A stretch of DNA of 41,257 nt from Bacteroidota bacterium (lineage in GTDB: Bacteria > Bacteroidota > Bacteroidia > NS11-12g > UBA955): contig SXYY01000057.1 of NCBI GenBank assembly GCA_005788145.1, positions 1 through 41,257 on the forward strand, written 5' to 3'. This document shows, piece by piece, positions 1-41,257 of the stretch. Position 1 is the stretch's first letter, and each line of letters opens with the position of its first letter. The translations under genes were made by a program, and so were the position numbers. The notes beneath the pieces are model-generated. The model worked only from the letters and a program-made list of their open reading frames with translations. It had not been told where the DNA came from and did no database searches.

Positions 1-38
1 AAAAATCCAGAGATGGCACGCAGGGTGAAATTGTTCAT
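1..38 (-). CDS. N-terminus of a CDS truncated by the window edge (MNNFTLRAISGF...), possibly phosphatidate cytidylyltransferase
   Basis: ATG on the minus strand at 38 directly after the CPBP stop codon (42-44); 12 codons open to the window edge; resembles CdsA N-termini of the type 'xxxRxxxGxVF'. Confidence 0.3.
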   Translation of the reverse strand, partial: MNNFTLRAISGF

Positions 39-41
39 GGT

Positions 42-947
42 TTATTTTTTGAGGGTGAGGAAAAGTCCGGCCGAAGTTACAGGAATGGCGATGATGTATA
101 CGGCGGGTTGCGACAACCAAGCTTCGGCGTTAAAGAAAATGCCTGTTTTCTGGAACTGCTGCAGGGTGAGGTAGTGGATCAGGACGGTGCTGCCGTTGAA
201 AATGAAGTGCGACAGGGTAGAATACCACAGGGATCCTGTGGATACATAGACCAGTCCTAAGATGAGTCCTATGGCGAAAATGCCCACGAATTCAAAGGGC
301 GAAAAGTGGATGGTCGCGAAAACAAAGGCTTGAAACAGGACGGCGCTTCTTCGGGTTTGAAAACTCTGTGCGGCCATGGTAGTGATGAGTCCACGGAAGA
401 CGTATTCCTCAAAAATGGCGGGCATGAGGGCCAAGATGAAAAGGCAGACAAACAGTTCTGGGAGAACTTCCATGTCGAGCATCGCTTCAAATATCGCTTG
501 TCGTTTGGTATCCAGCAGCGTAAACGCGCGGGAGAAATCGCCCAGAGGCAGGTGTTTGAAATAGGCGGTAGACAGGGCCACGAGGGGAATCATGCCGAGG
601 GCCAGCAGGGTGGCGCCCAGGAGTTTTTTGCTGCTCAGTTTTTGGGTATAGCCCCCAATTTCGTTGGGCTTGTATTGGGCGATCAGGGTGATGAGTAGTG
701 CGGGGATGGCCATGAAGGCGGTGAATTGTAGCAAGTTGCCCCAACGCAATACATTGATTCCCAAGGCCGTGCGAGAGGGGTGGTTGAGCAGTTGCGAGGT
801 TTGATCGGCCGAAAGACCGTAAAGGATTTTGCCCATGAGTTGTGAAAGGCCCAATCCCACCAAACTAAAAACGATGATGGTGAATAGCAGTGCGCCTACG
901 CCCCAGAGATTTCTGAGTGGATTGGTGGAAGGGGTTTGTGAAAGCAT
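42..947 (-). CDS. CPBP family intramembrane metalloprotease
   Basis: Multi-TM protein with the EEYVFRGL motif and a later H..FN motif (SHFIFNGS); start placed at MLSQTPSTNPLRN (947). Confidence 0.85.
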   Translation of the reverse strand: MLSQTPSTNPLRNLWGVGALLFTIIVFSLVGLGLSQLMGKILYGLSADQTSQLLNHPSRTALGINVLRWGNLLQFTAFMAIPALLITLIAQYKPNEIGGYTQKLSSKKLLGATLLALGMIPLVALSTAYFKHLPLGDFSRAFTLLDTKRQAIFEAMLDMEVLPELFVCLFILALMPAIFEEYVFRGLITTMAAQSFQTRRSAVLFQAFVFATIHFSPFEFVGIFAIGLILGLVYVSTGSLWYSTLSHFIFNGSTVLIHYLTLQQFQKTGIFFNAEAWLSQPAVYIIAIPVTSAGLFLTLKK

Positions 948-1956
948 GCGTAACTTTGCAGCAAAGTTGGTAAAAATCGGCGACATAGCGTTGGGAGAAT
1001 TTCCGTTGTTATTGGCACCCATGGAAGACGTGAGTGATCCGCCGTTTCGGTATGTGTGCAAGCAACACGGGGCCGACCTTATGTACACTGAATTTATTAG
1101 CAGTGAGGGATTGATTCGCGATGCGGTGAAGAGTCGACAGAAGCTCGATATTTTCGATTACGAACGACCGATAGGCATTCAGATTTTCGGGGGCGATGAA
1201 GAGGCGATGGGATTGGCGGCGAGGATTGTGGATGCCACGCAGCCTGATTTGTTGGACATCAATTTTGGTTGTCCGGTGCAGAAGGTGGTTTGCAAGGGCG
1301 CGGGTGCTGGGGTGTTGAAGGACATTGATTTGATGGTAAGATTGACCTCGGCGGTGGTGAAGGGAACGTCGTTGCCGGTAACGGTGAAAACGCGATTGGG
1401 CTGGGACGATAGTACGAAGAACATCGAGGAGGTGGCCGAGCGATTACAAGACGTTGGGGTGAAGGCGTTAACGATTCATGGCAGAACGCGCGTGCAATTG
1501 TATAAGGGCGAGGCGGACTGGACGTTGATTTCGAAAGTGAAAAACAATCCTCGGATACAGATTCCGATTTTTGGCAATGGCGATATTGACTCGCCGCAGA
1601 AGGCGTTGGAGTATAGAAATCGCTATGGGGTGGATGGCATCATGATTGGACGGGCGAGCATTGGCTATCCTTGGATTTTCAGGGAGGTGAAGCATTTTAT
1701 GGCCACGGGTGAGGTGTTGGATGGGCCTACATTGGCTGAGCGATTGGATGCCTGCAGAACCCATTTTGTGAAGAGTGTGGAGTGGAAAGGTCCGAAGGTT
1801 GGGGTGTTTGAGATGCGCAGGCACTATGCGAATTACTTCAAGGGGTTGCCAAATTTCAAGGACTTCAGGGTGAAGTTGGTGGGTTGCGAGGTTCCGGATG
1901 AGATTTTGGAGACCTTGGATCGCATTTTGGTGGAGTACGAGGGCTTGGTGAATTGA
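946..1956 (+). CDS. dusB: tRNA-dihydrouridine synthase (DusB type)
   Basis: LLLAPMEDVSDPPFR, DINFGCPVQKVVCKGAGAGVL, VTVKTRLGWD, IHGRTR and GNGDI motifs. Start could be ATG 946 or TTG 967. Confidence 0.93.
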   Translation: MRNFAAKLVKIGDIALGEFPLLLAPMEDVSDPPFRYVCKQHGADLMYTEFISSEGLIRDAVKSRQKLDIFDYERPIGIQIFGGDEEAMGLAARIVDATQPDLLDINFGCPVQKVVCKGAGAGVLKDIDLMVRLTSAVVKGTSLPVTVKTRLGWDDSTKNIEEVAERLQDVGVKALTIHGRTRVQLYKGEADWTLISKVKNNPRIQIPIFGNGDIDSPQKALEYRNRYGVDGIMIGRASIGYPWIFREVKHFMATGEVLDGPTLAERLDACRTHFVKSVEWKGPKVGVFEMRRHYANYFKGLPNFKDFRVKLVGCEVPDEILETLDRILVEYEGLVN

Positions 1957-1974
1957 GAGATTTCCTTACATTTG
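1945..1974 (+). promoter_or_regulatory. Bacteroidota-type promoter: TTG - 19 nt - TACATTTG
   Basis: TTG at 1945-1947 and TACATTTG at 1967-1974, upstream of the CDS at 1995; matches -33 TTG / -7 TAnnTTTG. Confidence 0.65.
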
Positions 1975-1994
1975 CCTTTAAGAGATAAAATACT

Positions 1995-4016
1995 ATGAAA
2001 AAAACAATACTTTCTTTGATGGCTTTGGTATCGTTGGGTGCGTTTGCGCAGACTGGATACTATGTAGCCCCGGGCACTGGATCGGGTAATCCAGGGGGAT
2101 TAAATGGCGATGCGGAATACCCTCCAGGGGGCGGTTTGCCAACAGGATGGACAACCCTAATAACAGGTCCACAGAACGAAATGTGGAGCGCGTCACAAAA
2201 CATGCCTTTCACTTTCAAATTCAACGACCAAGACGTAACTAGCTACAAAGTGGCTGCCAACGGTGTCGTAACTTTTGATGTTGCTACAACCATCACGCCT
2301 TCTGCCGTGAATGGCGATTTGCCAAATGCGGGTATTCCGAACCAATCGGTTTGTGTGTGGGGTGTTGGTGCAACAGCCACTGGTGATTACGTGGTGTCTA
2401 AAACTTTCGGAACCGCTGGCAAACGTCAGCATTGGATTCAGTACAATAGCTGCTCTGAGGCCAACATTGGCACAGGATGGATTTATGCCAGTATCGTATT
2501 GGAAGAAGGAACCAACAACATTTACATCGTAGATCAGCGTTACAACGGTACAGCGGCGTCTAAGATTTCTATGGGTGTTCAGATTGACGGCAGCACAGCG
2601 ATTAAGGTGAGTGGAACACCTGCTTACGGCATGAAAGCGGTGAACGATCCTACCACTGCTGATAACGTGTTTTACAGTTTCATTCCAGGCATTCAGCCAG
2701 CCAATGAAGCGGGTATCACTGCGTTGAATGTTGCAAAGTATTTGAGTTTGAACAGTGCTCCGTATGACATTTCCATGAGTATCATCAACGGAGGTTCTAG
2801 TGCAATTACCTCTTTGGATGTTGAATACACCATCGATGGTGGTGCTGCAGTAAGCGGTAAAATTACTGGTTTGAACATCGCTTCAGGTGCCACCGGTACT
2901 GCGGTACACCCAACCAAGTGGTCAGGTGCTACTGTAGGGGCTCATACTGTAGCTGTGAAAATTGTAAAAGTGAATGGTGCAGTTGACACAAAAGTGGGTA
3001 ACAACAATGCGACCAAAGCGGTGATGGTATTTGACAAAGCAGTTGATCGCAAGATTATGAATGAAATATTCACTTCTTCTACTTGTCCTCCTTGTACGCC
3101 AGGTAATGTCAACTACAACAAAGTGATTGAAGGCAGAACAAAACACAGCACGATTAAATACCAAGTAAACTTTCCAGGTACTGGCGACCCTTATTGCACG
3201 CAAGAAGTGAAAGATCGTATGACTTTTTACGCAGTGAATTCAGTGCCAAGAATGGAAATTGACGGAGGATGGGACGGTAATGCAAATTCTTTTTCTACGG
3301 GTTTGTATGATGATTTCCAAGCCAAGCCCGCCTTCGTGGAAATTACCGGAAGTGTCTCGTTGACATGGAAAAATACTGTGACCTTGGATGTGACTTTGAA
3401 TCCTTTGTTGGACAACGGAAGTAATAACTTAAAATTGCATGCAGTCATTGTTGAAGGAATCACATACGCAAATAAAAAGTCGAATGGTGAGACCAAGTTT
3501 GAGGAAGTGATGAAGAAGATGATGACGGGTTCTGTAGGACAGGTTTTGACGCCTTTGAAGAAGGATACCAAGGTGACCAAGAAAATCGCCTACACTTTCA
3601 ACGGTGGATACCGTTTGCCACTGGATGGTTCTGCGGCGCAGCACATCAATCACTTGTCTGAAAACAGTGTAGAAACTTGGAATGATTTGGCAGTCGTGGT
3701 ATTTGTCCAAGATGCCAGTACCAAAGAGATTTTGCAATCTCAGACTTTCCCAATTGCATTGGTGGGTACGGAGGCAGTTGAGCAGAACTTGAACTTGTAT
3801 CCCAACCCTGCTAACAGCGTCTTTGTTGTTGAAGCAAAGGAAATGGGCAACGCTGCTGTGGTTGTTACCGACATGCAAGGCAAAGTGGTGTTCAATGGTA
3901 ACATGAATGCTGGTGCTTTGAGCATGAACGTGGCCGACTGGTCGAACGGTGTTTACATGGTATCAGTAAACGGCAATAGTAAGAATTTGAATAGCAAGAT
4001 TGTGATTCGTAAATAA
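1995..4016 (+). CDS. Secreted Omp28-like/thioredoxin-like protein with T9SS type-A C-terminal sorting domain
   Basis: Signal peptide MKKTILSLMALVSLGAFAQ; CPPC motif in FTSSTCPPCTPGNVNYNK; C-terminal LYPNPANSVFVVEA...GVYMVSV...KIVIRK. Confidence 0.85.
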   Translation: MKKTILSLMALVSLGAFAQTGYYVAPGTGSGNPGGLNGDAEYPPGGGLPTGWTTLITGPQNEMWSASQNMPFTFKFNDQDVTSYKVAANGVVTFDVATTITPSAVNGDLPNAGIPNQSVCVWGVGATATGDYVVSKTFGTAGKRQHWIQYNSCSEANIGTGWIYASIVLEEGTNNIYIVDQRYNGTAASKISMGVQIDGSTAIKVSGTPAYGMKAVNDPTTADNVFYSFIPGIQPANEAGITALNVAKYLSLNSAPYDISMSIINGGSSAITSLDVEYTIDGGAAVSGKITGLNIASGATGTAVHPTKWSGATVGAHTVAVKIVKVNGAVDTKVGNNNATKAVMVFDKAVDRKIMNEIFTSSTCPPCTPGNVNYNKVIEGRTKHSTIKYQVNFPGTGDPYCTQEVKDRMTFYAVNSVPRMEIDGGWDGNANSFSTGLYDDFQAKPAFVEITGSVSLTWKNTVTLDVTLNPLLDNGSNNLKLHAVIVEGITYANKKSNGETKFEEVMKKMMTGSVGQVLTPLKKDTKVTKKIAYTFNGGYRLPLDGSAAQHINHLSENSVETWNDLAVVVFVQDASTKEILQSQTFPIALVGTEAVEQNLNLYPNPANSVFVVEAKEMGNAAVVVTDMQGKVVFNGNMNAGALSMNVADWSNGVYMVSVNGNSKNLNSKIVIRK

Positions 4017-4064
4017 GAATGACAAACACAACAATTTTTTCGTTCAAATGTCGTTTGGTATAGT

Positions 4065-4208
4065 ATGAGGCGCAGTTTACGCATGGTTCAAGTGGTGTTG
4101 TTGTTTGTGATAACAGCACTGTTGTTAGAAGCCTGTGGAACTGCAAAGGGTAAATCTTGTAAGCCCCCTCGAAAGCGTTATTTTCACGATACATTTTTGA
4201 ATATGTAA
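4065..4208 (+). CDS. Small (47 aa) putative lipoprotein
   Basis: MRRSLRMVQVVLLFVITALLLEACGTAKGKSCKPPRKRYFHDTFLNM*: positive N-terminus, hydrophobic stretch, lipobox-like LEAC|G; followed directly by a terminator. Below the ORF-track length cutoff. Confidence 0.6.
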   Translation: MRRSLRMVQVVLLFVITALLLEACGTAKGKSCKPPRKRYFHDTFLNM

Positions 4209-4210
4209 TC

Positions 4211-4243
4211 AAAAAAGCCCCGGCAGCGCCGGGGCTTTTTTTT
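4211..4243. terminator. Intrinsic terminator
   Basis: AAAAAAGCCCCGGC-AGC-GCCGGGGCTTTTTTTT: 9-bp GC-rich stem, 3-nt loop, A and T tracts on either side. Confidence 0.9.
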
Positions 4244-4341
4244 AACCCTGCACGAAACCAACGCCGGGTCCTTTTGGAGGCCCCAATTTTGTTGAAGATT
4301 TCGTATTTTTGTAGAACTTTATCAATCTATAATCTCAGTCC

Positions 4342-5358
4342 ATGTTATTGCGAAACATTGTGAACCGGGAGGAACTGAAACGTCGGATGGATGCCGATGT
4401 TCGTCCTTACACCACCATTTCTTTTTATTGCTACCACCCCATAGAGGATCCCATGGCTTTCCGCAACGATTTGTTTTTGCGGTTTTCACGTTTGGAAGTT
4501 GTGGGTAGAATTTATATCGCCCATGAGGGAATCAATGCACAGCTAGCGCTGCCTTCAGCGCATTTTGAGGCGTTTAAATCGGATTTGTACACCATCGACT
4601 TCTTGAACGGCATTCGATTGAATGTGGCCATTGAGGAGAAGCAGAAGAGTTTCATCAAATTGGATGTGAAAGTGAGGGAAAAGATTGTGGCCGATGGCAT
4701 TGATGATCCTACCTTCAGTTTGCAGAATCGGGGAAAATACCTGGACGCTGCAAATTGGAATCAAAAAATGGCCGATCCCAATGCAGTGGTGATTGACATG
4801 CGAAACCATTACGAAAGTGAAGTGGGTAGGTTTGAGGGTGCGAGCTGTCCGGATACAGATACGTTCAGGGACGAGTTGGCGCGGGTTTTGGATTTGTATA
4901 AGGAGGAGAAGGACAAGCCCATTTTGATGTATTGCACGGGAGGGATTCGGTGTGAGAAAGCCAGTGCATGGATGAAGCACAACGGCTACAACGAGGTGTA
5001 TCACTTGGAGGGTGGGATCATCAATTATGTGAACCAGGTTAAGGCTTCGGGTTTGGAGAATAAGTTCAAGGGGGTAAATTTTGTATTTGACCAGCGTTTG
5101 GCTGAGCGTGTGAGCGATGATGTGATTGCCGTTTGTTATCAGTGTGGTTCACCTGCAGATAGCCACATCAATTGCGCCAATACCGGTTGCCATTTGTTGT
5201 TCATTCAATGCAGCGCTTGTGCTGAGAAATTTGAGCGTTGTTGCTCAGAGGATTGCAGGTCGGTCATCCACTTGCCTGAAGAAGAACAAATTCAATTGCG
5301 CAAGGGCAAGCCGGCGGGCAGAATCTTCAGTAAGGGAAGATTTCCAGGCAAAGTGTAA
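4342..5358 (+). CDS. trhO: tRNA uridine(34) hydroxylase, rhodanese-domain protein (YceA/TrhO)
   Basis: YIAHEGINAQ, VVIDMRNHYESEVGRFEGA, rhodanese active site MYCTGGIRCEKASAWM and a C-terminal Cys-rich region. Confidence 0.9.
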   Translation: MLLRNIVNREELKRRMDADVRPYTTISFYCYHPIEDPMAFRNDLFLRFSRLEVVGRIYIAHEGINAQLALPSAHFEAFKSDLYTIDFLNGIRLNVAIEEKQKSFIKLDVKVREKIVADGIDDPTFSLQNRGKYLDAANWNQKMADPNAVVIDMRNHYESEVGRFEGASCPDTDTFRDELARVLDLYKEEKDKPILMYCTGGIRCEKASAWMKHNGYNEVYHLEGGIINYVNQVKASGLENKFKGVNFVFDQRLAERVSDDVIAVCYQCGSPADSHINCANTGCHLLFIQCSACAEKFERCCSEDCRSVIHLPEEEQIQLRKGKPAGRIFSKGRFPGKV

Positions 5359-5480
5359 AATAATTTGAGCAGTTTGTCGTTTATGTGTAATGAATTCGGA
5401 GTTCACGGTGTGCGCGGGTCGTGGATGCAGGTCTCCGCTCCTTATATTCGCAGAATTAATTTTAATTGAAACACAATACG

Positions 5481-6227
5481 ATGAGATATACTCGTAATGC
5501 GCAAGAGAAATCTTGGTTACGATGGGCAGTGATACTGCTTACAGTGATGGCGATGCCCAGTGATGTTTTTGGACAGTGGGGATTTGGTGCAGATGCAGGC
5601 AGTGCAGACACAACAGCAAAAGACAGCGGTGCAACTTCGGGTGGTGGCGATGGTGGTTGGGGTATGGATGGTGGCGGATCTGCGGAAGAGCCGGCGATAA
5701 AGCGAGCGCCTTACGTTCGGTTTGTGCCTCCTTACGATAGCATGCGTGAGATTATCTTTTACGAGAACATCATTGAGGATGAGATGTGTGAGAATTGCGG
5801 GGCCGATTCGTTGTATTGGCGCGCCAAGAAGTATTTGGTTCAGCGCTTCGGCAAAGAGGGATACAAGAAGATGGTGATAGAGGATAAGCTGGCCGAACGG
5901 ATTGTTTTGAAGGTAACCACTCCGATGGTTTGCAGATACGGACAGTATAACAAGAAGCAGGAAGGTGTTTTGGAATACAGATTGACATTGCGATTCAAGG
6001 ACAGTAGATACAAGTATCAATTTGGCAATTTTATTCATGTTGAAGCGGAAGAGGGACTGAGCACGAAGATTTCAAGAACCTACCACGAGCACTACATGCG
6101 TTTGAAAAAAGGTTTTCAATATACAGATCGTTATTTGTTGGCGGCAGATTTTGAGGTAAACGAGGTTGTAACGGGCTTGAAAAAGACGTTGCAGCAGCCT
6201 TATCAGCCCGACGAGGACGATTGGTAG
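5481..6227 (+). CDS. Exported protein with DUF4468-like domain
   Basis: Start at MRYTRNAQEKSW with signal peptide; Gly/Asp-rich linker; central RFGKEGYKKMVIEDKLAERIVLKV...YRLTLRFKDSRYKYQF resembles DUF4468. Confidence 0.55.
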   Translation: MRYTRNAQEKSWLRWAVILLTVMAMPSDVFGQWGFGADAGSADTTAKDSGATSGGGDGGWGMDGGGSAEEPAIKRAPYVRFVPPYDSMREIIFYENIIEDEMCENCGADSLYWRAKKYLVQRFGKEGYKKMVIEDKLAERIVLKVTTPMVCRYGQYNKKQEGVLEYRLTLRFKDSRYKYQFGNFIHVEAEEGLSTKISRTYHEHYMRLKKGFQYTDRYLLAADFEVNEVVTGLKKTLQQPYQPDEDDW

Positions 6228-6337
6228 GTCGATTGATTTTACAGCGAATACTGCGCTTTTCACCCCCGTATTGTTGGCATTGGATGCAGGCATTTGCTGT
6301 CCAATCGAAGAAAGCATGAAAAAAAGTTGTGTATATC

Positions 6338-6368
6338 TTGCTCTAAGAGAGAAAATATCCTATTTTTG
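6338..6368 (+). promoter_or_regulatory. Promoter of the rplM operon: TTG - 20 nt - TATTTTTG
   Basis: TTG 6338-6340, spacer 6341-6360, TATTTTTG 6361-6368; matches the Bacteroidota -33/-7 consensus. Confidence 0.75.
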
Positions 6369-6399
6369 CAACCCCAAAAACTAAGTAAGAATTACAAAC

Positions 6400-6843
6400 G
6401 TGAATCCGCTGAGTACATACAAAACCGTTTCGGTTAACAAAATGACTGCCGACAAGCAGTGGTTTGTTGTTGACGCAAATGGACAGACATTAGGCCGTAT
6501 GGCCTCTCAAATTGCTTCGGTATTGCGAGGCAAAAACAAGCCTTCTTACACACCCCATGTGGACTGTGGTGACAACGTGATCGTGATCAACGCGTCACAT
6601 GTTGCTATGACGGCTGGCAAGTTCGACAAGAAAGAGTATTTGCGTCACACAGGATTTCCTGGTGGTCAGCGAAGCACATTGGCGAAGAACGTGAAGCCTG
6701 CTCGTTTGATCGAGATGGCGGTGAAAGGCATGTTGCCGAAGAATCGCTTAGGCCGTAGATTGTTTACGAATTTGTTTGTGTACGAAGGATCAGAGCATCC
6801 CCACGCGGCACAACAACCCAAAGTAATGAATACTGAAAACTGA
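6400..6843 (+). CDS. rplM: 50S ribosomal protein L13
   Basis: GQTLGRMASQIASVLRGKNKPSYTPHVDCGDNVIVINA...HTGFPGG...AVKGMLPKNRLGR; GTG start. Confidence 0.97.
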   Translation: MNPLSTYKTVSVNKMTADKQWFVVDANGQTLGRMASQIASVLRGKNKPSYTPHVDCGDNVIVINASHVAMTAGKFDKKEYLRHTGFPGGQRSTLAKNVKPARLIEMAVKGMLPKNRLGRRLFTNLFVYEGSEHPHAAQQPKVMNTEN

Positions 6844-6848
6844 GCCCT

Positions 6849-7229
6849 ATGATAAACACCTCAGGCAGAAGAAAAGCCGCTGTTGCACGCGTGTACCTGA
6901 AAGAAGGTAACGGAACCATTATTGTAAACAAGAAGCCATTGGAAGTTTACTTCCCATTATCATGGCATCAATCAGCCATTCAAGCCCCTATGGCATTGAC
7001 TGAGAACGGAGGAAAGTACGACGTTCAGGTGAATGTATGTGGAGGTGGTGTAAGCGGACAAGCGCAAGCGATCCGTTTGGCCATTTCTAAGGCTTTGGTT
7101 GACATCAATGCAGAGTTGAAATCTCCTTTGAGACAGGCAGGATTCATGACACGTGACTCACGTGTTGTTGAACGTAAGAAGCCAGGTCAGAAAAAGGCAC
7201 GTCGTCGCTTCCAGTTCTCTAAACGTTAA
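6849..7229 (+). CDS. rpsI: 30S ribosomal protein S9
   Basis: [12 protein letters not shown]...[19 protein letters not shown]...[25 protein letters not shown]. Confidence 0.98.
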
Positions 7230-7237
7230 TTATACCC

Positions 7238-7984
7238 ATGGCATATACTCAGCAAGATTTGTTGGAAGCAGGTGTACATTTTGGTCACCTTACCCGCAAA
7301 TGGAATCCCAAGATGGCTCCATACATTTTTATGGAACAGAATGGTATCCATATTATTGATTTGAAAAAAACCGAAAGCAAGTTGGAGGAAGCCAAAGCGG
7401 CAGCCAAGAACATTGCGCGTTCAGGACGTAGGGTTTTGTTCGTGGCTACCAAAAAGCAAGCGAAAGAGATTGTTGCCGAAGAAGCCAAGCGCGCCAACAT
7501 GCCTTTCACCACAGAGCGTTGGTTGGGTGGTATGTTGACAAACTTCCAAACTGTACGCAAGAGCATCAAGCGTATGCAGAACATCGACAAGATGGCAACT
7601 GACGGAACGTTTGATCGTATCAACAAGAAAGAGCGTTTGATGTTGGATCGTGAAAAAGCAAAATTGCGCATGATTTTGGGTGGTATCGAGGATATGACCA
7701 AATTGCCAGGTGCTATTTTCATCATCGACGTGAAGCGTGAACACATTGCTGTGTCTGAGGCCACCCGTTTGGGTATCCCCACCATCGCATTGGTAGATAC
7801 AAACTCAGATCCTACTGTGGTTGATTACTCAATCCCCGGAAACGATGATGCTTCCAAGTCTATTCAGTTGATTGCCCGTGAAATTGCGGATGCCATCATC
7901 GAAGGTAGCCTGGAGCGCAAGCGTGAAAAGTCTGAAGACGATGCAACCCCCGTTGCTGAAAAAGAAGTTGCGGCAGAAGTATAA
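7238..7984 (+). CDS. rpsB: 30S ribosomal protein S2
   Basis: [57 protein letters not shown]. Confidence 0.98.
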
Positions 7985-7995
7985 TTGAATTAACA

Positions 7996-8829
7996 ATGAC
8001 TACTATTACTGCATCAGAAGTAAATAAACTGCGTCAAATGACCGGCGCAGGTATGATGGATTGCAAAAACGCTTTGGTAGAAACCAACGGTGATTTCGAA
8101 GCTGCGGTTGATTTTTTGCGCAAAAAAGGTGCGAAAATCGCTGCGAAACGCGCGGATCGCGAAGCTACTGAAGGATGTGTTATCGCCACGACCAACGATG
8201 CTCGCAGCGCGGGTGTGATCGTTTTGTTGAGCTGTGAAACGGATTTTGTTGCCAAAAACGAAAACTTTGTTGCGTTGGCAAAAAATATCGCCAAAGTGGC
8301 TTTGGAGAACCAACCTGCAGACGTTGACGCATTGAAGGCATTGTCGATTGGCGGTGTGAGCATTGCAGATCGTTTGTTGGAAGAAGTTGCCAAAATTGGG
8401 GAAAAGATTGACGTTAGTAAATATGAGTTGGTACAAGGTGCCAACGTGGTATCTTATATTCATGGTGCTAACCGCATGGGTGTTTTGGTTGAAATGAACA
8501 ATGTCGCCAACGATGCCAACCACACTGCAGGAAAAGATGTAGCAATGCAAATTGCCGCAATGAATCCCGTTGCTGTGAACCGCGATAGTGTGGATGCCAA
8601 TACCATCGAGCGTGAATTGGAAATCGGTCGCGAGCAAGCACGTGCTGAGGGTAAGCCTGAAGCCATGATTGACCGTATTGCCGATGGTAAGTTGCAGAAG
8701 TTTTTCAAGGAATCTACTTTGTTGGCGCAGGATTTCGTGAAAGATGGTTCTATGACCATCGAGAAATACTTGTCTGGCGTTGAGCCCGGTCTTACCGTTT
8801 CAAGTTTCAAGCGAGTGCAACTCGGATAA
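7996..8829 (+). CDS. tsf: Elongation factor Ts
   Basis: VNKLRQMTGAGMMDCKNALVETNGDFEAAVDFLRKKG, CETDFVAKN. Confidence 0.98.
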   Translation: MTTITASEVNKLRQMTGAGMMDCKNALVETNGDFEAAVDFLRKKGAKIAAKRADREATEGCVIATTNDARSAGVIVLLSCETDFVAKNENFVALAKNIAKVALENQPADVDALKALSIGGVSIADRLLEEVAKIGEKIDVSKYELVQGANVVSYIHGANRMGVLVEMNNVANDANHTAGKDVAMQIAAMNPVAVNRDSVDANTIERELEIGREQARAEGKPEAMIDRIADGKLQKFFKESTLLAQDFVKDGSMTIEKYLSGVEPGLTVSSFKRVQLG

Positions 8830-8841
8830 TCAATAAATTTT

Positions 8842-8868
8842 AAATCCCTCGAAAGAGGGATTTTTTTT
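8842..8868 (+). terminator. Intrinsic terminator between tsf and pyrH
   Basis: AAATCCCTC-GAAA-GAGGGATTT followed by a T tract; GNRA tetraloop. Confidence 0.85.
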
Positions 8869-8887
8869 GCTAATATTACAACATCAA

Positions 8888-9598
8888 ATGAGGTTTAAAA
8901 GAATACTACTGAAATTAAGTGGTGAGGCTCTGTTGGGCACTCAATCATATGGAATCGACGCCAAAGTGCTCGAGGCTTATGCCAAGGAAGTAAAGAAAGT
9001 GGTAGATGCGGGCGTAGAAGTAGCCGTAGTCATTGGTGGCGGCAACATCTTCCGTGGCGTTCAAGGCGCTCAAGGGGGCGTTGTAGATCGCGCTACAGGT
9101 GATTATATGGGTATGTTGGCCACAATGATCAACGCCATGGCCTTGCAAGGCGCTTTTGAAAAAGTGGGAATGTCGACTCGTTTGCTCTCTGCCATCAAGA
9201 TGGAACAAATTTCAGAACCCTTTATTCGTCGCCGTGCCATTCGTCACCTTGAAAAAGGTCGTGTGGTAATTTTCGGTGCCGGCACAGGAAATCCCTATTT
9301 TACTACCGATACAGCTGCGTCGTTGCGAGCCGTGGAGATTGAGGCCGATGTGGTGATCAAAGGAACCCGTGTGGATGGCATTTATGACAGCGATCCAGAA
9401 AAGAACCCTAGGGCTGTGAAATACGATGCAATTTCTTTCAAGAAGGTTTACGACCTCGGACTGGAAGTAATGGATTTAACGGCCATTACATTGTGTCAGG
9501 AGAACAACAAACCCATCGTGGTGTTTGATATGAATGGCGAGGGGAATTTGATGAAGTTGGTGCAGGGCGAAAAAGTAGGAACGCTGGTGATCGACTAA
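8888..9598 (+). CDS. pyrH: UMP kinase
   Basis: [17 protein letters not shown]...GGGNIFRG...[16 protein letters not shown]...[16 protein letters not shown]-track start at 8867 lies inside the terminator, so ATG 8888 is preferred. Confidence 0.96.
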
Positions 9599-9610
9599 CA
9601 GGGGCATGCA

Positions 9611-9877
9611 ATGAGTCGTTGTAATTTGCAATTGAATCAGCATTTACAGCAAGAGATGACACTTCGTTGCCAACAATTGGATAAACGTATTTTATCATGG
9701 GGGCTGGCTTCGCCAGCCCTACATGCGTTGGTATCGCTGAATATTAAAACGGTGGAGGATTTGCTATCGTGCACGCGTGCAGAAGTTGCAGCAGCCCATG
9801 GGATGGGTTATACGGGCTTGCAGCGCATTGAGACAGGATTGTTGTCGTTGGGAATCAACTGGAACCAATCAGCTTAG
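9611..9877 (+). CDS. Small stand-alone protein resembling the RNA polymerase alpha subunit C-terminal domain
   Basis: LASPALHALVSLNIKTVEDLLSCTRAEVAAAHGMGYTGLQRIETGLLSLGI matches the alpha-CTD pattern (N-x-L...I-x-T-v-x-D-L-L...E-L...G-x-x-x-L-x-x-I...L...G-L); 12 nt after the pyrH stop. Confidence 0.65.
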   Translation: MSRCNLQLNQHLQQEMTLRCQQLDKRILSWGLASPALHALVSLNIKTVEDLLSCTRAEVAAAHGMGYTGLQRIETGLLSLGINWNQSA

Positions 9878-9901
9878 TTGGGATGAGTACAGTTTAAAAC
9901 A

Positions 9902-9930
9902 AAAAAAGACGGCCTCGGCCGTCTTTTTAA
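9902..9930. terminator. Bidirectional intrinsic terminator between convergent genes
   Basis: AAAAAGACGGCC-TC-GGCCGTCTTTTT (9903-9928) with A and T tracts. Confidence 0.88.
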
Positions 9931-9950
9931 ATATCTAGTAACTTTTGGAC

Positions 9951-10205
9951 TTACGCCAAAGAGTTCACATGCTTCTGCAGACTTGACTTCAAGTTGCCAG
10001 CTTTGTTCTTATGGATTACATTGCGCTTGGCCAATTTGTCCAAAGCAGAGAAAGCGTTTGTCAACAACTTCAATGCCTCGTCTTTGGTGGTTGCCTTGCG
10101 AATGGTCTTCACGATATTACGAGCAGTCTTGTGCTGGTAGCGGTTGAGATCACGCTTGGCAGCGTTGGCTCTGATTCTTTTGATTGAGGACTTATGATTT
10201 GCCAT
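9951..10205 (-). CDS. rpsT: 30S ribosomal protein S20
   Basis: MANHKSSIKRIRANAAKRDLNRYQHKTARNIVKTIRKA...; start at MANHKS. Confidence 0.97.
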   Translation of the reverse strand: MANHKSSIKRIRANAAKRDLNRYQHKTARNIVKTIRKATTKDEALKLLTNAFSALDKLAKRNVIHKNKAGNLKSSLQKHVNSLA

Positions 10206-10223
10206 TTCTATTAAAAAGGACTG

Positions 10224-10254
10224 CAAAGATAACCAAATGCAATGAATTCAACAA
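10224..10254 (-). promoter_or_regulatory. rpsT promoter: TTG - 20 nt - TATCTTTG (minus strand)
   Basis: Minus-strand TATCTTTG = plus CAAAGATA 10224-10231; minus TTG = plus CAA 10252-10254. Confidence 0.7.
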
Positions 10255-10270
10255 GACATTTCAAAATTTA

Positions 10271-10600
10271 TCAATCATTTTCTGAAGCGAGTTGAACCTT
10301 TAGTCCTTCCATATCTGACGATAGGTGCAATTGGCAACCCAAACGACTGTTGGTTTTGACAAAAAAAGCTTGGTCCAACATCCCCAACTCATCCTCTGTG
10401 GGCTCTGGCAGCGCATGATCGCTGAGGATGTATACCTGGCAAGTGGCACACATCGCCATTCCGCCACATTCACCTTTTACGGGCAATTCTACGGCCCTGC
10501 AAAAATCCATTAAATTCAGCCCCATATCCGTGGGCGCTTCGTAGGTATTTTCTACGCCATCGCGGTCAATAATATGGATGGATATGAGAGAATTTTCCAT
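10271..10600 (-). CDS. 2Fe-2S ferredoxin
   Basis: VKGECGGMAMCATCQVYI...NSRLGCQLHLSSDMEGLKVQLA, the C-x5-C-x2-C...C pattern of adrenodoxin-type ferredoxins. Confidence 0.9.
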   Translation of the reverse strand: MENSLISIHIIDRDGVENTYEAPTDMGLNLMDFCRAVELPVKGECGGMAMCATCQVYILSDHALPEPTEDELGMLDQAFFVKTNSRLGCQLHLSSDMEGLKVQLASEND

Positions 10601-10602
10601 GG

Positions 10603-11247
10603 TTAACGCAAATGGGTGAGGTGGTCTAGGCTGTTTTTGATTTTGATGCGATAATGGTTTTCGTGGTTGTGTTTTTCTACCACATACAAACAAACGTTAT
10701 CGTGTTCAAAATCATCCATTTGTTGCAAGGGTGTGTTGGTGAGCAAACATAAAAATCCACGCAATGCCCTGCCGTGCATACAAATCAATACGGGATTTTC
10801 GCTGACACTTTCAATTTTTTTCAGGGCTAGTTTTTGGCGCTTTTGCATGGCCAATGGCGTTTCTCCGCCGTTGATGGCTTGGTTTAGTTCGCCATTTCTC
10901 CATCGCTGCAACATCGCATAGAATTCTGATCGCGAATGTTCGCTCGGTTGCTGTCCTTCAAGGATTCCCCAATTGATCTCATTGAGTTCAGAGATTACAT
11001 GCGTTGGAATTTTCAGTGGTGCAAAGGGCGCTACGGTCTGATGGGTACGCTTTAGTGAGCTTACATAAATGCGTTGAAATGGGATGTGTTTGTAGGCCTG
11101 AAAGAATGCATCGGCCTGTTGTTGTCCCAGTTCGTTGATATCAGTGTCTACCCCAGAACCCTGTACAATTCCCATGCGGTTGTAATGGGTTTCCCCATGC
11201 CGAATGATGTACATTGTTTTTATGGCGGGGGAGGGTGAACTTTGCAT
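10603..11247 (-). CDS. Histidine phosphatase family protein (phosphoglycerate mutase-like)
   Basis: MYIIRHGETHYNRMGIVQGSGVDTDINELGQQQA; GETPLAMQKR; LICMHGRALR. Start at 11247 or 11214. Confidence 0.9.
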   Translation of the reverse strand: MQSSPSPAIKTMYIIRHGETHYNRMGIVQGSGVDTDINELGQQQADAFFQAYKHIPFQRIYVSSLKRTHQTVAPFAPLKIPTHVISELNEINWGILEGQQPSEHSRSEFYAMLQRWRNGELNQAINGGETPLAMQKRQKLALKKIESVSENPVLICMHGRALRGFLCLLTNTPLQQMDDFEHDNVCLYVVEKHNHENHYRIKIKNSLDHLTHLR

Positions 11248-11259
11248 GGTTAAAAGACG

Positions 11260-12354
11260 GTGATGGAACGGCCAACGATGGGTGCAAATATACAACAGGG
11301 GATGGCGATTTATCGTAAGCCCCAAGGCACTTTGCCTGAATTTTCCATCGGCAATTGGTGCGCATTACCGGCAAATGCTGCGTTTTCAGCGGATACATTC
11401 TGTCTTCAGCCTTTTGATAGAACCCGTGATTTGGAGATATTGGAAGTCGCACAGCGCGGTCAGGGTTGGGATGATTGTAATCAGGTTTGGATGCGTTTCA
11501 GCAGTCAGGTTTCGTCTGATTTCCCCCCAAAATCCACGCCAGAGTCCGAATTTGTCTCAGAAGTTTTGGGTATACAGCAGGCCATCGCATCAAAGCGCAT
11601 AGACAAAGCGGTCGCAGCCCGATCCCTATCGGTACCTCAGCCCATGGATTTTCATCAACTCTGGCAATCATTTCGGCAATTGCACGAAGCCTATCCTGCG
11701 GCATTTGTTTTTATATTGATTCATCCGCAATGGGGCTGTTGGATGGGGGCATCGCCAGAAACGTTGTTGCGCGCCGAAAATGGGGAGGCGGTTGTCATGT
11801 CGCTGGCTGGAACCCTGACGGAAGATCAAGGTGGTTGGACGTCAAAGGAGGCTTTGGAGCAATCGGTGACCAGTACCTTTGTCAAGGAGGTTCTCGCGGC
11901 CCAGCAAATTCAAGGCGCATCGGAATCTCAAGTGGGTGAATTGCAAATGGGCAACATCAAACATTTGATGTCGGAATGGCACTTCAAACTCCCATTGCCT
12001 GCTGCTACAGTACTGTTTGATGGCGCGATTGGCGGGTCAGGAAATCTCTTGATGAAACTTGTCGCCCAATTGCATCCAACCCCTGCTGTGGGCGGGTATC
12101 CCCAGGATGCGGCGTTGCACTGGTTGCAAGACAATGAGTCGTTGAACAGGGCGTTGTATTCGGGTTTTGTGGGTGTGCTGGGTTTACAGAAAGCCGACTT
12201 GTTTGTGACATTGCGCTGTGCCCAATTGTTTCAAAGCGGTTACACTTTGTATGCAGGGTGTGGTGTGAATGCGGGTTCAGATCCAAGCGTTGAATGGAAA
12301 GAAACTGCGGCCAAAATGGACCTTGTAGGAAAGTACTTACAATCTATTACTTGA
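11260..12354 (+). CDS. menF: Chorismate-binding protein, probable isochorismate synthase
   Basis: WMGASPETLL, HPTPAVGGYP, RALYSGFVGVL, FVTLRCAQLF, YAGCGVNAGSDPSVEWKETAAKM; start may be 11281. Confidence 0.8.
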   Translation: MMERPTMGANIQQGMAIYRKPQGTLPEFSIGNWCALPANAAFSADTFCLQPFDRTRDLEILEVAQRGQGWDDCNQVWMRFSSQVSSDFPPKSTPESEFVSEVLGIQQAIASKRIDKAVAARSLSVPQPMDFHQLWQSFRQLHEAYPAAFVFILIHPQWGCWMGASPETLLRAENGEAVVMSLAGTLTEDQGGWTSKEALEQSVTSTFVKEVLAAQQIQGASESQVGELQMGNIKHLMSEWHFKLPLPAATVLFDGAIGGSGNLLMKLVAQLHPTPAVGGYPQDAALHWLQDNESLNRALYSGFVGVLGLQKADLFVTLRCAQLFQSGYTLYAGCGVNAGSDPSVEWKETAAKMDLVGKYLQSIT

Positions 12355-12441
12355 TGAGGCTTTGGTTGCTTAAACCAGCAGCTGCTGGATTGGCCAATGG
12401 TTTGATATCGGGACCCAAGTGCCACGGAAAAAGGGGTTGAT

Positions 12442-13380
12442 TTAACGAAAAATGGTTGGGTTGGGAATGCCTTGTCCGAAATCCGTCGCTTCCAAAGGTT
12501 CCCGTGTAAAGATGCCACGTTTGGAGGGTTTGTAGCCGGAATAATCACCCGTGGGAATGTAGTAATAGACATTGCCATCCGCAGCGGGGAATGCAGGGCC
12601 AATTTCATCGAACACAATGGTTTTTTGTTCTTCTTCGTACCGCATGAGGATGCGTGAGGATTTGTGGTATTCGAAAATCACGCGGTGGTCCTCAGAGGGA
12701 TCTTCCAGTCCGTCGCGAAACAAGGGTGCACCCCAAAAGGGTTTGAGGGCTTTTGGGTCGGCCGCTTCCCCATCGGGTTCAAAACTGAGCACATCAATGA
12801 TGGAACGATTGGAGTTGGGGTTATGTCCATCGAAAAGCATCACCACGTAATACTGTTTTTTCTTGATTTTGTGGGGGATGATTTGGTAGTACAACCCGCC
12901 GATCCACTGGCTATTTTCCAGGGTTGTTTCTTTGGCGTCTTTGGGCAGGTTTTGGGCCGTATCGTGGAGTGTATACAGGGCGATGCCCGCTTTGGTTTTG
13001 TGTTGAATTACGCCGTAGTGGTGAAATACGCCATTCTTGAGGATGATGTTGTAGGTGAACAATCGCACATCCGATTTGGGGTGTGATGCGATGGCTACGG
13101 TGCTCATTCTCAGGTTGGCGAATTCGTGGTCGAAGGAGGCTGGGTTCGACAGGACATCCATCAAGGTTTGTTGCAACTGAACAGCCACAGCAAATTTGGC
13201 TGAGTCTGTGGACGCACTAATGACCAAGGGGGCCACTTTCAAGAGGCTATCCTCTTGGTCGGCAAGGGATGTGAAAGGTGCAACAGGACTGTCAGCGCCT
13301 TGGGCCTGCGCAAATGCGCAAGTGCCCAAGGCGACCATCAGCGTAAATACGCGGTGTATTGAAAGCAGTTTGTACCGCAT
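12442..13380 (-). CDS. Conserved-looking exported protein of unknown function
   Basis: Signal peptide ending AFAQAQG; long ORF with coherent composition; no recognised catalytic motif. Confidence 0.75.
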   Translation of the reverse strand: MRYKLLSIHRVFTLMVALGTCAFAQAQGADSPVAPFTSLADQEDSLLKVAPLVISASTDSAKFAVAVQLQQTLMDVLSNPASFDHEFANLRMSTVAIASHPKSDVRLFTYNIILKNGVFHHYGVIQHKTKAGIALYTLHDTAQNLPKDAKETTLENSQWIGGLYYQIIPHKIKKKQYYVVMLFDGHNPNSNRSIIDVLSFEPDGEAADPKALKPFWGAPLFRDGLEDPSEDHRVIFEYHKSSRILMRYEEEQKTIVFDEIGPAFPAADGNVYYYIPTGDYSGYKPSKRGIFTREPLEATDFGQGIPNPTIFR

Positions 13381-13403
13381 AAATGAGATCTATTTGGGTT
13401 GGC

Positions 13404-14582
13404 TTAGCAGTTTTCAACCACAACAGCGCTGGCACCGCCACCGCCGTTGCAGATGGCTGCGCCACCGTATTTGCCGTTGTTTTGCTTGAGCACATGCAAC
13501 AATGTAACCAAAATGCGCGCTCCTGAAGCACCCAATGGATGTCCCAAAGCAACCGCACCACCGTTCACATTCACTTTGCTGGCGTCAAGGTTCAACAACT
13601 TGTTGTTGGCCAAGGATACAACGGAGAAAGCTTCATTTAATTCTACAAAATCCAAATCCGCAACGGAAATGCCTGCGCGTTGAGCGGCAATCGGTAGTGC
13701 TTTGGCAGGGGTGGTGGTAAACCACTCTGGGCTTTGTTCAGCATCGGCAAAACCGATGAGCTTCGCCAATGGAGTTAAGCCCAATTCTTTGCATTTTTCG
13801 CCACTAACCAACACCAAAGCAGCGCCACCATCGTTGATGGTAGAGGCGTTGGCCGCGGTTACGGTGCCGTCTTTTTGGAAAACGGGACGCAAACCGGGGA
13901 TTTTGTCGAAACTGACATTTTTATATTCTTCGTCTTCGCTCACAACCACTTCGCCTTTGCGGGTTTGGATGGTTACAGGCACGATTTCGTCATTGAATTT
14001 TCCGGCCTTCCACGCTTCGGCGGCGCGGGTATAACTTTGGATGGCGTATTGGTCTTGGTCTTCGCGGGAGAAGTTCATTTCCTTGGCGCACAATTCGGCA
14101 CAAGTTCCCATCAAGCTCTTTTCATAGGCATCAGTCAATCCATCGTGGACAATTCCATCCAAGGCTTGCACATGTCCATAGCGGTATCCGCTGCGCGAAT
14201 TCGGTAAATAGTGTGGGGTAAGGCTCATGTTTTCCATTCCACCCGCTACAACGATATCGTTCAAGCCCAACATGATGCTTTGCGCAGCCAATGAAACCGC
14301 TTTCAATCCACTTGCACACACTTTGTTGATGGTGGTGGCGGGAACGTGGTCACCGATACCTGCAAATTTTGATGCCTGTCGGGCCGGTGCTTGTCCCACA
14401 CCCGCTTGTAACACACAGCCCATGAATACTTCATTCACGAGATTGGGATCGATGCCTGCTTTTTCAAGGGCTCCTTTGATGGCGATGGCGCCCAACTGGG
14501 TGGCTGGAACGCTGGAAAGTGCGCCGTTAAAACTCCCCATGGGGGTTCTGGCTGCCGCTACGATGAAAACTTCTTTTGTCAT
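13404..14582 (-). CDS. Acetyl-CoA C-acyltransferase (thiolase)
   Basis: MTKEVFIVAAARTPMGSFNG...NKVCASGLKAV...NVNGGAVALGHPLGASGARILVTLLH...AAICNGGGGASAVVVE. Confidence 0.96.
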   Translation of the reverse strand: MTKEVFIVAAARTPMGSFNGALSSVPATQLGAIAIKGALEKAGIDPNLVNEVFMGCVLQAGVGQAPARQASKFAGIGDHVPATTINKVCASGLKAVSLAAQSIMLGLNDIVVAGGMENMSLTPHYLPNSRSGYRYGHVQALDGIVHDGLTDAYEKSLMGTCAELCAKEMNFSREDQDQYAIQSYTRAAEAWKAGKFNDEIVPVTIQTRKGEVVVSEDEEYKNVSFDKIPGLRPVFQKDGTVTAANASTINDGGAALVLVSGEKCKELGLTPLAKLIGFADAEQSPEWFTTTPAKALPIAAQRAGISVADLDFVELNEAFSVVSLANNKLLNLDASKVNVNGGAVALGHPLGASGARILVTLLHVLKQNNGKYGGAAICNGGGGASAVVVENC

Positions 14583-14596
14583 AAACGCTAACACCA

Positions 14597-14604
14597 CAAA
14601 GATA
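14597..14604 (-). promoter_or_regulatory. -7 box TATCTTTG for the thiolase gene
   Basis: Plus CAAAGATA 14597-14604; ATG at 14582. Confidence 0.55.
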
Positions 14605-14666
14605 CGGGTTTGCGGATAATCGATGCCAATTGGCCATTGGTTAATGGCGTTTGTCGGATAATGGTT

Positions 14667-14674
14667 TAGTTTTG
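14667..14674 (+). promoter_or_regulatory. -7 box TAGTTTTG upstream of tsaB
   Basis: Perfect TAnnTTTG about 19 nt before ATG 14693; no well-spaced -33 seen. Confidence 0.4.
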
Positions 14675-14692
14675 TGCGGTAATTGTTCGTGT

Positions 14693-15367
14693 ATGATTGT
14701 TTTGATTGAGTCATCGGCTGAATTTCCATCGGTTTCCCTTTGTGATGAGCGTGGTTTGCTGCTATGGGATGAAGTGGGAACAGAGCGACAATCACATGCA
14801 GAAAAGTTGCCCATGATGGTGCAGCGAGCCATCGATTTTGCGCGGACTGCAGGCAGGCAGGTCACGGGTGTTGCTTTTCAGGAAGGTCCGGGAAGTTACA
14901 CAGGGTTGCGGATAGGGGTGAGTTTGGCGAAGGGCTTGTGTTATGGGCTGTCGGTGCCTTTGATTTCTGTTTCAGGATTTGTTTGTTTGGCGATGGCAGC
15001 GTTGGAAAATCATCCGAGTTGCACGGAGGCATGGGTGATGATGGATGCGCGCAGAGACGAAGTGTATGCCTTGAGAGCAATACGAGGGGTTGGCGCGATG
15101 GGCGGGGTTACGGCCGAGATATTGCCATCTGAGCGGGTGGTTGGCTATGGTCCTCACACGGTCTTTGTGGGCAATGCCAACGAGAAGGTTCAGCGGTTGT
15201 TGGCGGCGGAGGATGCCGTGTTTTGGGATGAATCGCCCAGGGCATCGCACATGGCAAGAATGGCGGCAGATTGTTTTCAGCGGGGTGAATTTGTGGATTT
15301 GGCGTATTATGAGCCTTTTTATTTGAAAGATTTTGTGGCTGGGGTGAGCAAGAAATTTAGTTTGTAG
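14693..15367 (+). CDS. tsaB: tRNA threonylcarbamoyladenosine biosynthesis protein TsaB
   Basis: MIVLIESSAEFPSVSL...GVAFQEGPGSYTGLRIGVSLAKGLCYGLSVPLISVSGF...MMDARRDEVYA. Confidence 0.93.
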   Translation: MIVLIESSAEFPSVSLCDERGLLLWDEVGTERQSHAEKLPMMVQRAIDFARTAGRQVTGVAFQEGPGSYTGLRIGVSLAKGLCYGLSVPLISVSGFVCLAMAALENHPSCTEAWVMMDARRDEVYALRAIRGVGAMGGVTAEILPSERVVGYGPHTVFVGNANEKVQRLLAAEDAVFWDESPRASHMARMAADCFQRGEFVDLAYYEPFYLKDFVAGVSKKFSL

Positions 15368-15371
15368 GGAC

Positions 15372-15980
15372 ATGCGGGTTTTGTTCATCGATAATTTGGA
15401 CAGTTTTACTTTCAATGTGGTGCATTGTCTGGTGGTTGCCGGTGCGGAGGTTGAGGTGTTGCGCAACGAGGGTGAGGATTGGCTGGAGTTGGCAGAAAAA
15501 ATGGCAGGTTGTGATGCATGGGCGGTCGGCCCGGGACCGGGCCGACCGCAAGACTACCCCCATTTGATGAGGGCTATCACCCAATGGATGGGCAAGAAGC
15601 CACTGCTGGGTATCTGCCTTGGACAACAAGCCATCGCCCAAGCCTGTGGTTGGCAAATTGATCATGCATCCTATCCCATGCACGGGAAACCCTCCGTGAT
15701 TGATCACAACAGTCAAGGACTTTTTGAAGGATTGCCCCAGGCGCTACAAGTGGGTAGGTACCATTCATTGGTTGTGACATCGCCCAGTGATATTAGCCCA
15801 GTGAACATCGCCCTGAACATTGATGCCCGATGCAACCAAGAAATTATGGCGGTAAGCAATCCAGCAATGGGTGTTTGGGCCGTGCAGTTTCACCCTGAGA
15901 GTGTGCTGACACCGGAAGGACAGGCGATGATAAACCGTTGGGTGAAGTTGGCCGATGCGTTTAATCGCAAGAAAGTCTAG
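15372..15980 (+). CDS. pabA/trpG: Anthranilate/aminodeoxychorismate synthase component II (glutamine amidotransferase)
   Basis: FIDNLDSFTFNVV, GPGPGRPQDYP, LLGICLGQQAIA, WAVQFHPESVLTPEG. Confidence 0.93.
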   Translation: MRVLFIDNLDSFTFNVVHCLVVAGAEVEVLRNEGEDWLELAEKMAGCDAWAVGPGPGRPQDYPHLMRAITQWMGKKPLLGICLGQQAIAQACGWQIDHASYPMHGKPSVIDHNSQGLFEGLPQALQVGRYHSLVVTSPSDISPVNIALNIDARCNQEIMAVSNPAMGVWAVQFHPESVLTPEGQAMINRWVKLADAFNRKKV

Positions 15981-17842
15981 GCCTTGTTGTTCAATCGCAG
16001 GGCAGATCGCACCGCATTGGCAATGTTCTCAGGCGCGTAGCCGCACAAAGGATACAAGTCGTTTTCGTTGTTGCCGTGTTCGATGAACTCGTTTGGAATC
16101 CCCAAATGGGCGTGGAATTTCGCAACATGGGCGTGTGCATTGGCTGCTGTTGTTTGTCCCCATCCCCCTTGAATACACCCGTCTTCCACAGTAATGATGT
16201 GACTGTAGGGATCGAGATTGATGCTACCATCGGCTATTTGGGTTGAAGTTTCGCTGAGTTTGGAGCAATGAAGGTGATCAAAAGCGAGATCTTGTAATGA
16301 AATATGGGCTTGTAAACACAAATTGCTCGCATGTCCGGTGCTGAGAAGAAGTACTTTGGCACTGGGCGATTGCATTAGCCACTGTGGTCGCAGCGCCTCG
16401 ATGGCTTTTTCTGTTGAATCAATCGTCCATTGGGTTTCTGTGATGTTTCCTTTGGGGTATCGAATGGCGATGGGTTTGTTGGCGGCGATGCCAAATTGCA
16501 TGGCTGCGGCGAGTTCGGCAGCGTTGCGCGGCGCAAAGAGGGTGGTATTGGGTACGCAAAGCAAAAAGGCGATGTCGAACGCACCGTGGTGGGTAGGTCC
16601 GTCTTCACCCACCAATCCTGCGCGGTCAATGCACAAAATTACGGGTAGGTTTTGTAGGGCGATGTCGTGAATGTATTGGTCGTAGCCGCGTTGCAGAAAC
16701 GAGGAGTAAATATTGACGATGGGAATGAGTCCTTGGGTGGACATACCAGCTGCGAAGGTGAGGGCGTGTTGTTCAGCGATGCCTACATCAAAGAATCGAT
16801 CTGGAAATTGATTCATGGCGTGAATCATCCCGCACGATGATGGCATTGCGGGTGTAATACCCGATAGGTTAGGGTATTTTTTTGCAAGTGCGACCAACAC
16901 ATCTCCAAACACATCTTGCCATTTTTTGGCGGGTTTTGAAGGCGTTTCAATTTTTACATATTTGGCTGCGCTATGCCATTTGGTTTGCTCCTGCTCGGCG
17001 GGAAGGTAGCCTTTGCCTTTGATGGTTTTGATATGCAACAGGCGAGGACCTTCTATGCTGTAACTTTTTGCCAGTGCGGGCATTAACTCACTGAGGTTGT
17101 TGCCGTCTACCGGACCTTGGTAAGCCAATCCAAACCACTCAAACCACGCTTTTATATCGGCGGGTTTGGCGCGCAGTTGTGTATTCAATGCCCCAGTATT
17201 GGGGTCGATGCCCATTTGGTTGTCGTTGAGGATAACCAAGACATTCAGGTTTGATTCAAACAAGTTATTTAAGGCTTCATAGGACAAGCCAGCGGTAAGT
17301 GCGCCATCACCTACAACAGCCACAAAGGTGGGTTTGTGGCTGTTGGCTGTGGGTTGAGTTTTTGTGAGGATGTTGTGTGCGGCGGCCATGCCCATGGCCG
17401 CCGAAATGGCCGTGCTTGAATGGCCCGTGCCAAATGCATCATAGCTGCTTTCGGTGATTTTGGGAAAGCCCGATATCCCCTTGAACGTTCGTATGCCACT
17501 GAGTTGATCTTTTCTGCCTGTCAATACCTTGTGGGGGTAGGCTTGATGACCTACATCCCAAACGATGGCATCTTCTGGAAAATTGATTGTGTGGTGGAGC
17601 GCAACGGTCAATTCTATGACGCCGAGGTTTGATGAAAAATGTCCGCCCGACTGAAGTACCGAATCTGAAACAAAGGCCCTTAATTCCTCACACAATTTTT
17701 CTAATGCTGAGAATGAGAAGTTTTTGATTTCGTTCGGTGAGGATATTTTTTGAAGTAGGTTCAAAGTTTTTTCGGGTGTGTATGCACAAAAATAGGGTGA
17801 TTTGTTGAGTGAATGTTCATGTGAATTTGTGGATGAAAGCAT
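15977..17842 (-). CDS. dxs: 1-deoxy-D-xylulose-5-phosphate synthase
   Basis: QSGGHFSSNLGVIELTVALHH, GDGALTAGLSYEALNN, LNDNQMGI, DVGIAEQHALTFAAGM, GPTHHGAFDIAFL; the N-terminal ~30 aa may be overextended. Confidence 0.96.
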   Translation of the reverse strand: MLSSTNSHEHSLNKSPYFCAYTPEKTLNLLQKISSPNEIKNFSFSALEKLCEELRAFVSDSVLQSGGHFSSNLGVIELTVALHHTINFPEDAIVWDVGHQAYPHKVLTGRKDQLSGIRTFKGISGFPKITESSYDAFGTGHSSTAISAAMGMAAAHNILTKTQPTANSHKPTFVAVVGDGALTAGLSYEALNNLFESNLNVLVILNDNQMGIDPNTGALNTQLRAKPADIKAWFEWFGLAYQGPVDGNNLSELMPALAKSYSIEGPRLLHIKTIKGKGYLPAEQEQTKWHSAAKYVKIETPSKPAKKWQDVFGDVLVALAKKYPNLSGITPAMPSSCGMIHAMNQFPDRFFDVGIAEQHALTFAAGMSTQGLIPIVNIYSSFLQRGYDQYIHDIALQNLPVILCIDRAGLVGEDGPTHHGAFDIAFLLCVPNTTLFAPRNAAELAAAMQFGIAANKPIAIRYPKGNITETQWTIDSTEKAIEALRPQWLMQSPSAKVLLLSTGHASNLCLQAHISLQDLAFDHLHCSKLSETSTQIADGSINLDPYSHIITVEDGCIQGGWGQTTAANAHAHVAKFHAHLGIPNEFIEHGNNENDLYPLCGYAPENIANAVRSALRLNNKA

Positions 17843-17852
17843 TGAATTTACC

Positions 17853-17884
17853 GATGAATTTAATCGTTAATGTTTAAATTCATC
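17853..17884. repeat. 11-bp perfect inverted repeat, 10-nt spacer
   Basis: GATGAATTTAA-tcgttaatgt-TTAAATTCATC in the dxs/AT-hook intergenic region. Confidence 0.9.
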
Positions 17885-17944
17885 AATAATTTTTTATTTA
17901 ATTGATAAAATCAATAAAAAACAGACAGAAAAATTGCATTTTAA

Positions 17945-17977
17945 TTTGGAAGTAAATTAGTGTATTTTGTAGTTTTG
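17945..17977 (+). promoter_or_regulatory. Promoter of the AT-hook gene: TTTG - 21 nt - TAGTTTTG
   Basis: TTTG 17945-17948; TAGTTTTG 17970-17977; fits the Bacteroidota -33/-7 spacing. Confidence 0.6.
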
Positions 17978-17981
17978 TTGC

Positions 17982-18029
17982 ATGAAAACAAATTCTCGAA
18001 AGAAATTGTTTCAGAAAAACTCACAATAA
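17982..18029 (+). CDS. Putative 15-codon leader ORF (MKTNSRKKLFQKNSQ)
   Basis: ATG AAA ACA AAT TCT CGA AAG AAA TTG TTT CAG AAA AAC TCA CAA TAA; begins about 5 nt after the -7 box and ends 2 nt before ATG 18032. Confidence 0.35.
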   Translation: MKTNSRKKLFQKNSQ

Positions 18030-18031
18030 AC

Positions 18032-18658
18032 ATGGAAAATATAGATAATTCTGTCGCGTCATTACCTAAAAAAAGGGGTAGAAAACCGGGTTCTAAGAAC
18101 AAGGTATCTTCAAAAAGAACATCAAAAAAAGTATCTTATTTGAGTGCGTTTTCAATTCTAGAACAGGAAATTCAGTCGCTTTCAAATGCTTTGAAAAAAG
18201 CCACCTTGAAGGCCGAAAAAGAAATTGAAAAATTAGAAAGGAAACAATCTCGTGAGGTAGAGAAAGTAAAAGCCAAGGCAGCAAAGTCATTGTCGTTGTG
18301 GAAAGCCCGAGCCAAAGCCAACTTGAAAAAAGGCAAAGTGAGCACCGGTCGCATTGGCCGTCCTGCCAAACCAAAAGCAGAAAAAGAAGCTAGGCGTAAA
18401 GGTAGACCACCCAAAACTGGCTACCGCAAAGGTGGCGGACGCAGAAAGGCGGGCGAACTAACCAAACGCGATATTATTTTGAATTATGTGAAAGAATTGA
18501 ACCAGCCCATCGCTTCGGGTGCCTTGATTTTGGCATTGTACGAGCGCAGCGGTGAGCGCGACAAAAAGCGTTTTTCACAAGGAATGTACACAACCCTGAC
18601 CCAAATGTATAAGGCAGGTTTGTTGAAGAAGGACGACGGTATCGTGTCCTTGCCATAA
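18032..18658 (+). CDS. AT-hook/histone-H1-like DNA-binding protein with coiled coil and probable winged-helix C-terminus
   Basis: KKRGRKPGSKNK, GRIGRPAKPK and RRKGRPPKTG motifs; Lys/Glu/Ala heptad-like middle; C-terminal LTKRDIILNYVKELNQPIASGALILALYERSGERDKKRFSQGMYTTLTQMYKAGLLKKDDGIVSLP. Confidence 0.75.
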   Translation: MENIDNSVASLPKKRGRKPGSKNKVSSKRTSKKVSYLSAFSILEQEIQSLSNALKKATLKAEKEIEKLERKQSREVEKVKAKAAKSLSLWKARAKANLKKGKVSTGRIGRPAKPKAEKEARRKGRPPKTGYRKGGGRRKAGELTKRDIILNYVKELNQPIASGALILALYERSGERDKKRFSQGMYTTLTQMYKAGLLKKDDGIVSLP

Positions 18659-18665
18659 TTTTTGG

Positions 18666-19511
18666 TTATCCATTGGGTAGCACAATCGCTTGAATAAAGC
18701 GGGGGTTATCAGACATGTCTCGAATAACCTCCGCTTCAGCGAAAGAGGCAAACAAATTTTTGGTTTCCTCAGCAAGGTATTGGTTGATTTCCAGCCAAAT
18801 GTGTAGGGGTTTGGTGCGTTGGGCCATCGCGGTTTCTGCGAGTAGTGCCATTTTTCGATAAAAAATCAACGGGTCGTTTTTCGGGGTGAACAAAGCGAGG
18901 TGCGGTTCGTGTTTGAGCACGTTGTCTGCCATGTCCTTGGCTTCTTTCAATTCTATGTAGGGTGGGTTCGACACCAATAAATCAATTTGGGGGGGTAAAC
19001 TATCCCAGTTTAAGAAATTGGACTGTTCGAGTTGCAATCGATCTTGAATTCCAACGTGGAATGCATTTTCAGCGGCCACATCCAGAGCGTCTTCACTCAC
19101 ATCCACCCCGGTGAATTTCCACAGGGGATTTTGGTGTAACAAATACATGGGAATACAACCACTGCCCGTCCCAATATCGAGTCCTTCAATGTTGGAGCCA
19201 TTGCTTGATTCCAAGGTTTGCTTTCTCTCGCAGATGAGGTGACAGAGTTCCTCTGTTTCAGGTCTGGGAATGAGGGTGGCGGGTGTAACTTTCAGTGTAA
19301 GCGGACCGAAGAAAGCTGCTTCAAAAATGTATTGAATTGGGATCTGCTGCTTGAGTTGTTCGCAAATCAGTTTCAAGGCCTGCAATCGATCAATTTCCGG
19401 CAAAGATTCACAATGTGGCAAAATCCAAAATTCAAAGGCCTTGATTTCATCCGCTGAAAACTGTGGCTGAAGGTTTTGATGGATGTGGGCTTGGATCAAC
19501 TGTCGGGTCAT
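18666..19511 (-). CDS. prmC: Peptide chain release factor N5-glutamine methyltransferase
   Basis: IPRPETEELCHLI, GLDIGTGSGCIPMYLL, DLLVSNPPYIELKE. Confidence 0.94.
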   Translation of the reverse strand: MTRQLIQAHIHQNLQPQFSADEIKAFEFWILPHCESLPEIDRLQALKLICEQLKQQIPIQYIFEAAFFGPLTLKVTPATLIPRPETEELCHLICERKQTLESSNGSNIEGLDIGTGSGCIPMYLLHQNPLWKFTGVDVSEDALDVAAENAFHVGIQDRLQLEQSNFLNWDSLPPQIDLLVSNPPYIELKEAKDMADNVLKHEPHLALFTPKNDPLIFYRKMALLAETAMAQRTKPLHIWLEINQYLAEETKNLFASFAEAEVIRDMSDNPRFIQAIVLPNG

Positions 19512-19526
19512 GGGAACATTGATTGT

Positions 19527-22130
19527 CTATGGTTGATGGATGAGTACCAACCGCAAATTTTGACTGCAAATGTCTGCATCTGGGTGGAAAGCGTCTACAT
19601 GAAGTATATAATTTCCGCTGGGGAGCTGATTTTTCAATTGGTGGATGGGCACGAGGATGCTGCCTTGGTCAGATACCTGTAGCTTGGGGAAGTTAAGGGG
19701 TATGTTGCTGCCCATCATGGAATAGAGCGATAGCCGAACAACATAACCCGGCTTCTCCAGTGTGTGGCGAAGGGTAATATACTCGTCGTTTTGCACCAAG
19801 TAAACCATTTTCTCAAGGAAGAAAGGTTTTCTTCGTGGGTTGGTGCGGGCAGTGGCTGTTTGACTATTCGGTGCACCGGGCGTAGCATAGCCTGCTGTGA
19901 AGGTCGCACTGACCCAATGGTTGGTCTGATGCGATGGTGCATTGGGATGGGTTTTTTCCAAACTCACCCCTTTGTTGCTTGAAAGAATGGGTGTATGCAT
20001 GTTTTCGTTGTATTGCATTTCATCGAGGATATGGGTGGGATGGATCAATTGTAAAGTGGCTTCGTTGGCGGGCAAATTGGGAAAGTCATCGACTTTTTGG
20101 TGATGAAAAAAGTGAGAGGGACTGTTTGCCAATGCCAAGCGGTAGGGGTTGTTGCTGTAACAACGAATTTGTTGAGGATACAAAACGAAGGGTTGGCTTT
20201 GCAACATGGTGAGTGAAGCGACTTGTTGATCTTCGATGACCTTGAGTTGAAGTCCTTGTAGTTGAAGGGCTTTGTTGGATGTATTCACAACCTCAACATA
20301 ATCGGAAAGATGGTCAAAGGCATTGAACATGACTTCATTGAATTGGATGTCGCCCGGAAGGGACTGCGTTTCTGTGAAAGCCAATTTTTGCAGGGTATCC
20401 CTTAAGGGTTGTGCGTTGCAACTCGTGGCGTTTTTGATGACGATATTGACCCATTCACCGGAACTGAGGGGTGGCTGAATATGGTACTGATGGACTTTGT
20501 TTTGAATAGGTATGAAGGTGTGCGTTGTTGCGTCGCCGGTAGGATAGACATATGGCGTGGTCTGTGATGTGGGTTGCGTGAATTGAAGCCGGAGGGTGTC
20601 GTTGTGGGTGGCTGCGATGTAAGCCACTTGGAAGGGTATTTGGGTATTTGGTTCAGGCGATTTTACGCTAGGAAACGGCTTGGGCGGGTAATTCGGTAAG
20701 GAAGGGGTACCGCCTTCATGCGAATTGGAATACCATTGAAATAGGTCTAGGCAAGGGGCGGCGGTATCGGAGTGTTCCAGGCTATATCCGCCATTTTCAT
20801 AAGTTGGGTGATGCATCCACTGCTGGTACTGCAGTTGATGGACGATTTGCTGTTGGACATTGGTGAGGGTGAGGGTCTCCGATTCGATGTTGATGTAAGG
20901 CAGTTTACAGGGCAGGACGTTTGGAGTGGTCTGCATGAGGGCTGTATCACTCACATCGCACAGGGTAATTCGCTGATGGGGTTGCAAAAGGTATTTTGGT
21001 AGTTGAATGCTTGTTTGGGCATCGGATAGGGTTAGTTCGTTGAGCCAAAGTAGTTCATTGCTATTGTTTTTTAGTTCGATGTATTGCACCGGCGGGAGAT
21101 ATCCCAGGGTTGGGTTGGGGTCTGCCATGATTTCTGTAAACGTGATTTGGTATGGGGCCACGGGTGTGGCACATACTATAAAGGCTTTGCCTTGCTGCAG
21201 TGGTTGGATGTTTTTTGCACTGTCTTGGGCATTTTGTACATGAACAATATGTTCTCGGTTACAGGACTGTGGGGGGAATTTGACCCTAAGGATATTGGAG
21301 TTTGTATGATAGAAAGTGTCGGCTTGCTGAAAATTGCAAATGAGTTGATTTTTGTTTTCCAGGGCGATGGGTTCAGAGAAACCAAGTTGGGCCCACTCAG
21401 GTGATGTCCATTGGACGGATTTTAATGTGGGTGGGGTTTTGTCGGGGCGCGGCGGGGTTACGGAGTAGGTTGTGATTCTGTGTTTTTCCGCCGCGCCGCT
21501 ACCCGTTTGTGTTATGGAGAGCCCCACGTAGTTTCGGTTTATTTGTAGGGTGTCTATGGCCGCACAAAGGGTTCGATATTGCTCCCAACTGCTGTCTTTG
21601 TATAGGATGAGCATGAGGTTGTTTTGTTTCACCCAGCGCAGTGTGATGTTCGATTTTGGTTTGTTGAAATAGCCCGATTCACCTGTGCATTCCAGTCGGT
21701 CTTTGCCTGCTTTTCGTTCAATGAGTTTGAGTCCGTCCTCCACATCGCCCAGTCGCAGTATCCAACCATTTTGAAGGGCACTATCAAATCGGAACAATAC
21801 TTCCAAGAAATTGGCACTGCTGGGGTTGAAATCGAGGTATAGGTTGGTTTCCAACCATTGCAATGTGTCGGTACTGCACTGCAAGAACAAGTTGACGGTT
21901 TGTTTTGTGGAACTTGCGGGAATTTGACTTTGTATGCCGCTCGCGGTCCATTGAAATTGATTGGGATGTCCGAGTGCGCCCCCAGCAGCCAGGGTTAAAT
22001 CGCACTGTGCCCAAAGGCCATCGTTGGCCAATAGCAGCAGTGGTGCAAGCAATTGTAGGAGATTTTTAGGCGCGGTAAGGGCGGGCTTTTCAGCGACAAG
22101 GAATGGTTGCAGCCGCGAGGGCGAGGATTG
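19527..22130 (-). CDS. Large lamin-tail-domain (LTD) containing exported protein; 5' end uncertain
   Basis: Repeated LTD-like segments (ITFTEIMADPNPTLGYLPPVQYIELKNNSNELLWLNELTLSD; IQFNEVMFNAFDHLSDYVEVVNTSNKALQLQGLQL). The 911-aa ORF runs to 22262, but its first ~50 aa overlap the GT2-like frame. Confidence 0.7.
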   Translation of the reverse strand, partial: QSSPSRLQPFLVAEKPALTAPKNLLQLLAPLLLLANDGLWAQCDLTLAAGGALGHPNQFQWTASGIQSQIPASSTKQTVNLFLQCSTDTLQWLETNLYLDFNPSSANFLEVLFRFDSALQNGWILRLGDVEDGLKLIERKAGKDRLECTGESGYFNKPKSNITLRWVKQNNLMLILYKDSSWEQYRTLCAAIDTLQINRNYVGLSITQTGSGAAEKHRITTYSVTPPRPDKTPPTLKSVQWTSPEWAQLGFSEPIALENKNQLICNFQQADTFYHTNSNILRVKFPPQSCNREHIVHVQNAQDSAKNIQPLQQGKAFIVCATPVAPYQITFTEIMADPNPTLGYLPPVQYIELKNNSNELLWLNELTLSDAQTSIQLPKYLLQPHQRITLCDVSDTALMQTTPNVLPCKLPYINIESETLTLTNVQQQIVHQLQYQQWMHHPTYENGGYSLEHSDTAAPCLDLFQWYSNSHEGGTPSLPNYPPKPFPSVKSPEPNTQIPFQVAYIAATHNDTLRLQFTQPTSQTTPYVYPTGDATTHTFIPIQNKVHQYHIQPPLSSGEWVNIVIKNATSCNAQPLRDTLQKLAFTETQSLPGDIQFNEVMFNAFDHLSDYVEVVNTSNKALQLQGLQLKVIEDQQVASLTMLQSQPFVLYPQQIRCYSNNPYRLALANSPSHFFHHQKVDDFPNLPANEATLQLIHPTHILDEMQYNENMHTPILSSNKGVSLEKTHPNAPSHQTNHWVSATFTAGYATPGAPNSQTATARTNPRRKPFFLEKMVYLVQNDEYITLRHTLEKPGYVVRLSLYSMMGSNIPLNFPKLQVSDQGSILVPIHQLKNQLPSGNYILHVDAFHPDADICSQNLRLVLIHQP

Positions 22131-22415
22131 GTAACCAAAGTACTTTGCGTGCCGAAACCAGCACAACGATAAACGGGTTGGGATGTTCTTTTTTACAAAG
22201 AATGTGTACACCGGCTGAATCCACGAGCAGTTTCCCCAGCCAAACAAAGGCCAATGTTTCATATGTGCCCCTATACACAGAGATTCCGGTTATCACCCAA
22301 AGCGAAATCATGAACAACCCCACCAAAGTCTGTTTTAACGCTGTTTTTTGTGTTTTTTACAAAAATGTTTTCGTCATCCAGCGCATCCGCTGATTGAAAA
22401 ACGACCGAAATTCGA
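22090..22415 (-). pseudogene. Remnant of the C-terminal part of a GT2 glycosyltransferase
   Basis: One minus-strand frame reads ..IEFRSFFNQRMRWMTKTFL*KTQKTALKQTLVGLFMISLWVITGISVYRGTYETLAFVWLGKLLVDSAGVHILCKK...: Q-x-x-RW motif, in-frame TAA (22357-22359), then a hydrophobic GT2-like tail. Confidence 0.5.
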
Positions 22416-22421
22416 TGGTGA

Positions 22422-22913
22422 TTATTTTAAACCGTGGGCGGCTAGGATTTTCTTCTCGATTTGGGTGGTTGAATAACCCGGTACAAAATCCAAAGTTTTG
22501 ACCTCCCCACCGTGCTGTAAAACCCATTCTGCCCCCACGATGTTTTCAATGGTATAGTCGGCCCCTTTCACAAGAATGTGTGGGGTGATAAATTCGATGA
22601 TTTCTTTTGGGGTGTCTTCGGTGAACAATACCACGCCGGTAACGAAGCCCAATGCTGCCATTACGCGGGCCCTTGAACTTGACGATTGCAGCGGTCTGGC
22701 GGGAGATTTTTCCAAGCGTTGAACACTTTCATCGGTGTTGAGTGCCACCAATAAACCATCGCCCAACAGAGACGCAGCTTCCAAGTAGTGAACATGGCCT
22801 GCATGCAGGATGTCAAAACAGCCATTGGTGAAGACCATTTTTTTGCCAACGGCACGGAATTGTGCAATCGCCTCTTTTGCTTGATCCCAGGTCCAAATTT
22901 TCTGATCAGTCAT
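22422..22913 (-). CDS. rfaE2: D-glycero-beta-D-manno-heptose 1-phosphate adenylyltransferase / RfaE2-type nucleotidyltransferase
   Basis: KMVFTNGCFDILHAGHVHYLEAA...LVALNTDESV...LVKGADYTIENIVGAE...GYSTTQIEKKI. Confidence 0.9.
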   Translation of the reverse strand: MTDQKIWTWDQAKEAIAQFRAVGKKMVFTNGCFDILHAGHVHYLEAASLLGDGLLVALNTDESVQRLEKSPARPLQSSSSRARVMAALGFVTGVVLFTEDTPKEIIEFITPHILVKGADYTIENIVGAEWVLQHGGEVKTLDFVPGYSTTQIEKKILAAHGLK

Positions 22914-23892
22914 TGTTTGTGGCGGTGTTGCGGGTGGCCAAATAAAACAACAGATAGGCGATTCCCCCGAACACAATCATGAGCAAGTTACTGAAAGCCA
23001 CGGAAAAAATGCCAAAACTGTTGGCATGTACTTCGCTTAGGCCGTAAATGAGGGTTAATCCATAAGCCAGTGTGCCCCAAACTCCGGCTCCACCAGGAAT
23101 GGGTATGATGACGCCCAGCGAGGAGAAAATGACCACGCCCAAGGCATTGGCAATTGTGAGGTGCTCGGTGATATCTAGGCTCTGTAGGGTACAATAGGTA
23201 CTCAGCCAATAGCCAATCCAAATGCCATAAGAAGAAAGGATGAAAACCACGGGCTGTTTTAGGTGAAGAACTGATTGAAGTCCGGCGCGGAACTTTTCCA
23301 TGAGCGATGGTTCACCTTTGCCTTCGGTTTTTGGCTTGCGGGATTGCTGTTTTTTCAGGTATCGAACGCCGAAAATGCCCATCAATAAGATCATGGAGAT
23401 CGGGGTATAATACTTCGCCAATGGGGTGATGATGTACTGATCGAAGAAACCGTAGAATTCTTGAAATTGGATGCCCAAGCAGAGGAGGCAGAGCGACATC
23501 AAAACCAGCAAATCGATGATGCGTTCGGTTACTACTGAGCCTACCAAAGTGGGTAGGGGCGCTTTTTCGCTTTTTGCAGCCATGGCGCATCGCACAAATT
23601 CTCCGCCGCGGGAGGTGGCTACATTCACCAAATAGCCAATCATGACAGTGTAGAAGGCCCTGATTTTGTTGAGAGGGTACCCTGCGGGTTCAGTGAGCAT
23701 GTTCCATCGCCATCCCCTTAAATAATGGGCATAAAGCATGGTGATGGTCGCCCCCAATAGCCAATAAAGGTTGGCGTTTTTGACAGAATTGGCGGTTTGT
23801 TGCCAATCAATTTTAAACCCAATGGCTGTGAAGACGCCCGCTGCCAGCAGGATCATCAACACTTGGGAGACTATTTTTTTGTTGATTTTCAA
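22906..23892 (-). CDS. Flippase-like / lysylphosphatidylglycerol synthase TM-region protein (YbhN/AglD2 family)
   Basis: Multi-TM; HYLRGWRWNMLTEP, IGYLVNVATSRGGEFVRCAMAAK, IPIPGGAGVWG. Confidence 0.8.
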   Translation of the reverse strand: MKINKKIVSQVLMILLAAGVFTAIGFKIDWQQTANSVKNANLYWLLGATITMLYAHYLRGWRWNMLTEPAGYPLNKIRAFYTVMIGYLVNVATSRGGEFVRCAMAAKSEKAPLPTLVGSVVTERIIDLLVLMSLCLLCLGIQFQEFYGFFDQYIITPLAKYYTPISMILLMGIFGVRYLKKQQSRKPKTEGKGEPSLMEKFRAGLQSVLHLKQPVVFILSSYGIWIGYWLSTYCTLQSLDITEHLTIANALGVVIFSSLGVIIPIPGGAGVWGTLAYGLTLIYGLSEVHANSFGIFSVAFSNLLMIVFGGIAYLLFYLATRNTATNND

Positions 23893-24236
23893 ATGACTTG
23901 GTTGTTCCTGTCGGGAAACAAGTTTTTGGGTTGATGCACTTTGGCCTCCTCTGGGGTCATTTGTACGAAGGTCATGATGATGAGTTCATCGCCCACCTGA
24001 CCTTTTCGCGCCGCTGCGCCATTTAAACCAATGATGCCCGTTCCACGCTCACCTTTGATGATGTAGGTTTCAAATCGCTCGCCATTGTTGTTGTTCACAA
24101 TCAATACTTTTTGGTTGGCAATCATGCCGGCAGCGTCGATCAAATTTTCATCGATGGTGATGCTGCCCGTATAATTCAACTCCGTTTGGGTTAGGCGGAC
24201 GTTGTGGATTTTTGCTTGTAATACCTCAATAAACAT
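23889..24236 (-). CDS. panD: Aspartate 1-decarboxylase
   Basis: MFIEVLQAKIHNVRLTQTELNYTGSITIDENLIDAAGM...NGERFETYIIKGERGTGIIGLNGAAARKGQVGDELIIM. Confidence 0.96.
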   Translation of the reverse strand: MFIEVLQAKIHNVRLTQTELNYTGSITIDENLIDAAGMIANQKVLIVNNNNGERFETYIIKGERGTGIIGLNGAAARKGQVGDELIIMTFVQMTPEEAKVHQPKNLFPDRNNQVI

Positions 24237-24242
24237 GCGATG

Positions 24243-24250
24243 CAAAGGTA
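24243..24250 (-). promoter_or_regulatory. -7 box TACCTTTG for panD
   Basis: Plus CAAAGGTA 24243-24250; panD ATG at 24236. Confidence 0.5.
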
Positions 24251-24277
24251 GCAGGTTTTGATGTATTTTCGCGTCTT

Positions 24278-24883
24278 ATGCAATTTACATCAGGCATTGT
24301 TGAACAAGCGGTTGAAGCCCTTTCTTCGTTTCCGGGGATTGGAAAGCGCACAGCCCTTCGGTTGGTGATGTATTTGCTCAAACGTCCCGAAATGGAAGTG
24401 GCGCATTTGGCGGATGCTCTGCTGAAGCTGAAAACGGAGTTGCACCTTTGTGAGGTATGCGGCAATGTTAGCGATCACAAGCGATGCCATGTGTGTGTGA
24501 ATCCAAATCGGTCCGATGAGGTGATTTGTGTGGTGGAGGATTTCAGCGATTTGATGGCCATTGAATCAACGGCCCAGTTTAAGGGCAAATACCATGTATT
24601 GGGCGGTTTGATTTCTCCCATGGATGGTGTAGGTCCGGATGACTTAAATATCGTTTCTTTGTTGGGTCGGGTAGAAAATAGCTTGGTGGGTGAGGTAATG
24701 ATGGCCATGAGCGCCACGGTGGAAGGTGATACCACCATGTTTTACCTTGCCAAGAAACTCAAGCCCATGGGGGTGACGATTACTTGCATTGCCCGCGGAA
24801 TTGCAGTGGGTGGCGAAATTGAATATGCCGACGAGGTTACTTTGGGCAGGTCTATCGCCCAGAGAACAGAATATTTGTTGTAA
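24278..24883 (+). CDS. recR: Recombination protein RecR
   Basis: LSSFPGIGKRTALRLVMYLL, zinc-finger CEVCGNVSDHKRCHVC, YHVLGGLISPMDGVGPDDLNI. Confidence 0.96.
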   Translation: MQFTSGIVEQAVEALSSFPGIGKRTALRLVMYLLKRPEMEVAHLADALLKLKTELHLCEVCGNVSDHKRCHVCVNPNRSDEVICVVEDFSDLMAIESTAQFKGKYHVLGGLISPMDGVGPDDLNIVSLLGRVENSLVGEVMMAMSATVEGDTTMFYLAKKLKPMGVTITCIARGIAVGGEIEYADEVTLGRSIAQRTEYLL

Positions 24884-24900
24884 TTTGCTCGATTCACGCC

Positions 24901-26844
24901 ATGTTGCACAAATTATCGGTCGTCATCGTCAACTACAACGTCAAGTACTTCTTGGAACAGGCGTTGCGTTCGGTGGAAAAGGCCGTGGAGGACATGGATG
25001 CAGAAGTTTGGGTGGTCGACAACAACAGTGTAGACGGCAGCGTGGCCATGGTGCAAGAGAAGTTTCCGTGGGTGAAGGTGTTGGCGAACAAGGACAATGT
25101 GGGCTTTTCTCGGGCCAATAACCAAGCCATCAGAGAGAGCAACAGTGAGTATGTGTTGCTGTTGAATCCTGATACGGTGTTGCAAGAAGACAGTTTGTTG
25201 AAGTGTGTGGCCTACATGGATGCGCGTTCGGAAGTGGGTGCTTTGGGTGTTCGAATGATCGATGGCAAAGGAAAGTTTTTACCGGAGAGTAAGCGCGGTT
25301 TGCCGTCACCGGCAGTTGCGTTGTACAAAATGACGGGATTGAGCGGTTTGTTTCCCAAGTCAAGGATCTTTGGCCGCTATCACCTCAAATATTTGAGCGA
25401 ACACGAAACCCACGATGTGGATGTGTTGAGCGGTGCTTTCATGATGATGCGTTCATCGGCATTGGATCGGGTTGGGCTTTTGGATGAGGACTACTTCATG
25501 TACGGCGAGGATGTAGATTTGAGTTATCGGATTACATTGGGCGGGTACAAGAATGTCTATTTTGCGGGTACAACCATCATCCATTACAAGGGGGAGAGTA
25601 CCAAGCGAAAGAGCGCGAACTATGTGAAGGTGTTTTACAACGCGATGGTATTGTTTGCCAAAAAACACTACAGCAGTTCAATGGCTAGGTGGTTCGCATT
25701 TTTTATACAGATGGCCATTTATTTGCGGGCGGGGTTGGCGTTTTTTGCCCGTTTGGCGGAGCAAATTTGGTTGCCATTGCTTGATTTTATCTTGATCGTG
25801 GCGGGCTATGTGGGCATTGCGAAATATTGGGAATTGTACCACAAATTCGTGCGCGGATATTACCCGCCAGAGTTTTACGGGGTGCATATTCCGCTCTATG
25901 CCTTGGTGGTCCTTTTTATGGTATGGATTTCAGGCGGATACGATCGGATGATGGTGGCGAGGCGACTTTTCCGCGGTGGGACTATTGGCGCAGTGGTTTT
26001 GTTTGCGATGTATGCATTTTTCCCCCGAGAATGGCAATTTTCACGGGCCATTTTGGCATTGGGGTCGGCTTGGGCGCTGGGGTCTTTGTTCATTAACCGC
26101 GGCATGGCCCAGGCGTTAAAAGTGGGGGGTGTGCAGTTTGATCACGGAGGACGCAGAAAAGTGGTTTTGGTTGGTGGTGTGGAAGAGTGTGAACGAATAG
26201 AGCGATTGTTGAAGTTGGGACGGGTGAACCACGAAGTGCTGGGCTGGGTTTCAGTGAGCGATGCACAAGCCATGGGTTTCATGGGACATTTGGGTCAGTT
26301 GTCCGAGGTATTGGCCATCTATCAGCCTGATTTGGTGATTTTTAGTGGTAAGGATGTGCCCTCTACGGAGATTATGGCGCACATGATCGATTTTCAATCG
26401 CTGCCAGTTCAGGTGAAGATTGCGCCAGAGCGGAGTGAGACCATCATTGGTTCGGATTCAAAAAATCAACCGGGCGAGTTGTTTACGCTTGAGGTGAATT
26501 ATCATTTGGCCCAACAACACCATTTGAGGAACAAAAGGGTCTTCGATTTGATTTTGTCTGTCATTGTAATTCTGGGTGCTGGGTTATTGATTTTCAATGC
26601 CCGTGGCCGAAACCTCTTGTTTCAGTGCATGGGCGTGTTGTTTGGAAACAAAACATGGGTCGGATACAATCCCGCAGGGCTTTCGGTTAAGTTGCCCAAA
26701 ATCAAAGATTGTGTGTTGGATGTTTCCACGCCGTATCTCGGAACTGGGTTTGAGTCTGACGCGGCGTTGGCCTATGCCAGAGATTATGAAGTGAGCAAAG
26801 ATGCTTGGGTGTTTTGGCGGAATTTACTAGGAAAATCGGTCTAA
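24901..26844 (+). CDS. GT2 glycosyltransferase with C-terminal TM and nucleotide-binding-like region
   Basis: N-terminal KLSVVIVNYNVKYFLEQALRSV...VWVVDNNSVDGS...LLLNPDTV...MYGEDVDLSYR; four or more TM segments; KVVLVGGVEECERIERLLKLGRVNHEVLGWVS resembles the domain of polyprenyl glycosylphosphotransferases. Confidence 0.85.
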   Translation: MLHKLSVVIVNYNVKYFLEQALRSVEKAVEDMDAEVWVVDNNSVDGSVAMVQEKFPWVKVLANKDNVGFSRANNQAIRESNSEYVLLLNPDTVLQEDSLLKCVAYMDARSEVGALGVRMIDGKGKFLPESKRGLPSPAVALYKMTGLSGLFPKSRIFGRYHLKYLSEHETHDVDVLSGAFMMMRSSALDRVGLLDEDYFMYGEDVDLSYRITLGGYKNVYFAGTTIIHYKGESTKRKSANYVKVFYNAMVLFAKKHYSSSMARWFAFFIQMAIYLRAGLAFFARLAEQIWLPLLDFILIVAGYVGIAKYWELYHKFVRGYYPPEFYGVHIPLYALVVLFMVWISGGYDRMMVARRLFRGGTIGAVVLFAMYAFFPREWQFSRAILALGSAWALGSLFINRGMAQALKVGGVQFDHGGRRKVVLVGGVEECERIERLLKLGRVNHEVLGWVSVSDAQAMGFMGHLGQLSEVLAIYQPDLVIFSGKDVPSTEIMAHMIDFQSLPVQVKIAPERSETIIGSDSKNQPGELFTLEVNYHLAQQHHLRNKRVFDLILSVIVILGAGLLIFNARGRNLLFQCMGVLFGNKTWVGYNPAGLSVKLPKIKDCVLDVSTPYLGTGFESDAALAYARDYEVSKDAWVFWRNLLGKSV

Positions 26845-26859
26845 ATTTCGTATATTATC

Positions 26860-28026
26860 ATGAAGAAATCGGTCAATAGTTTGTATGAGTCGCGGAAGTT
26901 TATTCGCATCATATTGATGCTATTGTCCTTGGTGATCAGCATTACCACCTTGTATTTGAGTCAATTGCTCGTGGTGAAAATTGCGGGCGAGGAGAAGAAG
27001 AAAATGGAAATGTGGGCGGAGGCTGAGAGCATTCTTTCCGATCCATACAGCGAAGGAGATTTGGGATTTCAGTTGCGCGTTGTGCAATCGAATACCACCA
27101 TCCCTGCCATTTTGGTGGACGAAAAGGGGAATATCCGTCAGACGGTGAATGTGGACACTGTGGGAAAATCCCCGGGATTTCTGCAGCGAAAATTGGAGGA
27201 TTTTAAGTTGGAGAATGAGCCAATTGTGGTGCCTGTGGATGAGAAGACCGATTATCGGGTGTATTATGGCAGCAGTACGGTGCTCACCCAATTGCAGTAT
27301 TATCCGTACGTGGTTTTGGGGATTGTGGCGCTGTTTATGTTTGTGAGTTATGCAGCGTTTTCTTACTCAACCCGAAGTGAACAGAACAAGGTTTGGGTTG
27401 GTTTGGCGAAGGAGACTGCCCACCAGTTGGGGACACCAATTTCGAGTTTGATGGGTTGGGTACAGGTGATGGAGATGGGTGAGCTTCCAGAGAATGCGGG
27501 GGTTGAGATGCGAAAGGATATCGACCGTTTGAACATCATCACAGAGCGATTCTCAAAAATTGGCAGTGAGCCAGTACTTGAAGATCTGGATTTGAATGAA
27601 GTGGTGCTGGAGGCAATGAATTACATGAAAAATCGCTCAGGAAAAGGAATTCAATTTGAGTCGAGCTATTGGGGTCATCCGGTGGTTTGTTCAATCAACA
27701 AAAACCTCTTCCATTGGGTGATTGAAAATTTGGTGAAGAACAGCATCGACGCGATGGATGGCGAGGGTAGACTCACCTGTTCGGTGAAGCAATTGAAGCA
27801 CAAAGCAGTGGTGGATATTACAGATACCGGCAAAGGAATTCCAAGCAATCAGATGAAATCGGTGTTCAAACCCGGGTATACCACCAAAAAGCGGGGATGG
27901 GGATTGGGCTTGTCTTTGGCGAAGCGAATCATCACCGATTACCACAGGGGAGAAATCTATGTAAAGGAAAGTGTGCCGTTGGAGCGAACCACCATCCGGA
28001 TTGTTTTGACCGCCGTGGTTCGATGA
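26860..28026 (+). CDS. Membrane sensor histidine kinase
   Basis: Two TM segments; H-box GLAKETAHQLGTPISSLMGWVQ; N-box NLVKNSIDAM; G-boxes DITDTGKGIP, GWGLGLSLAKRI. Confidence 0.9.
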   Translation: MKKSVNSLYESRKFIRIILMLLSLVISITTLYLSQLLVVKIAGEEKKKMEMWAEAESILSDPYSEGDLGFQLRVVQSNTTIPAILVDEKGNIRQTVNVDTVGKSPGFLQRKLEDFKLENEPIVVPVDEKTDYRVYYGSSTVLTQLQYYPYVVLGIVALFMFVSYAAFSYSTRSEQNKVWVGLAKETAHQLGTPISSLMGWVQVMEMGELPENAGVEMRKDIDRLNIITERFSKIGSEPVLEDLDLNEVVLEAMNYMKNRSGKGIQFESSYWGHPVVCSINKNLFHWVIENLVKNSIDAMDGEGRLTCSVKQLKHKAVVDITDTGKGIPSNQMKSVFKPGYTTKKRGWGLGLSLAKRIITDYHRGEIYVKESVPLERTTIRIVLTAVVR

Positions 28027-28046
28027 GTAGGGGTGCCTTGGGGTCG

Positions 28047-28077
28047 TTGGCGGTGTGACAGAATTTCGGTAAGTTTG
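28047..28077 (+). promoter_or_regulatory. Promoter TTG - 20 nt - TAAGTTTG ending 4 nt before ATG
   Basis: TTG 28047-28049; TAAGTTTG 28070-28077; ATG 28082. Confidence 0.65.
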
Positions 28078-28081
28078 AAAT

Positions 28082-28561
28082 ATGATACAGCGAATTCAAA
28101 CCGTTTATTTATTTGCAGTGTTTGCCATTGGGTTGGTATTGATTTGGCAAGATCCGGTGTACGCTTGGTTCGATGGAGTGAATGAGCCAAGTTCGTATGT
28201 GCTGATGTTTTGGAACAGTTACGTTGGATCCGCCCCGGGGAATAATGTGTTGTATACTGCTGACTTGATGACGATGTTCGTTTCTTTATCGGCGATGGCG
28301 GTAAGTATCTTGTCGATTTTCTTTTTCAAAAACCGCAAATTTCAAATGAAGATGGTGATGGGTGCAACGTTGTTGTGTGTGATGGTGTTGGTGGTCATGT
28401 TGGCGCGGTATTATATCATTAAGTTGGGTCACCCAGAATTTGTGGGTCATTTGGGCATTCCGTTGATATGGCCTGGGTTGATGGCGATTTCGGGGTACAT
28501 GGCTTATCGCGGTGTGAGGGCCGATGAGCAGATGGTACGCAGTATGGATCGCATACGTTGA
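28082..28561 (+). CDS. DUF4293-type membrane protein
   Basis: MIQRIQTVYLFAVFAIGLVLI... N-terminus and four TM segments typical of the Bacteroidota DUF4293 family. Confidence 0.7.
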   Translation: MIQRIQTVYLFAVFAIGLVLIWQDPVYAWFDGVNEPSSYVLMFWNSYVGSAPGNNVLYTADLMTMFVSLSAMAVSILSIFFFKNRKFQMKMVMGATLLCVMVLVVMLARYYIIKLGHPEFVGHLGIPLIWPGLMAISGYMAYRGVRADEQMVRSMDRIR

Positions 28562-28566
28562 CGCGA

Positions 28567-30561
28567 ATGAAAAGACTGATTTTATTGGGCTTGTGTTTGG
28601 GGTTGGGCAGCGGGGTGTTGTTGGCTCAGCGAAAGGCTGCGAAGAAGGCCGTGTCATCATCGACGGAAGCGTTGGTTGTAAGCAAGCCACAACCGGCATT
28701 GAAATCGTATTCGTTGGTTGCCAAGGATGAGTTTGGTACTGTGGGATTGAGTGGGGTGATGCAGCGCGCCGAAGGCGCGCGCATGGCGAAGGGCAAAGCC
28801 CTGAGCGCCGAGATGCAAACCCTGTTTGATTCGCTCCAAACACCCTTTGAAAAATCGGGGGGCCTGGCCACCGCTTCCTATACTGAGTGTGTGACTTGGT
28901 ACCGCAGATTGGCCAAAGCCTTCCCCGCCTATTGTGCACTTACCTCCATTGGTTTGGGCGATGCAGGCAAGGATATTTATGTTTTTAAGCTATTGGGTGA
29001 GCGAATGGGTAGGATGGATCGGCTGGGACAATCCGACGACGGAATTCCCGCGGGACCAAATCAGATGGCATCGCCCAAAGTGAAAATATTGATCAATAAC
29101 AACATTCACCCCGGTGAGCCGGAAGGTACCGATGCATCCATGTTCTTGGTGAGAGATTTGTTGTTTTTCGGCCAGTATTGGCAGCAAACGTTGCCCTATT
29201 TGGAACTGCATGTGGTTTGTCAGTACAATGTAGATGGCACACTCAACCGCAATGCCCATTCGCGTGCCAACCAAAACGGTCCAGTGGAATACGGTTTTCG
29301 GGGGAATGCCCAGAACCTCGACCTCAACCGCGATTTCATCAAAATGGACTCGCGCAATGCAAAAGCCCTGGTCGCGTTGATGGCTTCGGAAAAGTATCAT
29401 TTGTTTGTAGACAATCACACCAGCAACGGGGCCGATTATCAATATGTATTGACGTATTTTCATACACGTCCCGAAAAGTTGATGCCGGAAATTGTTCCGA
29501 ATTTGCTGCTGTTGGAGACCGGATTGAAGCATCAGTTGGCCCGTCAAGATTGGCCCACGGCACCTTATGTGGAGACCATCAAAACAGTGCCCGATAGCGG
29601 ACTTTTTGCTTTTTGGGAAAGCGGTCGGTATGCCACTGGGTTCGCGGCGTTACACAATACCATTGGGTACACTGTGGAAACGCATATGCTCAAGCCTTTT
29701 TCACAGCGGATGTTGGCCACTTTGGCCTTCATGGAGCAGTTTTTAACGGTATCCACGTCTGATTCATTGCGCGCTCAATTTGAGAAAAATCGGATGAAAG
29801 GATGGGTGCGTAGGGTGGCAGACCAGCCAATTCATTATTTGCCCATCGCCCATACGCTGGACTTGAAACAGTACGAAATGATTCCCTTCAAAGGGTTTGA
29901 GTTTGGATACAGGCCCAGCCAAATTACAGGGGCTGATCGGTTGGTTTATGATACCCGAAAATCTTGGGAAAAACCTGTGAAATATTACAATCATTATGTT
30001 CCTACCGACAGTGTTCGGGTGCCAAGGGCTTACATCATTCCATTTGCTTACGATGATGTGATTCAAAAACTCAAGCGCAATGGAATCGCAGTGAGCAATG
30101 TGCCCATGGATACATTGGTGAGTTTGCGAGTGAGTTACATCGTGGATTACAAAACCGTATCCCACCCCTATGAGAAACACTACCTACATCACAGTGTAAA
30201 AACCCGCGATACGGTGATGAAAGTGATGGTGAGGGCTGGCGATGTGGTGGCTGTGGTGAAGCCTGATAATGAGCGCTTCTTGACGGCTGTGTTGGAGCCC
30301 CGTGCGGCAGATTCCTATTTTGCGTGGAATTCGTTCGATGGAATCTTACAACAGAAAGAAGGCTACAGCGATTATGTCTTTGAGGACAAAGCGGCGGCGT
30401 GGTTGGAGGCCCATCCGGATAAATATGCCGAATTACAGCGCAAGAAAGCGCAGGATCCGGTGTTTGCAAAAGATGCTTGGGCGCAATTGAATTGGGTTTA
30501 CAAACAGACCGAACACTATGAACCTACGCACAACCTGTATCCGGTTTATCGGGTAGATTGA
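28567..30561 (+). CDS. M14 family zinc carboxypeptidase, secreted
   Basis: Signal peptide MKRLILLGLCLGLGSGVLLAQ; NNNIHPGEPEGTDA (HxxE), NLDLNRDFIK, VDNHTSNGADY, YTVETHM. Confidence 0.85.
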   Translation: MKRLILLGLCLGLGSGVLLAQRKAAKKAVSSSTEALVVSKPQPALKSYSLVAKDEFGTVGLSGVMQRAEGARMAKGKALSAEMQTLFDSLQTPFEKSGGLATASYTECVTWYRRLAKAFPAYCALTSIGLGDAGKDIYVFKLLGERMGRMDRLGQSDDGIPAGPNQMASPKVKILINNNIHPGEPEGTDASMFLVRDLLFFGQYWQQTLPYLELHVVCQYNVDGTLNRNAHSRANQNGPVEYGFRGNAQNLDLNRDFIKMDSRNAKALVALMASEKYHLFVDNHTSNGADYQYVLTYFHTRPEKLMPEIVPNLLLLETGLKHQLARQDWPTAPYVETIKTVPDSGLFAFWESGRYATGFAALHNTIGYTVETHMLKPFSQRMLATLAFMEQFLTVSTSDSLRAQFEKNRMKGWVRRVADQPIHYLPIAHTLDLKQYEMIPFKGFEFGYRPSQITGADRLVYDTRKSWEKPVKYYNHYVPTDSVRVPRAYIIPFAYDDVIQKLKRNGIAVSNVPMDTLVSLRVSYIVDYKTVSHPYEKHYLHHSVKTRDTVMKVMVRAGDVVAVVKPDNERFLTAVLEPRAADSYFAWNSFDGILQQKEGYSDYVFEDKAAAWLEAHPDKYAELQRKKAQDPVFAKDAWAQLNWVYKQTEHYEPTHNLYPVYRVD

Positions 30562-32006
30562 TTTTTATCGATGCGGTATTGAATGAAAGTGGCTGTGAGA
30601 ATGGCCGCACAAATCATGGGCAAAAGCCAAAAGGTTCGGGCGTTAAGCCTCGACAGGATGTTGGCCAAATTGGCTGTCAGGAAGGCATTGCAGAGTATGA
30701 AAAATACCGTAAATACCAACAGGGCAATGTGGTTGGGATTGGGGAATTTGCGTACCACGATCAGTGTGCCGATGATGAACAAGATTGCAATCAGGTCATA
30801 GAATTGATTGAAAGATCCAAAATTGATTTTGGCTTGTTGTTGGGCAGATTGACCAAAGAAACCCTGATGGTCTCTGGGGAAGTGTTTTTTCATTTCCACT
30901 GACACGGCACCTTGCGGATCCAAGGGTTCTAATCCATCGCCGGCATGCGTTTGAATCACCTGAAGGAGGGTGGCTTGGATGGCTGAAAGGATGTGCTTAC
31001 CCAGCAATGTGGGCGACGTGAAAGTAGCGCTGTAAATCTTGAGATAGAGTTCGCGGCTGTGGTGCCAGCCACCGGTGGGACCCAATAAGGGCTGTTCGTT
31101 CCAAACGAAGTCCCAAGCGTGTTTGGGCAGGTTGTTTTTGTGCTTGTAAAATACCGCGATCTCGGGGTGGGACTTAGCCAACGGGTTCTGTTCGATGGGA
31201 TTTTCATCGAGGTAGGCTTTGAGGATGCCGTTTTCGCAGAGTTTTCCGATGAGAAAGACATGGCTGCCTTTTGACGGGGTGGGTCCGTTGCCAGCCCAAA
31301 CGTTGAGGGTAAGCGTTATCAGCCATGGAATGAAGCTGATGGCAAAGAGTTGTTTGGTCTTTTGGGGTGAAAAATAGTGGCGGTGTTTTGGGAGGGTGAT
31401 GAAATGGACGCCCGCAGCGAACAACGTGAGCAAGGGCAGGTGGGAGTGGTGCATCAATGCGGCAACCAACAGTACGATGGCGGATAATGCTTTTACTCCC
31501 CGTGATTTTGTTGTCAAGAATACCATCGCATAGAGAAACAACAATGGGGTAAATACATCGGGCATTACCTGAAATATGAACCATGGTAGTGGGGTCAGCA
31601 GTGTAGCGACCGACATCGCGATTGCAATGATCCAGGCTGTGCGTTTGGTAAAGAAGGATTCAATCACGTAGACCGCGCCCAACATCAACAAGATGCAAGG
31701 AACAAGCAAAATCTCAAACAAGAATGGCGGCTGTAGGTGAATGCCCACATAAGAGAGCAAAGGGGCAATGCCAAAGTAATGTTTGCCGGCCCACAGGAAC
31801 AGTCCGTAGAAAACCGATCGATCCATGGGGATAGCTGCTGCCAATCCCTGTGTTTCTAAGTTGCTAATGGTTTGCAGGTAGGCCCCGGTATCTGTGGTGC
31901 AAAGTATACTTCCCTGTGTGATGAAGAACATGGGAAGAAACAGCAGGCACGCCGCGATGCGCAGCCCGTTGTCGTTGTTCTCCAATCTTCGGAGGAAGTT
32001 TTTCAT
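30546..32006 (-). CDS. Polytopic membrane protein, glycosyltransferase-39-like hypothetical
   Basis: About 10 hydrophobic segments; TDTGAYLQTISNL near the N-terminus; no firm family assignment. Confidence 0.65.
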   Translation of the reverse strand: MKNFLRRLENNDNGLRIAACLLFLPMFFITQGSILCTTDTGAYLQTISNLETQGLAAAIPMDRSVFYGLFLWAGKHYFGIAPLLSYVGIHLQPPFLFEILLVPCILLMLGAVYVIESFFTKRTAWIIAIAMSVATLLTPLPWFIFQVMPDVFTPLLFLYAMVFLTTKSRGVKALSAIVLLVAALMHHSHLPLLTLFAAGVHFITLPKHRHYFSPQKTKQLFAISFIPWLITLTLNVWAGNGPTPSKGSHVFLIGKLCENGILKAYLDENPIEQNPLAKSHPEIAVFYKHKNNLPKHAWDFVWNEQPLLGPTGGWHHSRELYLKIYSATFTSPTLLGKHILSAIQATLLQVIQTHAGDGLEPLDPQGAVSVEMKKHFPRDHQGFFGQSAQQQAKINFGSFNQFYDLIAILFIIGTLIVVRKFPNPNHIALLVFTVFFILCNAFLTANLANILSRLNARTFWLLPMICAAILTATFIQYRIDKNQSTR

Positions 32007-32010
32007 GGTA

Positions 32011-32427
32011 TTATTCTCCGTAGTACTCTACGAAGTTGTTTTGGGTTTCCCAAAGCGTAATCTTTTGCAAGGCAACACCCGTTGGGAGCTTCGGACTCAG
32101 TCTCTGCCAAATTGCTACTGCTACGGTTTCGATGCTTGGCATTGTTCCAGCGAGCCAGGGTACATCCAGGTTGAGGTTTTGGTGATCCAAGTGGTCGATA
32201 ACTTCCTCCCGAATAATCACCTTCAGGACCTTCAAATCCATCACACAGCCTGTCTCGGGATCTGGTTGACCTTTCACACACACATACAAGTCGAAGTTGT
32301 GTCCATGATAATGGGGATTGGCACATTTTCCGAATGTGGTGTAGTTGCGCTCGTCGGTCCAATTGGGATTCCACAACCGATGTGCGGCATTAAAATGTTC
32401 TTTCCGTGTGAGGTAAAGGATGGGCAT
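32011..32427 (-). CDS. queD: 6-carboxytetrahydropterin synthase (QueD/PTPS family)
   Basis: FNAAHRL...FGKCANPHYHGHNFDLYVCVKG...GCVMDLKVLK...DHLDHQNLN...PSIETVAVAIW. Confidence 0.92.
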   Translation of the reverse strand: MPILYLTRKEHFNAAHRLWNPNWTDERNYTTFGKCANPHYHGHNFDLYVCVKGQPDPETGCVMDLKVLKVIIREEVIDHLDHQNLNLDVPWLAGTMPSIETVAVAIWQRLSPKLPTGVALQKITLWETQNNFVEYYGE

Positions 32428-32442
32428 TGCTAGGATACAAAA

Positions 32443-32928
32443 TTACTGCCTTTTTTGGATTTCTTGCAGTTGAATGGTGTCGGGTTGGTCATATCTGATC
32501 ACAGCGCCATTGTTTGCATCGATCATCCAATTCCACGGAAGGATAAAATTGAGTGCACTGGCCTCGTTCCATCTCTTTTTAAAGCGATGAGTTGCGGGTT
32601 GATAACCAGTCTTTTCCAAGACCATAGCGAGGGTATCGGTCTGCAATCTTGGTACACGCACGAAGCATGGCGTAACGCAGTGGATGCCAGAATCCGTTGT
32701 GCGATTGATTTTTGGCAATGGGGTTGATACGGCTTTGGGTTCTACGGTATCACCGGGCGACATTGGAATAAACTCAGGTCCAAGGATGCGAAAAAAGTGT
32801 ACATCTGCCCCAGCGGGGGTAGATACAACGCGAATCACTTGCTGCTTGCCTGTAATCAGGGTTGCACAGGCTGTGAAGCCAAAGGCAATTGCGAAGACGG
32901 CGGCGATTATGCTTTGTTTCCGTACCAA
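32443..32928 (-). CDS. PEGA-like lipoprotein of unknown function
   Basis: Lipobox FGFTAC|A; GKQQVIRVVSTPAGADVHFF resembles PEGA; apparent TTG start inside the preceding gene. Confidence 0.6.
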   Translation of the reverse strand: MVRKQSIIAAVFAIAFGFTACATLITGKQQVIRVVSTPAGADVHFFRILGPEFIPMSPGDTVEPKAVSTPLPKINRTTDSGIHCVTPCFVRVPRLQTDTLAMVLEKTGYQPATHRFKKRWNEASALNFILPWNWMIDANNGAVIRYDQPDTIQLQEIQKRQ

Positions 32929-34052
32929 GTGGCGAGTTGGTTCACCGTATATTGGATTTCGTCCAAGGTGTTGTGTTTTCCAAAACTGAAACGGATGGTG
33001 CTGCGATCGGTGCCAGGGTGGATGCTGTTAATTACATGGCTTCCACCGTCAGCGCCACTAGAACAAGCACTTCCTCCGCTGCAAGATATTCCAGCCAAAT
33101 CGAGTTGGAACAACAACATGCTGCTCATTTCATTGGGTGGCAAAGAGACACTTAATACGGTGTAAAGACTGAGTCCTTCTGGGTCACCATTGAACTGTAC
33201 ACCTGGAATTTGTTGGCGTAAAAGGTCCATCATGGCCCTTTTTAGCTGGGTGATGTGTTGTTTTTTTGCGTCGATGTCGCGGTAAGCAATTTCAAGGGCT
33301 TTGGCCAATCCTACGATACCAATTACGTTCTCGGTACCGCCGCGCATTTCGCGCTCTTGGGCACCGCCGGTAATTTGGGGAACGATTTTGTTCTTTTTGT
33401 TGATGTAGATAAATCCACAACCTTTGGGTCCGTTAAATTTATGTCCTGCACCCGCCAAAAAGTCGATGTGACCTTGGCTTAAATCAAAGGGGAAATGCCC
33501 CATGGTCTGCACGGTATCGCAATGGAAAATGCCATTGGCATTGTGCACCATTTCACCCACGGCTTGGATATCGATCATGTTGCCAATTTCGTTGTTGGCA
33601 TGCATCAAACTGACCAACGCATGGGGTTTTTGTTGCAGTAATTGTCCCAAATGTTGCATATCCACATGGCCTTTTTCATCGAGTTTGACGAAATCGAGGC
33701 CCACATGATGTTCATGGTGCAGTTCTTCTACGGTATGCAAAACGGCATGGTGTTCGATGGCCGAGGAAATGATATTCTGAATGCCCAATTTGGCAACCGA
33801 GCCACGCAGTGCGAGGTTGTCGGCTTCGGTTCCACCCGAAGTGAAGAAGATTTCACCAGGCGCGCAGTTCAGCAATTTCGCAACGGTGCCGCGGGCTTCT
33901 TCGATAATACCACGCACTTTTCTACCGTGCGCATGGGTTGAACTGGGGTTTCCGTAGTGCTCGCGCATCATTGGAACCATCGCTTCAATTACCTCGTCGG
34001 CCATCGGCGTGGTGGCTGCATTGTCGAGGTAAATTCTTTGGGCCGTTGTCAT
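32907..34052 (-). CDS. Cysteine desulfurase (IscS/NifS family)
   Basis: IYLDNAATTPMADEVIEAM...YGNPSSTHAHGRKVR...FFTSGGTEADN...SAIEHHAV...AGAGHKFNGPKGCGF...CSGGSACSSG. Confidence 0.95.
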   Translation of the reverse strand: MTTAQRIYLDNAATTPMADEVIEAMVPMMREHYGNPSSTHAHGRKVRGIIEEARGTVAKLLNCAPGEIFFTSGGTEADNLALRGSVAKLGIQNIISSAIEHHAVLHTVEELHHEHHVGLDFVKLDEKGHVDMQHLGQLLQQKPHALVSLMHANNEIGNMIDIQAVGEMVHNANGIFHCDTVQTMGHFPFDLSQGHIDFLAGAGHKFNGPKGCGFIYINKKNKIVPQITGGAQEREMRGGTENVIGIVGLAKALEIAYRDIDAKKQHITQLKRAMMDLLRQQIPGVQFNGDPEGLSLYTVLSVSLPPNEMSSMLLFQLDLAGISCSGGSACSSGADGGSHVINSIHPGTDRSTIRFSFGKHNTLDEIQYTVNQLATWYGNKA

Positions 34053-34945
34053 ATTCTGTTGTTGATGTTCAAATATCCCAAGAATTTATAACATAGCTTG
34101 GCCATGGTAAATTCTGTGAGGATATCATTTTCTCTTGGCGCAATTTCAACGATGTCGAAACCCACCACTTGTTTTCTTTCTGCGATTCTGCGAAGCAACT
34201 TGCATCCTTGGATCCATGTGAGTCCGCCGGGCTCCGCTGTACCCACAGCGGGTGCTACCGAGGGGTCGAATCCGTCTGCGTCAATGGTCACATAAACCAC
34301 ATCGCCCAACTTGTCGATACAATCATCGATCCAAGCATCATTGTCCCACAAGTCATGGGCGTACCACGTATGTATGTTGTTCGATGATTTGATGAGTTGG
34401 CTTTCTTCGATGCACTGGGCACGGATACCCACTTGAACCAAATTCAATCCCATGTCGTGGATGCGGTGCATCACGCTGGCATGTGAATAGGGGTTGCCTT
34501 GGTAGGCTGCTCTCAAATCGCTGTGTGCGTCGATTTGTAAAACGCTGATATTGGGGTACTTTTCGGCGTAGGCCTGCATGTAACCGTAGGTTACGGTGTG
34601 TTCAGAGCCCAAAGAAACCACAAATTTGTTGAGGTTGAGGAGTTCGCGGGTTTGGTCGGTGATCAGCTTTACAGCCGCGGCATCGATGGCACCGGTGAAA
34701 TCGATGGGTTCTAGGGTTGCAATTCCGAAATTTTTGTATGCTTCACGATCGGTTTCTTCGTCGTAAAATTCCACGAAGTGACTGGCCTCTACCATGGCGG
34801 AAGGGCCTTTGTCCGATCCCATGAGGTAGGAGCTAGAGTATTCGTAAGGGGTTAATTGAACCACCACTTTGGCATTTTCCAAAGTTGCGAGTTCGGTTTC
34901 AGGGAAGGCCAAAAAGCCCTCTTCTGCCGACATCACTTTTTGCAT
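34049..34945 (-). CDS. speB: Agmatinase / ureohydrolase family protein
   Basis: VVSLGSEHTVTYG, VLQIDAHSDLRAAYQGNPYSHASVMHRI, VYVTIDADGFDPSVAPAVGTAEPGGL. Confidence 0.92.
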   Translation of the reverse strand: MQKVMSAEEGFLAFPETELATLENAKVVVQLTPYEYSSSYLMGSDKGPSAMVEASHFVEFYDEETDREAYKNFGIATLEPIDFTGAIDAAAVKLITDQTRELLNLNKFVVSLGSEHTVTYGYMQAYAEKYPNISVLQIDAHSDLRAAYQGNPYSHASVMHRIHDMGLNLVQVGIRAQCIEESQLIKSSNNIHTWYAHDLWDNDAWIDDCIDKLGDVVYVTIDADGFDPSVAPAVGTAEPGGLTWIQGCKLLRRIAERKQVVGFDIVEIAPRENDILTEFTMAKLCYKFLGYLNINNRI

Positions 34946-34955
34946 GGGCGCGGGG

Positions 34956-35516
34956 TTATTTTACGCGTTCAACATAGCTACCGGTGCGGGTATCCACCCT
35001 GATTTTTTCACCGGTATTCACAAACAATGGTACCATCACGTTCGCACCGGTTTCGGTGGTTGCGGGTTTGAGGGTGTTTGTGGCAGTATCGCCTTTCATG
35101 CCGGGCTCTGTGTAGGTGATTTCCACTACAGCGTGTGATGGCGGTTCCGCAGAAACGGGGGTTTCACCTTCAAAAGCAACCAGAACGGTATCGCCTTCTT
35201 TCATGAATTTGGCACCTTCTCCAAACATGAATTTTGCGATGGGCACTTGATCATAGGTTTCATTATCCATGCAGATGAATGCCTCACCTTCGGCGTACAA
35301 ATAGGCCAATTCCTTGGTCTCTACACGCACAATTTCAACCGATTCACCACTGCGGAAGCGGTTTTCAGCCAATTTGCCGTCTTTCACGCGACGCATTTTG
35401 CCTTGATAGAATGCACGCAAGTTTCCTGGGGTGCGGTGTTGCCATTCGATGACTTGAACGAGTTCGCCGTTGTAGCGCAGAAAATTTCCAACCGATACGT
35501 CTTGAGTAGTTGCCAT
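34956..35516 (-). CDS. efp: Elongation factor P
   Basis: VGNFLRYNGELVQVIEWQHRTPGNLRAFYQGKMRRVKDGK...RSGESVE...GDTATNTLKPATTETGANVMVPLFVNTGEKIRVDTRTGSYVERVK. Confidence 0.97.
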   Translation of the reverse strand: MATTQDVSVGNFLRYNGELVQVIEWQHRTPGNLRAFYQGKMRRVKDGKLAENRFRSGESVEIVRVETKELAYLYAEGEAFICMDNETYDQVPIAKFMFGEGAKFMKEGDTVLVAFEGETPVSAEPPSHAVVEITYTEPGMKGDTATNTLKPATTETGANVMVPLFVNTGEKIRVDTRTGSYVERVK

Positions 35517-35530
35517 AAATTGAATTACTG

Positions 35531-35538
35531 CAAAAATA
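35531..35538 (-). promoter_or_regulatory. -7 box TATTTTTG for efp
   Basis: Plus CAAAAATA 35531-35538; efp ATG at 35516. Confidence 0.55.
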
Positions 35539-35600
35539 CGACAATTTTCGCAAAGGGTTTAATTCACGGCCCGAGGCCACTAAAAGAGCGGGGTTTGGGA

Positions 35601-36350
35601 TTACAATAGCAGCGATTTTCCCCATCGGTGCATGCACCGCAAAATGAACAATCGGTGTTTGTAGGCAAACGGAGACGACATTCCGCAGCTGGTTGGACAA
35701 GGTAGAATACTGGCCAATTTGGCTGCTTGGGTCTTGGTGAGGTTGTTGCAAGGGGTGTTGAAGTAGAATTGCGATGCGGCTTCAATACCAAATACCGGGG
35801 CGATTTTCGCTTTCTCAGATTCGCTGCCCTCTGCTCTCAGGGTCTGGGCTTTCAGCAAAAGTTCTTCGCCAGGACCAAATTCAATGATGTTGAGATAGAC
35901 CTCCAAAATTCGCTCCTTTCCCCACAGCAGTTCGATCAAAGCGGTGAACCATACTTCGAGCCCTTTGCGCACCCAAGAACGCCCCTCCCACAGAAATACA
36001 TTTTTCGCAGTTTGTTGTGAAATGGTGCTCGCTCCCCGCACTTTTCCGCCGCTCATGTTGTGTTGAATGGCTTTTTGAATGGCTTTGAAATCAAATCCAT
36101 GGTGCTCCTTAAAGCGCTGGTCTTCGCCACAGATAACCGCTATTTTGATGTTGTTCCCGATGTTTTCATAATCCACCCAAGTTTGGTTGCAATCAACATC
36201 GTACAGACTACTTCTGTTGCTCATGAGTGCCGTTGTGGGCGGATTGATGAATCGGTAAGCGACCACCCAAAGCAGGGATATCGCGATAAAAGCCAACAGC
36301 AGTCGGAAAATCCATTTGATGACGCGGTAAAACAAAAAGAGGGTTATCAT
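35601..36350 (-). CDS. mtgA: Monofunctional biosynthetic peptidoglycan transglycosylase
   Basis: GEDQRFKEHHGFDFKAIQKAI...GASTISQQTAKNVFLWEGRSWVRKGLEVWFTALIELLWGKERILEVYLNIIEFG; start MITLFLFYRV. Confidence 0.95.
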   Translation of the reverse strand: MITLFLFYRVIKWIFRLLLAFIAISLLWVVAYRFINPPTTALMSNRSSLYDVDCNQTWVDYENIGNNIKIAVICGEDQRFKEHHGFDFKAIQKAIQHNMSGGKVRGASTISQQTAKNVFLWEGRSWVRKGLEVWFTALIELLWGKERILEVYLNIIEFGPGEELLLKAQTLRAEGSESEKAKIAPVFGIEAASQFYFNTPCNNLTKTQAAKLASILPCPTSCGMSSPFAYKHRLFILRCMHRWGKSLLL

Positions 36351-37381
36351 CAGAATCCTTGTATGCCTTTCACGGTTGTATACTTCAACACGTTGCTCTT
36401 GTTGGGGTAAATGCGCTTGAAGGCACTCTGCACCATGAGGGTGGCCTCGTGGAATCCACACAAAATCAGTTTCAATTTGCCTGGATAGGTGTTGATGTCG
36501 CCAATGGCATAAATTCCGGGGACATTGGTGCTGTAGTCAAAGGTGTTTACCTCGATGGCCGCTTTGTCGATGTTCAAGCCCCAGTCGGCGATCGGACCCA
36601 ATTTGGGCGATAGGCCAAACAGCGGCAGAAAGTAATCGCACTCAACCCAATTGAGTTCTTCTGTACCATCGGTGGCGATTCCCACGGCGTTCAAATGATT
36701 GGATTCTGCATCGCCCTTGAGCTGCACCACTTCGCTGTTCACAATGAGTTGAATGTCTTTTTGTGCATCCATTTCCATGACCTTTTGAACCGAATCTGGG
36801 TGCCCACGAAACTGTGTTCTGCGGTGAATGATGGTGACTTCGGCCGCTACGTCTTTCAAGAAAATGGTCCAGTCGAGTGCAGAATCTCCACCGCCGGCGA
36901 TCACAACGCGTTTGTTTCGGAATTTTTCAGGGTCTTTGATGATGTAGTCCACGCCGCAATTTTCGAAGTTGGCCAAGTTTTCAATGGGGGGTTTGCGCGG
37001 TTCGAAGCAACCCAGCCCACCAGCTATGGCAATGTTTGGGGCGATGTGCACCGTGCCTTTGTCGGTGGTAACCTTGAATTTGTTGTCATCCATCGCCTCA
37101 ATGGATTCAGCGCGTTCTCCCAGCGTAAATCCGGGCTTAAAGGGCTCGGCCTGTTTCATCAGATTGTCGATCAAATCGCCAGCAAGAATGTCGGGGAATC
37201 CCGGAATGTCATAGATGGGCTTTTTGGGATAAATCTCTGTAAGCTGTCCGCCTGGCTGCGCCAAAGCATCAATCAAATGGCAGCGCAATTTGAGCAATCC
37301 GGCTTCAAAGACGGTGAACAATCCTACGGGACCTGCGCCGATGATGATGATGTCTGTTTCGATGGGTTGTTGGGATGACAT
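36350..37381 (-). CDS. NAD(P)/FAD-dependent oxidoreductase, ferredoxin--NADP+ reductase type (TrxB-like)
   Basis: DIIIIGAGPVGLFTVFEAGLLKL...GGQLTEIYPKKPIYDIPGFP...VVIAGGGDSALDWTIFL...GIYAIGDINTYPGKLKLILCGFHEATL. Confidence 0.92.
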   Translation of the reverse strand: MSSQQPIETDIIIIGAGPVGLFTVFEAGLLKLRCHLIDALAQPGGQLTEIYPKKPIYDIPGFPDILAGDLIDNLMKQAEPFKPGFTLGERAESIEAMDDNKFKVTTDKGTVHIAPNIAIAGGLGCFEPRKPPIENLANFENCGVDYIIKDPEKFRNKRVVIAGGGDSALDWTIFLKDVAAEVTIIHRRTQFRGHPDSVQKVMEMDAQKDIQLIVNSEVVQLKGDAESNHLNAVGIATDGTEELNWVECDYFLPLFGLSPKLGPIADWGLNIDKAAIEVNTFDYSTNVPGIYAIGDINTYPGKLKLILCGFHEATLMVQSAFKRIYPNKSNVLKYTTVKGIQGF

Positions 37382-37389
37382 GGTATACA

Positions 37390-38769
37390 TTAATAATCAA
37401 ACACTTTGACCAAACCCTCTTTGCGGTATTCGTACACCGATTTACCGATGTCGATTCGGCCGCCGAGTTTGAGTTTGTTGAGGTCGGTGATTTCTGCTTC
37501 TAGGGTATAAATCCGGCCGTTGGTTTTGGCCGCTAGTTCAACATAGTGCGGGTGGATTTTGTCCGAAACGCCGCAGAGGATGATGTTCACGGGCTTGGTC
37601 ACTTGTTTGATGAGCGATATGTCTTTGATGGCTGCATTGTTGTCGGCGATCATGATAAAGCTATCAAGTTGTGGCCAGCGCTTTTGCGCGGCGATGAGTG
37701 CTTCTACGTTGTTTTCTGGAATATCGCCACCATCGCCCCTGCGCATCGCTGTTTGCATGGTTTTGTACACAGTGTCGAATGTGTGCGATTCAGCAAAATG
37801 CAACCCGCCACAGAATCCAATGCGTTTAAGCATATCTGGGGTTTCGTTGCCATCGTTGAAGAAGACCACCCTTCCATTTTCCAAACACGTTTTGGAGTGT
37901 TTCATCCAAAGCATCACTTGGGCGGTGTAAGGGGTCATGCTACCGGTAACATCCACCAAAACTGCATACTTGCCACCCCAGTTCTTGCGGGTGAGGATTT
38001 TGAATTCATCGGTATTGCGCAACCCGAAAGTATCAAAAAACCCGGTTTGCTCGAAATGACCGGGCACGCGTTTGAGGGGAATGGAATCGCGCACAATGCG
38101 GGTTTCTTTTTTGCGGAACCACAATCCTGCCGAGGTGTATTTGATGTGTTGCTTTTTTTTGTCTTTGCTGTGCGGCAAATAATAGCCTGTTTCTACTTCG
38201 CGTTTTCGGATTCGGTAACTCACCTTCTCGGGAATCCAGATTTGGGTGTCTTTGTAGCTATCGATGATGCGATCAATTTTGGCAATCTCTCTTTCGGTTT
38301 CTGCCTTGGGCGGCCTGCTTTTGAGGTATACCACAAAGCCATGGTAGCAGCCCTCTGCAGCTTCCAAGGTCTTGGGTGATTTTTGTTCAAATACCCGCCA
38401 TAGGATGTCGGATTGTTTGTATAATTCCGGCCAAATGGCCTTTAAATTATTCAGTCTGCGTAGATTGAGCTTGGGCTGATTGAAGGTATCTACTTGCTTG
38501 TAACGGGTGTAGACCAAATGAATGGCATGTACTTCGGTGGCCGGTGGCAATTTGAGTTTGAGCACCTCCGGTTTGAACTGAGAACTGGCGAAGGGCATGG
38601 GCAAATACAGCACAAATTTTCCTGTATCTATGGGGTGCAAGCCAATGACATAGGGTTTGTTCGCCACAATATCGGCCGGTTTGATTTGCGCTTTGGCCGC
38701 GTGCACAACCATCAGTAGGATGGCCCACACAATTTTTTTTAGGGCTTGACGATGGTGGATAGTGTGCAC
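37390..38769 (-). CDS. Secreted protein with von Willebrand factor A-like region
   Basis: Signal peptide; YAVLVDVTGSMTPYTAQVMLWMK (MIDAS-like D-x-T-x-S), later DSFIMIADNNAAIKD. Confidence 0.7.
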   Translation of the reverse strand: MHTIHHRQALKKIVWAILLMVVHAAKAQIKPADIVANKPYVIGLHPIDTGKFVLYLPMPFASSQFKPEVLKLKLPPATEVHAIHLVYTRYKQVDTFNQPKLNLRRLNNLKAIWPELYKQSDILWRVFEQKSPKTLEAAEGCYHGFVVYLKSRPPKAETEREIAKIDRIIDSYKDTQIWIPEKVSYRIRKREVETGYYLPHSKDKKKQHIKYTSAGLWFRKKETRIVRDSIPLKRVPGHFEQTGFFDTFGLRNTDEFKILTRKNWGGKYAVLVDVTGSMTPYTAQVMLWMKHSKTCLENGRVVFFNDGNETPDMLKRIGFCGGLHFAESHTFDTVYKTMQTAMRRGDGGDIPENNVEALIAAQKRWPQLDSFIMIADNNAAIKDISLIKQVTKPVNIILCGVSDKIHPHYVELAAKTNGRIYTLEAEITDLNKLKLGGRIDIGKSVYEYRKEGLVKVFDY

Positions 38770-38778
38770 GGGACGAAT

Positions 38779-39492
38779 TTAGAGGAGTTGGGTGAGAGAT
38801 TCAGTACCCAAAGTTCTTTCGGTGGTAAAACCTTCCCCGTATTGGGTGCCAATGGTTCTGCCATATTCCAAGGCCCTTGCACTCAGGAATTCCATGAATT
38901 CTTTGCTGCTAATAGGGGTTTCGGGCTCGGTGCTATTGGGGTTGTAGAATTGGGTTTTGAATGCCAAAATGGATTGCATTTTTTGTTCAAAAACATCGCT
39001 GATATCGACAATTACATCCGGTTTCATGAATCGATCTTGGATGTAGTGGTATACGGCTTTCGGACGGTGCGCTTCGAGAGGCGGTGTTGATATTTTGGGT
39101 AGTCCAGCCAAAAAGCAAGCCCTTGAGACCAGTTCTGCGGCCCTTCCATGGTCGGGATGTCTGTCACTCGTCGCATTTGCCAACACAATGCTTGGTTTGT
39201 ATTTGCGAATTTGTGTAACCACTGCCATCAATGACGATTCGTTGATTTCAAAATAGCCATCGCCGAGGTCGAGGTTTTCACGCACAGACAATCCCATGAT
39301 TTTGCTGCTTTCGGCAGCCTCTGCATCGCGATCAGCAGCTGTACCACGGGTGCCCAGTTCACCGCGCGTTAGGTCGATGATGCCACAGGCCTGTCCCATC
39401 CGAATGTGTTTGATGAGGGTGCCACTTGCGGCCAATTCCACATCATCGGGGTGGGCTGCGAATGCCAGAACGTCTAGGTTTTTTGTGGTCAT
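38779..39492 (-). CDS. bshB1: Bacillithiol biosynthesis deacetylase BshB1
   Basis: DVLAFAAHPDDVELAASGTLIKHIRMGQACGIIDLTRGELGTRGTAADRDAEAAESSKIMG, DRHPDHGRAAEL. Confidence 0.93.
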   Translation of the reverse strand: MTTKNLDVLAFAAHPDDVELAASGTLIKHIRMGQACGIIDLTRGELGTRGTAADRDAEAAESSKIMGLSVRENLDLGDGYFEINESSLMAVVTQIRKYKPSIVLANATSDRHPDHGRAAELVSRACFLAGLPKISTPPLEAHRPKAVYHYIQDRFMKPDVIVDISDVFEQKMQSILAFKTQFYNPNSTEPETPISSKEFMEFLSARALEYGRTIGTQYGEGFTTERTLGTESLTQLL

Positions 39493-40481
39493 AGTGTTGC
39501 GGGAGGATTGAAGATGAGGTTTAGCAGGGTATTCCCCACCGCTTGCAGGGTGCTTTTGTCGATGGCATCCAGGTTGTCGTCATGGGTGTGCCAGTAGGGG
39601 GCAAAACCTGTATTCTCGTTGTATTGGATGATGTCGATCATGGGAATGTTGGTGGCTTCGTACACGTATTTGTGGTCGTCTGTGATGGCACCGATGTTCT
39701 GCAACTGAAAGTGGTTATCATGTCCGAGTTCCTTGGCGATTTGCCAGGTGTGTACCAAAATCCAGTTGGCGTATTGGTTGGAATTGGCTTCCCACATGAA
39801 TTTGGCATCTTTCCCACCGACCATGTCGAGCAGTACACCAAAGTTGGCTTTGTAGCCCGGTGTGTGCAGGTTTTTACCCCAGTATTGACTGCCCAAGCAG
39901 AACGAATTTTCAATTTCAGAAACGCCCAAATCTTCGGCATCAAAGAGAATGAAATCTACGCCCCATTCGGGTTTTTCGCTGTGAAGGATGCGTGCCAATT
40001 CCAGGATGACACCCACGCCGCTGGCGCCATCGTTTGCCGCGAGGATGGGGTCTTTTGGGTTTTCGTCATCTTGATCTGCCATGGGTCTGCTATCCCAGTG
40101 GGCGGCGAAAATCATGCGTTTTTCGGCTTGCGGGTTGATGCTTCCGATGAGGTTATAGATGGGGATTGTGGCTCCTGAAGTGGGATTTTTGGATTGTCCA
40201 ACTTGGAAATAGGTGGTGTCGCAGTTCGATTTGAGTTGCTTCAACAGCCAATCTGCGCACTGCTTGTGTGCGGGGGTGCCGGGAATACGGAAGCCAAAAT
40301 CAAGCTGTGATTTGATGTGGTTGTAGGCGTTATCGGCCGAGAAGCCGTTTTTTTTCTGGGTGACGATGACAGTTTCAGACGCTGCTAGGGTGTCGGTTTC
40401 GGGGGTTTCCGCAGATTGGTTACAGCCCCAAAAAAGAAAGGATGCAGCGGTGCAAAAAGTCAATATGTACTTTGCTTTCAT
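39489..40481 (-). CDS. M28 family metallopeptidase / glutaminyl-peptide cyclotransferase-like lipoprotein
   Basis: Lipobox FLFWGC|N; FAAHWDSRPMADQD, AANDGASGVGVILELAR, FDAEDLG, THDDNLDAIDKSTL. Confidence 0.88.
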   Translation of the reverse strand: MKAKYILTFCTAASFLFWGCNQSAETPETDTLAASETVIVTQKKNGFSADNAYNHIKSQLDFGFRIPGTPAHKQCADWLLKQLKSNCDTTYFQVGQSKNPTSGATIPIYNLIGSINPQAEKRMIFAAHWDSRPMADQDDENPKDPILAANDGASGVGVILELARILHSEKPEWGVDFILFDAEDLGVSEIENSFCLGSQYWGKNLHTPGYKANFGVLLDMVGGKDAKFMWEANSNQYANWILVHTWQIAKELGHDNHFQLQNIGAITDDHKYVYEATNIPMIDIIQYNENTGFAPYWHTHDDNLDAIDKSTLQAVGNTLLNLIFNPPATL

Positions 40482-40491
40482 CAATGTTGTA

Positions 40492-40499
40492 CAAAGTTA
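40492..40499 (-). promoter_or_regulatory. -7 box TAACTTTG for the M28 gene and probable downstream operon
   Basis: Plus CAAAGTTA 40492-40499; ATG at 40481. Confidence 0.5.
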
Positions 40500-40562
40500 A
40501 TTAATTGTGCGGGTAGGGTGATTCAAAATTATATTTTAAGGTCTATTTTCGCCTGAACAAGC

Positions 40563-41257
40563 ATGGATATTCAAATTCAGAGTATGACGGGTTTTGGGCG
40601 GGCCCAAATAGAGACGCCCACTTTGCGCGCGGTGTGTGAGATCAAAGCATTAAATGGTCGGTATTTTGAGGCCGATTTGCGGTTGCCAAAGTTTTTGTAT
40701 GAGATTGATGCGCAGATTCGCCGTCAGCTGAATGAAAAATTGGAGCGAGGTACCATTACCTGCACCTACAGCATTACGTTTCCGAATGTGAAGGCGGAGG
40801 ATCAAACCATCCACATCAACGCGGGATTGGCGAAGGCCTATCTAGACAAATACAATGAGTTGAGTGCGGATTTGGGTGTGGAGTTTCGCGATCCGTTCAG
40901 GGAGATTATTCGGATTCCTGAAGTGATTCAAACCGCTGAGCGCGGATTGGATGAAGGCGTGAAACAAGCGATTGTGGAACTGACAATGCAAGCTGCGGAT
41001 TTGTTGGTGCAGTTCAGAAAAGAGGAAGGCGCAGCCACGGGGGAGAAACTGCTTTCGTTGGTTGAGTCGATTCAGTTGGATTTGAACGAGGTTTCGATTC
41101 ACGAGGAACCGCGCAAGCAAGGCTTGCGCGATCGCATTTACGGCCAACTGGCCGAACACGTAAGTGCAGAATTGCGCGATAACAATCGCTTCGAACAAGA
41201 AATCTTGTTGTACCTCGATAAGTGGGACATCGCCGAAGAAAAGCAGCGCCTACAACA
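40563..41257 (+). CDS. yicC: YicC family protein (3'-truncated by window end)
   Basis: Manual translation: MDIQIQSMTGFGRAQIETPTLRAVCEIKALNGRYFEADLRLP...; open to the window edge, absent from the ORF track. Confidence 0.88.
   Translation, partial: MDIQIQSMTGFGRAQIETPTLRAVCEIKALNGRYFEADLRLPKFLYEIDAQIRRQLNEKLERGTITCTYSITFPNVKAEDQTIHINAGLAKAYLDKYNELSADLGVEFRDPFREIIRIPEVIQTAERGLDEGVKQAIVELTMQAADLLVQFRKEEGAATGEKLLSLVESIQLDLNEVSIHEEPRKQGLRDRIYGQLAEHVSAELRDNNRFEQEILLYLDKWDIAEEKQRLQ

Follow-up and report, generated by a model that had tools for sequence, protein, structure and literature searches.

An AT-hook, coiled-coil and winged-helix protein from one Bacteroidota family: a candidate nucleoid architectural protein with an interchangeable C-terminus

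The Bacillus protein Rok (Rok/sRok, PF23159, WH_Rok) combines an oligomerising N-terminus with a basic tail and a winged helix that both contact the minor groove, and shows that a bacterial xenogeneic silencer can be built from a coil, a basic tail and a winged helix (PMC6212790, PMC6936261). In CarD, known from Myxococcus, AT-hooked HMGA-like and Lys/Ala/Pro-rich H1-like C-termini alternate between species, the H1-type tail being found in Anaeromyxobacter (PMC9304148). AlgP joins a helical N-domain to KPAA repeats, binds DNA and spaces polyphosphate granules (PMC9239181). Extended AT-hooks prefer RNA, and basic disordered segments and hooks can bind both RNA and DNA (PMC4822317). The literature searched yielded no description of an AT-hook architectural protein from Bacteroidota. 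Here we describe a gene whose product contains AT-hooks, a probable coiled coil and a predicted winged helix, and whose orthologues carry other C-termini in the same chromosomal slot.

The gene lies in a window of 41,257 nucleotides, the whole stretch of DNA analysed, from a Bacteroidota bacterium (contig SXYY01000057.1). The open reading frame at 18032-18658 (forward strand) was confirmed as real and encodes a small, highly basic protein of 208 residues (P0001; pI 10.5, net charge +34); the start at 18032 is supported, since similarity to relatives begins at that Met. Comparison with the closest relatives gives a dN/dS of 0.05-0.07 for the whole gene, falling to 0.03-0.05 in the coil and C-terminal domain (coil 0.03-0.04), indicative of strong purifying selection. 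The gene is present in a single copy in its own genome (1.85 Mb, 82% complete). The same genome contains two HU/IHF-type genes (G000:C145:56-316 and G000:C25:1593-1850), so P0001 is an additional, not the sole, candidate nucleoid protein.

The neighbourhood is conserved across genera, and consists of two housekeeping genes that have no obvious pathway in common with the P0001 gene: the divergent dxs on the left (15977-17842, reverse strand; Pfam DXP_synthase_N) and a convergent prmC/hemK-type methyltransferase gene on the right (18666-19511, reverse strand; Pfam MTS). A gene for a lamin-tail-domain protein and then a cytidylyltransferase-like gene follow prmC, an order common to several genera. 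The lamin-tail-domain protein (19527-22262, reverse strand; 911 aa) is fast-evolving, with about 25% identity between genera, and its position beside prmC is fixed despite this. The intergenic region upstream of the P0001 gene is 78% AT and contains a Bacteroidota-type promoter (17945-17977, forward strand) composed of TTTG (17945-17948), a 21-base spacer and TAGTTTTG (17970-17977), matching the TTTG / TAnnTTTG consensus of Bacteroidota sigma factors (PMC7366714). Motif and spacer are conserved in the genus (8 of the 10 members scanned, the window copy counted), and in more distant genera no exact TTTG-N21-TAnnTTTG was found at the corresponding position. Because it stands alone in its slot with its own promoter, the P0001 gene is probably transcribed alone. 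An AT-rich element upstream of the promoter (17930-17949) reads AAAAATTGCAATT... in relatives and has diverged in the window; the AAAAATTGCAATT of close relatives contains the palindrome AATTGCAATT, a possible operator for the P0001 gene or dxs.

The first-pass annotation of this DNA had proposed three AT-hook-like motifs, and their positions are exact. Hook 1 (KKRGRKPGSKNK, residues 13-24, 18068-18103) has a non-canonical GRK core; among 28 aligned homologues from five genera, used to score hook conservation throughout, R15-G16-R17-K18 and G20-S21-K22-N23-K24 (RGRK.GSKNK, including the SKNK) are invariant. In hook 2 (GRIGRPAKPK, residues 106-115, 18347-18376), G109 and R110 are invariant and P111 is present in 26 of 28; P0001 itself carries Ile at a position that is Arg or Lys in most relatives (R/K-G-R-P). 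Hook 3 (RRKGRPPKTG, residues 121-130, 18392-18421) is canonical, with G124-R125-P126 in all 28. A further conserved basic element that the annotation had missed (RKGGGRRKAGE, residues 132-142, 18425-18457; G136, R137 and G141 invariant) directly precedes the winged helix, and both its GR..AG pattern and the QG.YTTLT..Y..G.L pattern of the C-terminal domain vary little or not at all in the 28 sequences; all four elements lie on the forward strand. Three [RKI]GR[PK] cores arose in 1 of 10,000 whole-protein shuffles, and in 4 of 10,000 when shuffling was confined to the two basic segments. AT-hooks are recognised by several G-R-P cores with basic flanks, and P0001 has two such GRP cores and one GRK core, all conserved. 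The Pfam AT_hook model (PF02178) left P0001 unmatched even at E 10, and exceeded its gathering cut-off in one of 69 family genomes (G005). Conservation in the alignment together with low dN/dS argues that the hook motifs are under selection, and loss of the motifs in orthologues, which the annotation had named as grounds for rejecting its interpretation, was not observed. P0001 very probably bridges or coats AT-rich DNA, and hook 1 could bind RNA as well.

The Lys/Glu/Ala stretch between hooks 1 and 2, described earlier as heptad-like, is predicted by AlphaFold2 as one amphipathic helix of 67 residues (36-102, 18137-18337, forward strand; pLDDT mostly 77-93). Along it, hydrophobic residues at 3-4 spacing form a conserved stripe (F40, L43, I47, L50, L54, A57, A61, I65, L68, V76, V79, A83, L87, W90, A94), and the hydrophobic periodicity of 99-100 degrees is equalled in strength by none of 2000 shuffles. 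The reading of this K/E stretch as a single alpha-helix was set aside given the conserved stripe, which makes a coiled coil likelier than a single charged helix. Thus, the helix probably forms a coiled coil, through which the protein would dimerise.

The full-length AlphaFold2 model, built with six sequences, has disorder around the hooks, the helix at 36-102 and a folded domain at 145-206. Folded alone, the C-terminal domain (residues 144-208, 18461-18655, forward strand) reaches pLDDT 92.2 and pTM 0.78 with the order H-(E)-H-H-E-E, and the H1-S1-H2-H3-S2-S3 arrangement of the winged-helix superfamily is present in the predicted model; the earlier proposal of a winged-helix tail therefore holds in prediction, and a C-terminus that does not fold in this way, the annotation's second ground for rejection, is not what the model shows. 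Foldseek gave a probability of 1.00 to several solved winged helices, the structural neighbours being winged helices of which many bind DNA: Hop2 (TM 0.75, the best E-value), the Hho1 linker-histone chimera 1yqa (0.80), Hho1 GII (0.77), Zur/Fur (0.66-0.74), Rok (0.55) and RosR. Because none of these matches falls below E 1e-3, the fold is generic, and the model supports a winged helix but no particular family.

P0001 resembles Rok in its N-terminal predicted coil, in the basic tail adjoining a C-terminal winged helix, in being a single gene absent from some species and in its proposed AT-rich DNA target. Rok differs in its neutral Q linker and in lacking AT-hooks (PMC6936261, PMC6212790), and membership of its family was rejected: PF23159 finds sRok at 4e-22 but no member of the P0001 family, with an hhalign probability of 0.3%, and no reliable alignment with Rok was reached at the level of residues such as its N-T-R minor-groove triad. 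The comparison with CarD drawn in the first-pass annotation stands as a parallel, RGRP hooks being shared and H1-like tails recurring, and does not extend to kinship. The N-terminal domain of CarD binds RNA polymerase, and CarD lacks a winged helix, whereas the N-terminus of P0001 is a hook and coil, and CarD_CdnL had no Pfam or NCBIfam match in P0001. The annotation had also called the protein H1-like. Here the structural resemblance of the winged-helix model to the globular domain of yeast Hho1 (TM 0.80, 1yqa) is retained, but no sequence link accompanies it and other winged helices are about equally close: Linker_histone (PF00538) matched neither P0001 nor 20 winged-helix members at E 10. 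Linker histones place a Lys/Ala/Pro-rich tail after the globular winged helix, whereas P0001 ends at its winged helix and its orthologues have such a tail instead of, not after, the domain, no family member being seen with both; the setting differs too, since no nucleosomes are expected in the host. The stronger H1 parallel is these orthologues, in which a tail resembling the H1 C-terminal domain replaces the winged helix. HMGA proteins likewise carry several AT-hooks on a basic, disordered chain, and one protein from the P0001 slot (genome G016) is barely more than a helix and six hooks, whereas hook 1 of P0001 has a GRK core. HMGA is not known to contain a coiled coil or a winged helix. AlgP, PhaF and Hc1 share with some orthologues (G004, G005 and G036) a helical N-terminal part and a repeat-rich Lys/Ala/Pro tail, but the P0001 family has AT-hooks, and in P0001 itself a folded domain stands where the tail would be.

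On the tests made, P0001 falls outside the Rok, H1 and CarD families. Pfam, NCBIfam and PHROGs contained no curated family for it beyond coil or composition matches, and CCDC90-like and ATP-synt_B matches were rejected as below cut-off and covering the helix only. A sequence search of the PDB gave nothing convincing. A phage or plasmid origin was set aside after no match was obtained in phage records, plasmid records or IMG/VR. P0001 represents a new family, with known kinds of parts in a new combination.

One named relative, a protein of Bacteroidetes bacterium UBA955, is 95% identical, and the named relatives are Bacteroidota MAGs, which bears out the earlier supposition of a Bacteroidota host; the architecture itself is confined to one family of the phylum and sparse remote relatives. 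Within the genus, 14 of 15 genomes have a homologue, the exception (G012) having a contig break beside prmC, and across the family homologues are present in 41 of 70 genomes and 7 of 14 genera. The gene was not found in the other 29 of the 70, including 15 of the 42 good ones, so P0001 is not an indispensable chromosome organiser. Wide conservation in Bacteroidota was rejected: a winged-helix profile searched against 395 genomes of the class recovered family members and one remote relative, and against 346 genomes of the phylum it gave, besides its own genome, one weak match inside a long reading frame. Another search yielded a second remote pair. The remote relatives, from other Bacteroidota families (G413, G129 and G207; loci L065 1276-1689, L067 1174-1722 and L068 about 1252-1773, forward strand), are shorter coil-hook-winged-helix proteins and are scarce (3 of 42 genomes of that order); in G129 and G207 the flanking genes appear, by eye, to encode a MoxR-type ATPase and a RecQ-type helicase. 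A 388-residue protein of the sister family (G107; L123 2110-3276, reverse strand) combines a helix with a segment resembling a winged helix, five KKRGRKPGSKN hooks in tandem and a KA-rich tail; with an hhalign probability of 7% against the P0001 family, it is at most a possible relative.

Some orthologues in the dxs-prmC slot (L081 3555-4322, L082 and L083 6198-6881, reverse strand) retain hook 1, the coil and a later hook, and have the winged helix replaced by an H1-like tail rich in Lys, Ala, Pro and Val (33-38% Lys; G004, G005 and G036). G004 and G005 belong to the window's own genus and are 38-39% identical to P0001 across residues 2-117 (E about 1e-22); they keep hook 1, the coil and the GRPAK hook and end in KPKAVKA / KPKAAKVA repeats, the G005 reading frame extending to the contig end. 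G036, from another genus, is 55% identical over about 100 residues (hook 1 and coil) to a winged-helix member (G054), and its 91-residue tail is 33% Lys, 36% Ala and 10% Pro. An assembly artefact or a displaced winged helix was ruled out, because the tail is present in two separate genomes and this winged helix was found neither downstream of the tail variants nor elsewhere in the G004, G005 and G036 genomes. A third kind of C-terminus occurs in genus g2 (G016 and G015; L091 5174-5596 and L098 2172-2516, reverse strand), where the neighbour of prmC codes for a short helix and tandem GPKRPVGRPRIHP AT-hooks, without a winged helix; the single weak winged-helix hit in G015 is a stop-interrupted fragment. 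The G016 and G015 genes are grouped with the others on position alone, because no sequence similarity was found between the G016 protein and the window protein.

A PrmC tree, which as a single-gene tree is a weak guide to deep order, splits the two tail lineages by well-supported branches, so that the tail label has to change on two occasions; the winged helix has apparently been replaced by an H1-type tail twice independently. Because G004 falls within the winged-helix members (97/87), loss of the domain explains its tail more simply; for G036, the tail may have changed in either direction. Since relatives at the same site have swapped one module for another, the replaceable C-termini suggest that the winged helix, the H1 tail and the AT-hooks do the same job.

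From the computed architecture, conservation, predicted fold, syntenic slot and tail replacement, we infer a lineage-specific nucleoid architectural protein, dimerised by its coil, with hooks on the AT-rich minor groove and an interchangeable C-terminal DNA contact, a reading to which we give a probability of about 0.7. The amphipathic helix would pair two (or more) chains, the hooks would grip the AT-rich minor groove and the winged helix would supply a second DNA contact. One dimer could then hold two DNA stretches together or stiffen one, and the resulting bridging or filament formation would silence or organise AT-rich regions. The C-terminal module in this mechanism may be a winged helix, a K/A/P/V-rich H1-like tail or tandem AT-hooks. 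All variants have one or more hooks and a helix in common, and the distal module, which we take to contact DNA, varies; this fits an architectural protein held by its coil. The interpretation of the first-pass annotation is partly supported overall: the domain order it described holds and is conserved, and DNA binding and an architectural role keep the conditional standing given them here.

The main rival, which we consider unlikely, is that P0001 binds mainly RNA, or RNA and DNA alike, hook 1 and its basic flank forming an extended AT-hook that prefers structured RNA, with rRNA, mRNA or an RNA-tethered nucleoid as proposed targets. The GRK core of hook 1 and its basic flank are in keeping with this, as are matches to the PF17208 'RNA binding Region', over cut-off for the five tandem hooks of G107 (E 2.8e-9) and weak for G036 (E 0.0029), but PF17208 here picks up low-complexity basic sequence, both hook 2 and hook 3 have the canonical GRP and the winged helix and H1-like tails suggest DNA; the prmC and dxs neighbours are uninformative. 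A slightly smaller chance attaches to a sequence-specific transcription factor or Hop2-like recombination/repair accessory that acts at few sites, the winged helix reading them and the hooks clamping. The Hop2 winged helix has the best Foldseek E-value, weak Pfam TBPIP/Hop2 matches occur in 3 of 20 members (best E 0.0053) and a promoter in a 78% AT region would suit autoregulation. Nevertheless, orthologues lose the winged helix and retain hooks and coil, which makes a specific reader dispensable; there is no ligand domain, and the winged helix is about equally close to many unrelated ones. The K-P-K-A-V repeats of the G004 and G005 tails, which resemble AlgP, would fit an organiser of storage granules or another non-genomic polyanion, as AlgP is with polyphosphate, with DNA as the tether. 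We regard this as very improbable, since the window protein has a folded winged helix and no such tail, and the AT-hooks in all members suggest duplex DNA.

Returning to the nucleoid architectural protein, a bolder form of that reading can be offered tentatively, in which a single slot holds an AT-hook and coiled-coil DNA-bridging core that is completed by a winged helix resembling that of linker histones, a Lys/Ala tail of H1 type or tandem hooks as in HMGA. If true, the eukaryotic H1 and HMGA modules would be functionally equivalent in a bacterium, and evolution would have swapped them repeatedly in orthologous genes. The slot amounts to a natural domain-swap experiment, in which orthologous genes in the same place end in a winged helix, in a tail of H1 type or, as judged from position, in tandem hooks. 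Whether a winged helix, an H1 tail and AT-hooks are interchangeable for holding DNA, a question raised earlier about CarD and about how linker histones arose, thereby becomes directly testable.
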